Source of the DNA: Pseudohongiella acticola
GTDB taxonomy: Bacteria > Pseudomonadota > Gammaproteobacteria > Pseudomonadales > Pseudohongiellaceae
Assembly: GCF_001758195.1 (NCBI RefSeq)
Contig: NZ_MASR01000001.1
Location: forward strand, 310,001 to 374,000
Direction: 5' to 3'
DNA: 64,000 bases
Positions 1-64,000 of the stretch are shown piece after piece. Both the position numbers and the translations under genes were made by a program. The notes under the pieces were generated by a model, which was given only the letters and a program-made list of their open reading frames with translations, was not told the origin of the DNA and did not search any database. Positions within the stretch are counted from its first letter, which is position 1; each line of letters starts with the position of its first letter.

Positions 1-641
1 AATCCATCGCACGCCACAAAGCCTCCAGCGCAGCGGGAGAAACGCTGGTTCTGGTCCAGGACACAACCGATAGCCTGGCAGAAGGCGCTACCCATATTTT
101 CATTTACACGGTTAACCGCAATCATCTATTTGCCAGTAGTGCAGCGGCCATGGAGCAGCTTGGCCTGAATATTCAGGACGCGCGTATATTTACGTCGAGT
201 AAGAACTATTGCATGAACACCTACTCAGTGCTTGAAGGTGACGGCACATCAATTGGTGATAACGTTCGCAGAATCGACGAGATCAAGAAAATACTGAGCC
301 AGTATCTTGCTGAGCCATCAGCGCACCTGCGGGTAGCCAAAAAGCGGGCCTCACGTAAACTGCAGCATTTCGGTCAGCAAGTGGAAATGGATATCATCAA
401 TAAAGCGGATCAGCCATGGTCGACGCTGGAACTGAACTGCATTGATAAACCCGGGATTCTTGCCGCAATCGGAAAGGTTTTTGCGGAGCAGGATATTCAA
501 TTGTTGAATGCACGCATTGCTACGCTTGGTGAACGAGTGGAGGACCTGTTTTTTATTTCCGACGCCAATGACCAGGCCATTGTCGATCAGGACCAGATAG
601 AACGTCTGCAACAGGCACTGAACCAGGAACTGGCGGTCTGA
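1..641 (+). CDS. glnD: [Protein-PII] uridylyltransferase GlnD, C-terminal part
   Basis: Only the last 212 codons are in the window; the frame is open from base 3 to the TGA at 639-641, so the gene starts upstream. GlnD is the nitrogen sensor that uridylylates and deuridylylates PII proteins in response to glutamine. The visible part is the C-terminal regulatory end with ACT domains: the last one starts near LELNCIDKPGILAAIG and continues into LLNARIATLGERVEDLFFI, the pattern expected for the glutamine-sensing ACT repeat. The catalytic nucleotidyltransferase and HD domains lie outside. It is followed 4 bases later by an ArsC-like gene and then dapD, the neighbourhood seen in Pseudomonas. Confidence 0.93.
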   Translation, partial: SIARHKASSAAGETLVLVQDTTDSLAEGATHIFIYTVNRNHLFASSAAAMEQLGLNIQDARIFTSSKNYCMNTYSVLEGDGTSIGDNVRRIDEIKKILSQYLAEPSAHLRVAKKRASRKLQHFGQQVEMDIINKADQPWSTLELNCIDKPGILAAIGKVFAEQDIQLLNARIATLGERVEDLFFISDANDQAIVDQDQIERLQQALNQELAV

Positions 642-645
642 GTCT

Positions 646-990
646 ATGATCAAACTCTATGGCATCAGTAATTGCGATACCGTTCGCAAAGCAGGTAAAT
701 GGCTGGACGCCAGGGGCATGCAGTGGACACTGCATGACTACCGCAAACACGGTATTGACGCCGCATTGGCAACCAGAATACTGGGCGTTTTTGGGCCTGA
801 GCGCGTGATAAACAGGCGTGGCACAACCTGGCGTCAACTGGATGATAAAGATCAGGCAAAAGCGACTGATCCAGTCACCGCAGCTGAGCTGATACAGGCG
901 CATCCTGCGCTGATCAAGCGACCTATTGTGGTGACCTCCGCGCAGCACTGGTTATTGGGTTACGACGAACTGATGACGCTGTCAGATTAG
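646..990 (+). CDS. ArsC/Spx-family thioredoxin-fold protein (YffB-like)
   Basis: A 114-residue protein of the arsenate-reductase-like family. It starts with the strand MIKLYGISNCDTVRKA, carrying the single N-terminal cysteine of the family (Cys10) followed by the DTVRKA helix, and shows the later RRGTTWRQL segment. This resembles YffB more than true ArsC, which needs further cysteines. Family members are thought to use glutathione or act as thiol-dependent reductases; the substrate is unknown. It lies between glnD (4-base gap) and dapD, so it is probably co-transcribed with both. That position is conserved in pseudomonads. Assignment to the family is firm; an arsenate role is not supported. 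Confidence 0.85.
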   Translation: MIKLYGISNCDTVRKAGKWLDARGMQWTLHDYRKHGIDAALATRILGVFGPERVINRRGTTWRQLDDKDQAKATDPVTAAELIQAHPALIKRPIVVTSAQHWLLGYDELMTLSD

Positions 991-1077
991 CAGGCCAGAT
1001 TCGAATTATTATTGCAGGCCACCCGCGTTGCAGCTGGGGCCAGAACAACAGACTATTTTCAGGAGAGACAGACAGCA

Positions 1078-2118
1078 ATGAGCACACCACAATTACATAG
1101 CTTTGGCCTGGGCATCGCAACTACCGATGCCCAACAGGAAATCATTGAAGTGTATTACCCACAACCAGTCGTCGACCCTGCACTGGAAACGCTGGCCGGC
1201 CTGATTCGTGACTGTGGTTATCGCGGTGGCAATGAGTGTATTACGCTGACACCGGCACACTTGCGCAGCTTGCTGGATACACCGGAAGCAAAAACAGACC
1301 CTGCGTTTGCTGCGATTGTCGACACGCTCGCCGGCAGTGAACAGACCGTTGTGGCGATGTTCATAGCAGAAGACAGAGCGCCCACAAGCGTCGCTGAAGT
1401 CTACCTGAAACTGCAGCTGCTATCGCACCGCCTGGCCAAACCACATGGTCTGAATCTGCAGGGTGCTTTTGGTGTCCTGCGGAATATCGCCTGGACCAAC
1501 CATGGCGCGATCGCTCTTGAGGATCTGCCCGCCCGCCAACTGCTGGCCAGGTCCCAGGGACAGCTCATTGATGTCATGTCAGTCGACAAATTCCCCAAGA
1601 TGACCAACTATGTTGTGCCTGCCGGTATCCGAATTGCAGACACTGCCCGTGTGAGGCTGGGGGCCTATGTCGGCGAAGGGACCACGGTCATGCATGAAGG
1701 TTTTATCAATTTTAATGCGGGAACCGAAGGTACTGCGATGATCGAAGGGCGTATTTCTGCTGGCGTCATGATTGGCGAAGGTAGTGACCTGGGCGGCGGA
1801 TGCTCCACCATGGGCACGCTCTCAGGCGGCGGTACTGCCATTATTTCAGTCGGCCGCGATTGCCTGATTGGTGCGAACGCTGGCATTGGCATTGCCCTGG
1901 GTGATCGTTGCATCGTTGAGGCCGGGTTGTATGTGACGGGTGGTACCAAGGTTAGCCTGCTGGACAATGAAAACAATCTGGTAGAGCTGATTAAAGCGAA
2001 AGCATTGTCTGGCAAGAACGACCTGTTGTTCAGACGCAATTCGCAGACCGGAGCCGTCGAATGCAAAACTAACAAAACCCGTATTGCATTGAATGCAGAC
2101 CTGCATACGCATAACTGA
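1078..2118 (+). CDS. dapD: 2,3,4,5-tetrahydropyridine-2,6-dicarboxylate N-succinyltransferase
   Basis: DapD transfers a succinyl group from succinyl-CoA to tetrahydrodipicolinate in the succinylase branch of lysine and meso-diaminopimelate synthesis in the cytoplasm. I chose the ATG at 1078 because AGGAGAGA lies at 1061-1068 and the N-terminus MSTPQLHSFGLGIAT matches the long proteobacterial DapD type; the frame stays open upstream to 1012. The product is 346 residues. The C-terminal half is a left-handed beta-helix with hexapeptide-like repeats (VRLGAYVGEGTTVMHEG, then IEGRISAGVMIGEGSDLGGG). dapE follows 39 bases downstream, so two steps of the same pathway are linked. Confidence 0.96.
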   Translation: MSTPQLHSFGLGIATTDAQQEIIEVYYPQPVVDPALETLAGLIRDCGYRGGNECITLTPAHLRSLLDTPEAKTDPAFAAIVDTLAGSEQTVVAMFIAEDRAPTSVAEVYLKLQLLSHRLAKPHGLNLQGAFGVLRNIAWTNHGAIALEDLPARQLLARSQGQLIDVMSVDKFPKMTNYVVPAGIRIADTARVRLGAYVGEGTTVMHEGFINFNAGTEGTAMIEGRISAGVMIGEGSDLGGGCSTMGTLSGGGTAIISVGRDCLIGANAGIGIALGDRCIVEAGLYVTGGTKVSLLDNENNLVELIKAKALSGKNDLLFRRNSQTGAVECKTNKTRIALNADLHTHN

Positions 2119-2157
2119 GCCCGACGACCCTGAACCCAACGACAAGAGCCTGACCGA

Positions 2158-3330
2158 ATGAGCCAGACACTGGAAGATCAACACCTGACACCCACCACAG
2201 AGTTGGCTGTCCAGCTACTCAAAATCGCTTCCATTACGCCGGATGATAAAGGCTGTAATCAGCTGATGATGGATCGTCTGCAGGCGATTGGGTTTAAATG
2301 CGAAGTGATGCAATTTGGCAACGTCAATAACTTCTGGGCCAGACTGGGTGATTCGGGATCAGTTCTGTGTTTTGCTGGTCATACTGATGTAGTGCCGACC
2401 GGACCTGAGGAAAACTGGCAGTCGCCGCCGTTTACGCCGACGCTTCGCGATGGTTTGTTGTATGCGCGTGGTGCTGCAGACATGAAAGGCAGCCTGGCAG
2501 CCATGATCACGGCTTGTGAGAACTTTGTTGCCAGGTGCCAGGCAGACAAAATTGAGCCAGCTGGCTCAATAGCATTTCTGATTACGGGCGATGAAGAAGG
2601 CGCGGCCATCAATGGCACCCGCAAGGTCATCGAGGCACTGGAAGCCAGAAATGAAAAAATCACCTGGTGTATCGTCGGCGAACCCAGCAGCACAGAAACA
2701 CTGGGGGATGTCGTCAAGATTGGTCGCCGTGGATCACTCCATGGCTTGTTGACAGTGCGGGGTATACAAGGCCATGTGGCCTACCCGCATCTGGCAAAAA
2801 ACCCGATCCACCAGGCGATGGCACCTCTGGACAGTCTCGCACGGGAAACCTGGGATGACGGTAATGCGGCCTTCCCTCCTACCACGTTTCAGATATCCAA
2901 TATTCAGTCGGGCACCGGTGCTGACAATGTCATTCCGGGCGTCATGACGGCTGCTTTTAACTTTCGTTTCTCCACGGAACTCACTGAAACTGACATCCGT
3001 CAGCGCACCGAGTCGATACTGAATACTCACGATATTGACTACAAAGTGGAGTGGAAACTGTCAGGCTTACCGTTTCTGACCAGCAGCCAACACCTGATTC
3101 AGGCTGTCACAGACAGCGTGCACGAGGTCAATGGCGTAGTGACACAAGCGTCAACCTCAGGTGGTACCTCTGACGGTCGTTTTATCGCGCCAACAGGCGC
3201 TGAGGTTGTCGAGCTGGGGCCCTGTAATGCGACCATCCACAAAATCGATGAACATGTTCGACTCACGGACCTGGATGATCTGTCCTTGATGTACGAGGGT
3301 GTTATGCGCCGATTGCTGCTTGACGGTTGA
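2158..3330 (+). CDS. dapE: Succinyl-diaminopimelate desuccinylase
   Basis: A 390-residue M20-family zinc hydrolase that removes succinate from N-succinyl-LL-diaminopimelate. Visible metal-site motifs are [12 protein letters not shown] (His and Asp), [10 protein letters not shown], the ITGDEEG catalytic Glu pair, CIVGEPSS and, near the end, [11 protein letters not shown]. The first 12 or so residues form an extension compared with the E. coli enzyme (375 aa). The gene is preceded by dapD and ends 16 bases before the convergent rsmJ, with no terminator visible between them. Confidence 0.96.
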
Positions 3331-3346
3331 CTGCTCTTCTCGAAAA

Positions 3347-4180
3347 TCAGTCAGGCTGTTCCTCGGTGCCGACATAGATATCAAACCGGCTGGTTTTCCC
3401 GGTAAGACTGGACGCAGGTGTCAGTCCCCCCAATGGCAGCGCCAATCGTGGGCGTTTGACTACCACTTTCGCGGTCAGTTTCAACGCCACAGGTAACAAA
3501 CCTTCGCCTGTGGCCTCTGCACCATGCAGTTGTTGTAACAAGAATCGGTTTTTTTTCACCCGTGCCGCTTTGCCCCGCCCGGGAAACATGGGGTCCAGAT
3601 AAATAACCGAAGCTGACTCCAGGGACGGCAGGACAACGGCACTGTCGCCAGGCTCACATAAGGTCAGTCGAGCCAGAATCTGTTTTAGCATTCGCCATTG
3701 TCGAGCAATCGGTGCGGACAACTGCTGATTAATGTCGCTGACAGCGACTGCTTCACGTGCGCGCCTAAGTCCATCTTCAAGCAATGCATGAACTACCGGA
3801 GATTGTTCAACCAGGCTGACCTGCCAACCTGCTGCTGCCAGAATAAAGGCATCCTGGCCAAGGCCGGCAGTGGCATCAATCAAGTGTGGCGGTGCCAGAC
3901 TGGCCTGTTGATGAGAAACACACCCTCCAACCGCTTTGACAACTGCTTCACGGGACAGCGATTGAGTCAGTCTGAAGTTAAGTTTTGCATCGTTAAAGTC
4001 GACACAGACGGTCCCTGATTCCCGGGAAGACGGACGGCTCAGAGTCAGTCTGTTGTTCACGTAGGATAACATCAGTCCTTGATGATGGGCCGCGTTCTCC
4101 ACCAGCGGTACCCGCAAACGGTTGGCAAGCAGTTCGCTGCTGGCACTGTCCGATCGCTGCAGGACCACCAAATCACTCAT
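3347..4180 (-). CDS. rsmJ: 16S rRNA (guanine1516-N2)-methyltransferase RsmJ
   Basis: A 277-residue SAM-dependent methyltransferase. The SAM-binding loop is LIDATAGLGQDAFILAAAG, followed by the acidic strand end VSLVEQSP, and the target-base motif appears as YLDPMFPGR, which is typical of RsmJ (YhiQ). It modifies G1516 of 16S rRNA. Its ATG overlaps the TGA of tsaB by one base, so translation is probably coupled. The N-terminal 70 residues are variable in the family. It is slightly longer than the E. coli protein (250 aa). Confidence 0.92.
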   Translation of the reverse strand: MSDLVVLQRSDSASSELLANRLRVPLVENAAHHQGLMLSYVNNRLTLSRPSSRESGTVCVDFNDAKLNFRLTQSLSREAVVKAVGGCVSHQQASLAPPHLIDATAGLGQDAFILAAAGWQVSLVEQSPVVHALLEDGLRRAREAVAVSDINQQLSAPIARQWRMLKQILARLTLCEPGDSAVVLPSLESASVIYLDPMFPGRGKAARVKKNRFLLQQLHGAEATGEGLLPVALKLTAKVVVKRPRLALPLGGLTPASSLTGKTSRFDIYVGTEEQPD

Positions 4181-4905
4181 CAGGACCTCCGGTATGCCAT
4201 ATCTTCCTTAAGATAAATCGGCAGTGCTTCGTCCGCTGCCTCAAGCTGTCCGGATGCGAAGGCGTATTGGCCAAGATCGCACAGTGTACCAGCGTCAGTG
4301 CCGACACCGGACAGCAAAACCAGGCCCCTGCTCTCAGTTGCATGCCGTAGCGCTGATTGCTGCCAGCCGTTGCCGACGCAGCAGCGTGAATGATCTTGCA
4401 CGTTCACGTCTGTTTCCAGCAGCGCCAGAATTGATGCAGAGTCACAAATCTGATCTTCGATCAGAACGACTGGTTGTTCGCTGCCATTATCCCGATAACA
4501 GGAAAAGTAGTATTCGTCTTCTCGCGCATGAACGCAGGCGTAAACTATGCGCTGAATATGGGTACTGGCATTGGCGGTCTCACAACTGGTTTTGAACGCC
4601 GCGCGGGCCAGCATCATCAATGCAGAAATCCGGATAACGGGAATGTCGACACCAAATGCCAGTCCCTGTGCAACGGCAGCCCCTATTCTTAAACCGGTAA
4701 ATGATCCTGGACCACTGACGATAACGATGGCGTCCAGTTGACTAAGGCGTAGACTGGATTCATCAAGAAGAGCCTGCACCATCGGCAGTACGTCGTTGGC
4801 GTGCTTGCGAACGACCGAACCTGAGCGCTTGATCTGAACGCTGTCTTGAACTAGAGCGACTGAACAAATATCAGCTGCGGTATCGATAGCCAATAAGGTT
4901 GTCAT
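4180..4905 (-). CDS. tsaB: tRNA threonylcarbamoyladenosine biosynthesis protein TsaB
   Basis: TsaB is the inactive Kae1-like partner that holds TsaD and TsaE for t6A37 synthesis in tRNAs decoding ANN codons. The 241-residue protein begins MTTLLAIDTAADICSVAL (ASKHA fold) and carries the signature IVSGPGSFTGLRIG near residues 63-76. It lacks the metal-binding HxxxH of TsaD, as expected. It is the first gene of a two-gene unit with rsmJ (one-base TGATG overlap). Upstream lies the terminator of the AlgP-like gene, so tsaB needs its own promoter in 4906-4974, which I could not define. Confidence 0.94.
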   Translation of the reverse strand: MTTLLAIDTAADICSVALVQDSVQIKRSGSVVRKHANDVLPMVQALLDESSLRLSQLDAIVIVSGPGSFTGLRIGAAVAQGLAFGVDIPVIRISALMMLARAAFKTSCETANASTHIQRIVYACVHAREDEYYFSCYRDNGSEQPVVLIEDQICDSASILALLETDVNVQDHSRCCVGNGWQQSALRHATESRGLVLLSGVGTDAGTLCDLGQYAFASGQLEAADEALPIYLKEDMAYRRS

Positions 4906-4974
4906 ATCACTGAATCGGAAAGATGGCGGAAATGTTAGCGCTGTACAAAAACTAACATAATGGGAAGCCTGGTG

Positions 4975-5010
4975 AGGAAAAAACGTGCCGATCAGTTGAT
5001 CGGCACGTTT
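4975..5010 (-). terminator. Intrinsic terminator of the AlgP-like gene
   Basis: A perfect 14-bp inverted repeat (4981-4994 and 4997-5010, core CGTGCCGATCA) with a 2-base centre, followed on the minus strand by a run of six or more T. It starts 12 bases after the stop codon at 5023 and separates the AlgP-like gene from tsaB. The stem is long and perfect, so the terminator should be strong. Confidence 0.9.
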
Positions 5011-5022
5011 CTCTGAGACCGA

Positions 5023-5976
5023 TCAGGCCTTTGCGGGAGCCGCTTTGGTTTTTGCAGCTTTACGCTTGGCCGGAGCCTTTTTGGCAGCTGTTTTCTTTGC
5101 TGGCGCTTTTTTCTTCGCGGCAGTTTTCTTGGGTGCTGCTTTCTTGGCCGGTGCCTTTTTTACTGCTGCTTTTTTGGCAGTAGTCTTTCTGGCAGTCGTC
5201 TTTTTAGCTGCAGCCTTTTTGGGCGCTGCTTTTTTTGCAGCAGGCTTGGCTTTAGACTTGGCAGCAGACGCTTTCGCTTTAGCAGCAGCGCGCTTGGCGG
5301 CGGCGCGTTCACGGGCGGCCTTGGCTTTTGCACTGGCTCGTGCCTTGGCAGCGGCTTTGCGAGCAGCCGCTCGCTCACGTGCTGCTTTAGCTTTAGCTGC
5401 AGCTCTGGCTTTTATAGCAGCCTTCTTTGCAGCAGCTTTGGCTTTAGCAGCTGCTTTTTGAGCGGCTGCCTGTTCCTTGGCTTTTTGTTTCTTGACGCGG
5501 GCGGCTTCTTTAGCTGCATCAGCTTTCTTGCGCTTTCTCATCCACTGATCAGAGAATGCTTTAACCGCTTTGTTGAGATCGGCATCAGCTTTTGCGGCCA
5601 GATCAGCTTTACGCTTCTCTTCGGCTCGCTTTTTAGCTTCAGCAGCAGCTTTTGCTCGTGCCGCAGCAGCTGCTGCTTTGGCTTGTGCTTGAGCTGTTTT
5701 GAGTTTGGCGTTGACGGCCGTCAGGTTGGCGGCGGCTTTCTTGGCAGCAGCCTGGGCACTTACCTTGGCTTTTTTGCTGGTAGCAGTAGCACTCTTGGAC
5801 GCTTTAGCAACGGCTGCTTTGGCTTTTACTTCAGCCGCTTCAGCTTTCTTCTTGCTTGCTGCGACATCCTTCTCTATTTTTGCCAGAGATGCTTGAGCTT
5901 TTGCCAGGCCAGCGTCTTTAACTTTTTTGACCGCTGATGTGGCAGACGTCTTCTTTTTTGCTTTAACTTTGGCCAT
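5023..5976 (-). CDS. AlgP-like histone H1-type Lys/Ala-rich protein
   Basis: 317 residues, almost entirely Ala, Lys and Arg. The ATG at 5976 is preceded by GGAGAG, giving an N-terminus MAKVKAKKKTSATSAVKK; the frame continues open to 6063 without a better start. Residues about 60-290 are long charged helices with near-tandem 22-residue repeats built on AKAKAARERAAARKAAAKAR. The last 75 residues are a histone H1-like tail of KKAAPKK/KKTAAKK units. This resembles AlgP (AlgR3) of Pseudomonas, a DNA-binding regulator-like protein whose repeats vary in number. Function here is inferred only from composition. It has its own terminator and an AT-rich upstream region (5977-6137), so it is likely a single-gene transcript. 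Confidence 0.75.
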   Translation of the reverse strand: MAKVKAKKKTSATSAVKKVKDAGLAKAQASLAKIEKDVAASKKKAEAAEVKAKAAVAKASKSATATSKKAKVSAQAAAKKAAANLTAVNAKLKTAQAQAKAAAAAARAKAAAEAKKRAEEKRKADLAAKADADLNKAVKAFSDQWMRKRKKADAAKEAARVKKQKAKEQAAAQKAAAKAKAAAKKAAIKARAAAKAKAARERAAARKAAAKARASAKAKAARERAAAKRAAAKAKASAAKSKAKPAAKKAAPKKAAAKKTTARKTTAKKAAVKKAPAKKAAPKKTAAKKKAPAKKTAAKKAPAKRKAAKTKAAPAKA

Positions 5977-6137
5977 ACTTTTATCTCTCCAGAACTGTGG
6001 AAAAAAACCACCTTCGACTTTCAACGCGAAAATGACCCACGTTTGAGCGGCACGATAACACAAAAAAATATTGCTATACAGTAATATGCATCATTTTTTA
6101 ACTATTTTTTACTGGAATCGACCTATCAAAAACCGGA

Positions 6138-6827
<690 letters not shown>

Positions 6828-7685
6828 TTAATATTTCTGGTTCTCTGATCGTTTGGCAGCCTGCCAATAGTGTTCCAGTGTCTCAGCAGTGCTTTCTGCA
6901 ACAGAACTGCCCGCCTCGCGTGCACTGGTCTCAAGATGTCGAAACCTTCGCTCGAAGCGTTGATTGGCTCGGCGCAGGGCAGTTTCTGGGTCTGCCTTAA
7001 GATGTCGAGCGAGATTAACACAAGTAAACAGTACATCACCTAATTCATGTTCCTGAGCCTGACTGTCTGAATTCGCCAGAGCTTCCTGAAGCTCGGCTAT
7101 TTCAGTCTGCAGGCAGGACAACACCTGACTCGTCTCCTGCCAGTCAAAACCAACAGATGAGGCTCGCTTCTGCAGCTTTCCCGCCCGTTCTATCGCTGGT
7201 AGTGCGCTGGCAACATCATCCAGTACACTGACTGGCTCACTACCGCGGGCCGCGTTCTCCCGTTCAGCGTTCTTGATCAGTTCCCAGTTACGTTCAACGT
7301 CATCGGCTGAGAGTTCTGTTGGCTGGCCAAAACTTGTCAGGCTGCCATCAGGAAAAATATGCGGGTGGCGATGCAGGAGCTTCCTGAGTATGGCATCGGC
7401 GACGTCACCGAGGTCAAAGGACCCCGATTCTTCTGCGATACGCGCGTAGAACACAACTTGAAATAAAAGGTCACCGAGTTCGTCGCAAATTTTAACGGAA
7501 TCACCCTGCTCTACTGCATCTATCACCTCATACACTTCTTCCAGCGTGTGTCGGGTCAGTGATGACAGCGTCTGTTTGCGATCCCACGCGCAGCCATGCT
7601 CCGGATCACGCAGGCATGCCATCAGCTGCACGAGTTGAGCTAGCGCAGTGGCCTGGTCTTTCTTATCCTGCTTTAGGTCAGTCAC
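6828..7685 (-). CDS. mazG: Nucleoside triphosphate pyrophosphohydrolase MazG
   Basis: 285 residues with two tandem MazG all-alpha NTP-PPase domains. The first has LRDPEHGCAWDRKQT then EEVYEVIDAVEQGD and CDELGDLLFQVVF; the second has EIAELQEAL and HELGDVLFTCVNLA, i.e. the EExxE and ExxD metal-binding motifs. MazG hydrolyses NTPs and dNTPs and in E. coli tempers (p)ppGpp-linked stress. The start ATG overlaps the relA stop by four bases (ATGA at 7682-7685), so it is translationally coupled to relA, as in E. coli. Confidence 0.96.
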   Translation of the reverse strand: MTDLKQDKKDQATALAQLVQLMACLRDPEHGCAWDRKQTLSSLTRHTLEEVYEVIDAVEQGDSVKICDELGDLLFQVVFYARIAEESGSFDLGDVADAILRKLLHRHPHIFPDGSLTSFGQPTELSADDVERNWELIKNAERENAARGSEPVSVLDDVASALPAIERAGKLQKRASSVGFDWQETSQVLSCLQTEIAELQEALANSDSQAQEHELGDVLFTCVNLARHLKADPETALRRANQRFERRFRHLETSAREAGSSVAESTAETLEHYWQAAKRSENQKY

Positions 7686-9724
7686 AATTCTCCGTCCTCC
7701 AGTCGTCGGGCTTCAATGACACTGTCCAGGTGGTTCAGTCGATCGAGTGCCCGCGCCAGGCTGTGGTATGAAGAGATTTCAATTTCCAGTTGAATCGATG
7801 CTGTCTCTGAACGTTTGTCACTTCGTGTGTTTACTGCCAATACATAGACTGCTTCATTGGCCAGAATTGTAGTGACGTCGCGCAACAACCCGGCACGGTC
7901 ACGCGCAATTACAAGTACATTGACAATGACCGGGCTGTTTGCAGGCATCCCGGTTTCTGATTGCTCGTCCGTAAACAGGTCCGGTTTACTGGACAGCAGG
8001 GACAGTTGCTGTGCGGTATCGATGACTTCATGTACTTCTATCGCACCGGTGCCTATAGAGACGAACAGGCCTTCCGCATTTCGACAGCCAAGACGACGAG
8101 AGACTTCTTCGTAAGGAAGCTGGCGAATAGCCAGTCTTTTCAACTCAGTTTCCAGCCACTGCTTGCCATAACGTATATTCTGTTCACGATCCTGGGTCTT
8201 GAACCATTGCACCAATTTGGCGCGGGCACGTGGTGAATTGACATAACCCAGATGGGGTTTTAACCACTCCCGATTGGGCTCGTTAAGTTCACTGGAGAGA
8301 ATCTCGACACGGTCACCTGTCTTTAACTGATAATTCAGTGCCACAATTCTGTCGTTCACGCGTGCTCCAGAACAATGATTGCCCACCTGTGTATGGACAT
8401 AATAGGCAAAATCCACGGGTGTGGCGCCAGCCATCAGGTCAACGACATGACCTTCCGGCGTAAAAACATACACACGATCATCGGCACTGGCATCGCTGCG
8501 TAACTGTTCTGCCAGTCCGCCGACCATACCCATCTCATCATGCCAGGCCAGAACCTGACGCAACCATTCGATCTTCTCGTCGAAACCATCGCGATAATTC
8601 GGGTCAACAATGCCTTCTTTGTAACGCCAGTGCGCACAGACGCCGAGTTCGGCATCGTCATCCATGGCGAACGTGCGAATCTGAATTTCAAACACCTTGT
8701 TATCAGGTCCGATAACCGCAGTATGCAGGGACTGATAGCCGTTTTCTTTCGGGTTGGCGATGTAATCATCGAACTCATTTGGAATCACGCGCCAGAGATT
8801 GTGCACAATGCCCAGGGCTGCGTAACAATCACGCACATCAGGGACCAGGACACGGACCGCACGTATGTCATAAATCTGCGTGAAGTCGAGTTGTTTACGC
8901 TGCATTTTACGCCAGATGCTGTAGATGCTTTTGGCTCTGCCATTGATCTCGGCATCGATACCGGCGCGAGTGAACTGACGTCTGAGCTCTTCAGTGACTT
9001 CAGTAATAAAACGCTCACGGTCGACCCGGCGTTCGTCAATAAGACCGGCGATACGCTTGTAGTTATCAGCCTGCAGGTATCTGAAGGAGAGGTCTTCCAG
9101 CTCCCACTTTAACTGCCCTATTCCCAGCCTGTGGGCCAGCGGTGCGTATATATCGAACACTTCGCGGGCAACTCTGCCGCGTTTCTCGTGGCCGGCGGTT
9201 TTAACGGCGCGGATGGCGCAGGTTCGTTCGGCCAGTTTTATCAAAGCTACCCTGACGTCATCGACCATCGCCAGCAGCATCTTGCGCACGTTCTCTACCT
9301 GATCCTGGCTCTGGCCCAAAACGCGGGTTTTGCTGGTATCGGTCTCATTGATGGCAGCCATGCGCAGAACGCCGTCGAGCAGCGTTGCGATGCTTTTGCC
9401 AAAAGTTTCCTGGACCTGCTCCAGAGGTAACCTGGATTCACGCACAGGGCGATACAGCAACGCGACAATGACGGCCTCACTGTCAAGGTGAAGCTGGGCC
9501 AGAATCTCGGCCATCTCAAGCCCAGTGCGATAAGCACTGACACCGGGTGACCAGGCGTTCTTGGCGGCGACAGCAAGACTTTCGACATGCCAGCTCAGGT
9601 CACAGGCACGACGGATGTCATCATGCCGTGACAGACCGACATAACTCTCCAGTCGAGCCAGCCACTGCTCGAAGTTGACACTGCCATCGGCATTAAATGA
9701 ATATTCTTCGCGTACCTGAACCAT
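7682..9724 (-). CDS. relA: GTP pyrophosphokinase RelA
   Basis: 680 residues. RelA makes (p)ppGpp on starved ribosomes. Order: degenerate HD domain (about 40-200), synthetase domain (about 240-380), TGS (about 405-470) and C-terminal ACT (about 605-680). It is RelA rather than SpoT because the hydrolase HD motif is replaced by ALLYRPVRE and the synthetase carries the EFDD acidic signature (EFDDYIANPKENGYQSLHT). mazG lies downstream with a four-base overlap and rlmD directly upstream (8-base gap), the gammaproteobacterial relA order. The Shine-Dalgarno is weak. Confidence 0.96.
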   Translation of the reverse strand: MVQVREEYSFNADGSVNFEQWLARLESYVGLSRHDDIRRACDLSWHVESLAVAAKNAWSPGVSAYRTGLEMAEILAQLHLDSEAVIVALLYRPVRESRLPLEQVQETFGKSIATLLDGVLRMAAINETDTSKTRVLGQSQDQVENVRKMLLAMVDDVRVALIKLAERTCAIRAVKTAGHEKRGRVAREVFDIYAPLAHRLGIGQLKWELEDLSFRYLQADNYKRIAGLIDERRVDRERFITEVTEELRRQFTRAGIDAEINGRAKSIYSIWRKMQRKQLDFTQIYDIRAVRVLVPDVRDCYAALGIVHNLWRVIPNEFDDYIANPKENGYQSLHTAVIGPDNKVFEIQIRTFAMDDDAELGVCAHWRYKEGIVDPNYRDGFDEKIEWLRQVLAWHDEMGMVGGLAEQLRSDASADDRVYVFTPEGHVVDLMAGATPVDFAYYVHTQVGNHCSGARVNDRIVALNYQLKTGDRVEILSSELNEPNREWLKPHLGYVNSPRARAKLVQWFKTQDREQNIRYGKQWLETELKRLAIRQLPYEEVSRRLGCRNAEGLFVSIGTGAIEVHEVIDTAQQLSLLSSKPDLFTDEQSETGMPANSPVIVNVLVIARDRAGLLRDVTTILANEAVYVLAVNTRSDKRSETASIQLEIEISSYHSLARALDRLNHLDSVIEARRLEDGEL

Positions 9725-9732
9725 AAAGTAAT

Positions 9733-11136
9733 CTATGTTTTTAGAACAAAGAGCGCCATCGATTCTACATGGCCGGTGTGGGGAAACATGTCCATAACGC
9801 CTGCACTGATCAGCTCATAACCCTGACGCTGTAACTCTGCTGCATCTCTTGCCAGCGTTGCCGGGTTGCATGAGACGTACACAATTTTTTGCGGCAATAA
9901 TTCACGAATCCGGGCCACTATTTCGATGGCGCCAGAACGCGGTGGGTCCAGCAACAATTTGTTGTATACCGGTTTTGCCCAGGTTTCACTGTTGAAATCA
10001 GTGAACAGGTCGGCATCGTAGAAACGGGCATTGGTGATGCCGTTGCGTTGTGCATTCAGCGAAGCACGTTGAACCATGTCCGGACTGCCCTCGACACCGG
10101 TGACGGCTTTGCAGCGCAAGGCCAGTGCCAGCGTAAAATTGCCCAGGCCACAGAACAGGTCGAGCACATTATCCTCTGGCTGCAGGTCCAGCAGCTCCAG
10201 CGCCTGGTCTATCATCTGACGGTTGATACCGGCATTGACCTGGGTAAAGTCACCAGGCTGAAACTCCATGCTGATTGCCGGCACGGTGCCGTCGGGGCCG
10301 CCATCGCTTTGTGGCAGGTAGTAAAACAGAGCGCTGTCATTATCAGCTGGCCAGAATTTTTGCACCGTATCGGGACCGCCAGACTGTAAAAACCAGACAA
10401 TGCCATGGCTTTCGGCGAAGGCCCGCAGACGGCTCAGATCGGCCTCCGTCAAGGGGGTAAGATGACGCAGAATCAGAGCGACACTGAGTGCATCGGGCAG
10501 CTCTTCGGTAGGCACACAATGAGATTCGCCGACAGCCACCTCAATCTGCGGTATGTCACGGCAGGCATCAAGCGTCAATATAAGCGTGCGCAATGGGCTG
10601 ATCAGATCGGCAACCGGTTTCACCAGAACCGAACAGTGATGCATGTCGGTAATAAACGTATTGGCAGTTTCTCGAAAGCCCACCAGTACGTCTGCTTTTT
10701 TGTGCACGTAGCGAACAGCGAGTCGGGCTTTGCGCCGATAGTGCACCGTGTCTCCCGCCATTGCCGGCAGAATTGCAAAATCAGCAATGCCGCCGGTGTG
10801 TTTCAACTGATCTGTCAACACCTGTTGTTTGAGATCCAGCTGAGCTGACGATGCCAGATGCTGTAGCACACAACCACCACAGATGGCGGCGACCGCACAG
10901 GGCGGCTGTACGCGCTGTGATGACGCCAGCAGAACATCCTGCACCTTGAGTTCGTCGTACTGGCTGCGCTGGGATTTGTAGACGGCAGTTACCTGCTCCC
11001 CTGGCAGCGCGCCATCAACAAACGCAATTTTTCCGTCGATTCTGCCTACGCCCCGGCCTTCATGGCTGAGACGTTCTATATCAAGCGTTACCGCTTCAGC
11101 GGGCAGCTTTTGCCGCCGGCGTCGAGATTTTGTCAT
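9733..11136 (-). CDS. rlmD: 23S rRNA (uracil1939-C5)-methyltransferase RlmD
   Basis: 467 residues. Residues 10-70 form a TRAM domain (VTLDIERLSHEGRGVGRIDGKI). The [4Fe-4S] cysteines are Cys80, Cys86 and Cys89 (CAVAAICGGC), with a fourth in DMHHCSV. The SAM-binding core contains VLDLFCGLGNFTLALA, DPPRSGA and the nucleophile motif YVSCNPATLARD. RlmD forms m5U1939 in 23S rRNA. It is the first of the rlmD-relA-mazG unit; cysM ends 9 bases upstream, so the run may include cysM. Confidence 0.96.
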   Translation of the reverse strand: MTKSRRRRQKLPAEAVTLDIERLSHEGRGVGRIDGKIAFVDGALPGEQVTAVYKSQRSQYDELKVQDVLLASSQRVQPPCAVAAICGGCVLQHLASSAQLDLKQQVLTDQLKHTGGIADFAILPAMAGDTVHYRRKARLAVRYVHKKADVLVGFRETANTFITDMHHCSVLVKPVADLISPLRTLILTLDACRDIPQIEVAVGESHCVPTEELPDALSVALILRHLTPLTEADLSRLRAFAESHGIVWFLQSGGPDTVQKFWPADNDSALFYYLPQSDGGPDGTVPAISMEFQPGDFTQVNAGINRQMIDQALELLDLQPEDNVLDLFCGLGNFTLALALRCKAVTGVEGSPDMVQRASLNAQRNGITNARFYDADLFTDFNSETWAKPVYNKLLLDPPRSGAIEIVARIRELLPQKIVYVSCNPATLARDAAELQRQGYELISAGVMDMFPHTGHVESMALFVLKT

Positions 11137-11145
11137 AAGGTCAAC

Positions 11146-12087
11146 TCAGGAAAATACACCAGTGGAAAGGTAGCGATCACCGCGGTCACATATAATCGCA
11201 ACAATGACGGCGTTTTCGACTTCGCGGCTCAGTTGCAGCGCTCCAAATACTGAGCCACCGGAGGACACTCCACAAAAAATGCCTTCTGTTTTAGCCAGGG
11301 CTCGCATCGTATCTTCGGCATCGCTTTGTGCGATATCAATGATTCGATCGACGCGGGCAGGGTCAAAGATGCGTGGCAGGTACTCTTGCGGCCAGCGGCG
11401 AATGCCGGGGATCTTGGAGCCGTCCTGAGGCTGCAGGCCAATAATCTGAACGTCAGCGCTCTGCTCCTTGAGGTATCGCGAAACGCCCATGATTGTGCCG
11501 GTTGTTCCCATGGAGGCAACAAAGTGAGTGATGGAACCATGCGTGTCGCGCCAGATTTCGGGGCCGGTGCTCAAGTAGTGCGCTGAAGGGTTGTCAGAAT
11601 TGGCAAATTGGTCAAGAATTTTGCCTTTTCCCTCGCGCCCCATTTTATCCGCCAGGTCACGCGCACCCTCCATGCCTTCGGCGTCGCTGACCAGGACCAA
11701 CTGCGCGCCGTAGGCAGCCATTGAAGCCTTTCGCTCCTCGGACATTGTTTCCGGCATCACCAGTATCATGCGATAACCCTTGATCGCTGCCACCATCGCA
11801 AGAGCGATGCCGGTATTGCCGCTGGTTGCTTCAATAAGCGTGTCACCCGGTTTGATATCTCCCCGCAGCTCAGCCTGTCGGATCATATTAAACGCCGCTC
11901 GATCTTTGACCGAACCGGCCGGGTTGTCACCTTCCAGTTTGAGAAGAATGGTGTTGCTTGTATTACCCGCCAGACGTTGTAATCGCACCAGCGGTGTGTT
12001 GCCGATACGGCTGTCGATAGCAGGATAAGCGTCTGCGCGGGTGGTCGGGGAATTTTTGTTACTGGACTGACTCATGGATACAATCAT
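11146..12087 (-). CDS. cysM: Cysteine synthase B (O-acetylserine sulfhydrylase)
   Basis: 313 residues as drawn; an in-frame ATG at 12075 (MSQSSNK) is also possible and neither start has a clear Shine-Dalgarno. PLP-dependent enzyme making cysteine from O-acetylserine and sulfide or thiosulfate. The PLP lysine is in NPAGSVKDRAAF (Lys61), the phosphate-binding loop in ATSGNTGIALAM, and the ending GVSSGGSVFGAL and ICDRGDRYLSTGVF matches CysM, not CysK. It ends 9 bases before rlmD. Confidence 0.95.
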   Translation of the reverse strand: MIVSMSQSSNKNSPTTRADAYPAIDSRIGNTPLVRLQRLAGNTSNTILLKLEGDNPAGSVKDRAAFNMIRQAELRGDIKPGDTLIEATSGNTGIALAMVAAIKGYRMILVMPETMSEERKASMAAYGAQLVLVSDAEGMEGARDLADKMGREGKGKILDQFANSDNPSAHYLSTGPEIWRDTHGSITHFVASMGTTGTIMGVSRYLKEQSADVQIIGLQPQDGSKIPGIRRWPQEYLPRIFDPARVDRIIDIAQSDAEDTMRALAKTEGIFCGVSSGGSVFGALQLSREVENAVIVAIICDRGDRYLSTGVFS

Positions 12088-12164
12088 ACGGTTGCTGAAA
12101 GAGGCGCAATTTTACCCTGTATTGTGCTCTGGGGGTAGGATGCGCCGCCACACAGTTGGGCAGC

Positions 12165-12944
12165 TTAATGTGCTGTATTCGATTTGGCGGCAAACAGCGC
12201 GCGGCTAAGTAACGGTCTGTTTCCCAGGTGAGGCTGTAATGCCTGCCGCATCAGTCTTTTAGCCGCCCTGGCGACATCCGCCTGAAGGCCCTCAGTGCCA
12301 ATAATCTGGTCATTCGAGGTGTCTTCCTGGCCGTACCCGGCGTTGATAACGGCAGCAAACCCAAGCAAATCGGCACCGGCAAAACAGACGGGCGTCTGAT
12401 CAGCCATGGGTAGAGGGATGTGCTGGTAGCCATGTTCTGGGTTAAACAGGTATATCTGTTCTGACTGCAGTGTTTCTCCACTGACAGCATCAACCTGCAG
12501 ATCCCAGGCATAACCCAGTTCCTGTAGTAACCTGAATTCGAAGCGTCGCAGGCAGGTCTCCAGCGATCCCTGCTGCTGCAGACTGATCAACGCCTGTTGG
12601 TACAAGCGATAAATTGCCGGGTGTGCTTCCTGCATCTGCAACAAGCGCATCAATAACTCGTTCAGATACATGGCACTGAACAGGCGATTCGCCTCAAGAC
12701 GAAAGCCCGGCGCTGCGTGCTCTGCCTGGTTCAGTGCCAACAGCTCGCCGCGACCTGACAGGCTGACCAGCAATGGCTGGAAAGGTTGCAGCAATGTTCG
12801 TTTACGTGAGGCGGTACCGCGCACGCCCCGTGCGACTGCGCGTAGCAGACCGTAATCCAGCGTCAGCAGATCGATCAATGCGCTGGTGTCCCGGTAGGGC
12901 CGCGTGTGAAGAATGTAGGCTGGTTGCAGATCGATACGTTTCAC
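12165..12944 (-). CDS. recO: DNA repair protein RecO
   Basis: 259 residues. RecO works with RecR (and RecF) in loading RecA on SSB-coated gaps. The N-terminal OB-fold is recognisable: AYILHTRPYRDTSALIDLLTLDYGLLRAVARGVRG in separate segments, followed by LLQPFQPLL. The C-terminal helical domain includes LRRFEFRLLQELGYAWDL. No zinc cysteine cluster is visible, as in most proteobacterial RecO. It sits 76 bases after era in transcription order; in Pseudomonas it would be followed by pdxJ, which is absent here. Confidence 0.94.
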   Translation of the reverse strand: MKRIDLQPAYILHTRPYRDTSALIDLLTLDYGLLRAVARGVRGTASRKRTLLQPFQPLLVSLSGRGELLALNQAEHAAPGFRLEANRLFSAMYLNELLMRLLQMQEAHPAIYRLYQQALISLQQQGSLETCLRRFEFRLLQELGYAWDLQVDAVSGETLQSEQIYLFNPEHGYQHIPLPMADQTPVCFAGADLLGFAAVINAGYGQEDTSNDQIIGTEGLQADVARAAKRLMRQALQPHLGNRPLLSRALFAAKSNTAH

Positions 12945-13020
12945 AGCACCTGCCGGTTAGCATGAGAGGTTTGAGTCTCTGACAGTTATATCGAGCCAGT
13001 GGTCGACAAGACCAGGACCA

Positions 13021-13911
13021 TTAATTCAGACTTTGCAATGCGCGCTCGTCATCTGCCCAGCCTGATTTGACCTTAACCCAAAGGTTCAGCATTACCTTGC
13101 TATCGAAGGCATTTTCCATATCGAGCCGGGCAGATTTACCAATGGTTTTCAGTCGTTCGCCCTGATGACCAATGATGATCTGTTTCTGACCGGCTTTATC
13201 GACCAGAATCAGTCCATGGATGTGTAAGACGGCACCTTCCTGCGTGAATTTTTCAATTTCAACGCTAACTTCGTAAGGCAGTTCATCCCCAAGCTGTCGT
13301 GTGATTTTTTCACGAATCAGTTCGGCTGCCAGAAATCGCGAACTGCGATCGGTGACCTGGTCCTCAGGAAACATGAACGGGCCAGCCGGCAGATATTTTG
13401 CGACACAGTCCTCGACCGTGCTCATGTTGTGGCCGGTTAACACCGCCAACGGTATAACCTCGGAAAACTGCCGGCGAGCCGCCAATTTCTGTATATGTGG
13501 CAGCAGTCGCTCACGATTTTCGATCTGATCACACTTGTTTATCAACAGCAGCACGGGCACTTTGATATGTTCAAGTGCCTGCAGAACCATTTCATCTTCT
13601 TCATTAAATATCAGTCGTTCCACCATGAAAAGAACTACATCCACGTCTTTCAGAACTTCAGTGACAGTGGCATTCATGGCACGATTAAGTGCTTTCTTCT
13701 GGTTACTGTGCAGGCCCGGAGTATCAACATAAACGAACTGTGTGTTGCCTTCAGTTTTTATGCCGGTGATACGATGACGTGTTGTTTGCGGTTTTCGCGA
13801 GGTAATACTGATTTTTTGTTCCAATATGTGATTGAGCAATGTCGATTTGCCGACATTGGGGCGCCCTACAATTGCAACGAACCCGCAACGGGTATCTTCA
13901 TGCTCAGCCAT
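13021..13911 (-). CDS. era: GTPase Era
   Basis: 296 residues. Era binds the 3' end of 16S rRNA in 30S assembly. GTPase motifs are [12 protein letters not shown] (G1), VDTPGLHSN (G3) and INKCDQIEN (G4); the C-terminal KH domain contains [21 protein letters not shown]. It is followed by recO and preceded by rnc (39-base gap), the classical lepA-lepB-rnc-era-recO order. Confidence 0.97.
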
Positions 13912-13950
13912 TATCAGCCATTGCCTCTGGTTTGCGATTTGTGTTGTGTG

Positions 13951-14661
13951 CTATTCACCGGTCTTACCCTGAGTCTGTTTTTCCTGAAGCAGCACCAGCG
14001 CCTGTTTTGCCGCCTGTTGCTCCGCCAGTCGCCTTGAACGGCCGGTGCCGCGGGTTTTCTTCGTTAGCAGGGCTATGCTGCAAGACACGTCGAACTCCTG
14101 ATCGTGTTCTTCGCCCCGTACCGCAACAACCTGATAATCCGGTACCGGAAGTGCGGCAGCCTGTAGCAGTTCCTGCAGTCGTGTTTTGGGGTCCTTGCTA
14201 GCGCCATCAGTCGGATCGTGTTGTAAGCGACTCTTCAGAAGCTTCAGGATACACCCGCGACAGGCATCAGTACCACCGTCCAGATAGATTGCACCCAGCA
14301 TGGCTTCCAGCGCGTCACATAGAATAGAGTCGCGCTCATGACCGCCACTTTTGCGCTCGCCCTGCCCTAGCACCAGCAATTCTCCCAGGCTCAGAGACCG
14401 TGCAAGTGTTGACAGGGTTTCCCGATTGACCAATGCAGCCCGCAGTTGACTGAGGTCGCCTTCAGGTGCGTCAGGATACAATTGGTACAGTGCTTCGGCG
14501 ACAATAAACCCCAACACGGCATCGCCCAGGAATTCGAGGCGCTGATTGTGATGCTTTTCGGCACTCCGATGCGTCATGGCGAGCATCAGCAGGGAAATAT
14601 CATCAAAGCGATAGCCCAGTTTGGCCTGAAGTTCCGATAGTGCCTGGTTTGAAATTCGCAT
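13951..14661 (-). CDS. rnc: Ribonuclease III
   Basis: 236 residues from the ATG at 14661 (MRISNQALSEL); another ATG four codons upstream (14673) is in frame, but the shorter form matches the family N-terminus, and GGTGGGGA lies just ahead. RNase III cleaves double-stranded RNA in rRNA and mRNA processing. The catalytic signature is RLEFLGDAVLGFIVAE, with the second acidic cluster in CDALEAMLGAIYLDGG. The C-terminal dsRNA-binding domain has KTRLQELLQ and GTGRSRRLAEQQAAKQAL. Confidence 0.96.
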   Translation of the reverse strand: MRISNQALSELQAKLGYRFDDISLLMLAMTHRSAEKHHNQRLEFLGDAVLGFIVAEALYQLYPDAPEGDLSQLRAALVNRETLSTLARSLSLGELLVLGQGERKSGGHERDSILCDALEAMLGAIYLDGGTDACRGCILKLLKSRLQHDPTDGASKDPKTRLQELLQAAALPVPDYQVVAVRGEEHDQEFDVSCSIALLTKKTRGTGRSRRLAEQQAAKQALVLLQEKQTQGKTGE

Positions 14662-14708
14662 TGTCCCCACCATGTCATCAATATCGATAACAGGATTGGT
14701 GTCGCCGA

Positions 14709-15482
14709 TCAGTAAATTCGCTGATTGCGGCTGAATGTCGGAAGGTTAAGGCCGGGGTCTTTATGCATCCAGATGGCAAACGCTTTACCAACGATGTTTT
14801 CTTCCGGCACCGGGCCCCAGACCCGGCTGTCCGCGCTGTTGTCGCGATTATCACCCATCATGAAATAGTGACCCGGTGGCACCACCCAGCTGGTTCTGCC
14901 ACCGCCGCGACCGCCCTGCGTGATGATTTGCGCGCGGTGTGGAATGTCACCCAGAGTTTCATTAAAGACAACACCCGAACGCATGCCACCAGCAGTTTCG
15001 ACGGAAATCTCGTCAACAATATCGATATCGACCAGGTCGCCATTGACCCGCAGAACCTTGTTTTCGTACTCAATGGTATCGCCTGGCAAACCCACCACGC
15101 GCTTGATGAAATATGACTCATCATGGGGCGGTATGAACACCATGACTTCGCCACGCTCCGGTTCATTGTTGGCAACAATTTTAGTGCCAAGCACGGGCAG
15201 TCGCAGGCCATAGTGGTATTTGTTGACGAGGATAAAATCGCCCACTTCCAGTGTCGGGATCATGGAACCTGACGGAATCTGGAAGGGCTCAACCAGAAAA
15301 GAGCGCAGCATCAGGACAATAAAGAGGACCGGGAAAAAAGACTTGGCATATTCGACAACAACCGGCTCTTCAGTTTTTTCGGCCTCTTTGCGGGCCTTGG
15401 CAAACAACAGGGCATCGAGCAACCAGATAAAGCCACAAATCGCGACCAGTATAACGAGGACCAGCGAAAAATCGATATCCAT
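14709..15482 (-). CDS. lepB: Signal peptidase I
   Basis: 257 residues. LepB cleaves signal peptides of exported proteins at the periplasmic face. Two N-terminal membrane helices (about 6-27 and 47-63) precede the catalytic Ser73 in QIPSGSMIPTLEVGD and Lys127 in SYFIKRVVGLPGD; MMGDNRDNSADSR is the conserved box E. It is shorter than the E. coli protein (324 aa). It lies between lepA (13-base gap) and rnc. Confidence 0.97.
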   Translation of the reverse strand: MDIDFSLVLVILVAICGFIWLLDALLFAKARKEAEKTEEPVVVEYAKSFFPVLFIVLMLRSFLVEPFQIPSGSMIPTLEVGDFILVNKYHYGLRLPVLGTKIVANNEPERGEVMVFIPPHDESYFIKRVVGLPGDTIEYENKVLRVNGDLVDIDIVDEISVETAGGMRSGVVFNETLGDIPHRAQIITQGGRGGGRTSWVVPPGHYFMMGDNRDNSADSRVWGPVPEENIVGKAFAIWMHKDPGLNLPTFSRNQRIY

Positions 15483-15495
15483 TACCTGTTCATCC

Positions 15496-17295
15496 TTAAC
15501 TATCCACTTTAAGTACGGCGAGGAACGCTTCCTGCGGGACCTCTACGTTACCCACTTGTTTCATGCGTTTTTTGCCGGCCTTCTGTTTCTCCAACAACTT
15601 CTTCTTTCGTGTTATATCACCGCCGTAGCATTTGGCGGTAACATTCTTACGCAATGCCTTGACGGTCTGTCGTGCCACAATCTGCCCGCCGATAGCTGCC
15701 TGAATGGCAACATCAAACATCTGCCGGGGGATCAACTCCTTCATTTTTTCTACCAGCGATCGCCCTTTGCTTTGTGCCTGGTCGCGATGCACGATCAGGG
15801 CTAACGCATCCACCCGGTCGCCATTGATCAACACGTCGAGACGCACCAGGCCAGCGGTCTGAAACCGGATAAAATGGTAGTCGAGTGAGGCATATCCACG
15901 ACTGGCTGATTTCAGTTTGTCAAAGAAATCCATGACCACTTCAGCCATTGGCAATTCATAACTCAGTGATACCTGGTTGCCGATAAACTGCATATCACGC
16001 TGTACACCGCGACGGGCAACACACAGATTGATGATGTTGCCGAGGTATTCCTGAGGCACCAGCATACTGGCAAGTACGATTGGCTCGCGGGTTTCGATAA
16101 TGGAGGCCACCGGCGGCAAAGATGACGGGCTTTCAACACGCCGAACTTCGTCATTGCGCATGACAACTTCGTATACCACCGTCGGGGCGGTGGTAATCAG
16201 ATCAATGTCATATTCGCGTTCGAGTCGCTCCTGAATGATTTCCATGTGCAGCATGCCCAGGAAACCGCAGCGGAAACCGAAGCCCAGCGCATCCGAACTT
16301 TCAGGTTCATAGAACAATGAGGCATCGTTCAGCGTCAGTTTTGCCAGCGCATCCCGGAAGTCTTCAAAGTCGTCCGCTGATACCGGGTACAATCCGGCAT
16401 AAACCTGCGGTTGAATGCGACGAAAGCCTGGCAGCATAGGTGCGTCCGGCGTAGAGGCAAGGGTAATTGTATCGCCTACCGGGGCGCCCTGAATCTCCTT
16501 GATACCGGCGATGATGTAGCCGACCTCGCCCGCCTGTAGCATGGGCATGTCATGGCGTTTGGGGTCAAAATAACCGACATGATCAACCAGGTGGGCTTTG
16601 CCGATGGTCTTGGTGATGATCTTGTCACCTTTCTTCAGCGTCCCCTGTTTGACTCGTACCAGAGACACGACGCCAAGGTAATTGTCGAACCAGGAATCAA
16701 TGATCAGAGCCTGAAGCGGCGCATCTCGATCACCCGCCGGCGGCGGTACCAGCCGGACAAGTTCTTCCAGGATATCGGTGATGCCCATACCGGTTTTGGC
16801 ACTGGCACTGACCGCAGCAGACGCATCGATACCAATGATTTCCTCAATTTCCTTGCGCACCTTGTCTGGGTCCGCCTGCGGCAGATCCATCTTGTTAAGC
16901 ACCGGAATGACTTCAAGACCCTGCTCGATGGCGGTATAACAGGTGGCAACTGACTGAGCTTCCACACCTTGACCGGCATCCACGACCAGCAATGCACCTT
17001 CGCAGGCGGCAAGAGAGCGTGATACCTCATAGGAAAAGTCGACGTGACCGGGCGTATCAATAAAATTAAGTTGATACCGCTGCCCGTCCTGAGCGTCGTA
17101 AAACAGAGTGACGCTTTGTGCTTTGATCGTGATGCCGCGCTCGCGTTCGATATCGAGGGAGTCCAATACCTGCTGCGCCATCTCACGCTGAGTCAGCCCA
17201 CCACAATGTTGAATGAAGCGGTCTGCCAGGGTGGATTTACCGTGGTCAATGTGCGCGATAATGGAAAAGTTGCGGATGCGGCTTAAATCAGTCAC
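15496..17295 (-). CDS. lepA: Elongation factor 4 (LepA)
   Basis: 599 residues, the standard length. Ribosomal translocase-like GTPase: G1 [23 protein letters not shown]3 DTPGHVDF, G4 NKMDLPQ. The unique C-terminal LepA domain ends near [20 protein letters not shown]. It is the first gene of lepA-lepB-rnc-era and follows mucD by 96 bases, which contain no clear terminator. Confidence 0.98.
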
Positions 17296-17391
17296 GTAAG
17301 AAAATCACCAGTCAATCGAGAGGCGCCAAGTCTACATGATCTGCTGTGTCCTGTCAGGAGGTTTCGCGCAGGACAACAGCAGAAACCGGGC

Positions 17392-18789
17392 TCAGAGTAG
17401 CTCAACCACGAGAGTGGTACCGCGGCCATCACGGACAACCCTGACCGGGACAAAGCCGTTTTCGGGCAGTGATTCCATGACCCGGTTGAAATCGGCGACG
17501 TTGCGCACCGGTTGATGGTTGAGCGCGACAATGGCGTCACCTGTTGCCAGCCCTGCCCTTCGGCCGGGACCATCGCGTAACTGCTCAATCTGCACGCCTC
17601 CCTGAGCCAGAGCCGGCACTTCGCCCTGTAAGCCAGGGTCGAGCTCACCGACGCTGAGTGCCAGGCTGTTACCGCGAGGGGCGGCCGGTCTTTCTCCACC
17701 AAAGGCCTGGTCGCTACCAGGCAGAGCTCCCACAACCACCGGCAGCTCTAGCGTGTCCCCGTCTCGCATGATGGTCAGGTCAGCCGATGACCCTGGTCTG
17801 ATCTGACCGACATAAAACGGCAATTGCGAAGACTGTTCGATGGTAATGCCATTAAACGCCAGAATAATATCGTTGTTCTGCACGCCGGCTTCCTCAGCCG
17901 GGCTACCGGGTTGCACTTCATCGACGAAGGCGCCATACGGCCTGGGCATGTTGAATGCCATCGACAGAGCATGATCAACATCCTTGATCAGCACGCCCAG
18001 CAGACCACGGCTGACAGATCCGCTCTCGCGCAGCTGCTCGAGCACATTGAGCGCCATATTGCTGGGAATGGCGAAGGAAATACCGTTAGAACCGCCAGTG
18101 CTGCTCAGGATCTGGGAATTGATGCCAATAACCTTGCCTTCAAGATTGAATAGTGGGCCGCCGGAATTGCCCTGATTGATAGCAACATCGGTCTGGATAA
18201 ACGACACATAGTTGGCGGGCCCGCGGGACGGTACATTACGTGATTTTGCGCTGACAATACCCGCCGCTGCGGAAAATTCCAGGCCAAACGGCGAACCAAT
18301 CGCCAGTACCCATTCCCCCACTCTCACTTCTTCCGAGTCGCCAAAGCTTACCGAGCGCAAGCCTTCTGCATCGATCTTGATCAATGCAACGTCAGACAGT
18401 TCATCGGTGCCAATAATCTCGGCGGTATACTCCCGCCTGTCGGTCAGCGTCACAGTGATCGAGTCGGCGTTGGCGACAACGTGATGATTGGTAATGATAT
18501 AACCGTCACTGCTCATGACAAAGCCGGATCCCACGCCACCGCGGGGACGCCCGGGCATCGCTTCCGGATCCATGGGAGGCGCACCGTCAGGGCGCAACTG
18601 ACGCAACAATTCTTCGATATCCCGCTGTTCGGCGCCGGATCGCTGCGGCGCCTGCTGGCGTGTGGTGATATTGACGATTGAAACCGAGTTCTCAGCCACC
18701 AGAGACGCAAAATCCGGCAGGTTGGCGCTGGCCTGCAGACTTACTGTGGCTGTCAGCAACAGCACGGACAACATCAACAACTTTCTCAT
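17392..18789 (-). CDS. mucD: Periplasmic serine protease MucD (DegP/HtrA family)
   Basis: 465 residues. The N-terminus is a signal peptide cleaved after about residue 22 (LLLTATVSLQASA). Catalytic triad: His103 (ITNHHVV), Asp133 (SDVALIK) and Ser209 (GNSGGPL). Two PDZ domains follow, from about residue 255 and 360. MucD degrades misfolded envelope proteins and in Pseudomonas keeps AlgU activity low. It lies downstream of mucA but is separated from it by a terminator and carries its own sigma70-type promoter. GGGAG lies before the ATG. Confidence 0.94.
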   Translation of the reverse strand: MRKLLMLSVLLLTATVSLQASANLPDFASLVAENSVSIVNITTRQQAPQRSGAEQRDIEELLRQLRPDGAPPMDPEAMPGRPRGGVGSGFVMSSDGYIITNHHVVANADSITVTLTDRREYTAEIIGTDELSDVALIKIDAEGLRSVSFGDSEEVRVGEWVLAIGSPFGLEFSAAAGIVSAKSRNVPSRGPANYVSFIQTDVAINQGNSGGPLFNLEGKVIGINSQILSSTGGSNGISFAIPSNMALNVLEQLRESGSVSRGLLGVLIKDVDHALSMAFNMPRPYGAFVDEVQPGSPAEEAGVQNNDIILAFNGITIEQSSQLPFYVGQIRPGSSADLTIMRDGDTLELPVVVGALPGSDQAFGGERPAAPRGNSLALSVGELDPGLQGEVPALAQGGVQIEQLRDGPGRRAGLATGDAIVALNHQPVRNVADFNRVMESLPENGFVPVRVVRDGRGTTLVVELL

Positions 18790-18854
18790 CTATAAACTCC
18801 CGTTACAGCCCTGGCCGCGTCTTTCCGGCCAGCACCAGACAACAATCTAGTGCA

Positions 18855-18883
18855 AACATACCGCGTTGCGCGCACAGGTTCAA
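18855..18883 (-). promoter_or_regulatory. Sigma70-type promoter for mucD
   Basis: On the minus strand TTGAAC (18883-18878), a 17-base spacer and TATGTT (18860-18855). It lies 66 bases upstream of the mucD start and just downstream of the mucA terminator, so it probably makes mucD expression independent of sigma-E. Inferred from consensus only. Confidence 0.6.
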
Positions 18884-18903
18884 CGCACAAAACCAGCCGT
18901 ACA

Positions 18904-18968
18904 CAAAAAAGCCCCGGCCAGTCTCCGGTTCAGGCGATTGCCAATAAACCAGAGACCCGATCAGGGCT
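18904..18968 (-). terminator. Intrinsic terminator after mucA
   Basis: On the minus strand, outer arms AGCCC/GGGCT (18968-18964 and 18914-18910), an inner stem GTCTC/GAGAC and GGTT/AACC, followed by a run of T at 18909-18904. The hairpin is long and has an internal loop. It begins about 40 bases after the mucA stop and separates mucA from mucD. Confidence 0.65.
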
Positions 18969-19006
18969 GCTTTGTATTTCAGTTAAGGTATTCAGTTCAG
19001 CTTCGT

Positions 19007-19666
19007 TTATCGCTGCTGTGGCTCGCGTTCGACCTCCTGCAGCAACTCTCTGTCAGACACAGGGCGCAATTGCGGGGAATCCAGCAGAACATTGTAAGGT
19101 ACTGACTGTGACTCAATTCGTGCCGGAATGGTCACACTGCGAATATAATCATTCAGACGCTGTTGCGCATCGGCATCCACCGCCAATTGCTGGTTGTCGT
19201 TGCCAGAAACACTATCAGACGCGACTGTCGGCATTGCATCTCCCGCCCCGGGGCCCTGCAGCACAGCCTGCATGCCAATGAATACCGCAAATGTCACCGA
19301 CGCCGCTACTGCGAACCGGGTCGCGTTACGCGCCCAGCCTGTCAGACCGGAACCCTGTGTCGACGCTTGCTGAGAATAGTCGGAAGACAACGGACCGTCC
19401 TGCACCAATGACGCCTCAATACCATCCATCACCCGGCTGCTAAAATCAGGTGATAAGGCTGAGCGTAGCGGATCGGGCTGCATGGCCGCGCGGACAAGAC
19501 CAAAACGCTCCCACTCTGCCAGCAATTGCGGTTTCTGCTCGATACGCTTTAGCAGACGCCGCAGTTCAAAATCACTAAGCTCATTGTCCATCAGGGCCGA
19601 CAGGGCCTCGCGGTCGAGCAGATCTTCTGAACCCGATTCATTGTGCTGTGTGTCGTTATGCTTCAT
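19007..19666 (-). CDS. mucA: Sigma-E anti-sigma factor MucA/RseA
   Basis: 219 residues from the ATG at 19666, which has GAGGTG upstream; longer in-frame starts lack a well-spaced site. The N-terminal domain (LDREALSALMDNELSDFELRRLLKRI) is the sigma-binding RseA/MucA fold; one membrane helix lies at about 119-137 (TRFAVAASVTFAVFIGMQAV). The periplasmic part is about 80 residues. It would hold sigma-E at the membrane until regulated proteolysis. rpoE is 117 bases upstream. No mucB/rseB follows: the gene ends before a terminator and then mucD. Confidence 0.9.
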   Translation of the reverse strand: MKHNDTQHNESGSEDLLDREALSALMDNELSDFELRRLLKRIEQKPQLLAEWERFGLVRAAMQPDPLRSALSPDFSSRVMDGIEASLVQDGPLSSDYSQQASTQGSGLTGWARNATRFAVAASVTFAVFIGMQAVLQGPGAGDAMPTVASDSVSGNDNQQLAVDADAQQRLNDYIRSVTIPARIESQSVPYNVLLDSPQLRPVSDRELLQEVEREPQQR

Positions 19667-19783
19667 GCAAAAGCCCACCTCGCCAATTTTTGCCATATTC
19701 CTAAGACCACAATCCCTTCGATGAGTTCCCAATAAAACCCGAAATCTGTCAAAAATCTGACCAAAATTATAAAGTCTTTGTAT

Positions 19784-20362
19784 TCAAGACCTTAAGAGCT
19801 CCTTGATGCGCTTATCAATAGCTTCACGAGCGCGAAATATACGTGACCTGACAGTGCCGACAGGACAATCCATGATGGCAGTGATGTCTTCGTAACTCAG
19901 TCCGGAAAATTCGCGCAGTGTAAACGCGGTTCTCAGCTCTTCCGGCAGCTCTTCAATCGCCTTGTTGATCACCCGGCGCATATCTTCCTTTTCCAGGTTC
20001 GCATCAGGTGTATCCATTTCGCGCAGCATACTGCTGTCATCAACCTGTTGCGCATCTTCCATGTCAACATCGGTGCTGGGCGGTCTGCGACCGCGCGACA
20101 CCAGATAATTCTTTGCCGTGTTCACCGCAATCCGGTACAACCAGGTATAGAACTGACTGTCGCCACGGAAGCTGGGCAAAGCACGATAGGCCTTCAGAAA
20201 GGCTTCCTGCGCCACATCTTCAGCCTCATGGGGATCTTTCACAAAACGGCTGATCAAGCCCAGGACTTTGTGCTGATAGCGCAGAACCAGCAACGTAAAT
20301 GCCTGTTTGTCATCCTTGAGAACCCGTTCAACAAGCTGGTTATCTGAATCCTGATTTTTCAT
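19784..20362 (-). CDS. rpoE: Extracytoplasmic sigma factor RpoE/AlgU
   Basis: 192 residues, the E. coli RpoE/AlgU length. Region 2 includes LISRFVKDPHEAEDVAQEAFLKAYRALPSF in parts, with the core QFYTWLYRIAVNTAKNYLV; region 4 has LREFSGLSYEDITAIMDCPVGTVRSRIFRAR. It directs the envelope stress response. A matching sigma-E promoter lies about 150 bases upstream, so it is likely autoregulated. The gene is divergent from nadB, as in E. coli and Pseudomonas. Confidence 0.97.
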   Translation of the reverse strand: MKNQDSDNQLVERVLKDDKQAFTLLVLRYQHKVLGLISRFVKDPHEAEDVAQEAFLKAYRALPSFRGDSQFYTWLYRIAVNTAKNYLVSRGRRPPSTDVDMEDAQQVDDSSMLREMDTPDANLEKEDMRRVINKAIEELPEELRTAFTLREFSGLSYEDITAIMDCPVGTVRSRIFRAREAIDKRIKELLRS

Positions 20363-20513
20363 ACGTCCAATACGAGCCTAAATATAAACCGCTGACAATT
20401 CCCGGCTCCTGGAACTTTGACACAATCGTCGTCACAAACATGCATCGCCACAAAGATGGCCGATCCGTCAAATTTGCGCCATGGGCACCTACCTAAAGTT
20501 GACCACAACAACA

Positions 20514-20540
20514 GCAGACCACAGGGATTTGCAAAAGTTC
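20514..20540 (-). promoter_or_regulatory. Sigma-E (AlgU)-type promoter of rpoE
   Basis: On the minus strand GAACTT (20540-20535), a 16-base spacer and TCTGC (20518-20514). This matches the AlgU/RpoE consensus GAACTT-N16/17-TCTGA. It reads toward rpoE, with an expected start near 20508 and a 5' leader of roughly 145 bases. The element overlaps the region where the nadB promoter must lie. Confidence 0.65.
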
Positions 20541-20592
20541 TCAGAGTCTATAGAATTCTTCATCCTCGCACCACTTCGGATGCCCACACATC

Positions 20593-22233
20593 GTGTATGA
20601 CTTTGATATCCTGATTATCGGCAGTGGTGCTGCCGGGCTCAGTCTCGCGCTCAAAACCGCTGAATTTGCCCGCGTCGCCGTCCTCAGCAAAGGCTCGCTC
20701 AGTCAGGGTGCAACCTATTGGGCACAGGGTGGCATCGCGGCCGTTCTGGACGAACATGACAGTGTTGATGCCCATATTGCTGATACCCTGGATTCAGGCG
20801 CCGGCCTGTGCAACGAAGACATGGTTCGCCATATCGTGGAGCACAGCGAGGGAGCCATTGCCTGGCTTGTTGAGCAGGGTGTTCCGTTTACCTTGCAGAG
20901 CGCTGACGAGGCCGGCGCCGGTGCTGCCTCTGAACCCCTCAATCGCGACAACCTGAAACCACTGCATCTCACTCAGGAAGGCGGTCACAGCCACCGACGT
21001 ATCATCCATGCCACCGATGCCACCGGGCGAGCTGTTTTTGAAACCTTGCGTGACCGCGCCCTGAGTCATCCCGGCATAACACTGTTCGAGAACAGGTTGG
21101 CTGTTGATGTTATCACTCGGGAGAAGTTAGGGCTGAAAGGCAGTGGCTGCATTGGTGCTTACGTTTACTGTAAAGAAGAAGAAAAAGTAGAGTTGTTCCG
21201 AGCGCGATTTGTTGTACTGGCCAGCGGCGGTGCCAGCAAAGCCTACCTGTATACCACTAACCCGGACAGCGCCACGGGTGATGGCATTGCCATGGCCTGG
21301 CGTGCCGGCTGCCAGGTGGCCAACATGGAGTTCAATCAATTCCATCCCACCTGTCTCTATCACCCTCACGCGCGCTCCTTCCTGATTACTGAAGCACTCA
21401 GAGGTGAAGGTGCCACCCTTGAACTGCCCGATGGCACACGGTTTATGCCGGCGTTTGACAGCCGCAGTGAACTGGCCCCACGCGATATCGTTGCCCGCGC
21501 CATCGATCACGAAATGAAACGTCTGGGCTGTGATTGCGTCTACCTGAATATTACGCACAAGCCGGCAGACTTTGTGATCAAACATTTTCCGACCATTTAT
21601 TCCAGGTGCCTGGATTTTGGTATCGATATAACCAAAGACCGGATACCGGTCGTGCCGGCAGCACATTACACATGCGGCGGTGTTGTTGTCGACAAACTCG
21701 GACAAACCAGCATCACCAATCTTTATGCCATCGGTGAAACCAGTTGTACCGGGTTGCATGGCGCCAACCGCATGGCCAGCAACTCATTGCTGGAATGTTT
21801 TGTACTGGCTTTTGGCGCTGCCGAAGACATACGCTCCCGTATGGGTGCCACGGCACCGGCATCTGAAAGCATTCCGGATTGGGATGAAAGCCGTGTTACC
21901 CGCTCGCACGAAGAAATTGTGGTATCGCACAACTGGGATGAGCTGCGCCGCATGATGTGGGACTACGTTGGCATCGTCAGAAGCGATCGACGCCTGCATC
22001 GGGCCCACAAACGCATCCAGTTACTGGAACAGGAAATCCAGGAACATTATCGCTATCACATGATTTCCCGGGACCTGCTCGAACTTCGTAATCTGGTACT
22101 CGTGGCACGGCTCATAATTGAATCAGCCTTGCAGCGCAAGGAAAGTCGTGGCCTGCACTACACGATTGATTACCTGGAGACACTTGCGGACGCCAGAGAC
22201 ACGGTGTTGACACCTCATCAGAAGCGATCGTGA
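20593..22233 (+). CDS. nadB: L-aspartate oxidase
   Basis: 546 residues. NadB oxidises L-aspartate to iminoaspartate, the first step of de novo NAD synthesis, using FAD. The start must be GTG at 20593: an in-frame stop lies at 20551 and no other start codon follows it. The N-terminal FAD site is [16 protein letters not shown], and [31 protein letters not shown] and [20 protein letters not shown] are family blocks. Its 3' end overlaps the convergent ygfX by 16 bases. Confidence 0.97.
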
Positions 22234-22670
22234 ACCTGATCCGAAGCGTGCTGCAAGGAAACTGACAGAAGCCAGATGCGCAAGCGGCGCCGGCACTCGG
22301 TATCACAACAATCAGGCAATACGACTAAGTAGTATGGCTGTTTGTCGCTCCAAGCTTTCCGATGGAATTTAACAATCTGACACCAGGGCACACAATACAA
22401 CTCGCTGATGGCCACCGGAATCCTGCGCCTGTTGCAGAGCTCTATGACCGTCTCTGAGGCATCTGCTTCAACGCCCACCACACCTGTGCCCTTGCCTGCC
22501 AATCCGCAACGCAAAAGCTTGATCAGATGCAGGACCAGACATACTGAAAGCAACACCTGTAGCCAGACCGGTACTGCGCTGACAGCCAGCGCAACAAAGG
22601 CCGCGCCGTGCAGAACATAATACCCGACTCGCAGAAGTACGGAGGGTCTGGCCCGGAACAAAAACAACAC
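22218..22670 (-). CDS. ygfX: YgfX-like small inner-membrane protein
   Basis: 150 residues starting with GTG at 22670, whose first base is the last base of the sdhE stop. Two N-terminal hydrophobic helices (about 11-32 and 35-52: [34 protein letters not shown]) are followed by a soluble domain with a tryptophan/cysteine-rich WCQIVKF stretch. In E. coli YgfX (CptA) is encoded with SdhE (CptB). Sequence identity is low in this family, so the call rests mainly on topology and position. Its end overlaps nadB. Confidence 0.7.
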
Positions 22671-22939
22671 TAATGTGGACGACGAACGCCTGATGCTGCA
22701 TATTCACGAATTCTGACGACCAGCGCCTGTATGGCAGGGTCCGGGTGAGTAGCACGCTCGACCAGGCAGGCAAACAGATCCTGATCCTCTTCTTCCAGCA
22801 GTCGTTCGTAAAGCTGCTGCTCGGCGGGCTCTAGCGAGTGCAGCAGGTTCTCCGCAAACGGCAGGAGCAATATATCGAGCTCCCACATACCGCGGCGGCT
22901 ATGCCAGAGCATTTTCTTGTAAGCAATATCTGATACCAT
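22670..22939 (-). CDS. sdhE: FAD assembly factor SdhE
   Basis: 89 residues. SdhE promotes covalent flavinylation of succinate dehydrogenase SdhA and fumarate reductase. The defining RGxxE motif is present in WHSRRGMWELDILLLPFA (Arg16-Gly17, Glu20). It is divergent from ygfZ and overlaps the ygfX start by one base, the same cluster as nadB-ygfX-sdhE-ygfZ in relatives. Confidence 0.93.
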   Translation of the reverse strand: MVSDIAYKKMLWHSRRGMWELDILLLPFAENLLHSLEPAEQQLYERLLEEEDQDLFACLVERATHPDPAIQALVVRIREYAASGVRRPH

Positions 22940-23026
22940 GATTCTTCCTGTCTTATGTGGCAGGCCAGCCCCTGACCATAAAGGGATTTTAAACGAATTC
23001 TCTGATTTTTACCGGATTAAGACACT

Positions 23027-23929
23027 ATGCCTGATAACACAGGGCCTGAACATGACCAGGCCGCCTCCATCACCGATGGCAAGGCACAACCTGACGCGGT
23101 GACTGAATCCAGTCGGCAGCCATGGTTGACGCAATTACATGACGTCGACATCATTTCCGTGTCCGGTGCTGACAGCGAACGATTTCTGCAAGGCCAGCTT
23201 AGCTGCAACATGTCACAGCTTACCGACAGTCACTCGCTCAGGGCAGCACTGTGCAACCTGAAAGGACGTGTCATTGCCGATCTGCGGGTGCTCCGCCTGG
23301 ACCAAAGCATATTGTTGATGTGCAGCGCCGGAATGGCCGATATCGTACTGACGACACTAACCAAATACAGTGTTTTTTTTAAGACTTCCCTGCAGAAAGT
23401 CAGCGATCATTATGTGGTGCTGGGAGTTGCCGGTGCTGACAGCGAAAGCCTTCTTGCCTCCTGCGGCGTCAGTTGTCCGCAAACACAGGATGCCTGTACC
23501 CAGATTGGCGGCGGCGTTGTGGCGAGAATTCAGGAGGCGCCCGCTCGGTTCTGTTGCGTACTCAGCGACGCCCATGCAGAACTTGCAACGACACTGTCGT
23601 CCAGATTCGCATCAGGCTCGGAAGAGGACTGGCGTCTTGCAGATATCACCGCAGGCGTGGCTCACATTCGGCCGGGGCAGCAGGAATTGCACACCCCTCA
23701 GGTGTTGAACTATGACCTGAATGGCACAATTGATTTCAAGAAAGGTTGTTATACAGGTCAGGAAGTGGTCGCGAGAATGTATTATCGGGCCGAAGCAAAA
23801 AAACGCCTGCGCTATATTTCCTGGCCAACATCACAGGTAGAGCCGTCGGGCGGTGATGTCATCGACAGCATTGAACGGCCCTCAGGGCAAACCCATGCGC
23901 TTGCCATCATGCCCGTCAGTACTGAATGA
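23027..23929 (+). CDS. ygfZ: tRNA-modifying/Fe-S maintenance protein YgfZ
   Basis: 300 residues, a folate-binding GcvT-like protein needed for activity of certain Fe-S enzymes such as MiaB. The signature K-G-C-Y-x-G-Q-E is present in DFKKGCYTGQEVVARMYYR near residue 240, and the early core reads SVSGADSERFLQGQLSCNM. The first 35 residues are an unmatched leader-like extension. It is convergent with the M48 protease gene (42-base gap without terminator). Confidence 0.92.
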   Translation: MPDNTGPEHDQAASITDGKAQPDAVTESSRQPWLTQLHDVDIISVSGADSERFLQGQLSCNMSQLTDSHSLRAALCNLKGRVIADLRVLRLDQSILLMCSAGMADIVLTTLTKYSVFFKTSLQKVSDHYVVLGVAGADSESLLASCGVSCPQTQDACTQIGGGVVARIQEAPARFCCVLSDAHAELATTLSSRFASGSEEDWRLADITAGVAHIRPGQQELHTPQVLNYDLNGTIDFKKGCYTGQEVVARMYYRAEAKKRLRYISWPTSQVEPSGGDVIDSIERPSGQTHALAIMPVSTE

Positions 23930-23971
23930 CAGCGCGCCTGGGCGGGAGTCAGAACCGGTATAGCTTCACAT

Positions 23972-25936
23972 TCAGAACAGCGCCGGAGCCGGACAGTCCA
24001 GAATCTCGGCAATTATCTGGAAAAGTTCCTGTTCAATGGGTGTGACAGCATTGTCAGACTGAATACAGGCGGCAACTGCGAGCAACATGCTTTTTTTGTT
24101 GCGCAAATTCAGTTGCTGTAACTGGTCAAGCGCCCCTGACAGATCAGCTCTGCTGATTTTTATTATCGGCACAAGTGACTCTTCCGCCAGTTCAGGTATC
24201 TCTGATTGCAAACTGTCAGCAGCAGCCTGGAAGGCGGATAATGCCGCCGCGTCCTGTTGCCCTATCTGAGCCAGTACAGACAACAAGGTTTTGCAGGCAT
24301 CGTTGCAATGTCGCAGGGAGCGCTTGCGAGCGCCTCTCAATTGACCTTGAAAAACTGGATGCAAGTGCTTAAGTACCAGGTAGTGACGCAGCCAGGCCTG
24401 CGGAGCAACGCCGGCAGAACCTTCCAGCACTGCAGCCATGTTGTGCTCAAACATGGTGTATTGAGCCGCACTGAGATGTCGTAGCGCTGGCAGTGCGATA
24501 TTGATCAATGCCAACGGATCTCCTGCCGTCAGCCTGTCGCTATTATCTATCAGTTTTATCAGTTGTGGGTAAACGCCAGCATCGGCATTTGCCTCGAGAA
24601 ATTTGAGCTGGCTGGACCGTTGCCCTGCATCGGCATCGCCCGGGTCAGGCAGACTATCTGCCTGTGACGTTTTATCGGCAGTACCATCAAGCAACAAAAA
24701 ATAGACCAAAGCACGCGCACCATGAGGCTCATGGGCAGCTTCAACAAATACCGACGGTAATCGCTTCAACACTCGAACGGCTTCCGCCAGATCAGCCGAA
24801 TCCGGGCTACCGGCACGCTGCAACGCGGCCATCGCAGCCACCTCCAGTAATACGTCACTGCGCTGTCGTTGTGCGGGATCCTGTTTGGCGCCAATGTCGC
24901 CTGCTCCGCTTGCTGGGTTCTGCGTCGAATGTTCGGTTGTCTGGGAAAAATCACCATCCCATTGTGGCTGCAATCGTTTTATACGTTGTTGCAGTGGCGG
25001 GTGTGTAGCAAACAAGGCCGCAAAAGACGTTTTCACGCCCTGGCTGAACAGGGCATGACTGATCTCGCGAGCTCCAGGGTTGTTTAGCTGAGAACCGGCA
25101 TCATCAGACCCGATCTGTTTTAAGGCGCCTGCGATGCCATCGGCACTGCGGGTAAACTGCACAGCCGACGCGTCCGCCAGATATTCACGTTGGCGACTGA
25201 CAGCCGATTTGATCAGGTTACCAAAGAAAGTGCCAGCGGCACCGATGACGATCAAACCCAGCCCGAGGAACACGATGCCGTTACCGTTTTTGCCACGCCT
25301 GCTCACACCCGCGCTTCGCATCAGATAATAGCCCATCACACCGAGGACCAGAATGCCGTGCAGCAAACCGATGAGCCGGATATTAAGCCGCATGTCACCG
25401 TGCAGGATATGGCTGAACTCATGAGCAATAACGCCCTGCAACTGGTCGCGTTGCAATTTGGTTATGGCGCCACGGGTTATGCCAATGACCGCATCAGATG
25501 CCGAGTACCCGGCAGCGAAGGCGTTGATGGCACTTTCATCCAGGATATAAACCGGCGGCACAGGGGTTGAGGAAGCCAGGGCCATTTCTTCAACAATGTT
25601 GAGTATGCGCTGTTCATGAATGTCGTCGCTGCCAGGAATCAGCAGGCGTCCACCCAGGGATTCGGCAACACGCGCACCGCCATGGCGCAGACTGACGGTT
25701 TTGTACAGGCTGCCAAAACCAACAACTGCTATGACCGCGAGGCTGATCACAGCAAACAATGCCGGCTCGACCTGCGTTATTGAGGATGTGTCACCCTGCT
25801 CCGTTGACGCCAGGCCCAGCGTCAGCAAAACCAGCGCATTGGTCAGTACTATGAGACTGATTACCGCTAGTGCAAACAGCAGAACCAGTCGTCCGGTTTT
25901 ACGTCGCGCGATATCCTGGGCCTGGAAAAAATCCAT
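23972..25936 (-). CDS. Membrane M48-family zinc metallopeptidase (HtpX-like)
   Basis: 654 residues. Two N-terminal membrane helices (about 17-42 and 58-78), a zinc site H172-E-F-S-H176 in GVIAHEFSHILHGD, two further helices (about 187-205 and 220-240), then the third ligand region SRQREYLADASAVQF. A long cytosolic C-terminal region of about 320 residues is helical and shows late similarity to a TerB-like or regulatory domain (QSDNAVTPIEQELFQIIAEIL). It is downstream of lemA, a known pairing. The substrate is unknown; it is larger than HtpX (293 aa). Confidence 0.85.
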   Translation of the reverse strand: MDFFQAQDIARRKTGRLVLLFALAVISLIVLTNALVLLTLGLASTEQGDTSSITQVEPALFAVISLAVIAVVGFGSLYKTVSLRHGGARVAESLGGRLLIPGSDDIHEQRILNIVEEMALASSTPVPPVYILDESAINAFAAGYSASDAVIGITRGAITKLQRDQLQGVIAHEFSHILHGDMRLNIRLIGLLHGILVLGVMGYYLMRSAGVSRRGKNGNGIVFLGLGLIVIGAAGTFFGNLIKSAVSRQREYLADASAVQFTRSADGIAGALKQIGSDDAGSQLNNPGAREISHALFSQGVKTSFAALFATHPPLQQRIKRLQPQWDGDFSQTTEHSTQNPASGAGDIGAKQDPAQRQRSDVLLEVAAMAALQRAGSPDSADLAEAVRVLKRLPSVFVEAAHEPHGARALVYFLLLDGTADKTSQADSLPDPGDADAGQRSSQLKFLEANADAGVYPQLIKLIDNSDRLTAGDPLALINIALPALRHLSAAQYTMFEHNMAAVLEGSAGVAPQAWLRHYLVLKHLHPVFQGQLRGARKRSLRHCNDACKTLLSVLAQIGQQDAAALSAFQAAADSLQSEIPELAEESLVPIIKISRADLSGALDQLQQLNLRNKKSMLLAVAACIQSDNAVTPIEQELFQIIAEILDCPAPALF

Positions 25937-25953
25937 GAGTGCTCCGAAAACAG

Positions 25954-26550
25954 TCAGAAACTGACTTTAGGTGCCTCTTGTATCTGTTCGCTGTCAGCAA
26001 ACTCCAGTAGTGATGCATCGGCGCCATGCCCGAATACACCAGCAAACACGACAGGCGGGAAGCTCTGCTTGTAAGTGTTGTATGCCATCACCTGGTCATT
26101 GAAGGCCTGCCGGGCAAATGCCACCTTGTTCTCCGTGCTGGTCAACTCTTCAGTCAGCTGCATCATATTCTGACTGGCTTTCAGGTCCGGGTATGCTTCC
26201 ATGACAACATTAAGTCTTCCCAGCGCACCGCCCAGTGCACCCTCCTGCGCCGCCAGTGATTGCATGGCAGCGGCATCACCCGGTTTTGCTGAGGCATCGC
26301 TGAGGCCTTGTGCAGCAGCATTACGCGCCGAAATGACCGCCTCAAGCGTGTCACGTTCGTGTGCCATGTATGCTTTTGCCGTTTCCACGAGGTTGGGGAT
26401 CAGGTCGTAGCGACGTTTCAGTTGCACTTCGATCTGTGCAAATGCATTCTGGTAGCGGTTACGCAGACTGACCAGCTGGTTGTAGATCCCGATACCGTAA
26501 AAAACCAGGACCGCAATAATCACCAGCAAAACTATCGTTGTCACTTCCAT
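25954..26550 (-). CDS. lemA: LemA family protein
   Basis: 198 residues. One N-terminal membrane helix ([21 protein letters not shown]) and the LemA core: [36 protein letters not shown] in segments, [10 protein letters not shown], and [21 protein letters not shown]. The N-terminus faces the outside and the rest is helical. Function is poorly known; LemA is commonly encoded beside an M48 protease, as here (17-base gap). Confidence 0.93.
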
Positions 26551-26584
26551 ACACTGTCTCTCCTTATTAACCAGGCCTTATCGA

Positions 26585-29500
26585 TCAGGCGTCTTCCCGC
26601 CGCTGCTGAACAGCCCGGCTCGCGCCGCTGGCCGTTGACGTGCTTACCGGCGTGGAGTGATCAGTGTATTTGTTTTCCAGCTTGTTAAGCAAGCGCGACA
26701 CAGTTTGTGGCGACCCGGTGTTTCGGGCCAGCAGATCATAAACCACCGGTACAATAAACAGTGTCATCAATGTTGTCATCATTACACCAGAGAAAATGAC
26801 CGTACCCAGCAGCACCCTGCTTTCGGAGCCGGCGCCACTGGCAAAGATAAGGGGCAATGCCCCCATCATGGTGGACAAGGCCGTCATCAGGACCGGGCGC
26901 AGACGCATGTCGCAGGCTTCCACCAGGGCTTCACGAAATTCCTTGCCCTCGTCGCGCAACTGATTGGCGAATTCAACAATCAGAATCCCGTTCTTGCTGG
27001 CGATGCCGACCAGAATGATCAGCCCAATATTGGTATAAATATTCAAGGTTCCGTCGGTCAGCAATAATCCGATCAGGGCGCCAAAAATCGCCAACGGTAC
27101 TGTGGTCATGATGACGAGTGGATGCACAAAGCTTTCAAATTGAGCAGCCAGTACCAGGAACACCACCAGCAATGACATACCAAAGATAAATGCCAGACCA
27201 CCACTGGCTTCTTTCAGCTCCAGTGATTCACCTTTATAGTTGACCTGGGCATGCTCTGGCAGTTCGGTTAATACGGTCTGTTCAAGGAATGCCAGTCCCT
27301 CCTCCAGGGTCACGCCTGGCTGTAGACCTGCACTGAGTGTAATCGCGCGCATTCTCATGTAACGATTCAAAGAATTGGGAGACGATGTGTTCTCTACCGT
27401 GATCAGGTTGGACAGGGGAATTAACTGTCCACTGCTGTCAGATCTGACATAGATATTGGTCAGATCATCTGGCGAGGCACGCTGACTTTCTTCAGCCTGC
27501 AGGATAACGTCATATTCCTCACCGCGATCAGCGAATGTGGTCACCCTGCTCTCGCTCATCATTGCCTGCAGCGTTCGTCCTATCGCCTGGATCGAAACGC
27601 CAAGGTCAGCGGCTCTGGTTTTATCTACAGTCACAGTCAGGCTGGGACGCGTTTCCAGGAAGTCTGAATTTATGCGAGTGAATAACCCGCTATCTTCCCC
27701 ACGCTCAATCAATACATCGCGCCATTGCACGAGCTCTTCGTAAGTACGGCCGCCAATCACAAATTGCACTGGTTGACCGCCACCACCACGCACCAGGCCA
27801 GAGCGCATGAACATCATGACCTGCAGGCCAGGCAGGTTTTGCCAGTCCGCAGCAAGTTCATTCATAACCTGCTGAGTCGGTTTCTCCCTGACTTCCCAGT
27901 CCGCCAACGCCATGATGGACATGCCACTGCTGACGCCGCTACCGCCACCAAAACCAGGCAGAATGGTGACACTGCTCCTTATTTCACCATTTTCAAGAAA
28001 CGGCGTAACACCGTCTTGCATGTCATTAACCTGTTCCTGCATGTACGCCATGCTGGCACCTTCGGGGCCGCTCATGCGCACAAAAAACACGCCCTGATCT
28101 TCCTGCGGCGCAAACTCAGAAGGCATCTCCATCCACAACAAATAAACACATACGCCTACCAGCACGAGACTGGCCAGAATCGCATAGCGGATGACCAGAG
28201 CAAATTCCAGTGCCGCATGGTAACCGCGTTGGAGCCACCGGAAAACACGATCGACTATACGCGTCAAAAAACTCTCGTGGGAGTGACTGTTTAGAAGCTT
28301 CGAACTCATCATGGGCGTCAGCGACAAAGCAAGCACTGTCGAAATAACTACGGCTCCACCAATAGTAATGGCAAGTTCGTAAAACAGAATGCCCATGTTG
28401 CCTTCCATGAACACAACCGGCACAAATACAGCCAGCAGCACCAGCGTGGTAGCAACGACCGCAAACCCCACCTGTCGCGCACCATTGTAGGAAGCCAGCA
28501 ATGGCGGTTCTCCGGCTTCGACACGACGCTGTATGTTCTCCAGCACAACAATGGAATCATCCACAATCAACCCAACGCACAGAACCAGTGCCAGCAACGT
28601 AATCAGGTTTATCGTCAAACCAAACATCAACATCACCATGAACGCTGACATTAAGCACACAGGAATAGTGACTGCGGGAATCAACATGCTGCGGAACGAA
28701 CCCAGAAACATGTAGATGACCAGGCTGACAAGAATGACCGTCATAATGATGGTGCTGTAAACCGAATCAATCGCGTATTCGATGAACTCCGCATCGCTGT
28801 TGGACAACTCCAGTGTCATGTGATCTGGAAGCGAGGCATTGACACGTTCTGCGACAGCAATGGTATCGCGTAATATCTGCAGGCTGTTTGCGTTGGATTG
28901 CCTGACAATTCCAAGCCCGACAGCGTCAACTCCGTTACCACGAAACATGGCCCGATTACTGGCTGCTGCCAGCTCAACACGCGCCACTTCGTTCAACGTC
29001 ACCAACTGCCCATCGTTGCCGCGACTGATGACCAGTTCCCGAAAATCATCAGGGGACTGATAGACCCGCTCTACACGAACACTGAACTCTCGCTCCAATG
29101 AGTCGACACGGCCAGCGGGTAACTCAATATTCTGGCGTCGCAAAGCAGACTCTACATCAAGCACCGTCAGGCCACGGGCGGCAAGCGCAACCCGGTCCAG
29201 CCATACACGCATGGCATAACCACCCGTGCCGCTGACCGAAACACCAGCGACACCGTCGATAACTGCAAACTGGTCAACAATATACCGGTCAGCATAGTCG
29301 TTAAGCTCCAGAAAGCTCATTTGTGTGCTTTGCAGGTTATAGTAGGCCATGGGTCGTGCGTCTGAATCCGCTTTGGCTATTTCGGGCGGGTCAACGCCCT
29401 CCGGCAAGCGACGTGTCACTCGTGACACCTTGTCTCGTATATCATTGGCCGCCTGATCAATGTCGCGGCTAACCGCAAATTCAACGGATACGCGTGAGCT

Positions 29501-29761
29501 GCCATCGCTACTGGAAGAGCTGATGGTCTGCACGCCTTCAACGCCATTTATCTGGTCTTCAATTAATTGTGTAATCTGGGCTTCTACGATTTCGGCGGAA
29601 GCGCCGGGATAACTGGTGCTGACCGACACCACCGGTGGGTTGGTCTCGGGGTATTCCCGTACCGGCAGTTCCATGAAAGAGAGAATGCCGAATGCAACCA
29701 GTAGCAAGCTGATTACCGCTGCGAATACCGGGCGTTTGACTGAAACGTCAGACAAAATCAT
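26585..29761 (-). CDS. RND efflux pump permease (HAE1/AcrB family)
   Basis: 1058 residues with the usual twelve membrane helices and two large periplasmic loops. The proton relay is intact: the Asp-Asp pair in LIVDDSIVVLENIQRR and the lysine in GIASKNGILIVEFANQL. The N-terminus MILSDVSVKRPVFAAVISLLLVAFG is typical. It would extrude hydrophobic compounds with the adaptor encoded 59 bases upstream and an outer-membrane channel; no tolC-like gene lies in the window. The substrate cannot be told from the sequence. Confidence 0.93.
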   Translation of the reverse strand: MILSDVSVKRPVFAAVISLLLVAFGILSFMELPVREYPETNPPVVSVSTSYPGASAEIVEAQITQLIEDQINGVEGVQTISSSSSDGSSRVSVEFAVSRDIDQAANDIRDKVSRVTRRLPEGVDPPEIAKADSDARPMAYYNLQSTQMSFLELNDYADRYIVDQFAVIDGVAGVSVSGTGGYAMRVWLDRVALAARGLTVLDVESALRRQNIELPAGRVDSLEREFSVRVERVYQSPDDFRELVISRGNDGQLVTLNEVARVELAAASNRAMFRGNGVDAVGLGIVRQSNANSLQILRDTIAVAERVNASLPDHMTLELSNSDAEFIEYAIDSVYSTIIMTVILVSLVIYMFLGSFRSMLIPAVTIPVCLMSAFMVMLMFGLTINLITLLALVLCVGLIVDDSIVVLENIQRRVEAGEPPLLASYNGARQVGFAVVATTLVLLAVFVPVVFMEGNMGILFYELAITIGGAVVISTVLALSLTPMMSSKLLNSHSHESFLTRIVDRVFRWLQRGYHAALEFALVIRYAILASLVLVGVCVYLLWMEMPSEFAPQEDQGVFFVRMSGPEGASMAYMQEQVNDMQDGVTPFLENGEIRSSVTILPGFGGGSGVSSGMSIMALADWEVREKPTQQVMNELAADWQNLPGLQVMMFMRSGLVRGGGGQPVQFVIGGRTYEELVQWRDVLIERGEDSGLFTRINSDFLETRPSLTVTVDKTRAADLGVSIQAIGRTLQAMMSESRVTTFADRGEEYDVILQAEESQRASPDDLTNIYVRSDSSGQLIPLSNLITVENTSSPNSLNRYMRMRAITLSAGLQPGVTLEEGLAFLEQTVLTELPEHAQVNYKGESLELKEASGGLAFIFGMSLLVVFLVLAAQFESFVHPLVIMTTVPLAIFGALIGLLLTDGTLNIYTNIGLIILVGIASKNGILIVEFANQLRDEGKEFREALVEACDMRLRPVLMTALSTMMGALPLIFASGAGSESRVLLGTVIFSGVMMTTLMTLFIVPVVYDLLARNTGSPQTVSRLLNKLENKYTDHSTPVSTSTASGASRAVQQRREDA

Positions 29762-29820
29762 TTTGCGTTATCCTTTCAAAAGAAAACTGGCCGTTACTTG
29801 GGAATCGACACGGGCCAATG

Positions 29821-30948
29821 TCAAGACTGGTCTTCCGGGCCCGCGTTGGTGCCGGCTGCGCTGGTACTGGATTCGCCCGTGCTCATAATGCGAACCGCCT
29901 GACCGGGTCGAACCTGTGCAATCCCCTGCGTGATCACCCGTTGCCCCGGAATAACGCCTGACACCACTTCAGCCAGGCCCGGTTGCCTGCGTCCAATCTC
30001 TACCTCAACGCGACGGGCTGTGTTTTCTTCATCGACCACAAATACATACTGCCGCCCCTGACTCGGTATCAGCGCTGCCTCTGGCACCACAATGGCGTCG
30101 CGTTCGTTTAATGTCAGCCCGACTGTCAGTAACATACCCGGACGTAACACGCGGTCGCTGTTATCTATTTCGGCACGCACCTGCACAGACCGCGTGACCT
30201 CGTCGATACGCGAGCCAATGTTCTGCACACGTCCTTCAAAGTCCCGGCCACGGTAGACGATGCTGTTGGCTGTGACGCTCAGACCCGGTTGCAGTTGTGC
30301 AAAAAACACTTCCGCAATATTAAAATCGAGTTTGATTGTTGAGATGTCGTCCAGTGTGGTGATGACCATACTGGGCGTGACCAGTGTGCCTTCACTGATG
30401 TTGCGAAAGCCCAGCATGCCAGAGAACGGCGCACGAATAAGACGGTCATCCATATTCGCGGCAACCCCTTCGAGTCGGGCCTGTGCTGTGGCGAAGCGGG
30501 TTCGCGCGGCCTCCAGGTCTGTCTGTGAAATCAGGTTGGTCGCAATAAGGCTCTGCAGTCTTTCATATTGTCGACGGGCATCATCCAGTTCAGACTGGAC
30601 TTCGGACAACCTGGCGGCCTCGGCGACGTTAGTCAATTCAACCAGGATATCGCCCTGTTCAACCAGATCGCCATCTTCGAAATGCACCGCAGTGACTGTG
30701 TCGGTTACTTTCGCGGTCAGGTTCACCGATTCGTTGGCTTGCGCTGTGCCAATGGATTCAACTTCATCTGCGAATGACTGCCGGGATACGACCGCCACCG
30801 TGACTGAGACCGGACCCATGCCTCCCCGCATCATGCCCGGTCCCCCACTGGTGGATTCCTGCGTTAACCGCGTATAAACACCATAGGACAGTGCCAATGC
30901 AGCCACTGCAAAAAGTATTACCAAAGGGTGGCGCAGGATAAATCGCAA
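29821..30948 (-). CDS. RND periplasmic adaptor (membrane fusion protein)
   Basis: 375 residues. An N-terminal hydrophobic segment (HPLVILFAVAALALSYGVY) anchors it; no lipobox is present. The biotinyl-lipoyl-like hairpin starts at ESIGTAQANESVNLTAKVTDTVTAVHFEDGDLVEQGD (in parts), a coiled coil spans about 105-150, and the beta-barrel contains IRAPFSGMLGFRNISEGT and LTVGLTLNERDAIVVPEAAL. It is first in the pump operon, and a palindrome lies 105 bases upstream of it. Confidence 0.92.
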   Translation of the reverse strand: MRFILRHPLVILFAVAALALSYGVYTRLTQESTSGGPGMMRGGMGPVSVTVAVVSRQSFADEVESIGTAQANESVNLTAKVTDTVTAVHFEDGDLVEQGDILVELTNVAEAARLSEVQSELDDARRQYERLQSLIATNLISQTDLEAARTRFATAQARLEGVAANMDDRLIRAPFSGMLGFRNISEGTLVTPSMVITTLDDISTIKLDFNIAEVFFAQLQPGLSVTANSIVYRGRDFEGRVQNIGSRIDEVTRSVQVRAEIDNSDRVLRPGMLLTVGLTLNERDAIVVPEAALIPSQGRQYVFVVDEENTARRVEVEIGRRQPGLAEVVSGVIPGQRVITQGIAQVRPGQAVRIMSTGESSTSAAGTNAGPEDQS

Positions 30949-31052
30949 AATCAGGCTCCAGGGCCATTAAGGCCAGATGAATCAGCAGTCTAGAAGGCAG
31001 GTTCAAATATCGCGTAGCATCCGTGAAAGCGCCATTCTAAGCAAGTTGCAAC

Positions 31053-31069
31053 GGTAACAAAGTGTTACC
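31053..31069. promoter_or_regulatory. Palindromic operator-like site upstream of the RND operon
   Basis: GGTAACaaagtGTTACC, a perfect 6-bp inverted repeat around a 5-base spacer, about 105 bases upstream of the adaptor start. Size and symmetry fit binding of a dimeric repressor such as a TetR-type pump regulator, but no such gene is adjacent. The rest of 30949-31180 shows nothing else I can name. Confidence 0.35.
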
Positions 31070-31180
31070 AGCAGCGCTTTATGCGGCAAACAACATCGTA
31101 GGTACGACAGGCGACTTGTGGTAGATCTACCCGGCCAGCAAAGAAGCTGTCAAACAGACTCTGTAAACCGCTGCCACAAC

Positions 31181-32836
31181 TCAAGAACTGCAGGAAAGCA
31201 TGGAACAGCCTGCTCGCTGGCGGGCCCAGTCCGGGCGCCTGGCGGCGAATCGCTGATCCGCTTCGGCCAGGTCCGTGTACGGTTGCTTCAGCAAACGCAG
31301 TAAACTGTCAAACTCCGTCCTGTCACCCTGCTCCAGGCCATCAATGGCCTGCTGCACAAGGTAATTACGCAACACAAACTCCGGGTTCGCCGCCCGCATG
31401 TTGGCACGTCTGCTGTCTGAATCAGCAGCAAACTGCAGCAAAAACGTTTGGTAAGACTCTTGCCAGTCCCGGAACAATGGCCGGTTCTCTGGTACTACAC
31501 CCGTTCTGTCACTTCCGGCGAGCGGATACAACGCTGGAGAAATTACATCGATTAGCGATACGGGCGACGAATCGTGCTGACAGGCATACTCAATCAGGCA
31601 CCGATAAAAGATTGTCATATCGATAGCCTGGCTACACAACAGTCGCTCAAGGCCTCCCAGCAGCTCATCGAAGGACGGATGTTCAACAGCAGCAGCCGGT
31701 AAACCCAGCTTGCCTGCCATCATTTCTTTTCTGGCCCGCTCAAACTCGGCTGGCATCGCATTCAACATTGACTGTAATGTCTCGGCATCCTGGATCACCG
31801 GATTCAGTGCATTAGCCAGTTGAAAAAGATTCCAGCGCCCAACGGCAGCCTGCTGACCAAAACGATAGCGTCGCTGCCCTTCATCTGTGGTGTTGGGTGT
31901 CCAGTCCGGATTGTAATCATCTATCCAGCCATAGGGCCCGTAGTCGATGGTAAGGCCAAGCACGGACATATTGTCGGTGTTCATGACGCCATGCACAAAA
32001 CCCACCCGCATCCAGTGCGTCACCATATCCTGCGTAGACCGGCATACGCGTGCAAACCAATCGAGGTAAATGACTCTGCGCGCATCTTTGTCACTTTCCG
32101 ACAGTCTGGTCGCTAGATCAGGGTGATCGGTGCTGATAACAAAGCTCAGCAGGGATTCCAGTAAGTTGAGATCGCCACGGGCTGCCAGCAGTTCAAAGTG
32201 GCCAAAGCGCACGAACGAAGGTGCCACGCGACATACAATGGCACCCGGCTCTGCCTTTGGGTTGCCATCGTAGAACATGTCCCGGACGACACGGTCACCT
32301 GTCAACACCAGGCTCAGGGCACGAGTTGTTGGCACGCCGAGATAATGCATGGCCTCGCTGCACAGGAATTCTCGTACTGAAGAGCGCAGCACTGCCCTGC
32401 CATCGGCCTGCCTTGAGAATGGTGTCGGCCCGGCACCTTTCAGTTGCAGCGTCCAGGCCTTTTCACCGGGGCCGATCACTTCACCCAGATTGATGGCGCG
32501 ACCATCACCAAGTTGTCCGGCCCAGTTGCCGAACTGATGACCGCCATAAACACTGGCGTGAGGATCCATGCCCGGCAGCAATTCGTTACCAGACAATATC
32601 CGGGCAAGTTGTTGTTGATCACAATCGGCTGCAGACAGTCCAATCAATTCCGCCACATCCACGGACAGTGCCAACAGTGATGGCGCCTTCACGGGTGTGG
32701 GCTGCACTCTCGAAAACAGGGCGCCACTGACCTGACGACAGAAGTTTTCGTCAATTGAGTCGGCCGGCAGCTGACGACTAAAGCGATTGCTGAAGCGTAG
32801 CCTGTCCAGTCCACTTGAGTTACCAGTCAGGGCCAT
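31181..32836 (-). CDS. selO: Protein adenylyltransferase SelO (YdiU)
   Basis: 551 residues. SelO is a pseudokinase-fold enzyme that transfers AMP from ATP to proteins, linked to redox homeostasis. Visible blocks: QFGNWAGQLGDGRAINLGE, LKGAGPTPFSRQADGRAVLRS (in parts), and the catalytic NTDNMSVLGLTIDYGPYGW. The C-terminus ends with CSMLSCSS, equivalent to the CxxS/CxxU end that carries selenocysteine in animals; here Cys. It is longer than E. coli YdiU (478 aa), mostly in the N-terminus and loops. Its start overlaps the thiolase end by 17 bases. Confidence 0.93.
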   Translation of the reverse strand: MALTGNSSGLDRLRFSNRFSRQLPADSIDENFCRQVSGALFSRVQPTPVKAPSLLALSVDVAELIGLSAADCDQQQLARILSGNELLPGMDPHASVYGGHQFGNWAGQLGDGRAINLGEVIGPGEKAWTLQLKGAGPTPFSRQADGRAVLRSSVREFLCSEAMHYLGVPTTRALSLVLTGDRVVRDMFYDGNPKAEPGAIVCRVAPSFVRFGHFELLAARGDLNLLESLLSFVISTDHPDLATRLSESDKDARRVIYLDWFARVCRSTQDMVTHWMRVGFVHGVMNTDNMSVLGLTIDYGPYGWIDDYNPDWTPNTTDEGQRRYRFGQQAAVGRWNLFQLANALNPVIQDAETLQSMLNAMPAEFERARKEMMAGKLGLPAAAVEHPSFDELLGGLERLLCSQAIDMTIFYRCLIEYACQHDSSPVSLIDVISPALYPLAGSDRTGVVPENRPLFRDWQESYQTFLLQFAADSDSRRANMRAANPEFVLRNYLVQQAIDGLEQGDRTEFDSLLRLLKQPYTDLAEADQRFAARRPDWARQRAGCSMLSCSS

Positions 32837-34007
32837 CTAGACGCTCTATCAGAGTTGCATTGGCGGTGCCGCCGCCTTCACAAATCGCCACCAGGCCATA
32901 GCGAACTTCACGGCGTTCCAGCTCGTGCAACAATGTGGTCATTAATTTGGCACCGGTGGCCCCCAACGGATGTCCCAGGGCCTGAGCGCCACCATTGACG
33001 TTCAGTCGCCGCAGATCGGCGCCCAGTGCTTTTGCCCATGCCAATGGCACTGACCCAAACGCTTCATTGACTTCATACAGATCAATATCGTCGATAGTCA
33101 GATCAGCCCGATCAAGCAGTTTTTCGGTGGCCGGAATGGGCCCTTCCAACATGATCTCGGGATCGGAGCCTACCACTACCAGGGTATGAATTCGTGCCCG
33201 CACCGGCAGGTTGTATTTCTCCACCGCCCGGCGGCTGGCAATCAGCAGCGCCGCAGAACCATCGGCAATCTGACTGGCAGTACCGGCGGTTATCACGCCA
33301 TCTTCAAACAGAGTCTTGAGCCCCTGCATTGACTCGATACTGGCGTCATACCGAATGCCTTCGTCCAGAACATGGGTTTCAATACCACCATCAGCTAATG
33401 TCACTTCAACAGGCACCACTTCGCGCCGGAAATGGCCGTTGCTGGTGGCTGCCGACGCGCGCTGGTGACTCAGCACGCCAAACTTGTCCAGCTCTTTGCG
33501 GCTGATATGGTATTTCTGGGCGAGTAGCTCAGCACCGTTAAACTGACTGAACTCAATGCCGGGGTACAATTCATCGATGCGTTCGCCGCGCGGTATGCCC
33601 CGTCCCTTATCCAGTGTGTCATTGATGTTGGAGCCGATAGGAACCAGACTCATGCTTTCAACACCACCGCAAATCACCAGATCCTGCGTTCCGGACATGA
33701 CCGCCTGAGCGCCAAAATGAATCGCCTGCAATGAGGAGCCGCACTGGCGATCAACAGTAACGCCCGGCACCGATACGTCCAGTCGCGAGGCCAACGCCAC
33801 ATTACGTGCCAGATTACCGGCCTGAGCTCCAATCTGGCTGACGCAGCCAAAGATGACATCATCCACGGCATGAGTTGGCAGCGCTGTTCGATCCAGCAAT
33901 TCATCAACCACGGCAGCGCCGAGGTCGATCGGATGAATACCACTCAGTTTCCCATTGCGGCGGCCACATGCCGTCCTGACAGCGGCAACAATATACGCTT
34001 CGCCCAT
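32820..34007 (-). CDS. Thiolase (acetyl-CoA acetyltransferase family)
   Basis: 395 residues from the ATG at 34007, preceded by GGGGAG at good spacing; the open frame runs further to 34070 without a site. Catalytic residues: Cys89 (VDRQCGSSLQAIH), the histidine in GHPLGATGAKL and the late cysteine in AICEGGGTANATL. Both degradative (FadA-like) and biosynthetic thiolases share these, and the sequence alone does not settle the substrate. It sits in a tight operon between a small membrane protein (14-base gap) and selO (overlap), not with other beta-oxidation genes. Confidence 0.9.
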   Translation of the reverse strand: MGEAYIVAAVRTACGRRNGKLSGIHPIDLGAAVVDELLDRTALPTHAVDDVIFGCVSQIGAQAGNLARNVALASRLDVSVPGVTVDRQCGSSLQAIHFGAQAVMSGTQDLVICGGVESMSLVPIGSNINDTLDKGRGIPRGERIDELYPGIEFSQFNGAELLAQKYHISRKELDKFGVLSHQRASAATSNGHFRREVVPVEVTLADGGIETHVLDEGIRYDASIESMQGLKTLFEDGVITAGTASQIADGSAALLIASRRAVEKYNLPVRARIHTLVVVGSDPEIMLEGPIPATEKLLDRADLTIDDIDLYEVNEAFGSVPLAWAKALGADLRRLNVNGGAQALGHPLGATGAKLMTTLLHELERREVRYGLVAICEGGGTANATLIERLDGPDW

Positions 34008-34021
34008 GTTGTTCTCCCCAA

Positions 34022-34504
34022 CTAAATTATGTGTCCCATCCAGCGTCCGCCAAGCATAACACCGGCCCACAATACCAAGGAAGCGATGCCGGCGAGACGA
34101 ATTGACAGGGGTATGGTGCGGTCCCAGCCCTCAGCAAGACGGACACTGCGGTGATGAAATATCAACATGTTTACACCGGCCATCAACATCAACAGCATTT
34201 TCCACTGGAACGCCGGATTTAGTACATGAGCACTGGCCCGCGTGATAAAGAGGCCAATACCGGTGATGGTGGCCACACTAAAAGCCAGCCAGATCCAGGG
34301 CAGAAAGTCCCGACTCAGTAATCGATATGGATAAACCCGTGCCGCAACGCCAGCCAGGCGCAGATCCAGCATCAGCAGTGCCCCCAGCATCAATGTGATA
34401 CTGATGACGTGTAGTGAATTGAACAGAGGAAAAAGCCAGGTCGCGCCAATCTGTTCGGCCAGCCATGTGTATTCAAGATTTAACCAGAATTCGTGCTGCA
34501 ACAT
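34022..34504 (-). CDS. Small four-helix membrane protein (paralogue of the next gene)
   Basis: 160 residues, hydrophobic, with about four membrane helices (roughly 25-47, 67-88, 98-117, 133-152). I do not recognise a named function; it resembles uncharacterised DUF6644-type membrane proteins. Conserved-looking features are His32 in the first helix (FNSLHVISITLMLGALLM), NPAFQWK before the third helix and the terminal GRW. The same features recur in the 34509-34973 gene (TIHLLGLAMLM, NPVFLYK, GRW), so the two probably arose by duplication. The gap between them is 4 bases. Confidence 0.75.
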   Translation of the reverse strand: MLQHEFWLNLEYTWLAEQIGATWLFPLFNSLHVISITLMLGALLMLDLRLAGVAARVYPYRLLSRDFLPWIWLAFSVATITGIGLFITRASAHVLNPAFQWKMLLMLMAGVNMLIFHHRSVRLAEGWDRTIPLSIRLAGIASLVLWAGVMLGGRWMGHII

Positions 34505-34508
34505 AGAT

Positions 34509-34973
34509 TTATCCCGGCCAGAACAGATAGTCGGCGTATGCGATCCAACGACCCGACATGGCTGTCATCAGCCAGGCCATTAGCGCTAACAGTGCCGCCA
34601 GTTTTATTGGCCAGTGCTGATGCTGTGCAGTGCCATTGCGGTAACTGCGCCAAAGAACTACGGTTAGCAGCAAGGCCAGACACAAAAAGCCGGCTTTGTA
34701 GAGGAAAACCGGGTTATTGAGATAACGCTGCGGTCGCGCGAGCAGGAACGGCAGGCCACTGAACAGCATGACCGGTAGCGCGCAAAATAACCAGGGAAAC
34801 AGACGCTGCATCATTTCCTGAGGCGACTGTCGGCGCCCGGCCAGGTTCAACAGACGCAGATTGATCATGATCGCAGAGGCCATCAACATAGCCAGTCCAA
34901 GCAGGTGAATGGTTTGCAGGATGGGAGGCAGCCCCGGTACTGAACTCAGCAGCTTTATGCTCAATTCCGTCAT
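34509..34973 (-). CDS. Small four-helix membrane protein (paralogue of the previous gene)
   Basis: 154 residues, about four membrane helices (roughly 18-42, 62-80, 88-108, 122-140). No named function recognised. It shares with its neighbour a first-helix His (TIHLLGLAMLMASA), the motif (D/N)LRL, NPVFLYK and a terminal GRW. Its ATG overlaps the stop of the cNMP-EAL gene by four bases (ATGA at 34970-34973), implying translational coupling to that signalling protein. A haem- or quinone-binding sensor role is conceivable from the conserved His but unproven. Confidence 0.75.
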   Translation of the reverse strand: MTELSIKLLSSVPGLPPILQTIHLLGLAMLMASAIMINLRLLNLAGRRQSPQEMMQRLFPWLFCALPVMLFSGLPFLLARPQRYLNNPVFLYKAGFLCLALLLTVVLWRSYRNGTAQHQHWPIKLAALLALMAWLMTAMSGRWIAYADYLFWPG

Positions 34974-36295
34974 GGCAGCTTCGTATACTGACCTGCCAGC
35001 AAGCTGGCGGCTTCATGTTCCGGCATGGGGCGGGCGAAGAAATAGCCCTGCGCTACACGGCACTTCAAGGTTTGCAGCATTTCTACATGCTGCTGCGTCT
35101 CCACGCCTTCGGCGATAATGGCAAGGCCCATGTTTTCGCTTAATGACAGAATTGATTTGACCAGCCCGAGTACGCCTTTGTCAGTTGTCATATTGCGGAC
35201 AAAGCTTTGATCAATTTTAAGTGTCGACACCGGATACTGGTGCAGATAACTCAATGACGAGTAGCCGGTACCAAAGTCGTCAATGGCTATCTGCATTTCG
35301 TGTTCTCGACATTGCTGAAGGATCTTTTTCACGCCCTCGGACTGTCGTAACAGAAGCCGTTCGGTAATCTCCAGATGAATCTGAGTTGGATGAATACCGG
35401 TTTCATGCAGTGTGAACAGCAGTTCGTCCAGAAACGCGGGGTCGTCAAAGTCCTGTGCTGAGAAATTGACGCTGATAAACAAAGCGGAGTCACCGGTCTG
35501 GGTAATCATGCGCTTTAATGTTTTGCAGGCTTCACGAAATGCCCAACGGGTTGCTTCTATGATCAGACCCGTGTCTTCCGCCATGGGTATAAACAGATCA
35601 GGCCGCATCCGCCCGGTTTTTGGATGATTCCAGCGCATCAACGCTTCGAATCCAACAATACGTCCGGTATCGATTTCAATAAAGGGCTGGTACTCGAGAA
35701 ACAGTTCCTTGCGTACGACCGCCACCTTGAATTCATTTGCCATACGGACCGCGTCAAGCACTCTACTCTCTTCAGCGTGGTAGCGTTCCTGCTGTTCCAG
35801 CATGGTCGTGACGCCGGCAAACTCGCGGACGTTTTCCGAGCGCTGCAGAATGTCCCGATAGCGCATCAGTATCAGTTTGGTGACCAGACCTACAATCGGA
35901 TTGGCATTACTGACGGCTCGGCTGAAATCGGCTTTTGATATTTCCAGCAAGCGACAGTCTTCCAGCGCCCGAACCGTTGCGCTGCGCGGCCCGTCATCAA
36001 CAATCGCCATTTCCCCGATCAGGGTTCCGGGGCCACGGCGGCCCACTTCAATTTCACTGCCATCGGGTCGTTCCAGCACGATCTCGACCCGTCCGCTCTG
36101 CATAAAGTAGGCGCACTCACCCGGCTCACCCTGACGCATGATGATCTCACCTGCACGGTACAGCTTTTCTACCTGCAGGCCATCCACTGGATCCAGTACG
36201 GGTACCTCCCCAGGGGTCGTGTCCGCGTTGTCCGATGCGGCCTCAGCCTTGGTATCAGGCCCGGCGTTGTTGTCAGGATCTATTTTCACATTCAC
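34970..36295 (-). CDS. Cyclic-nucleotide-binding/EAL c-di-GMP phosphodiesterase
   Basis: 441 residues, no membrane helix. Residues about 44-128 form a cNMP-binding domain with a phosphate-binding cassette GEMAIVDDGPRSATVRA. After a linker, the EAL domain (about 190-435) keeps the catalytic set: E217-A-L in GFEALMRWNHP, SVNFSAQDF, LEITERLLL, AIDDFGTGYSSL, LKIDQSF and AEGVETQQHVEML. It is thus predicted to hydrolyse c-di-GMP under control of cAMP or cGMP. It is the first gene of the operon that continues into two membrane proteins, thiolase and selO. Confidence 0.93.
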   Translation of the reverse strand: MNVKIDPDNNAGPDTKAEAASDNADTTPGEVPVLDPVDGLQVEKLYRAGEIIMRQGEPGECAYFMQSGRVEIVLERPDGSEIEVGRRGPGTLIGEMAIVDDGPRSATVRALEDCRLLEISKADFSRAVSNANPIVGLVTKLILMRYRDILQRSENVREFAGVTTMLEQQERYHAEESRVLDAVRMANEFKVAVVRKELFLEYQPFIEIDTGRIVGFEALMRWNHPKTGRMRPDLFIPMAEDTGLIIEATRWAFREACKTLKRMITQTGDSALFISVNFSAQDFDDPAFLDELLFTLHETGIHPTQIHLEITERLLLRQSEGVKKILQQCREHEMQIAIDDFGTGYSSLSYLHQYPVSTLKIDQSFVRNMTTDKGVLGLVKSILSLSENMGLAIIAEGVETQQHVEMLQTLKCRVAQGYFFARPMPEHEAASLLAGQYTKLP

Positions 36296-36380
36296 TACTT
36301 TTTTCTAACGACGGATTGGTGACCTGAGTTTACGATGGATTGTCGCTTAACACCAGCAGGCAAGCATCTGAAAGAAAAGG

Positions 36381-36409
36381 GTATAAAGTCAGCGACAGGC
36401 AGCGGGCAA
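36381..36409 (-). promoter_or_regulatory. Possible promoter of the cNMP-EAL operon
   Basis: On the minus strand TTGCCC (36409-36404), 17-base spacer, TTATAC (36386-36381), 85 bases before the ATG at 36295 and immediately after the terminator of tRNA-Pro. Consensus match is moderate. Confidence 0.35.
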
Positions 36410-36411
36410 AA

Positions 36412-36450
36412 TCCAAAAAAAAAGAGCAAACCAGAGGTTTGCTCTTTTTA
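36412..36450 (-). terminator. Intrinsic terminator of tRNA-Pro
   Basis: Stem AAGAGCAAACC/GGTTTGCTCTT (36422-36432 and 36436-36446) with a 3-base loop, flanked by A on one side and T on the other, so it could act in both directions. On the minus strand it starts about 36 bases after the CCA end of tRNA-Pro and is followed by a run of T. Confidence 0.85.
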
Positions 36451-36485
36451 ACAGGCCAGTCGACAGAAGTCTCCAGCCCCGGATC

Positions 36486-36562
36486 TGGTCGGAACGGCAG
36501 GATTTGAACCTGCGACCCCTACACCCCCAGTGTAGTGCGCTACCAGACTGCGCTACGCCCCG
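36486..36562 (-). tRNA. tRNA-Pro (anticodon GGG)
   Basis: 77 bases including encoded CCA. Acceptor pairs CGGGGCG with the CGTTCCG-A-CCA end (two G-U pairs), D-arm TAGCGCAGTCTGGTAGCGCA, anticodon stem CTACA/TGTAG with loop CTGGGGG giving GGG (reads CCC/CCU), T-arm GGTTCAAATCC. Its own promoter and terminator surround it. In Pseudomonas this tRNA follows ihfA-merR; here a TonB receptor gene is interposed. Confidence 0.96.
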
Positions 36563-36576
36563 AAAATCGAGCTGGC

Positions 36577-36604
36577 ATTATACTTGGCTTGTGCCGGCTT
36601 GCAA
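36577..36604 (-). promoter_or_regulatory. Sigma70 promoter of tRNA-Pro
   Basis: TTGCAA (36604-36599), 16-base spacer, perfect TATAAT (36582-36577) on the minus strand, 14 bases before the mature tRNA 5' end. Confidence 0.75.
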
Positions 36605-36635
36605 GCCCGACAGGTAATAAACCTGAGCGAAAAAA

Positions 36636-36670
36636 ACAAGGCGGCCCGGGGGGAAACCTGGCCGCCTTGT
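36636..36670 (-). terminator. Intrinsic terminator of the TonB receptor gene
   Basis: Perfect 11-bp stem ACAAGGCGGCC/GGCCGCCTTGT (36636-36646 and 36660-36670) with a 13-base loop, followed on the minus strand by seven T. It lies 58 bases after the receptor stop codon. Confidence 0.92.
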
Positions 36671-36728
36671 TAGTGATCTCATGCGTGGTGCGGTGCCTGC
36701 CGTCGAAAGCGACGACAGGCAACAGCAC

Positions 36729-39626
36729 TTACATCTCGAACGTTACCCGGCCATAGACCATGCGGCCAGTCGGGTCATACAGGAAGGACTCCACACCACC
36801 GAGCAATGGCACTTTCTGCGGTGCCCGGTCAAACAGGTTGCGTGCACCGACAGTGAACGCAAATTCGCCACCAAACGCTTCCAGGCCACGGTAGTTGTAG
36901 CTGGCATCGGTAATGGTAGACGCGCGCAGCACGTCGACATCACGATAATTGCTGAACGGCAGGAACTGCTGGAACGAGAACTTGCTGGCATCAAAGGTCA
37001 TCTCATCGAGGTAACGCACGATCACGTTGACGCTGTGTTGATCACGAGACCAGCCCAGACGAACGTTGGCTTTCCATTCCGGCATTGGCGGTACTGCACC
37101 GGTGAGGTTGTTCTGGTTGCCTACGGCTTCCACAACATCCCGATCGGGTGACAGCTGATACTCATAAGTATCTACAAACGTGGCGTCAACGCCAACGTTG
37201 AACATACCCAGGTCAGCAACCGGGAACAGATAGTCGAATTTGATATCAATTGCTTCCACCAGCATGCTGGACGCATTGGTGTCACTGCTGATGATACGAT
37301 CTATCTGCGCAACGTTGTTGGGATCGCGCTGGATACGGGGATCAGACTGAGGACTGGCAACCCAGGCGCGGACCATATCGGCTGGTGGCGTACCCGTACC
37401 GGAGTATCCAGTGGCCTGACGGAAGTTAAAGAAGTCAGACGCCAGAATATCAGCCGTGGTGGAGGAGATAATACGATCAGTAAAATCTGTCTCGCTATAG
37501 TCGATATCAAGTGTCATGCCTTCCAGCAGGTTCAGCGTAAAACCTATACCCATGGTGTCTGCCGATTCCGGTACCAGATCGGGGTTACCCTGGGAACAGT
37601 TGGCAGTGAACGCAGCGAATGTCGTGAACGGATCGGCGACATTGGTCAGACCACAGGACTGCGGCGCATTCAACTGATTGAGTGACGGTGCAATAAACGA
37701 GGTACCTTTGGTGGCACGTATCGACAGCCAGTCAGTCGGCAGGTAGATCAGGCCGTACTTCGGATCAGTTGAGCTTTGACCGGTGCTGTACTCTTCGTTT
37801 CGCACGGCAACCTGCAGCTCCAGGTTATCCAGGACCGGCAGTGCCAGCTCACCAAAGAACGCGTCCGCTGTTCGGCTGTCGCTGAACGGAAACAGCTGAG
37901 TGCCGATAAACACGTCGCCAGTCAGGCTGTGCAGGCTGGGCGTATTGTCAAAACGGTCGTCACGGCGTTGATAACCCACCGCAGCACCAATTTGCCCACC
38001 TGGCAGCTCAAACCCGCCCGGCGCGATAACACCATTAAACACCAGATCAAACGTTTGCAGGGTGTCAACATCATCAACACGGTTCTGCACGTAGGTGGAG
38101 TCAGCAACTGCCTGAGTGTTCAGGTTATTGCCGTCGGGTGACACAAATGGGTTAAAGCAGGCTTCGCGGTCATTGACCACGTCGCAATTCAGCCCCTGAG
38201 TCAAAAAGCCCAGGCTGAAGTTGTTAGCGCGGCTGTTGTCTGTCGAGCGTGCATACATATAAGTCGCTTTACCATCCCAGCCTTCGACAAACGGTACGGT
38301 AAAGTCAGCAGACAGCGCAGAGCGGAAGCCAAACAGCAGGCCTGACCCTACGGTAGAACCATCGGCTCCAAGCTGTGATGGCAAGGTGCCATGTTTACCC
38401 CAAGGACGCCAGGCTGAGAACGCAACATCTTCGTTAAACGGGATACCGCTCGGGTCACGAATTACCTGACCGTTAGGACCACGATCGGGCACACCATCAC
38501 CGTTGGCATCCTGAGCAAATAGCTGATTGCCATTTGCATCCTGCGCCGGGAACGGGTTGCCAGGCAACTCGCCACGAATATCGGGCAGCTCACCGGTTCG
38601 ACCACCAGGGTTAGACGGTGAACCACGGTTGGCCGTCCAGCGCTTGTAGTAGCTCCATTGACCAGAAAGCGTCAGGTCTGAGCTGACGTCGTATGTCAGG
38701 TGTGTGAACGCCTGCGCTGAATCCTGCGCAGCACGGTAATCCCAGAACTCTCCAAAATCGAACCAGCACTGGCCGCCAAAGGTGAAACCGTTGGGGTTAT
38801 TGCCAACCTGGGTAGGATCCTGACGGACACCGCCGCAATTAGGGTCAGAGCGGACGGCAGTGGCACCGGTCAAATCGCCGTTCTCATCACGCAACGGCAC
38901 GCGGTAACGGCCCGGGTTAGGTGTGCTTGAGGATGTCAGGCCAGCATTCATCAGCTCGGGCCGATCAATCATTTTCAGTCGACCATTGGTGCGGTATTCA
39001 CCGGCAACAACAATGTCGATCCCGTTCCATTCGGTACCTGCCAGCAGGCTGAACTGATCGTCAGTGTAATCGCCACGGTCATCGCCCTGGCGATATGCTT
39101 CCAGCCGCACACCGTCATAGGATTTGCGTGGCACAAAGTTGACCACACCAGCAACTGCCTGAGAGCCGTAAAGAGCAGCGGCACCATCTGTCACAATATC
39201 CAGACGGGCAATGGCGATCTGTGGCAGGAAGGTATTGACGTTAGTGCCAATAACACGCATGCCATCGACCAGGTTCAATGTAGCACCGGCCCCCAGGCCA
39301 CGCAGATTGATTGACGTCGCGGTGCTTGATGCACCTGTTAACGAGTTTTGAGTAACTGAAGAACCTTGGTTAAAGCTCAGGTTATTGATGACATCACCCA
39401 TGTTGGGTGTGCCTTCAGTGGCAATGTCTTCAGCATCAAATTGAAGAATTGGAGATGCCGCCTGAAATCCTTCAGTGCGGCGGATAAAGGAGCCGGTTAC
39501 AACAACTTCCTCTACCTCAGGTGATCCTTGTTGAGCAATGGCAGCGCCAGTAGGCACTAACAGGCTTGCAGCAATTGCTGCGGATAGCAGTTTGACTCTG
39601 TAAGTAAAAACAGACTTTGGTTTCAT
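36729..39626 (-). CDS. TonB-dependent outer-membrane receptor
   Basis: 965 residues from the ATG at 39626 (MKPKSVFTYRVK), which has AGAGG upstream; the frame is open further but without a site. Signal peptide with cleavage after about residue 31 (TGAAIA/QQ), TonB box EEVVVTGS, then a plug domain (PNMGDVINNLSFNQGSS, SINLRGLGAGATLNLVDGMR, AALYGSQAVAGVVNF) and a long 22-strand barrel ending RMVYGRVTFEM. Extracellular loops carry DANGDGVPD calcium-like repeats. The size and plug sequence resemble receptors for large organic substrates in marine gammaproteobacteria; the ligand is unknown. It stands alone, with its own terminator, between merR and tRNA-Pro. Confidence 0.92.
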   Translation of the reverse strand: MKPKSVFTYRVKLLSAAIAASLLVPTGAAIAQQGSPEVEEVVVTGSFIRRTEGFQAASPILQFDAEDIATEGTPNMGDVINNLSFNQGSSVTQNSLTGASSTATSINLRGLGAGATLNLVDGMRVIGTNVNTFLPQIAIARLDIVTDGAAALYGSQAVAGVVNFVPRKSYDGVRLEAYRQGDDRGDYTDDQFSLLAGTEWNGIDIVVAGEYRTNGRLKMIDRPELMNAGLTSSSTPNPGRYRVPLRDENGDLTGATAVRSDPNCGGVRQDPTQVGNNPNGFTFGGQCWFDFGEFWDYRAAQDSAQAFTHLTYDVSSDLTLSGQWSYYKRWTANRGSPSNPGGRTGELPDIRGELPGNPFPAQDANGNQLFAQDANGDGVPDRGPNGQVIRDPSGIPFNEDVAFSAWRPWGKHGTLPSQLGADGSTVGSGLLFGFRSALSADFTVPFVEGWDGKATYMYARSTDNSRANNFSLGFLTQGLNCDVVNDREACFNPFVSPDGNNLNTQAVADSTYVQNRVDDVDTLQTFDLVFNGVIAPGGFELPGGQIGAAVGYQRRDDRFDNTPSLHSLTGDVFIGTQLFPFSDSRTADAFFGELALPVLDNLELQVAVRNEEYSTGQSSTDPKYGLIYLPTDWLSIRATKGTSFIAPSLNQLNAPQSCGLTNVADPFTTFAAFTANCSQGNPDLVPESADTMGIGFTLNLLEGMTLDIDYSETDFTDRIISSTTADILASDFFNFRQATGYSGTGTPPADMVRAWVASPQSDPRIQRDPNNVAQIDRIISSDTNASSMLVEAIDIKFDYLFPVADLGMFNVGVDATFVDTYEYQLSPDRDVVEAVGNQNNLTGAVPPMPEWKANVRLGWSRDQHSVNVIVRYLDEMTFDASKFSFQQFLPFSNYRDVDVLRASTITDASYNYRGLEAFGGEFAFTVGARNLFDRAPQKVPLLGGVESFLYDPTGRMVYGRVTFEM

Positions 39627-39674
39627 CCATAGACCTCTAGCATTTTTTATGATTGTAGGTCTGCCACACAGATG

Positions 39675-39719
39675 GGATGCATGACAACAAGTGGCAATAT
39701 TTTTTGCCTTTTTGCATCC
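39675..39719. repeat. Nested inverted repeat in the TonB receptor leader
   Basis: An outer arm pair GGATGCA/TGCATCC (39675-39681 and 39713-39719) encloses an inner pair GGCAA/TTGCC (39693-39697 and 39704-39708). It lies about 50 bases upstream of the receptor start and could be an mRNA leader structure or a protein-binding site. No known riboswitch class fits this size. Confidence 0.4.
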
Positions 39720-39849
39720 GACAGCACACTTGGTACCTTCGAATCGCTGATGGACTATATCACTGCAGATTATGTTGTAAAGGCCAAAAGGTGACGAATT
39801 GTTACGCCATCCCGGACAACTGTTCGGTATGGCACCTTTACACTGCAAT

Positions 39850-39992
39850 TAATGTGAGAGATCTGGAACCTGAGGCGGGGGTAATGAGTACAAAGGACAG
39901 AGCCAGAGCATGAGTCTGAGTCTGAGCAAGGTCAAAACAGAAAAGAGAGGAAATGGAATAGGAACAGGAGAGAACTCAAAGCATGAGCGAAA
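39850..39992 (-). other. G-poor pyrimidine-rich stretch after merR (possible Rho site)
   Basis: The plus strand is strongly purine-rich here (runs such as AAAGAGAGGAAATGGAATAG), so the RNA transcribed past merR is C/U-rich and G-poor over about 130 bases. No intrinsic terminator hairpin follows merR. This composition is what Rho binds, so the long translation operon may end here. With the receptor leader it accounts for the 366-base gap 39627-39992; I see no gene in it. Confidence 0.4.
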
Positions 39993-40346
39993 TCAAAGAA
40001 AAGACAACGCTTCTTCCAGTTCCTTGATCATCTGTTTGAGCTCAGCTGATTCAACAGCGGGTCCGGCAGAGGTTTCCTGGTGACCATTCATGCGCTGGCG
40101 CGCACCACCGATGGTAAAGCCCTGTTCGTATAGCAAGGATTTGATCTGACGGATCAGTAGGACGTCTTCGCGCTGGTAATAACGACGATTGCCTCGGCGC
40201 TTGACAGGTTTCAGTTGCGGGAATTCCTGCTCCCAGTAACGTAGCACGTGAGGCTTCACTGTACACAGTTCACCTACTTCGCCAATGGTGAAGTATCGTT
40301 TCGCCGGTATCGGCGGAAGTTCCTTGGTGCTATTGGGTTCCAGCAT
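39993..40346 (-). CDS. MerR-family transcriptional regulator
   Basis: 117 residues. Winged-helix start [30 protein letters not shown], then the wing [38 protein letters not shown]; the remainder is a short coiled coil. There are no metal-binding cysteines, so it is not a CueR/MerR metal sensor. It overlaps ihfA by 17 bases, and this ihfA-merR pair is conserved in pseudomonads. Targets are unknown. Confidence 0.9.
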
Positions 40347-40635
40347 ACTTTTCTACCCGCGCCTTCAACTTCTGCCCTGGCCGGAATGTGACAACACGTC
40401 GCGCCTTGATTGGAATTTCTTCACCGGTTTTGGGGTTTCGACCCGGACGCTGCTTTTTGTCGCGCAAGTCGAAATTACCGAATCCGGACAGTTTAACCTG
40501 CTCACTGCTTTCCAGTGCCAGCCGGATTTCCTCAAAAAACTGTTCAACCAGTTCCTTGGCTTCGCGTTTATTGACGCCGAGCTCATCAAATAAGCGTTCG
40601 GCCATCTCAGCTTTTGTCAGTGCGCCCTTCTCCAT
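40330..40635 (-). CDS. ihfA: Integration host factor alpha subunit
   Basis: 101 residues. IHF is an alpha/beta nucleoid protein that bends DNA at specific sites. The sequence is [16 protein letters not shown], then [30 protein letters not shown], with the beta-arm proline in RPGRNPKTG. It directly follows pheT (2-base gap) as in E. coli and Pseudomonas. The beta subunit is at 55595-55885. Confidence 0.97.
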
Positions 40636-40637
40636 GC

Positions 40638-43052
40638 TTATTTCCTTAACTTTGCATTAAATTTGTCTTCCAGGCCTTTGACACAACGCTCAATTATCAC
40701 ATTGATATCGTCGTCGCCTAGAGTGCGCGAAGGATGCTGCCAGGTCAAGCCCAGAGCCACACTTTTTTTGTTTTTACCCAGTGCATCACCTTGAAATACA
40801 TCAAATATTCGTAAACCGACGAGGAATTCGCCTGCTTCTGCCTGCAAATACTCTCGCAATGCACCTGAGGTCACCTGTTGATCAAGTACCACGGCCAGAT
40901 CGCGACTCACCTCCGGGAAGCGTGACAGCGGGCTGAATTGTGGCACTGTCGCTGACAGTAATGAGTCAAGTTCGATTTCGAAAACAAATACACGCTGACT
41001 TAAATCCAGCTCACGCTGAAGCTGAGGTGACAGCGCTCCGATATGCCCAACATGCCTGCCATTAAGGACAACTCTTGCACTCTGCCCACTGTGCAGGGCC
41101 GGGTGATGCGCGCTTTCGAAGGTGAAGGCATCGCCGTGACCGGTTAACGCCAACAGGGTTTCAAGGTCACCCTTAAGATCAAAATAGTCCACAGCCTCCC
41201 TGCCCTGCGACCATTCAGCCGGTTGACGGGAACCATAAACCAGACCAGCCAGCATTTCTGGCTGCCTGATCGTCTGTTCGTGGTCGCCTTCACGACGCAG
41301 GAAAATCTGCCCTGTCTCAAATATTCTTACCCGCGGCTGTTGCCGGTTCACATTATATTTGAGTGTGCTGATCAGGCCAGGCCAAAGACTGGTTCGCATA
41401 ACCGACATGTCAGCCGATATTGGGTTCTGCAACGGCACCGGAGGCGGACTGGGCTGAACTGACGCCATCAGTTCCGGTTCAACAAAACTGTAGGTAATGA
41501 CCTGCTGATAACCCAGCGTCACCAGACGTTCGCGTAAACGTGCCATGCCCACATCGGCTTCGGGCTGATCCGGTAATTGCATGCGAACTGCCGGCTGTGT
41601 TACCGGTAATTTGTCATAGCCATGCACACGGGCCAGTTCCTCAATCAGGTCAGCCTCAATGCTGATATCAAAGCGGTAGGATGGCACAGAGAAGCGCATC
41701 TCCGTGTCAGATACTTCGATAGATTCCATTCCCAGGCTATTGAGAATACGAACAATTTCATCGGAGCTCATGGCCATGCCGAGCAGTTTTAACACATTCT
41801 CTGGCTTGAGCGTCACTTCACGTCTGGCAGGCAAGTCGCCCAGCTGTTCGGTAACAGGGCCTGCTTCGCCGCCACATATTTCGAGCAACAATGCTGTTGC
41901 GCGCTCCATGGCCAGTCCCTGAATTTCGAAGTCCACACCCCGCTCGTAGCGATGCGAGGCGTCAGTATGCAGGCCATAACGGCGGGCGCGCCCCACCACC
42001 GCCAATGGTGCAAAGAACGCACATTCGAGAAATACATCACGGGTCGCTTCCGTGACGCCGCTGTGCTCACCACCCATGACGCCGGCCAGAGCCAGCGGTC
42101 CGGATGCATCCGCTATCAATAAGGTATCCGCGTCCGGTTGCACCGTCTTGCCATCGAGCAGCACCAGCTCATCATCTGCGCTCGCCATCCGTACACAGAT
42201 TTCCTGGTTCAGACTCAACAGATCAAAGGCATGCATGGGCTGCCCCAGCTCCAGCAGAACATAGTTGGTGATATCAACGACGGGATCGATACTGCGCAAA
42301 CCACAGCGACGCAGCTTTTCCTGCATCCACAAGGGTGTCGCAGCCGTCACGTCGATATTGCGCACGACCCGGCCCAGATAGCGTGGGCATGCGTCAGGGG
42401 CAGCAAGACGGACGGGGAACGTATCCTCAATCGTGGCAGCTACATTGGGTATTTGTGGCCCCGCGACCTTCACGTCATTCAGCGCGCCTATTTCGCGCGC
42501 AATACCGTTGATGCCAAGGCAATCGCCACGATTGGGCGTCAGGTCCAGTTCAAAGAAGCTGTCGTCCAGCTCCAGGTAGTTGCGAATATCAGTACCGGCA
42601 GGCGCATCGGCCGGCAATTCGAACAAGCCGTCCGCGGCTTCAGACAGACCAAGCTCGGCCGCCGAACACAACATGCCATCAGACTCGACGCCGCGTAATC
42701 TGGCTTTCTTGATGCGAAACGTTTTACCCGCTTCGGCGCCTGGTAGTTCCGCGCCGATGGTGGCATACGGTACTTTCAGGCCAACGCGAACATTGGGCGC
42801 GCCACAAACGACCTGAAGTGTTTGCTGACCGTCGTTTACCGAGCAAATGCGTAACTTGTCTGCATCAGGATGCGGTCGAACGTCGGTCACCTCAGCCACA
42901 ATGACACCACTGAAGGCAGCAGCCACCGGACCATGTGCATCCACTTCCAGGCCAGCCATGGTAAGCTGAAATACCAGTCGCTCAGCTGTCAGCAGTGACG
43001 GATCAATGCTGTCATCCAGCCACTCTCGAATCCATTGTTGTGTGAAGATCAT
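40638..43052 (-). CDS. pheT: Phenylalanyl-tRNA synthetase beta subunit
   Basis: 804 residues, starting [18 protein letters not shown]. Domain order: B1 start, EMAP/tRNA-binding OB fold (about 40-150, with [25 protein letters not shown] in parts), B3/B4 editing domain ([15 protein letters not shown]), B5, and a C-terminal ferredoxin-like anticodon-binding domain ([17 protein letters not shown]). It pairs with PheS as an alpha2beta2 enzyme. It starts 44 bases after pheS. Confidence 0.97.
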
Positions 43053-43096
43053 GTCTTGAGGCTCTTTTTATTGCGGTGCGGCGTGCATGGAAAAGG

Positions 43097-44116
<1,020 letters not shown>

Positions 44117-44144
44117 TTAATCCGCTTATACCATGAAAGCACAA

Positions 44145-44180
44145 AGCCGGAACGGGACATTAGGAAAACCCGGACCGGCT
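44145..44180 (-). terminator. Hairpin between rplT and pheS (possible attenuator)
   Basis: Stem AGCCGG/CCGGCT with an adjacent CGGG/CCCG pair, followed on the minus strand by a T-rich but not pure T tract (TTGTGCTTTC). It may be a weak terminator or an RNA-processing site that sets pheST levels. Confidence 0.4.
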
Positions 44181-44201
44181 CTGCAAAGGTAACGCTATTA
44201 C

Positions 44202-44558
44202 TTACGCCAGGGCGGCTTTTGCCTGATTCACCAGCGCAGCAAAAGCTGCTTTATCGTGTACAGCCAGATCGGCCATGACGCGACGATCTACAGCGATGTT
44301 GGCTTTCTTCAAACCAGCAATCAATTGGCTGTAAGTCATACCATTGACGCGTGACTGCGCGTTGATACGCGTGATCCACAGCGAGCGGAATACCCGCTTC
44401 TTGGTACGACGGTCGCGGTAAGCGTACTGACCGGCTTTGATCACTGCCTGGAACGCTACGCGATACACACGGCTACGGGCACCGTAGTAACCTTTTGCCG
44501 CTTTCAGAATCTTTTTGTGACGGCGACGTGCCGTTACGCCTCGTTTAACTCGGGCCAT
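44202..44558 (-). CDS. rplT: 50S ribosomal protein L20
   Basis: 118 residues, the usual length. [30 protein letters not shown] in segments and [20 protein letters not shown] are diagnostic. L20 is an assembly protein binding 23S rRNA; in E. coli it also represses rpmI-rplT translation. It follows rpmI by 26 bases. Confidence 0.98.
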
Positions 44559-44584
44559 ATCAGTCTCCTCGGAATCCTAAATGA

Positions 44585-44779
44585 TTAAATTTTGCGCAAC
44601 ATGCGGTCGATCAACGGCTTATCGCTGGCAGCAACCAGTGAAGTACCGCGCAGATGACGTTTGCGCTTGGTGGTCATTTTGGTGAGGATGTGGCTCTTGT
44701 TAGCGCTTTTGCACTTCCAGCCGCTCGCTGTCTTCTTGAAGCGCTTGGAGGCGCCACTGTGGGTCTTCATCTTGCTCAT
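44585..44779 (-). CDS. rpmI: 50S ribosomal protein L35
   Basis: 64 residues from the ATG at 44779, [20 protein letters not shown], matching the usual [10 protein letters not shown] start; the frame is open upstream but GGAG sits 11 bases ahead of this ATG. The remaining signature is [19 protein letters not shown]. Between infC and rplT as in nearly all bacteria. Confidence 0.97.
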
Positions 44780-44850
44780 TTCGGGTATTACTCCGCATTT
44801 ATCAGCCATCACTGGCGATACAGTTTAGATAAACGAAGGCTTGACCGGTG

Positions 44851-45381
44851 TCAGGCCTTCTTCTTCTTCGTCGGTGCCAGAACCATTACGATCTGACGAC
44901 CTTCCATCTTGGGGGTCTGCTCGACGGTACCGTAGTCTTCCAGATCTTTAGCGATCCGCTGTACCAATTCGAGTCCAAGATGCTGATGGGCGAGTTCGCG
45001 TCCACGGAATCTTAGCGATACCTTGGCCTTGTCCCCATCTTCTAGGAAACGTATCAGGTTGCGTAGTTTTACCTGATAATCCCCTTCTTCCGTCCCTGGT
45101 CGAAACTTTATTTCTTTAATCTGGGTCTTGCGCTGCTTTTTCTTGCTGGCAGCCTTCTGCTTCTTGATATCAAAGACATGCTTGCCGTAATCCATGATTT
45201 TGCAGACTGGTGGTTCAGCATCAGGAGCGATCAACACCAGGTCAAGCTTGGCCTCTGCGGCTTCCGCTCGTGCTTCCTCAATCGTCACAACGCCTTTTTG
45301 CTCACCATCAGCCAGTACCAGACGGACTTCGGTGGCTTCAATATTTTCGTTAATGACGGGTTTTTTGGAACTGCTCTTCAT
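44851..45381 (-). CDS. infC: Translation initiation factor IF-3
   Basis: 176 residues from the first ATG ([22 protein letters not shown]). IF-3 checks the start codon and keeps subunits apart. Conserved blocks: [42 protein letters not shown] and [17 protein letters not shown]. The only strong Shine-Dalgarno (AGGAGAG, 45403-45397) is 15 bases from this ATG but 6 bases from an in-frame CTG at 45390-45388, so translation may begin at that CTG (LSNMKSSS). In E. coli infC uses a rare AUU for autoregulation. Confidence 0.94.
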
Positions 45382-45435
45382 ATTCGACAGCGTCTTCTCT
45401 CCTGTATAAGTTTAAATTGGGCTCGCCGGTGACTT

Positions 45436-47355
45436 TCAGTTACCGGTACGACCCAGGCGCGCGACCTCTGTTGCCAGATGCTCAGCGAATGCCTCAAGTG
45501 TCATGGTGCCCAGATCCTGGCCATCCTGCGTACGGACGGAAATCTGACCGTTTTCCATTTCCCGGTCACCAGCTACCAGCAGAAATGGAACCTTCTGCAT
45601 GGTGTGCTCGCGAATTTTAAAGCCGATCTTCTCATTTCTCAAGTCCGCACTGACCCGAAATCCCTTTTCTGCCAATATTTTACGTACTTTTTCGCAATAA
45701 TCGCCCTGTTTGTCGGTAATATTAAGAATTACCGCCTGCTCAGGTGCCAGCCAGACCGGCAACGCGCCGGCATAATGCTCGATGAGAACGCCAATAAAAC
45801 GCTCGAATGATCCCAGAATCGCGCGATGCAACATGACCGGCACCTTTCGGTTGCCATCTTCCGCCACATACTGCGCACCCAGGCGCTCTGGCATTGAGAA
45901 ATCCACCTGAATGGTGCCGCACTGCTGAATCCGGCCCATGCAGTCTTTCAGGGAGAATTCGATCTTGGGTCCGTAAAACGCCCCCTCGCCCGGCAGCAAC
46001 TCCCAAGCCAGGCCGCTGTTATTCAGTGCCTGACGCAGCGCCTCTTCGGACTTGTCCCACATCTCATCACTGCCAACCCGTTTTTCAGGTCGTGTAGACA
46101 GGCGCAGGATGATCTCATCAAAGCCAAAATCTTTATAAACCCGGAACAGCAGCTCCATGAACTGGGCTACCTCGTCCTGAATAGCAGATTCGGCGCAGAA
46201 TATGTGCGCATCATCCTGAGTAAAGCTGCGTACGCGCATCAGGCCGTGCATGGAGCCTGAGGGCTCAAAACGGTGGCAGGAGCCAAATTCAGCCAGCCGC
46301 AACGGCAGGTCACGGTAGCTTTTTAACCCCTGATTAAACACCTGCACGTGGCACGGGCAATTCATGGGTTTGATGGCATACATGCGATTTTCAGATTCAA
46401 CGCTGAACATCTCATCGGCAAACTTGTCAGCATGGCCGGATTTTTCCCACAATGTGTAGTCGACCAGTTGTGGTGTTCGGATTTCCTGGTAGCCACTCTC
46501 ATTCTGCAGCTTCTGCATGTAATGTTGAATGGTCTGGTAAATCGACCAGCCTTTGGGGTGCCAGAACACCATGCCGGGGGCTTCTTCCTGAAAGTGAAAC
46601 AGATCCAGTTTTTTGCCGATTTTACGATGATCGCGTTTCTGGGCTTCTTCCAGCCGGAACAGATAGTCGGCGAGCGCCTTTTTGTCACCCCAGGCCGTGC
46701 CATAAATGCGCTGAAGCATTTCGTTGCTGGCATCGCCGCGCCAGTAGGCGCCTGCGACTGATGTCAGTTTGAACGCTTTGAATTTGCCGGTATTGGGTAC
46801 ATGCGGGCCACGGCACAGGTCAATGAAGTCACCCTGACGGTAGAATGACAACTCCTCGTTGCCGGGAATGTCCTTGATTATCTCGACTTTGTACTTCTCG
46901 CCCATCTTGTCAAACATGGCAATGGCGTCATCACGACTCATCACTTCACGTGAGACCGGCAGGTTTTCCTTGACGATTTCACCCATGGCCTTTTCGATCT
47001 GCGCCAGATCTTCCGGGGTGAAAGCGCGTTCGTAGGCAAAATCGTAGAAAAAACCATCTTCGATGACCGGGCCTATGGTGACCTGCGCCTCCGGAAACAG
47101 ACGCTGCACTGCCTGCGCCATCAAGTGTGCACAGGAGTGCCGGATCACATCAAGGCCATCGGCATCACGTTCGGTAATAATCGCCAGCTCCGCATCATCG
47201 GTAATCAGATACGAGGTGTCGACCAGAGTGCCATCCACACGCCCGGCCAGCGCCGCCTTGGCCAGGCCGGCACCTATGGATTCAGCGACTTGCGCTACCG
47301 TTACGGATGCGTCAAAGCTACGTTGACTGCCGTCAGGAAGAGTAATTGCAGGCAT
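45436..47355 (-). CDS. thrS: Threonyl-tRNA synthetase
   Basis: 639 residues. TGS domain at the N-terminus ([29 protein letters not shown] in parts), editing domain with [16 protein letters not shown], class II core with the zinc ligands [44 protein letters not shown] in parts and [19 protein letters not shown], then the anticodon-binding domain. The ATG at 47355 has no visible Shine-Dalgarno. It leads the thrS-infC-rpmI-rplT-pheST-ihfA run; tRNA-Val lies 89 bases upstream. Confidence 0.97.
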
Positions 47356-47444
47356 AGGATGAAGTGTTTATCAATTAAAGGTCGGTTTAAAGAAAAGCAA
47401 CACGAAGCGTGACTCCAAGAAATGTCAGCTTCAGGGCAGAAAGG

Positions 47445-47521
<77 letters not shown>

Positions 47522-47594
47522 GTAATTCGCTTTACAACTGTTTACAGAAATCGCCGACCAAACTGCTTTTGGGGTGCTTTTATCAAGGTTGGCG

Positions 47595-47623
47595 ATTATA
47601 GGGGGAGCGGACTAAAACTACAA
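47595..47623 (-). promoter_or_regulatory. Sigma70 promoter of tRNA-Val
   Basis: TTGTAG (47623-47618), 17-base spacer, perfect TATAAT (47600-47595) on the minus strand, followed by a GC-rich discriminator CGCC typical of stringently controlled stable-RNA promoters. Expected start near 47588. Confidence 0.75.
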
Positions 47624-47670
47624 TAGCAAGTACCAGAGCTGACAGTGTTTTTCGCCCGTTTTTAGCAGTT

Positions 47671-49716
47671 TTACACCTGCAGCAGCTGTTTGCGCAGAAC
47701 AGCGACTTCATCACGCAGTCTGGCTGCCTCCTCAAACTCAAGATTCCTGGCCAATTCCAGCATACGAGCCTCAATACGCGCTATCTCCCGAGTCAATGAT
47801 TTAACGTCGAGTGCCACATCGGGTTGCGCTCCTGTACCGTAGGCGGCAATTTTTTCTGCTACCGAGGCTGACTGGCGACTACGCTTTCGGTTCTTGCCCT
47901 CGCCATTGGCGCCGCCGTAGGCACCTTCCATGACATCCATGATGCTCTTGTTAACGCCTGCCGGCGTAATATTGTTGGCAGTATTAAACGCCACCTGGAT
48001 CTCGCGGCGACGGTCAGACTCGTCCATGGCCCGCTGCATGGAGCCGGTAACACGATCCGCATACAGGATGGCCCGACCGCGAATATTACGCGCCGCCCGG
48101 CCCATGGTCTGGATAAGAGAGCGTTCGGAGCGCAAAAAGCCTTCCTTATCGGCGTCCAGAATCGCAACCAGAGACACCTCCGGTATATCCAGCCCCTCGC
48201 GCAACAGATTGATGCCGACCAGAACATCGAAGTTGCCCAGACGAAGGTCCCGGATAATCTCGGAGCGTTCGACCGTGTCGATATCTGAATGCAGGTAGCG
48301 CACCCGCACATCATGATCCATCAGATAGTCAGTCAGATCCTCTGCCATGCGCTTGGTCAGCACCGTCACCAGCACCCGTTCCTGGCGGACGACAATCTGA
48401 CGGATTTCCGATAACAGATCATCCACCTGAGTTCCGGCTGGCCGTACCTCGACCGCCGGATCAATCAGCCCCGTCGGACGCACCACCTGGCGCACGGTCT
48501 GGCCAGCGCGGTCGGCTTCATACGGGCCCGGCGTTGCCGACACAAATATGAGTTGTGGTGTCAACGACTCCCATTCTTCGAAACGCAGCGGGCGGTTGTC
48601 CATTGCTGACGGCAGCCGGAACCCGTACTGCACAAGTGTTTCCTTGCGCGAACGGTCACCCTTATACATCGCACCAATCTGCGGTATTGAGACGTGTGAT
48701 TCATCAACAATCACCAGCGCATCAGGTGGCAGGTAGTCAAACAATGTGGGTGGCGGCTGTCCTGACTGTCGTCCGGACAAATAACGCGAGTAGTTCTCAA
48801 TACCGGTGCAGTATCCCAGCTCATTCATCATTTCCAGATCAAACTTGGTTCGCTGCGAAAGCCGCTGCGCTTCAACCAGCTGATGGTTGCTTTCCAGTTG
48901 CAACACACGTTCATTCAATTCGACCTTTATCTGATCGAGCGCGTCGAGAACCTTCTCTCTGGGCGTCACATAATGAGATTTCGGAAATATAGTTAGACGC
49001 GGTACTTTACGTAATACTTCGCCAGTCAGCGGATCAAAGAAAGCCAGGTTCTCTATTTCGTCATCAAACAGTTCGATGCGCACAGCATATTTTTCCGAGT
49101 CTGCTGGGTACACATCAATGACATCGCCACGCACACGATAGGTAGCACGCTGCAACTCCATGTCGTTACGGGTGTACTGCATATCTGCGAGTCGGCGCAA
49201 AATGTAACGCTGATCAACCTTGTCACCGCGATCCAGGTGTAGCACCATTTTCAGGTACGAGCCCGGATCACCAAGGCCATAAATCGCTGAAACCGTTGCT
49301 ACCACGATGACATCTCGCCGCTCCAGCAGCGCCTTGGTTGCCGACAGACGCATCTGCTCTATGTGTTCGTTTATTGATGAATCTTTTTCGATATACAGAT
49401 CAGACGAAGGTACGTAGGCCTCTGGCTGATAGTAATCATAGTAGGACACAAAATATTCGACAGCGTTGTCGGGAAAGAACTCGGCAAACTCGCCATAAAG
49501 CTGAGCCGCCAGCGTCTTGTTGGGCGCCATAACCAGAGCCGGACGCTGTGTTTTTTCGATGACGTTGGCAATGGTAAAGGTCTTGCCTGAGCCGGTGACC
49601 CCCAACAGGGTTTGAGCCAGCAACCCCTCCTCCAGGCCGTCAGCCAGCGCTTCAATCGCAGCCGGCTGATCCCCGGCCGGTTCGAAGGGTGAAAACATTT
49701 TGAATTGATTGCTCAT
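47671..49716 (-). CDS. uvrB: Excinuclease ABC subunit B
   Basis: 681 residues from the ATG at 49716 ([18 protein letters not shown]); the frame is open a further 37 codons, but this start matches the family. UvrB is the damage-verifying helicase of nucleotide excision repair. Walker [13 protein letters not shown], beta-hairpin tip region [16 protein letters not shown]-like IVDESHVS, helicase motifs [13 protein letters not shown] and QTMGRAARN, and a C-terminal UVR coiled coil ([17 protein letters not shown]) that binds UvrC. It is divergent from tRNA-Asn. Confidence 0.97.
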
Positions 49717-49834
49717 GCCCCGCAGTATACACGGTTGCCATCCCGGTAAGCGATGGACGCAGGCAAACGTGGCACGCATATAACATGTAGACTGTCGGCG
49801 TCTGTCGCAACCATCAAAAGATGACAATCAAGGG

Positions 49835-49863
49835 TTGACCCTTCTTAAAAATCTCATTAGTAT
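49835..49863 (+). promoter_or_regulatory. Sigma70 promoter of tRNA-Asn
   Basis: TTGACC (49835-49840), 17-base spacer, TAGTAT (49858-49863), 38 bases before the mature tRNA, with a GC-containing discriminator ACGCGTCC. Confidence 0.65.
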
Positions 49864-49901
49864 ACGCGTCCTGTTGAGGTCACTCAGTTGACCAGCACAA
49901 T

Positions 49902-49976
49902 TGCCCAATAGCTCAATGGTAGAGTAGGTGACTGTTAATCACTTGGTTCCTGGTTCGAGTCCAGGTTGGGCAGCCA
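49902..49976 (+). tRNA. tRNA-Asn (anticodon GTT)
   Basis: 75 bases with encoded CCA. Acceptor TGCCCAA pairs with TTGGGCA, discriminator G then CCA; anticodon loop CTGTTAA gives GTT (reads AAC/AAU); T-arm CCTGGTTCGAGTCCAGG. The D-loop is short. It is 153 bases upstream of the cyclophilin gene; no hairpin terminator is visible after it. Confidence 0.96.
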
Positions 49977-50128
49977 TATTCCCCTCCCTCCCCCGGTTGC
50001 ATGAAGTTCCTTCGCAAATGACTCCATCCGAAATGGCAATGTAGCACTCTAACACTGGCATCATTTATATCTGCGGTTATAATCAGTCGCTCTGGCTAAA
50101 CCTAGTTTTGACAAAGCGGGAATTGATT

Positions 50129-50833
50129 ATGATTGCAAACAGTTACAAGCACGTATTTATGGCTCTGCTAATGGGCGGCACCCTGGTCCTTGGCGCATGC
50201 TCCGACAACAGCGAAGCGCCTGAGGAGCTGGAGAACATGGCAGAACAGGCCGCTGATACCGCCAATGAGGTGGCTGAAACAGTGACTGAAGCTGTTTCCG
50301 ATGCTGCCGACTCCATCAGCGATGAGATCGACGGCAATCCGGTCGTGGTCATGGAAACCAGTATGGGCAGCATTGAAATTGAATTATGGGCTGACCGGGC
50401 TCCGATCACTGTTGCCAACTTCCTGCGCTATGTCGACAACGACCTGTACAACAACCTGACCTTTCACCGCGTGATCCCTGGCTTCATGATTCAGGGTGGT
50501 GGCTACAACAGCGATTTTGTCGAGGTCTCGGGTTATCCGGCTATTACCAATGAAGCTGATCCGTCACTGGAGAATGATCGAGGCACCCTGGCGATGGCAC
50601 GTACCAATGTCGTAGACAGCGCAACCAGCCAGTTCTTCATCAACCTGGTCGATAATGACTTCCTTAATCAGACCGGCAGAACGCCCCAGCAGTTTGGTTA
50701 TGCCGCCTTTGGTGAGGTGGTTAGTGGTATGGATGTGGTCGATCAGATTGCTACGGTGGAAACCGCTAACCGCAACCAGCACCAGAATGTGCCGGTTGAA
50801 CCCGTTGTCATCGAGTCTGTCACTCGACGTTAA
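50129..50833 (+). CDS. Lipoprotein cyclophilin-type peptidyl-prolyl isomerase
   Basis: 234 residues from the ATG at 50129 ([10 protein letters not shown]). A lipobox TLVLGAC with Cys24 predicts a membrane-anchored lipoprotein. Residues 25-68 are an acidic Ala/Glu-rich helical linker, followed by a cyclophilin domain ([56 protein letters not shown] in parts). It would assist folding of envelope proteins. Its TAA directly abuts the stop of the convergent polysaccharide gene (50833/50834). Confidence 0.92.
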
Positions 50834-52813
50834 TCAGCGTTTGTGTATCGGCGTTACGTTGGCAGGAGCGGCTCTGACAAAGACCGCATCCTGCTGCGAC
50901 GTCGCCGGCTGTTCCAGCCAGAGCGGATCATCTGACAGGGTATCAGGCTCAAAACCATCCACCGCCTGCATGAGAATACGGCGGATGCTGCCCAGATCAA
51001 GCTCGGTACAGGCTGCCTGAAGCTCGTTCAGCATGGGTTCCAGCACTTCCCATGGCAGGTAGTCTTCCTCTGCCCGCATGATTTTGGGATGCTCGGTGCC
51101 AGTAACCGATTCACCAATCAACAGCTCTTCGAACAGTTTCTCTCCTGGCCGCAGGCCTGAGTATTCGATTGCTATATCGCCGCGATAGGAATTTTCATCC
51201 CGCACATCGTAACCCATCAAGTGGATCATCTTCCGCGCCAGGTCCACAATTTTGATCGGGTCATGCATGTCGAGAACAAACACATCGCCACCGCTTGCCA
51301 TGGAACCGGCCTGAATAACCAGTTGAGCGGCTTCCTCTACGGTCATAAAATAACGGGTAACCTCAGGGTGCGTCACGGTGACCGGCCCCCCTTCACTGAT
51401 TTGCCGTCGGAACAAAGGCACTACCGACCCCGATGACCCCAGGACATTGCCAAAACGGACCATGCTAAAGCACGTCGTGCCCTGAGTGGCGGTGAGTGCC
51501 TGCAGCACCTGTTCGGCAAAACGTTTGGTGGCGCCCATGACGTTGGTAGGCCGGACCGCTTTGTCGGTAGAGATCAGAACAAAGTGCTGCACACCACACT
51601 GTTTTGCTGCGAGCGCAGAAACCGCAGTACCAAAAACATTGTTGTGAACCCCTTCAACGACATTGCGCTCAACCATGGGTACCTGTTTATAGGCAGCCAC
51701 ATGGTAAACCGTATCGACCCCGAACCGTGTCATCACGGCATTCATCTGGCCCTGATTACAGACGTTGCCCAGCAAAGCAATAATTTCAGGCTCTTCCGCA
51801 CTGTCGCTCTCAGGCAGGGAGTCGCGCAGCGCCTGTAATTCAAGTTCTACGTCATAGAGACCGAATTCGAAACTGTCGAGTAATACCAGTCTGGCGGGAC
51901 GCAGACTGATTATCTGCCGGCACAGCTCCGAACCGATAGACCCGGCGGCACCCGTCACCAGGACAGATTTGCCCGTGATACATGCCCCCATCAGACCCTG
52001 ATCCGGCGGTACAATATCACGCCCCAGAAGGTCCTCAATATCAATGTCCCGAACTTCATCGACATGCACTTTACCCGAGCGCATATCGAACAGTTCCGGC
52101 ACTGTTTTTACATGGACCGGCAAATGTTCAAGTCGATTGAGAATCTCTTTACGCTCAGCATGGCTGGCGGAAGGCATGGCCAGCAATATCTGTCGGACCG
52201 AAAAATTGGTAATCAGATCAGCCAGAGCCGATGGGCTGTAGACACGAATACCATGAACAATGCTACCAACGATGTGACGACTGTCGTCAACAAACGCCAC
52301 CGGCAGGTATTGGTCACCATTCTGTAAGGCTGCCACCAATTGCATACCGGAACTGCCAGCGCCATAGATTATGACGGGCTCTTTGGGACGAAAGTTCTGA
52401 ATCAGGCTCTGCAGTGCTATTTTGGCTACAAAACGACTGCCGCCAATAAACAGCAGAGCCAGCATCCAGAAGATGGGCACGGCGGCATTATTGGCCTGCG
52501 GAAATGAAAATACGAGGTAATAACCGCCCGCGAAAAAAAGTGCGGCAATGGAGACACCCTGCAACACAATAAACCCGGACTGCACACCCATATAGAGCAA
52601 TAGTGCCCGGTATAGGCCAATGCGAAAGAATACCAGCACACTGATCAGTATGGCGACGCCGGTAAACACCGTCATTCTATCCGCCAGTGGACCCGCGCTT
52701 ATACCAAGCATGCTAAAAGACAACCAGGCAGCCGTTGCCAGCATGAATCCGTCAACCAGCATTAACAAAGCCTGCTTAACGTTTCTCGATAGCGGTATCG
52801 TGTATAGGTTCAT
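50834..52813 (-). CDS. WbpM/CapD-like nucleotide-sugar 4,6-dehydratase
   Basis: 659 residues. Four or five N-terminal membrane helices (about 15-130), a first Rossmann-like domain (VIIYGAGSSGMQLVAAL), then the SDR domain with G-x-x-G-x-x-G at 288-294 (VTGAAGSIGSELC), the catalytic-region FVLISTDKAVRPTNVMGATK and a late DIAIEYSGLRPGEKLFEEL. Family members convert UDP-GlcNAc to 4-keto-6-deoxy sugars for O-antigen, capsule or glycoprotein synthesis. It overlaps the WbpL-like gene by four bases (ATGA). Confidence 0.92.
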   Translation of the reverse strand: MNLYTIPLSRNVKQALLMLVDGFMLATAAWLSFSMLGISAGPLADRMTVFTGVAILISVLVFFRIGLYRALLLYMGVQSGFIVLQGVSIAALFFAGGYYLVFSFPQANNAAVPIFWMLALLFIGGSRFVAKIALQSLIQNFRPKEPVIIYGAGSSGMQLVAALQNGDQYLPVAFVDDSRHIVGSIVHGIRVYSPSALADLITNFSVRQILLAMPSASHAERKEILNRLEHLPVHVKTVPELFDMRSGKVHVDEVRDIDIEDLLGRDIVPPDQGLMGACITGKSVLVTGAAGSIGSELCRQIISLRPARLVLLDSFEFGLYDVELELQALRDSLPESDSAEEPEIIALLGNVCNQGQMNAVMTRFGVDTVYHVAAYKQVPMVERNVVEGVHNNVFGTAVSALAAKQCGVQHFVLISTDKAVRPTNVMGATKRFAEQVLQALTATQGTTCFSMVRFGNVLGSSGSVVPLFRRQISEGGPVTVTHPEVTRYFMTVEEAAQLVIQAGSMASGGDVFVLDMHDPIKIVDLARKMIHLMGYDVRDENSYRGDIAIEYSGLRPGEKLFEELLIGESVTGTEHPKIMRAEEDYLPWEVLEPMLNELQAACTELDLGSIRRILMQAVDGFEPDTLSDDPLWLEQPATSQQDAVFVRAAPANVTPIHKR

Positions 52814-53865
52814 ACCTGGTCCTTTGATTCGAAGCCTTTGCGGGCACCGCGATCGGTCCCTGCTCCTAACATGGCGGCTAACAACATTAACGGTACTATA
52901 CCAGAGATTGCCAGCACTACCCCATATTCAGGGTATACCGTCGCCAGCCAGGCCAACGGTAGCAGCCACACAAGATTTACCGCGGTCAGCACAATTGCCA
53001 CCCTGGTATGACTATTCAGCCGGCGAGCCAGATGCTGATAGGCATGGGTACTATGCCCCTGAGTCACACTATGGCCGGATAGGCACCGACGCAGCAAGGT
53101 GAAGGTGGTATCCGCGATAAATACACCCATCAGCAGCACCCATACCCAGACTGACAGGCTGCCATTAAAATGACTCAGCAACCCGAGTAAACCCAGAAAG
53201 AATCCGAGGAATGTGCTGCCGACATCACCCATGAACAGGCGGGCTGGTGGCATGTTCCACAGGAAGAAACCGGATGTTGCGACAAACAGCCCGACACAGG
53301 CCCAGATCAGGCCAATCTCAGACGCAGGCAACAGGAAGGCAGCAGCGCCACTGACAAAAAGACATTGCCCCGCTGCCAGCGTATCGATACCGTCCATAAA
53401 ATTGTACAAATTAAGTAGCCACACCAGAGCCACCATTAACAGTGCCGACATCAAAACAAAGGGAAGTTCTACCACGCCGCTGAAAAAGGGTTCAGGAACA
53501 GGGCCTAGAAGCGCGAGGGCAACAAACGCTGACAACAGATGCAGTGGCAATCTGATTTTGACTGACAGCGACCGAATATCATCAGCGAATCCAGCTGCTG
53601 CTACCGGCAGCGCACACAGAAGCACACTGAACTGAAACAGGCTTAAGAGATTCAGACTGGCAAGTATCGAGAGAAAAACATAAATGCCGATTACAATCGC
53701 GAGACCACCCCCGCGCGGAGTGGCCTGAAGATGCGCACTGCGGTCTACAGGCATATCCATTAGCCACGTTGAACCGCGGCGAACAAGCACCGCACAAAGC
53801 AGCCAGGACAACAGGAATATTCCTGGCAACGCGAACCAAACCAACATAGTGAGCCCATCATCCAT
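52810..53865 (-). CDS. WecA/WbpL-like undecaprenyl-phosphate sugar-1-P transferase
   Basis: 351 residues, about ten membrane helices. MraY/WecA family signatures: PRGGGLAIVIGIYVFL, FADDIRSLSVKIRLPLHL, LYNFMDGIDTLAAGQ, FMGDVGSTFLGFFLGL and, late, QGHSTHAYQHLARRLN. It would start lipid-linked O-antigen synthesis by moving a HexNAc-1-phosphate onto undecaprenyl phosphate. It precedes and overlaps the dehydratase gene, the pair that ends the Pseudomonas B-band locus. Confidence 0.92.
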   Translation of the reverse strand: MDDGLTMLVWFALPGIFLLSWLLCAVLVRRGSTWLMDMPVDRSAHLQATPRGGGLAIVIGIYVFLSILASLNLLSLFQFSVLLCALPVAAAGFADDIRSLSVKIRLPLHLLSAFVALALLGPVPEPFFSGVVELPFVLMSALLMVALVWLLNLYNFMDGIDTLAAGQCLFVSGAAAFLLPASEIGLIWACVGLFVATSGFFLWNMPPARLFMGDVGSTFLGFFLGLLGLLSHFNGSLSVWVWVLLMGVFIADTTFTLLRRCLSGHSVTQGHSTHAYQHLARRLNSHTRVAIVLTAVNLVWLLPLAWLATVYPEYGVVLAISGIVPLMLLAAMLGAGTDRGARKGFESKDQV

Positions 53866-53919
53866 CGCCAGCTGTTAGCAGCAGCGGGCAAAATAATAAA
53901 ATGCCGACACTCTCATTCA

Positions 53920-53942
53920 GGGAGCCCCGACACAGGGCTCCC
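53920..53942. repeat. Hairpin between comEA-like and WbpL-like genes
   Basis: Perfect 8-bp stem GGGAGCCC/GGGCTCCC around a 7-base loop, 30 bases after the ComEA-like stop. No T-run follows on the minus strand, so it is not a canonical terminator. Confidence 0.4.
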
Positions 53943-53971
53943 ATTCTACCGTATGCTGGTTGGTCGCGTCC

Positions 53972-54316
53972 TCAGTCGGTTGAGTCCGACAGTAAAATTC
54001 GTGAACGATTGCGCTCCAGTGTCGCCGGGCCGATACCGCTGACTTCCTGCAACTGCTCGACCGTCTCAAAGTCACCATTTTGCTCTCGGTAGCTAATAAT
54101 ATCCATGGCCCGGGTTTCGCCCACTCCATCCAGAGCCAGCGCGAGCGTTTCGGCATCTGCAGTATTGATATTGACCTGATTTTCAATACTTATTTCGGGC
54201 GCAACTGGTTCGTCCTGCGCCAGAGTTACGGGCATGGTAACCACACCCAGGCAGGCCAACAGGCCAAACAGGAGAGAACACAGACCAGCCTTGCTAAAAC
54301 GTTTTGATATTTGCAT
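53972..54316 (-). CDS. ComEA-like helix-hairpin-helix protein
   Basis: 114 residues from the ATG at 54316, with AAGGAG upstream. Signal peptide or anchor (GLCSLLFGLLACLGVVTMPVTLA), then a double HhH DNA-binding domain VNINTADAETLALALDGVGETRAMDIISYREQNG and FETVEQLQEVSGIGPATLER, shown here in parts. ComEA proteins bind DNA in the periplasm during natural transformation. A homologue sits next to wbpM in Pseudomonas. No other competence gene is in the window. Confidence 0.9.
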   Translation of the reverse strand: MQISKRFSKAGLCSLLFGLLACLGVVTMPVTLAQDEPVAPEISIENQVNINTADAETLALALDGVGETRAMDIISYREQNGDFETVEQLQEVSGIGPATLERNRSRILLSDSTD

Positions 54317-54364
54317 ATGGAAACTCCTTTTCCAGATTTCATTTTCAGATTTCAGTACATCTAC

Positions 54365-54382
54365 GTGATAGCCACTTATCAC
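54365..54382. promoter_or_regulatory. Palindrome upstream of the comEA-like gene
   Basis: GTGATAgccactTATCAC, a 6-bp inverted repeat with a 6-base spacer, about 50 bases upstream of the ComEA-like start, in the pyrF-comEA gap. Operator-like; the binding protein is unknown. Confidence 0.3.
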
Positions 54383-54418
54383 TTTTAGACAGGGGCTGAT
54401 CAGTGTTTAGCACAAATT

Positions 54419-55123
54419 CTACTGCACGCCAGAAATTTCTTGCTGTATCAGTGCCAGTTTTTCTATCGGCTCCCGGGCACGGGTAATCGGTCTACCTATC
54501 ACCAGGTAGTCACTGCCCTGCTGTATTGCAGCGGCGGGCGTCACGATACGTTTTTGATCGTTGGCGGCATCACCCTGAGGCCGGATACCCGGGGTGACCA
54601 GCAGAAAATCCTTACGCAGCAGCATTCTGAGCTCACTGACTTCTGCAGCAGAGCAGACCACGCCGTCCATACCGCATTCCTGTGCCAGTGACGCCAGTCG
54701 CTGTACCTGCTCCAGCGGTGATCGTGCTACGCCCTGAATCGCCAGATCATTTTCTGCCAGACTGGTTAACAATGTCACCGCAACCAGTAGTGGTTTATGT
54801 TCGCTATTATCGACAGCATCGCGTGCTGCACGCAACATGTCCGAACCGCCGGCTGCATGCAGCGTCAACATCCAGACCCCAAGATCCGCTGCTGCCGCTA
54901 CAGCCTTGTTAACAGTATTGGGAATATCATGGAATTTTAGATCAAGAAAAATATCAAAACCCATGTCTGCTACCCTTCTGACCAGATCCGGCCCATATCG
55001 GGTAAACAGTTCCTTGCCTATTTTTACCCGGCAGCTTGATGGGTCAAGTTGACGTAAAAGCGCCATCACATCATTGTCACTGGCCATATCCAGGGCAATA
55101 ATTATTTTATTCGGATCTTGCAC
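54419..55123 (-). CDS. pyrF: Orotidine 5'-phosphate decarboxylase
   Basis: 234 residues from a GTG at 55123, chosen because GGAGG lies 7 bases upstream; another GTG eight codons earlier is less well placed. PyrF forms UMP in the last de novo pyrimidine step. Signature: IIIALDMAS, CRVKIGKELFTRYGP, and the catalytic FDIFLDLKFHDIPNTV (DxKxxD). Late block YLVIGRPITRA. It follows lapA. Confidence 0.95.
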   Translation of the reverse strand: MQDPNKIIIALDMASDNDVMALLRQLDPSSCRVKIGKELFTRYGPDLVRRVADMGFDIFLDLKFHDIPNTVNKAVAAAADLGVWMLTLHAAGGSDMLRAARDAVDNSEHKPLLVAVTLLTSLAENDLAIQGVARSPLEQVQRLASLAQECGMDGVVCSAAEVSELRMLLRKDFLLVTPGIRPQGDAANDQKRIVTPAAAIQQGSDYLVIGRPITRAREPIEKLALIQQEISGVQ

Positions 55124-55182
55124 GGTATCGCCTCCAACGGTTTCCACGTCAATTTGCAGGCAACCTGAGTTGCCGTGTGTTC

Positions 55183-55473
55183 TCAGTCTGTTCTGGTGGG
55201 TTTAGCACCGGAACGTTTGGCCAACTCCTTTTCCAACGCCCGAATACGAAAACGTAAGCGGGTATCCCGAATCAGGCCAGCGCCTATCAACAGCCCTGTC
55301 AGCCCACCCATACAGAAGGTGATAATCAGCCAGAATGACAACGGCCTGACGGCGAACTCATAAAAGCCAAATGACAATGCGACCGGTTCCGTATTCCACA
55401 TTGAGAAGCCGACACTCAGTATAAAAATCAACAACAATAACAGAAACATCAACCAACGCTTGAGTCGTTGCAC
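55183..55473 (-). CDS. lapA: LapA-like membrane protein (DUF1049)
   Basis: 96 residues from GTG at 55473, with GGGAG 9 bases upstream. Two membrane helices (about 7-25 and 45-66) and a C-terminal cytosolic helix RLRFRIRALEKELAKR. LapA works with LapB in controlling LpxC turnover and LPS assembly in E. coli. Here pyrF follows directly, with no lapB between. A terminator after ihfB separates it from ihfB. Confidence 0.88.
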   Translation of the reverse strand: MQRLKRWLMFLLLLLIFILSVGFSMWNTEPVALSFGFYEFAVRPLSFWLIITFCMGGLTGLLIGAGLIRDTRLRFRIRALEKELAKRSGAKPTRTD

Positions 55474-55507
55474 AACAGTCAGCTCCCGGTAGACGAAAGT
55501 TTAGTGT

Positions 55508-55558
55508 CTTACAAATAAAAACGGCGCCATTCTTGCGAATACGCCGTTTTATATTTGT
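55508..55558 (-). terminator. Intrinsic terminator after ihfB
   Basis: Core stem AAAACGGCG/CGCCGTTTT (55517-55525 and 55542-55550), extended by ACAAATA/TATTTGT outside it (one unpaired A). On the minus strand the 3' arm ends in TTTTTATTTGT. It lies about 40 bases after the ihfB stop and marks the end of rpsA-ihfB. Confidence 0.85.
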
Positions 55559-55594
55559 GCTTACAATGCTCTGAATCACGCCATACCAGGATGG

Positions 55595-55885
55595 TTAATG
55601 CTCCAGGGTATTATTGACACGGTCTCTCAGTTCTTTGCCTGGTTTGAAATGCGGAACATGCTTTCCACTGAGCGCCACCGGTGTCCCGGTTTTCGGATTA
55701 CGTCCGATCCGGGGCACACGGTAATGCAGTGAAAAACTGCCAAATCCGCGAATTTCAATCCGGCCACCTTCTGACAAAGCCTCAGACATATACTCAATGA
55801 CCGCCTTAACGGCAAACTCGCAATCTTTAGCTGACAGTTGCGACTGTTTGGCGGCTATGCGCTCGATAAGCTCAGACTTTGTCAT
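55595..55885 (-). CDS. ihfB: Integration host factor beta subunit
   Basis: 96 residues. [49 protein letters not shown] in segments; the arm-tip proline is in RNPKTG. It partners IhfA (40330-40635). It follows rpsA by 19 bases, the conserved rpsA-ihfB pair. Confidence 0.97.
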
Positions 55886-55904
55886 GACAGGTTCCTTGAG
55901 TTAG

Positions 55905-57581
55905 TTATTTCTTTTCCATTTGGGCTTTGATCAGGTCACCGATGGTAGTCGGGCCGGAAGCCGCAACGTCCTGGTTCTTATGATCCTGAATGGCGGCTTT
56001 CTCGTCATCCATTTCAATGGCTTTTACAGAAACGCCAAGCACTCGGTTCTTGCGGTCAACACTGACCACTTTAACGTCAAGCTGGTCGCCTTCTTTCAGC
56101 ACATTACGGGCGTCTTCTACCTTGTCCCGGCTAATTTCGGAAGCACGCAACATGCCTTCAACGCCATTACCCAGATCGACTGTGGCAGACTTGGCTTCGA
56201 CGGCCGTGATGGTTGCCTTGACTATGCTGCCTTTCTCAAACTCGCCAACGTAGTTCGCGAACGGATCTTCAGACAGCTGCTTGATGCCAAGGGAAATGCG
56301 CTCACGCTCTGGATCAACAGACAGAATGACGGTTTCAATTTCGTCGCCTTTTTTGTAGGCACGAACCGCATCTTCACCTGATTCATCCCAGGAGATGTCA
56401 GACAGGTGAACCAGACCGTCGATGTTGCCATCAAGCCCGATAAAGATACCGAAATCAGTGATTGATTTGATGCTACCGGAGATCTTGTCGCCTTTCTTGA
56501 ACTGCTCGGCAAAACGATCCCATGGGTTCTGGAAGCACTGTTTGATACCCAGAGAGATACGACGACGTTCTTCGTCTATGTCCAGGATCATCACTTCTAC
56601 TTCGTCACCCAGCTGCACAATCTTGGATGGATGAACGTTTTTGTTTGTCCAATCCATTTCCGACACGTGTACCAGACCTTCAACGCCTTCTTCCAGCTCG
56701 GCGAAGCAGCCGTAGTCAGTCAGATTGGTAACGCGTGCCTTGACCTTGGTTTCTTCCGGGTAACGGGCTTTGATATCAACCCATGGATCTTCACCCAGTT
56801 GTTTCAGGCCCAGAGATACACGATTACGCTCGCGGTCATACTTCAATACTTTGACTTTGATCTCGTCGCCGACATTGACGATTTCGCTTGGGTGCTTAAT
56901 GCGCTTCCACGACATGTCAGTAATATGCAGCAGGCCGTCTACACCGCCCAGATCGACGAATGCGCCGTAATCTGTCAGGTTCTTGACGATACCCTTGATA
57001 ACAAGACCTTCCTGCAGGCTTGCCAGCAACTCATCACGCTCTTCCGAGCTGACTGCTTCCAGCACAGCACGACGTGATACCACAACGTTGTTGCGCTTCT
57101 GATCCAGTTTGATCAGTTTAAATTCAAGCAGCTGACCTTCCAGATGCGTGGTGTCGCGAATCGGACGAATGTCGACCAGAGAACCTGGCAGGAACGCACG
57201 GATATTGTTGAGGTCGACAGTGAAACCGCCTTTGACCTTTCCGTTGATAATACCTTTGACCACTTCGTTCTTTTCGAAAGCCGCTTCCAGCTCCATCCAG
57301 GACTCTGCCCGTTTGGCTTTCTCTCTGGACAGTCGTGTTTCACCAAAACCGTCTTCGACGGCTTCCAGTGCTACTTTGACGATGTCACCAACTGACAGAG
57401 AAAAACTGCCGTTCTCATCCAGGAACTGGCTTTTGGGAATAACGCCCTCGGACTTGAGTCCGGCGTGGACGGTAACCCAGTCAGAATCGATATCGATAAC
57501 TGTGCCGTTGACGATGGCGCCAGGTGTCATATCAACATCAATCAGACTTTGTTCAAATAATTCAGCGAAACTTTCACTCAT
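55905..57581 (-). CDS. rpsA: 30S ribosomal protein S1
   Basis: 558 residues, six S1 (OB-fold) domains: the first two (about 17-165) bind the ribosome, the other four bind mRNA, e.g. [30 protein letters not shown] in parts, [19 protein letters not shown] and [26 protein letters not shown] precedes the ATG. It is preceded by a terminator and about 90 bases of leader, so it seems to have its own start of transcription. E. coli S1 is 557 aa. Confidence 0.98.
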
Positions 57582-57677
57582 GTTTAATCCTGTAAATTAA
57601 ATTAGCCGTCAAAAGGTACCAGGAGGCACGTTCTGCAGCTTCAGTACAACCGCACACCAGCATGTACGGGCCAATGA

Positions 57678-57723
57678 CAAAAAGCCCGCTGATGGACAAT
57701 GCTGGCTCCATCATCAGGCCGGG
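57678..57723 (-). terminator. Intrinsic terminator between cmk and rpsA
   Basis: Stem CCCG-(GC)-CTGATG paired with CATCAG-CGGG (57723-57712 and 57694...57685 on the minus strand), followed by CTTTTTG. It sits 135 bases after the cmk stop and 100 bases before the rpsA start. Confidence 0.75.
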
Positions 57724-57762
57724 TACTCAGTCTAACTTGTTGCGGTCCTGCTTGGGTCTTGC

Positions 57763-57782
57763 CTGAATCTGGTTCGATTCAG
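57763..57782. repeat. Hairpin in the cmk-rpsA intergenic region
   Basis: Perfect 7-bp inverted repeat CTGAATC/GATTCAG with a 6-base loop. A second small repeat CCGG/CCGG lies at 57792-57809. Both fall within the short transcript predicted between the promoter at 57819-57846 and the terminator at 57678-57723. Confidence 0.5.
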
Positions 57783-57818
57783 TCGTGCCTGCCGGTTCAG
57801 ATTCACCGGACTGTTTTG

Positions 57819-57846
57819 TTCATATTTTTTATTTATAACTTTGCAA
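57819..57846 (-). promoter_or_regulatory. Predicted promoter between cmk and rpsA
   Basis: TTGCAA (57846-57841), 16-base AT-rich spacer, TATGAA (57824-57819) on the minus strand, directly after the cmk stop. Transcription would start near 57812 and meet an intrinsic terminator about 135 bases later. Confidence 0.5.
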
Positions 57847-57858
57847 TTGTTCAGATTT

Positions 57859-58554
57859 TTACAGCATGGATTCACGCTTTTTATTTACCATGGCCAGTAT
57901 CTGACTGACCACTTCCGGGATGCTCATCCGGGTTGTATCGACGACGATGGCATCATCAGCCGGTCGCAGTGGCGCAACCGCCCTGCTACTGTCCCGAGCA
58001 TCACGCGCATTGATATCCGCTAAAAGGTCGCCGATATTAACATCAATACCCTTTGCAATCAACTGCTTATATCGCCGATCTGCACGCTCTTGCGCAGACG
58101 CTGTCAAAAACACTTTCTGCAGTGCATCAATAAACACCACAGTGCCCATGTCGCGCCCATCCGCAACAAGGCCCGGTGCCTGCCGGAACGCTCTCTGGCG
58201 CAGCAATAGCGCTTCCCTGACCGCCGGCAGCGCCGCAACGACGGAAGCCATGGCGCCCGCTTCTTCATGGCGTATATGCGCTGACACCTCTTCGCCCTGC
58301 AGCCAGACGCTGTCGTCGCTACCGGTACCAAAACGAATGTCCAGCGCCGGGACCAGTGCTGCCACTCGCGGTTCGTCTTCCAGTGCTACCGCACTGCGCC
58401 TGGCAGCCAGCGCCACTATTCTGTAAAGCGCCCCGCTGTCCAGGTAGTGCCAGCCCAAAGCAGACGCCAGCAAACGACTGACCGTCCCCTTGCCTGCGCC
58501 ACCAGGCCCGTCGATTGCCAATACGGGAACCGCATCGCCCTGAGTCTCAGTCAT
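57859..58554 (-). CDS. cmk: Cytidylate kinase
   Basis: 231 residues. Phosphorylates CMP and dCMP with ATP. P-loop IDGPGGAGKGTVSRLLA, YLDSGALYRIVALAA and GRDMGTVVFIDALQKVFLTAS are conserved; RRYKQL and late DDAIVVDTTRMSIPEV follow. It ends the gyrA-pheA-tyrA-cmk run (31-base gap after tyrA) and is followed by rpsA, as in most Proteobacteria. Confidence 0.96.
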   Translation of the reverse strand: MTETQGDAVPVLAIDGPGGAGKGTVSRLLASALGWHYLDSGALYRIVALAARRSAVALEDEPRVAALVPALDIRFGTGSDDSVWLQGEEVSAHIRHEEAGAMASVVAALPAVREALLLRQRAFRQAPGLVADGRDMGTVVFIDALQKVFLTASAQERADRRYKQLIAKGIDVNIGDLLADINARDARDSSRAVAPLRPADDAIVVDTTRMSIPEVVSQILAMVNKKRESML

Positions 58555-58585
58555 CGGGCCCCCTGCCTTTTATCAAATCGTGTTG

Positions 58586-60478
58586 TCATGATGTTCGCTC
58601 CAGCGCTAACCCAAAGCCCAGTTTCTGCAATTGGGCGAGTAACCCCGGATATTTGTCGACAAATGCGGCAAACCCGGTCAGTTCAAGCCGGCCCGATACT
58701 CGCTGCGCGAGCACGATGCATAACAAGGTGAATTCAGGGTCATTGCGACAGGCCAGCACACCCGATGCCAGCAGCGAGCGCGATACGGTAATGACGTCGT
58801 CCGTCCATTCAATGTTTGCACCAAGCGCCTGCCATGCTGTGATCGCGCCCGTTATACGGGCATTGTCGGCCAGATTGGCAACTCGCAGGCAGGTTTTACC
58901 GTCCGCCAGCATTCCGGCGACAATATAACCCAGAACCTGTTCCTCAACCGCTGCCAGCTTATTGCCCTCAGGCAACACATCGCCGGCGATGACGCTGAAA
59001 TCAAGCTCACAACTATCAAGCGCCGACGGTTTAACCAGTACATCCAGTAACGCTTGCCCAGAATCCTGATTGCTCATCAACTGCAAATCGGCGCCCATTT
59101 GCTGGAATGCCTGCAGCGGATGTTCATGGCCATCTGCGCCCGCATAGACACAACGCAGTGTCAGTCGTGACTCAGCGACACTGCTGGCAGCCAGCGCCAG
59201 TGCCAGTATGACAAAATCATTAGCCGGCAATTCAGTGCCTGGCGACAAGGGCCGGTTATTGGTTGTTTGCTCAGCCTCGCAACCCTGACCCGCTACCAAA
59301 TCAGCGTCCGGCTCGCTACCATAAACAGTCACACTGGCTTGCTCGGGGCCAACCACAGGCACGCCGGCAGCCCGCAAGGCCTGAATCAGCGCCAGAGTCT
59401 CGCCGTCCTCTGGAATGCCACGCAACAACGTGACCGCATCGCGACAGGCAGCGTCCTGCAAGTATTGCCGGGCCGTATCTACTGACGCAGCGGCCCTGAA
59501 TTCACCCTGTAACGACAGACTGGGGCGGCATACCAGGGAGCCAGTGTCCTGGGAATGCTCCGCGAACACGCGAGGTTTAGTCTCGGGCTTTTGAAATCGT
59601 TGATAGAATTCGTCTCTAACGTGTTTCGCACGGGAGAATTCCCGGGTCATTGCAGCGCCATCAGCACGTAGTAGAACCGATCGCATTTTCTGCAAAGACT
59701 CAATATAGGCATCAAGTATATCAACCGTTGCCTGTGAGTTAGCGAGAAAAATATCTCGCCACATGACCGGGTCACTGGAGGCGATACGGCTGAAATCAGC
59801 AAACCCGCCAGCAGCATAATCGAAAACCTGCTGCACACGGTCCGGTTCGCTGATGCTGTCTACCAAAGTATTCACCAGGGCAAAGGCCAGCAGGTGTGGC
59901 AGGTGGCTGGTGCCTGCGAGTACGCGGTCATGACGCTCCGCACTCATGGCATGAATGTCCGCACCCAGACACTGCCACAAGGCCATGACCGTGCGCACTG
60001 CATCAGTATCATTATCGGGTTGAGGAGTGAGAATGACCTTGCGCTTATCAAACAGGTCTGCACGGGATGCGGGGTAGCCACTACGCTCGGAACCCGCAAT
60101 CGGGTGTCCAGGCACAAAGCGACAAGCCCTTGCCCTCAGCACCTGCCGTGCATCCGCCACCACATTTCCTTTTACGCTGGCGGCATCGGTAATGATGACG
60201 CTGTCATCGACCAGCTCAATGAGCTGTTCAAGGATGGCTCGCACCGACTGGGTCGGTACTGTGATCATGATTAAATCAGCTTCCGGTGCCAGCGTGGCAA
60301 GGTCGGTGGCGTAGGCATGGATACTGCCATCCAGCATGGCGGTGTGCAGTACGGTTTCATCACGGCCGACAGCAAGTATGCGCTGGCATGCATTGCTCGC
60401 GGCCAGTCCCCGGGCAATCGAGCCGCCAATCAGACCCAGCCCGACAATAAGAACGGTTTTATTCTTGAGCAGCGTCAT
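58586..60478 (-). CDS. tyrA: Prephenate dehydrogenase fused to a degenerate EPSP-synthase domain
   Basis: 630 residues. Residues 1-296 are a TyrA dehydrogenase: NAD site VGLGLIGGSIA (Gly13, Gly15, Gly18), GHPIAGSERSG (124-134) and the substrate histidine region SHLPHLLAF. Residues about 318-626 align with EPSP synthase (AroA), as in the Pseudomonas TyrA-AroA fusion (about 746 aa), but the region is about 100 residues short. The GDKSISHR segment reads AASVDTARQ, the GNSGT/RPM/QVKS part is missing, KESDR reads LADNARI, and the HGDHRIA segment reads CRNDPEF. So it can make 4-hydroxyphenylpyruvate precursors but very unlikely EPSP. A working aroA must exist elsewhere. The frame is intact and there are no stops. 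Confidence 0.9.
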   Translation of the reverse strand: MTLLKNKTVLIVGLGLIGGSIARGLAASNACQRILAVGRDETVLHTAMLDGSIHAYATDLATLAPEADLIMITVPTQSVRAILEQLIELVDDSVIITDAASVKGNVVADARQVLRARACRFVPGHPIAGSERSGYPASRADLFDKRKVILTPQPDNDTDAVRTVMALWQCLGADIHAMSAERHDRVLAGTSHLPHLLAFALVNTLVDSISEPDRVQQVFDYAAGGFADFSRIASSDPVMWRDIFLANSQATVDILDAYIESLQKMRSVLLRADGAAMTREFSRAKHVRDEFYQRFQKPETKPRVFAEHSQDTGSLVCRPSLSLQGEFRAAASVDTARQYLQDAACRDAVTLLRGIPEDGETLALIQALRAAGVPVVGPEQASVTVYGSEPDADLVAGQGCEAEQTTNNRPLSPGTELPANDFVILALALAASSVAESRLTLRCVYAGADGHEHPLQAFQQMGADLQLMSNQDSGQALLDVLVKPSALDSCELDFSVIAGDVLPEGNKLAAVEEQVLGYIVAGMLADGKTCLRVANLADNARITGAITAWQALGANIEWTDDVITVSRSLLASGVLACRNDPEFTLLCIVLAQRVSGRLELTGFAAFVDKYPGLLAQLQKLGFGLALERTS

Positions 60479-60481
60479 GGC

Positions 60482-61348
60482 TCAGACCCGGGCTCTGGGA
60501 TAAGAACCGAGGTTCTTGATTTTGACAGCTCGGCCAGCGAGTTTGCCGAACACGTTTTTGACGGCATCGTCCTGCATGTGGCCTTCAAAATCGACAAAAA
60601 ACACATAGGACCACATGCTGTCACGGGCTGGACGCGTTTCGATTCGGGTCAGGCTAACCTGAAAATCATCAAACGGCTCAAGCACCCTGAATAAGGCGCC
60701 TGGCTTGTTCTCGGTGTAGACCAGAATGGACGTTTTGTCCTGTCCGGTCGATACCCCTGCTACCTGATGTTCAGTTCCGAGCGCAGCATGCTCGCGCGCC
60801 ATCACCAGAAAACGGGTGGTGTTGTCCTGCCGGTCCTGGATTCGGTCAGCGACCACTGTCAGGTCAAAAAAACGGGCCGCAACCTCCCCGGCAATCGCTG
60901 CCGTCGCTGGGTCATCAGCCGCCAGGCGCGCCGCTTCTGCATTGCTGCTGACCTCACATAGCTCCATGTCGGGATAATGTGTGCGCAGCCAGAGTCGGCA
61001 TTGGCCAAGGGACTGTTTGTGCGACACGATGCGCCTGACTTCAGACAGTCGCGCGGGGTCTTTCAACAGGAGATTGTGTTCAATAGGCAAATAAATTTCC
61101 CCGACAATCGTCAGGGACGTATCTATCAGACAATCCTGAGTGCTGTTGACGGCACCTTCAGTGGAATTTTCCACCGGCACAACACCAAAACCGGCATTGC
61201 CCGCCTCGACTTCCAGAAAAACGTCGTCGATATTTGCCACGCTCAGGCGCTCTTGGGCATCGCTGTGGCCAAAAAACCTGTCTACTGCCGCATGTGAGAA
61301 GGTACCCGGCGGACCCAGAAATGCAATCCGGTCAGGCACCTCACTCAT
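60482..61348 (-). CDS. pheA: Prephenate dehydratase (no chorismate mutase domain)
   Basis: 288 residues from the ATG at 61348 with GAGG six bases ahead; its start overlaps the gyrA end by 8 bases. The PDT domain begins [21 protein letters not shown] and includes [17 protein letters not shown] and the catalytic DNTTRFLVM. The C-terminal ACT domain ([36 protein letters not shown]) would give phenylalanine feedback. The AroQ chorismate mutase domain of P-proteins (about 90 N-terminal residues) is absent. tyrA begins 4 bases downstream. Confidence 0.94.
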
Positions 61349-63974
61349 CATCAGCCTCGCCGCTTTGCGGCTTATTTTCGACGACCGCATGTTCTGATAC
61401 GTCGCCTTCAATCACATCCTCGACGACATCGTCAGGCAACTCATCGGCGGCATCAGCGACCGGCTCAACACCCACCAGCAGCTCGTCTTTCTTGAGCTTG
61501 ATCAGCCGTACGCCCTGTGTGTTTCGGCTAAGCACTGACACTTCATCCACGCGGATGCGTACCAGTGTGCCTTTATTGGAGATCAGCATGATCTGGCCGC
61601 CATCTGCCACCTGAACCGCTCCGACCAGCGAGCCATTGCGTTCACTGGTCTGCATGCCGATGACACCCTGGCCGCCACGGCCATAAACAGGGAATTCAGC
61701 AACATCGGTTCGCTTGCCATAACCATTTTCACTGACCGTCAGCACCTGTTCGCCTTCTTCAGGAATGATCAACGCTATCATTTCCTGGCCCGGCGCCAGG
61801 CGGATACCGCGCACCCCGCGGGCTGTCCGGCCCATGGTGCGCACGCCAGCTTCATTAAACCGGAGCACCTTGCCGCCGCTACCAAACAACATGATGTCGC
61901 GCTGGCCATCGGTCAGTGCAGTGCCTACCAGGCGATCGCCCTCGTCCAGTTCAATGGCTCGCAGGCCCACACTGCGTGGACGAGAGAAACTTGTCAGGGA
62001 GGTCTTTTTAACCGTACCCATGGCGGTTGCCATGAAGATGAAATAACCCTCAGTGTATTCGCGTATCGGCAACATGCTGGTGATTCGCTCACCTTCTTCC
62101 AATGGCAGAATATTGACCAGAGGACGCCCCCGCGATGCGCGGCTGGCCAGCGGGATATTGAATACACGCAGCCAGTAAACTTTGCCGGTGCTGCTGAAGC
62201 ACAACAGGGTATCGTGACTGCTGGCAATCAACAGGTGCTCGACCACATCTTCATCTTTCACGGCAGCCGCTGCTTTACCCATGCCGCCGCGACGCTGGGC
62301 GTGATAATCGGTCAGTGGCTGCGATTTGGCATAACCACTTCGTGAAATCGTGACCACACGGTCTTCCTCGGATATGAGGTCCTCCATGCTCAGGTCCAGC
62401 TGCGATCCGACAATTTCGGTGCGGCGCTTGTCGCCATAATTGTTGCGCACCAGGTTGAGCTCTTCCCGCATTACTTCGAACAGGCGAACATCACTGCCCA
62501 GAATCTCAAGAAAGTCCGCAATTTGTTGCAGCAAATCCTTGTAATCATTGATAAGTTTCTCGTGCTCCAGACCCGTCAGGCGGTGCAGACGCAGATCCAG
62601 AATGGCTTGTGCCTGAGCGGGAGACAGATAGTACTCCTCGCCTTTCAGGCCAAATTCAACCGGTAATTCTTCCGGCCGGCACGAATCCGCACCGGCCTCG
62701 CCCAACATGGCCAGGACGCTGGTCGACAGCCACGAACGTGCAAGCAGCTTTTCTTTTGCTTCTGCCGAACTGGGCGACTCCTTGATAAGCTGGATGACTG
62801 CATCAATATTGGCCAGTGCGACCGCCAGACCTTCCAGAATATGGCCTTTTTCGCGGGCCTTGCGCAGCAGATAGATGGTCCGGCGTGTGACCACTTCCCG
62901 GCGGTGACGGATAAAAGACTGCAGTATTTCTTTCAGGTTCAGCAGCTTCGGCTGACCATCTACCAGCGCCACCATGTTAATGCCAAACACCGATTGCATC
63001 TGGGTCTGGGCATACAGGTTATTCAGCACCACTTCACCAACTTCTCCACGGCGAAGCTCTATCACCACGCGCAAACCGTCTTTGTCCGATTCGTCACGCA
63101 GTTCCGTGATGCCTTCTATCTTCTTTTCCTTGACCAATTCGGCAATTTTTTCCACCAGCCGCGCCTTGTTCAGCTGATAGGGTATTTCCGTGATGATAAT
63201 GGTGGGCTTGTTGCTCTTTTCATCTTCGATGATTTCCGCGCGTGCACGCATGTAGATGCGGCCACGACCGGTTTTGTAGGCTTCGACAATGCCAGCCCGG
63301 CCATTAATGATGGCCGCCGTGGGGAAATCAGGGCCCTTGATATGCTCCATCAGATCATCAATGGAGATATCCTCGTCATCCATCAACGCCAGGCAGGCAT
63401 CCACAACCTCCGTCAGGTTGTGAGGCGGAATATTGGTTGCCATGCCGACAGCGATGCCCGAGGAGCCGTTTACCAGCAGATTGGGAACCTGTGTCGGGAA
63501 AACATCGGGAATACGTTCGGTGCCATCATAGTTGTCGGAGAAATCAACCGTTTCCTTGTCCAGATCTGCCATCAGATCGTGGGCGATTTTGGCCATGCGA
63601 ATTTCGGTGTAACGCATTGCTGCAGCCGAATCACCGTCTATCGAGCCAAAGTTACCCTGGCCATCAACCAGCGGGTAACGCAGGGAGAAGTCCTGTGCCA
63701 TACGTACGATGGTGTCATAAACAGCAGAATCGCCATGTGGATGGTATTTACCGATAACATCACCGACCACACGAGCGGACTTTTTGTAGGGCTTGTTCCA
63801 GTCGTTCGACAGCACGTTCATGGCAAACAGCACGCGTCTGTGTACAGGCTTGAGCCCATCCCTGACATCCGGTAACGCACGACCAACAATTACGCTCATG
63901 GCGTAGGCAAGGTAGGATTCACGCATCTCGCTTTCGAGCGAAACAGGCGATATCTGGTTTGTAGATTCCGTCAT
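61341..63974 (-). CDS. gyrA: DNA gyrase subunit A
   Basis: 877 residues, complete. GyrA breaks and rejoins DNA in negative supercoiling. The catalytic tyrosine is Tyr122 ([12 protein letters not shown]). The quinolone-resistance region [17 protein letters not shown] has Ser83 and Asp87, the susceptible residues in E. coli numbering. The C-terminal pinwheel includes the GyrA box [10 protein letters not shown], and the tail is acidic ([14 protein letters not shown]). It is the first gene of the gyrA-pheA-tyrA-cmk run. The promoter lies beyond the window edge. Confidence 0.98.
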
Positions 63975-64000
63975 ATTTTACAGGCTCTCATACGGACTGT

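Follow-up and report, generated by a model that had tools for sequence, protein, structure and literature searches.

The window analysed here, a 64,000-nucleotide stretch of the Pseudohongiella acticola genome, carries a run of minus-strand genes in the order gyrA, pheA, tyrA, cmk and rpsA. pheA, tyrA and cmk were named from Pfam matches, gyrA and rpsA by eye from the list of open reading frames. tyrA codes for a 630-residue protein in which prephenate dehydrogenase (TyrA) is followed by a degenerate remnant of EPSP synthase (AroA). The features of the locus are as follows.

57859..58554, minus strand: cmk, cytidylate kinase (Pfam), the next gene downstream, starting 31 bases after the stop codon of the fused gene
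58586..60478, minus strand: the whole gene, TyrA fused to a degenerate AroA domain; 630 amino acids plus stop, open throughout
59954..60400, minus strand: TyrA nucleotide-binding domain, residues 27-175 (Pfam PDH_N, E 1.5e-29; omega of residues 1-180, 0.057)
59642..59944, minus strand: TyrA dimerisation domain, residues 179-279 (Pfam PDH_C, E 3.3e-25)
59321..59542, minus strand: remnant part 1, residues 313-386, putative first repeat unit of the EPSP-synthase N-lobe with its motifs replaced (alignment; omega 0.124)
59231..59320, minus strand: deletion scar, residues 387-416, about 30 variable residues (alignment; omega 0.541 over 19 codons; low pLDDT)
58589..59230, minus strand: remnant part 2, residues 417-630, putative EPSP-synthase C-lobe, catalytic residues lost (profile match, fold prediction, alignment; omega 0.141 and 0.159)
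60482..61411, minus strand: pheA, prephenate dehydratase with an ACT domain (Pfam), just upstream

The TyrA half is complete. PDH_N and PDH_C score 103 and 88.8 bits, above their cut-offs of 26.5 and 22, as expected of a prephenate dehydrogenase, which occupies residues 27-279. This is also the sole above-cut-off PDH_C match in the genome. The clean reading frame noted in the original prediction is real, as the 58586-60478 frame has no internal stop.

The pheA reading frame overlaps gyrA, and its true start may be internal. pheA of gammaproteobacteria usually carries a chorismate mutase domain, which the pheA of the window lacks; the one CM_2 match of the genome is located elsewhere (G000:C1:2591302-2591535).

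Identity and predicted fold of the C-terminal domain

Pfam found neither EPSP_synthase (PF00275, at E<=10) nor an ACT domain in the C-terminal part. The NCBIfam aroA model TIGR01356 matched it weakly (E 3e-5, 23 bits against a cut-off of 287.25), so that it stays below the curated cut-offs of both AroA families. The C-terminal part also matched PRK14806, the model of TyrA-AroA fusions (E 2.2e-15); the protein scores 402.9 bits with this model, against a cut-off of 902 for bifunctional fusions with both halves intact. A profile built from six homologues matched the Acinetobacter EPSP synthase 5buf (E 3.3e-12). These matches bear out the fusion of TyrA to a vestigial EPSP-synthase domain proposed in the original prediction, and the C-terminal part is, judged by its sequence, a degenerate member of this family, related weakly but clearly. 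It shares with the bifunctional proteins (PRK14806/NF011381) the architecture, the ancestry and an intact TyrA half, but from its AroA half the active site and most of the N-lobe are gone; it differs from EPSP synthases proper (PF00275, TIGR01356) in its scores below the family cut-offs and in the loss of substrate residues.

When the protein is aligned with an intact relative from the same family (G020), residue 386 pairs with position 96 of the relative's C-terminal part and residue 417 with position 253. The 30 poorly alignable residues between these two stand against about 155 positions in intact relatives. AroA had been expected to align at both ends with its middle third absent. The gap is real, but the missing part is better described as the last two of the three repeat units which we take the N-lobe to contain. 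Likewise, the C-terminal 310 residues assigned to the remnant are AroA-related, but the remnant proper begins near residue 313, residues 294-312 having a pLDDT under 50 in the full-length model.

The end motifs are replaced as predicted. In what we take to be the E. coli numbering of the 21 substrate-site positions, K22/S23/R27 became V/D/Q, K340/E341 became A/D and H385/R386 became P/E. Ten of the 21 positions fall inside the deletion, one is a gap and only one of the remaining ten, Arg344, is kept in the alignment. The remnant is apparently catalytically dead. Catalytic residues at shifted positions, the finding named in advance as speaking against the prediction, were searched for in a multiple alignment of the remnant, stand-alone AroA proteins and intact fusions; there were none.

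The proposed comparison of the predicted structure with EPSP synthases was carried out. The model of the remnant has a pLDDT of 74.4 (mostly 85-96 in the C-terminal half), and EPSP synthases are its top structural matches. It retains one N-lobe unit and the C-lobe, a partial fold according to the prediction alone, which suggests that the remnant may still fold. A model of the whole protein came out poor (pLDDT 64.8, pTM 0.45), with no defined packing of TyrA against the remnant, and was dropped as a guide to this packing.

A separate AroA and the fate of the fused domain in relatives

With the fused domain dead, the original prediction required a separate functional aroA. A genome search revealed two other PF00275 genes, one being murA by sequence and the other coding for a 442-residue AroA. 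The latter reaches 471.8 bits with TIGR01356 (cut-off 287.25) and has all 21 substrate positions, so the expected separate aroA is there. It is about 30% identical to AroA of the fused lineage, and the deepest split of the AroA tree separates the two, which indicates another lineage, foreign to the fused AroA.

The separate AroA is present in all 15 genomes of the marine genus Pseudohongiella (in two pieces in G006). In the family, foreign AroA was found in 20 of 35 genomes: 15 of Pseudohongiella, four of sister genus g5 and one of g7. In Pseudohongiella and g5 the fused domain has degenerated or been lost (19 genomes; the fused gene was not recovered from G006), and the 15 genomes without foreign AroA have only native AroA above the cut-off, fused or adjacent, intact in all of them. 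G020 is the one family genome with both foreign and native AroA. We set it aside as a transitional two-AroA state, given a contamination of 7% and a stand-alone AroA that clusters apart from those of Pseudohongiella. A single gain of foreign AroA shared by Pseudohongiella and g5 is plausible; the tree gives it no support, with AroA of G012, G008 and G007/G009 falling outside in a short search that left 13 of 33 inner branches open.

Comparison with close relatives, another proposed check, found the fused gene as one open reading frame in 13 of the 15 Pseudohongiella genomes (593-636 residues with the starts chosen), and the alignment places the same deletion in all 13. In G005 the gene is divided over two contigs; G006, 72% complete, has no match to it. 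In genus g5, AroA is absent from the locus and TyrA is joined directly to cytidylate kinase in all 13 genomes examined out of 14, four by reading the sequence and nine by BLAST (one of these also by Pfam). These loci are L018, L019, L021, L023 and L158-L166; in an NCBIfam scan of L166, none of the matches at E<=1e-20 was to a TyrA-Cmk model, and we found no paper on such a fusion in the open-licence literature.

At the level of the order, the PRK14806 fusion scores above cut-off in 245 of 391 sampled genomes. Thirty-seven fusion-less genomes were hand-picked by E-value, as a non-exhaustive set, and 32 of them have a short TyrA frame (287-371 residues) and a separate AroA, adjoining tyrA in three. 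In four others (G092, G133, G167, G251) the genes are split, missing or different. In the last, G376, the AroA domain behind TyrA is in frame and of full length but degenerate (L175, 2085-4289), and there is a separate AroA as well (L174). Only two of the 21 substrate positions match in this domain (S169, R386) against at least 16 in intact fusions, and it still scores 51 bits in Pfam; G376 is a single genome with no congeners in the sample.

Other arrangements were also seen. Three examined loci of genus g4 (L170, L171, L172) carry a triple PheA-TyrA-AroA fusion in an open frame of 1048-1075 residues, and seven g4 genomes have open frames of 1048-1085 residues. In genus g3 a PheA-TyrA fusion (open frame of 580-612 residues) is followed by a separate native AroA in all three loci examined (L167, L168, L169). 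G219, G255, G288 and G303 (family f21, genus g57) have an intact TyrA-AroA fusion and a second, different AroA, with a best match of about 108-117 bits to PRK14806. This two-AroA state is possibly a stage preceding the loss of the fused domain.

Selection on the remnant

Pairwise codon models gave remnant omegas of 0.385, 0.130, 0.158 and 0.180 in G004-G010, G007-G009, G011-G003 and G002-G001, the four pairs in which the dS of the remnant stays below 2; the other ten pairs are largely saturated and their omegas mean little. The likelihood ratios against omega 1 were 16.1, 122.3, 123.8 and 102.7 in the same order, and the TyrA omegas 0.106, 0.057, 0.067 and 0.031. Over the 13-taxon tree (IQ-TREE) TyrA had an omega of 0.060 and the remnant one of 0.164, so the constraint on the remnant is 2-3 fold weaker. 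By segment, omega was 0.057 and 0.059 in TyrA, 0.124 in the first repeat unit, 0.541 in the scar and 0.141 and 0.159 in the C-lobe. The scar, measured over 19 codons, behaves as an internal relaxed control. Simulated neutral change would leave 4.7-11.4 stops per remnant at the four divergences, with a probability of none of at most 0.0055; none were seen.

The separate AroA has an omega of 0.028-0.070 and a lower dS than the remnant gene. When its dS is taken as the neutral yardstick, remnant dN amounts to 0.35, 0.74, 0.23, 0.42, 0.50 and 0.57 of it in six pairs. None of these ratios reaches 1, but by this measure the constraint is weak and far more relaxed. At four-fold sites, synonymous divergence of TyrA and the remnant is about equal in five of the six pairs. 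In G007-G009 (L014, L013) it climbs from about 0.20 before TyrA residue 200 to 0.45-0.68 beyond it, perhaps a recombination boundary.

In thirty remnant columns, at least 11 of the 13 genus members share one residue. The shared residues are mostly G, P, A and L, as expected of a fold and not of a binding site, and conserved polar residues are few (R369, D420, S437 and D580). Half of the 30 columns carry the residue of at least three of four intact fusions, and the other 15 are derived. All genus members have a hydrophobic residue in 45 of the 276 columns, compared with 0.01 such columns in shuffles; this control ignores relatedness. The same deletion and open frame in 13 genus members, the purifying selection and the predicted EPSP-synthase fold all agree with the proposed retention of the remnant.

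Possible origin and role of the remnant

A similar case has been described. According to Song et al. (2005; PMC1173090), P. syringae has a TyrA-AroF fusion (AroF standing for AroA) whose AroF has lost about 200 residues at the N-terminal region, together with an acquired, Agrobacterium-like stand-alone AroF; the authors considered that such a remnant might turn into a domain with a regulatory function. Pseudohongiella is alike in having a disrupted EPSP-synthase domain behind TyrA and an acquired stand-alone AroA, but this AroA differs in type from the Agrobacterium-like one. The P. syringae account, known here from that paper, covers one species and no selection test, whereas the Pseudohongiella deletion is genus-wide and the remnant is under purifying selection. 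TyrA-ACT proteins of the B. subtilis type also have a non-catalytic C-terminal extension on TyrA, of a different fold (PMC2954222); the remnant has no Pfam ACT domain. We found no paper on the Pseudohongiella case in the open-licence literature. New here are the genus-wide retention, the evidence of selection, the second degenerate case in G376 and the TyrA-cytidylate kinase fusion of the sister genus.

On balance, we lean towards the remnant being a non-catalytic structural module of TyrA, left after takeover by a foreign AroA and loss of N-lobe units. The starting point would be the TyrA-AroA fusion common in the order. A second AroA of unrelated lineage would have entered the genome and taken over EPSP synthesis, and, in the common ancestor of the genus, a single in-frame deletion would have stripped most of the N-lobe from the fused domain, whose active site could then decay. 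The left-over N-lobe unit and C-lobe may still fold and remain attached to the TyrA dimer; their retention is best explained if TyrA now depends on them for stability, solubility or assembly. Both the sequence of these events and TyrA's need for its tail are what we infer. The original prediction had suggested a structural or regulatory module of TyrA; the structural role fits better because conserved polar residues are so few. Sister genus g5, managing without the domain, is evidence against a structural role.

A serious rival, to which we give a smaller but real chance, is that the domain is useless and merely entrenched: an unfolded tail would harm TyrA and an internal stop would reduce transcription or translation of the essential cmk and rpsA genes downstream, so that only harmful changes are purged. 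The weaker constraint on the remnant than on TyrA, the prevalence of G, P, A and L among its conserved residues and the position of cmk (31 bases past the stop) and rpsA downstream on the same strand are all in keeping with this. Clean loss is, however, possible, as g5 removed the domain and joined TyrA to Cmk, and 32 of the 37 fusion-less genomes do with a short TyrA and a separate AroA, although some of them were maybe never fused.

We find it unlikely that the half domain is a regulatory or docking module, binding a pathway metabolite or a partner such as the replacement AroA and tuning TyrA. Purifying selection on the folded parts and the 15 derived, fixed residues would suit such a module, and the idea was raised for P. 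syringae by Song et al. (PMC1173090); against it, all ligand residues but one are lost and few conserved residues are polar. A tail in recent pseudogene decay, or an assembly error, is very improbable: similarity across the genus is low (18% identity between G012 and G014 in the remnant), but 13 separate genomes share the deletion, stops are absent and omega is well below 1. Least credible of all is EPSP synthase activity surviving through shifted residues or a partner, for which homology speaks, but with ten of 21 positions deleted, R344 alone kept among the rest and a full replacement AroA in the genome.

The favoured reading, a structural module of TyrA, illustrates a possible fate of one half of a fused enzyme made redundant by horizontal gene transfer. 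One family presents the outcomes side by side: the intact fusion, the dead in-frame domain of Pseudohongiella, and the excised domain of g5 with TyrA joined to the next gene. The presence of a TyrA-AroA fusion gene should not be taken to mean a working AroA. A genus-wide case also makes the one-species speculation of 2005 testable by truncation and kinetics. Finally, we speculate, with considerable doubt, that a dead half of EPSP synthase has come to serve TyrA as a functional accessory module, acting allosterically or docking the replacement AroA or another pathway enzyme, and that this route was taken repeatedly, in Pseudohongiella, G376 and P. syringae. If so, xenologous replacement inside a fusion gene would be a repeatable source of new regulatory domains.
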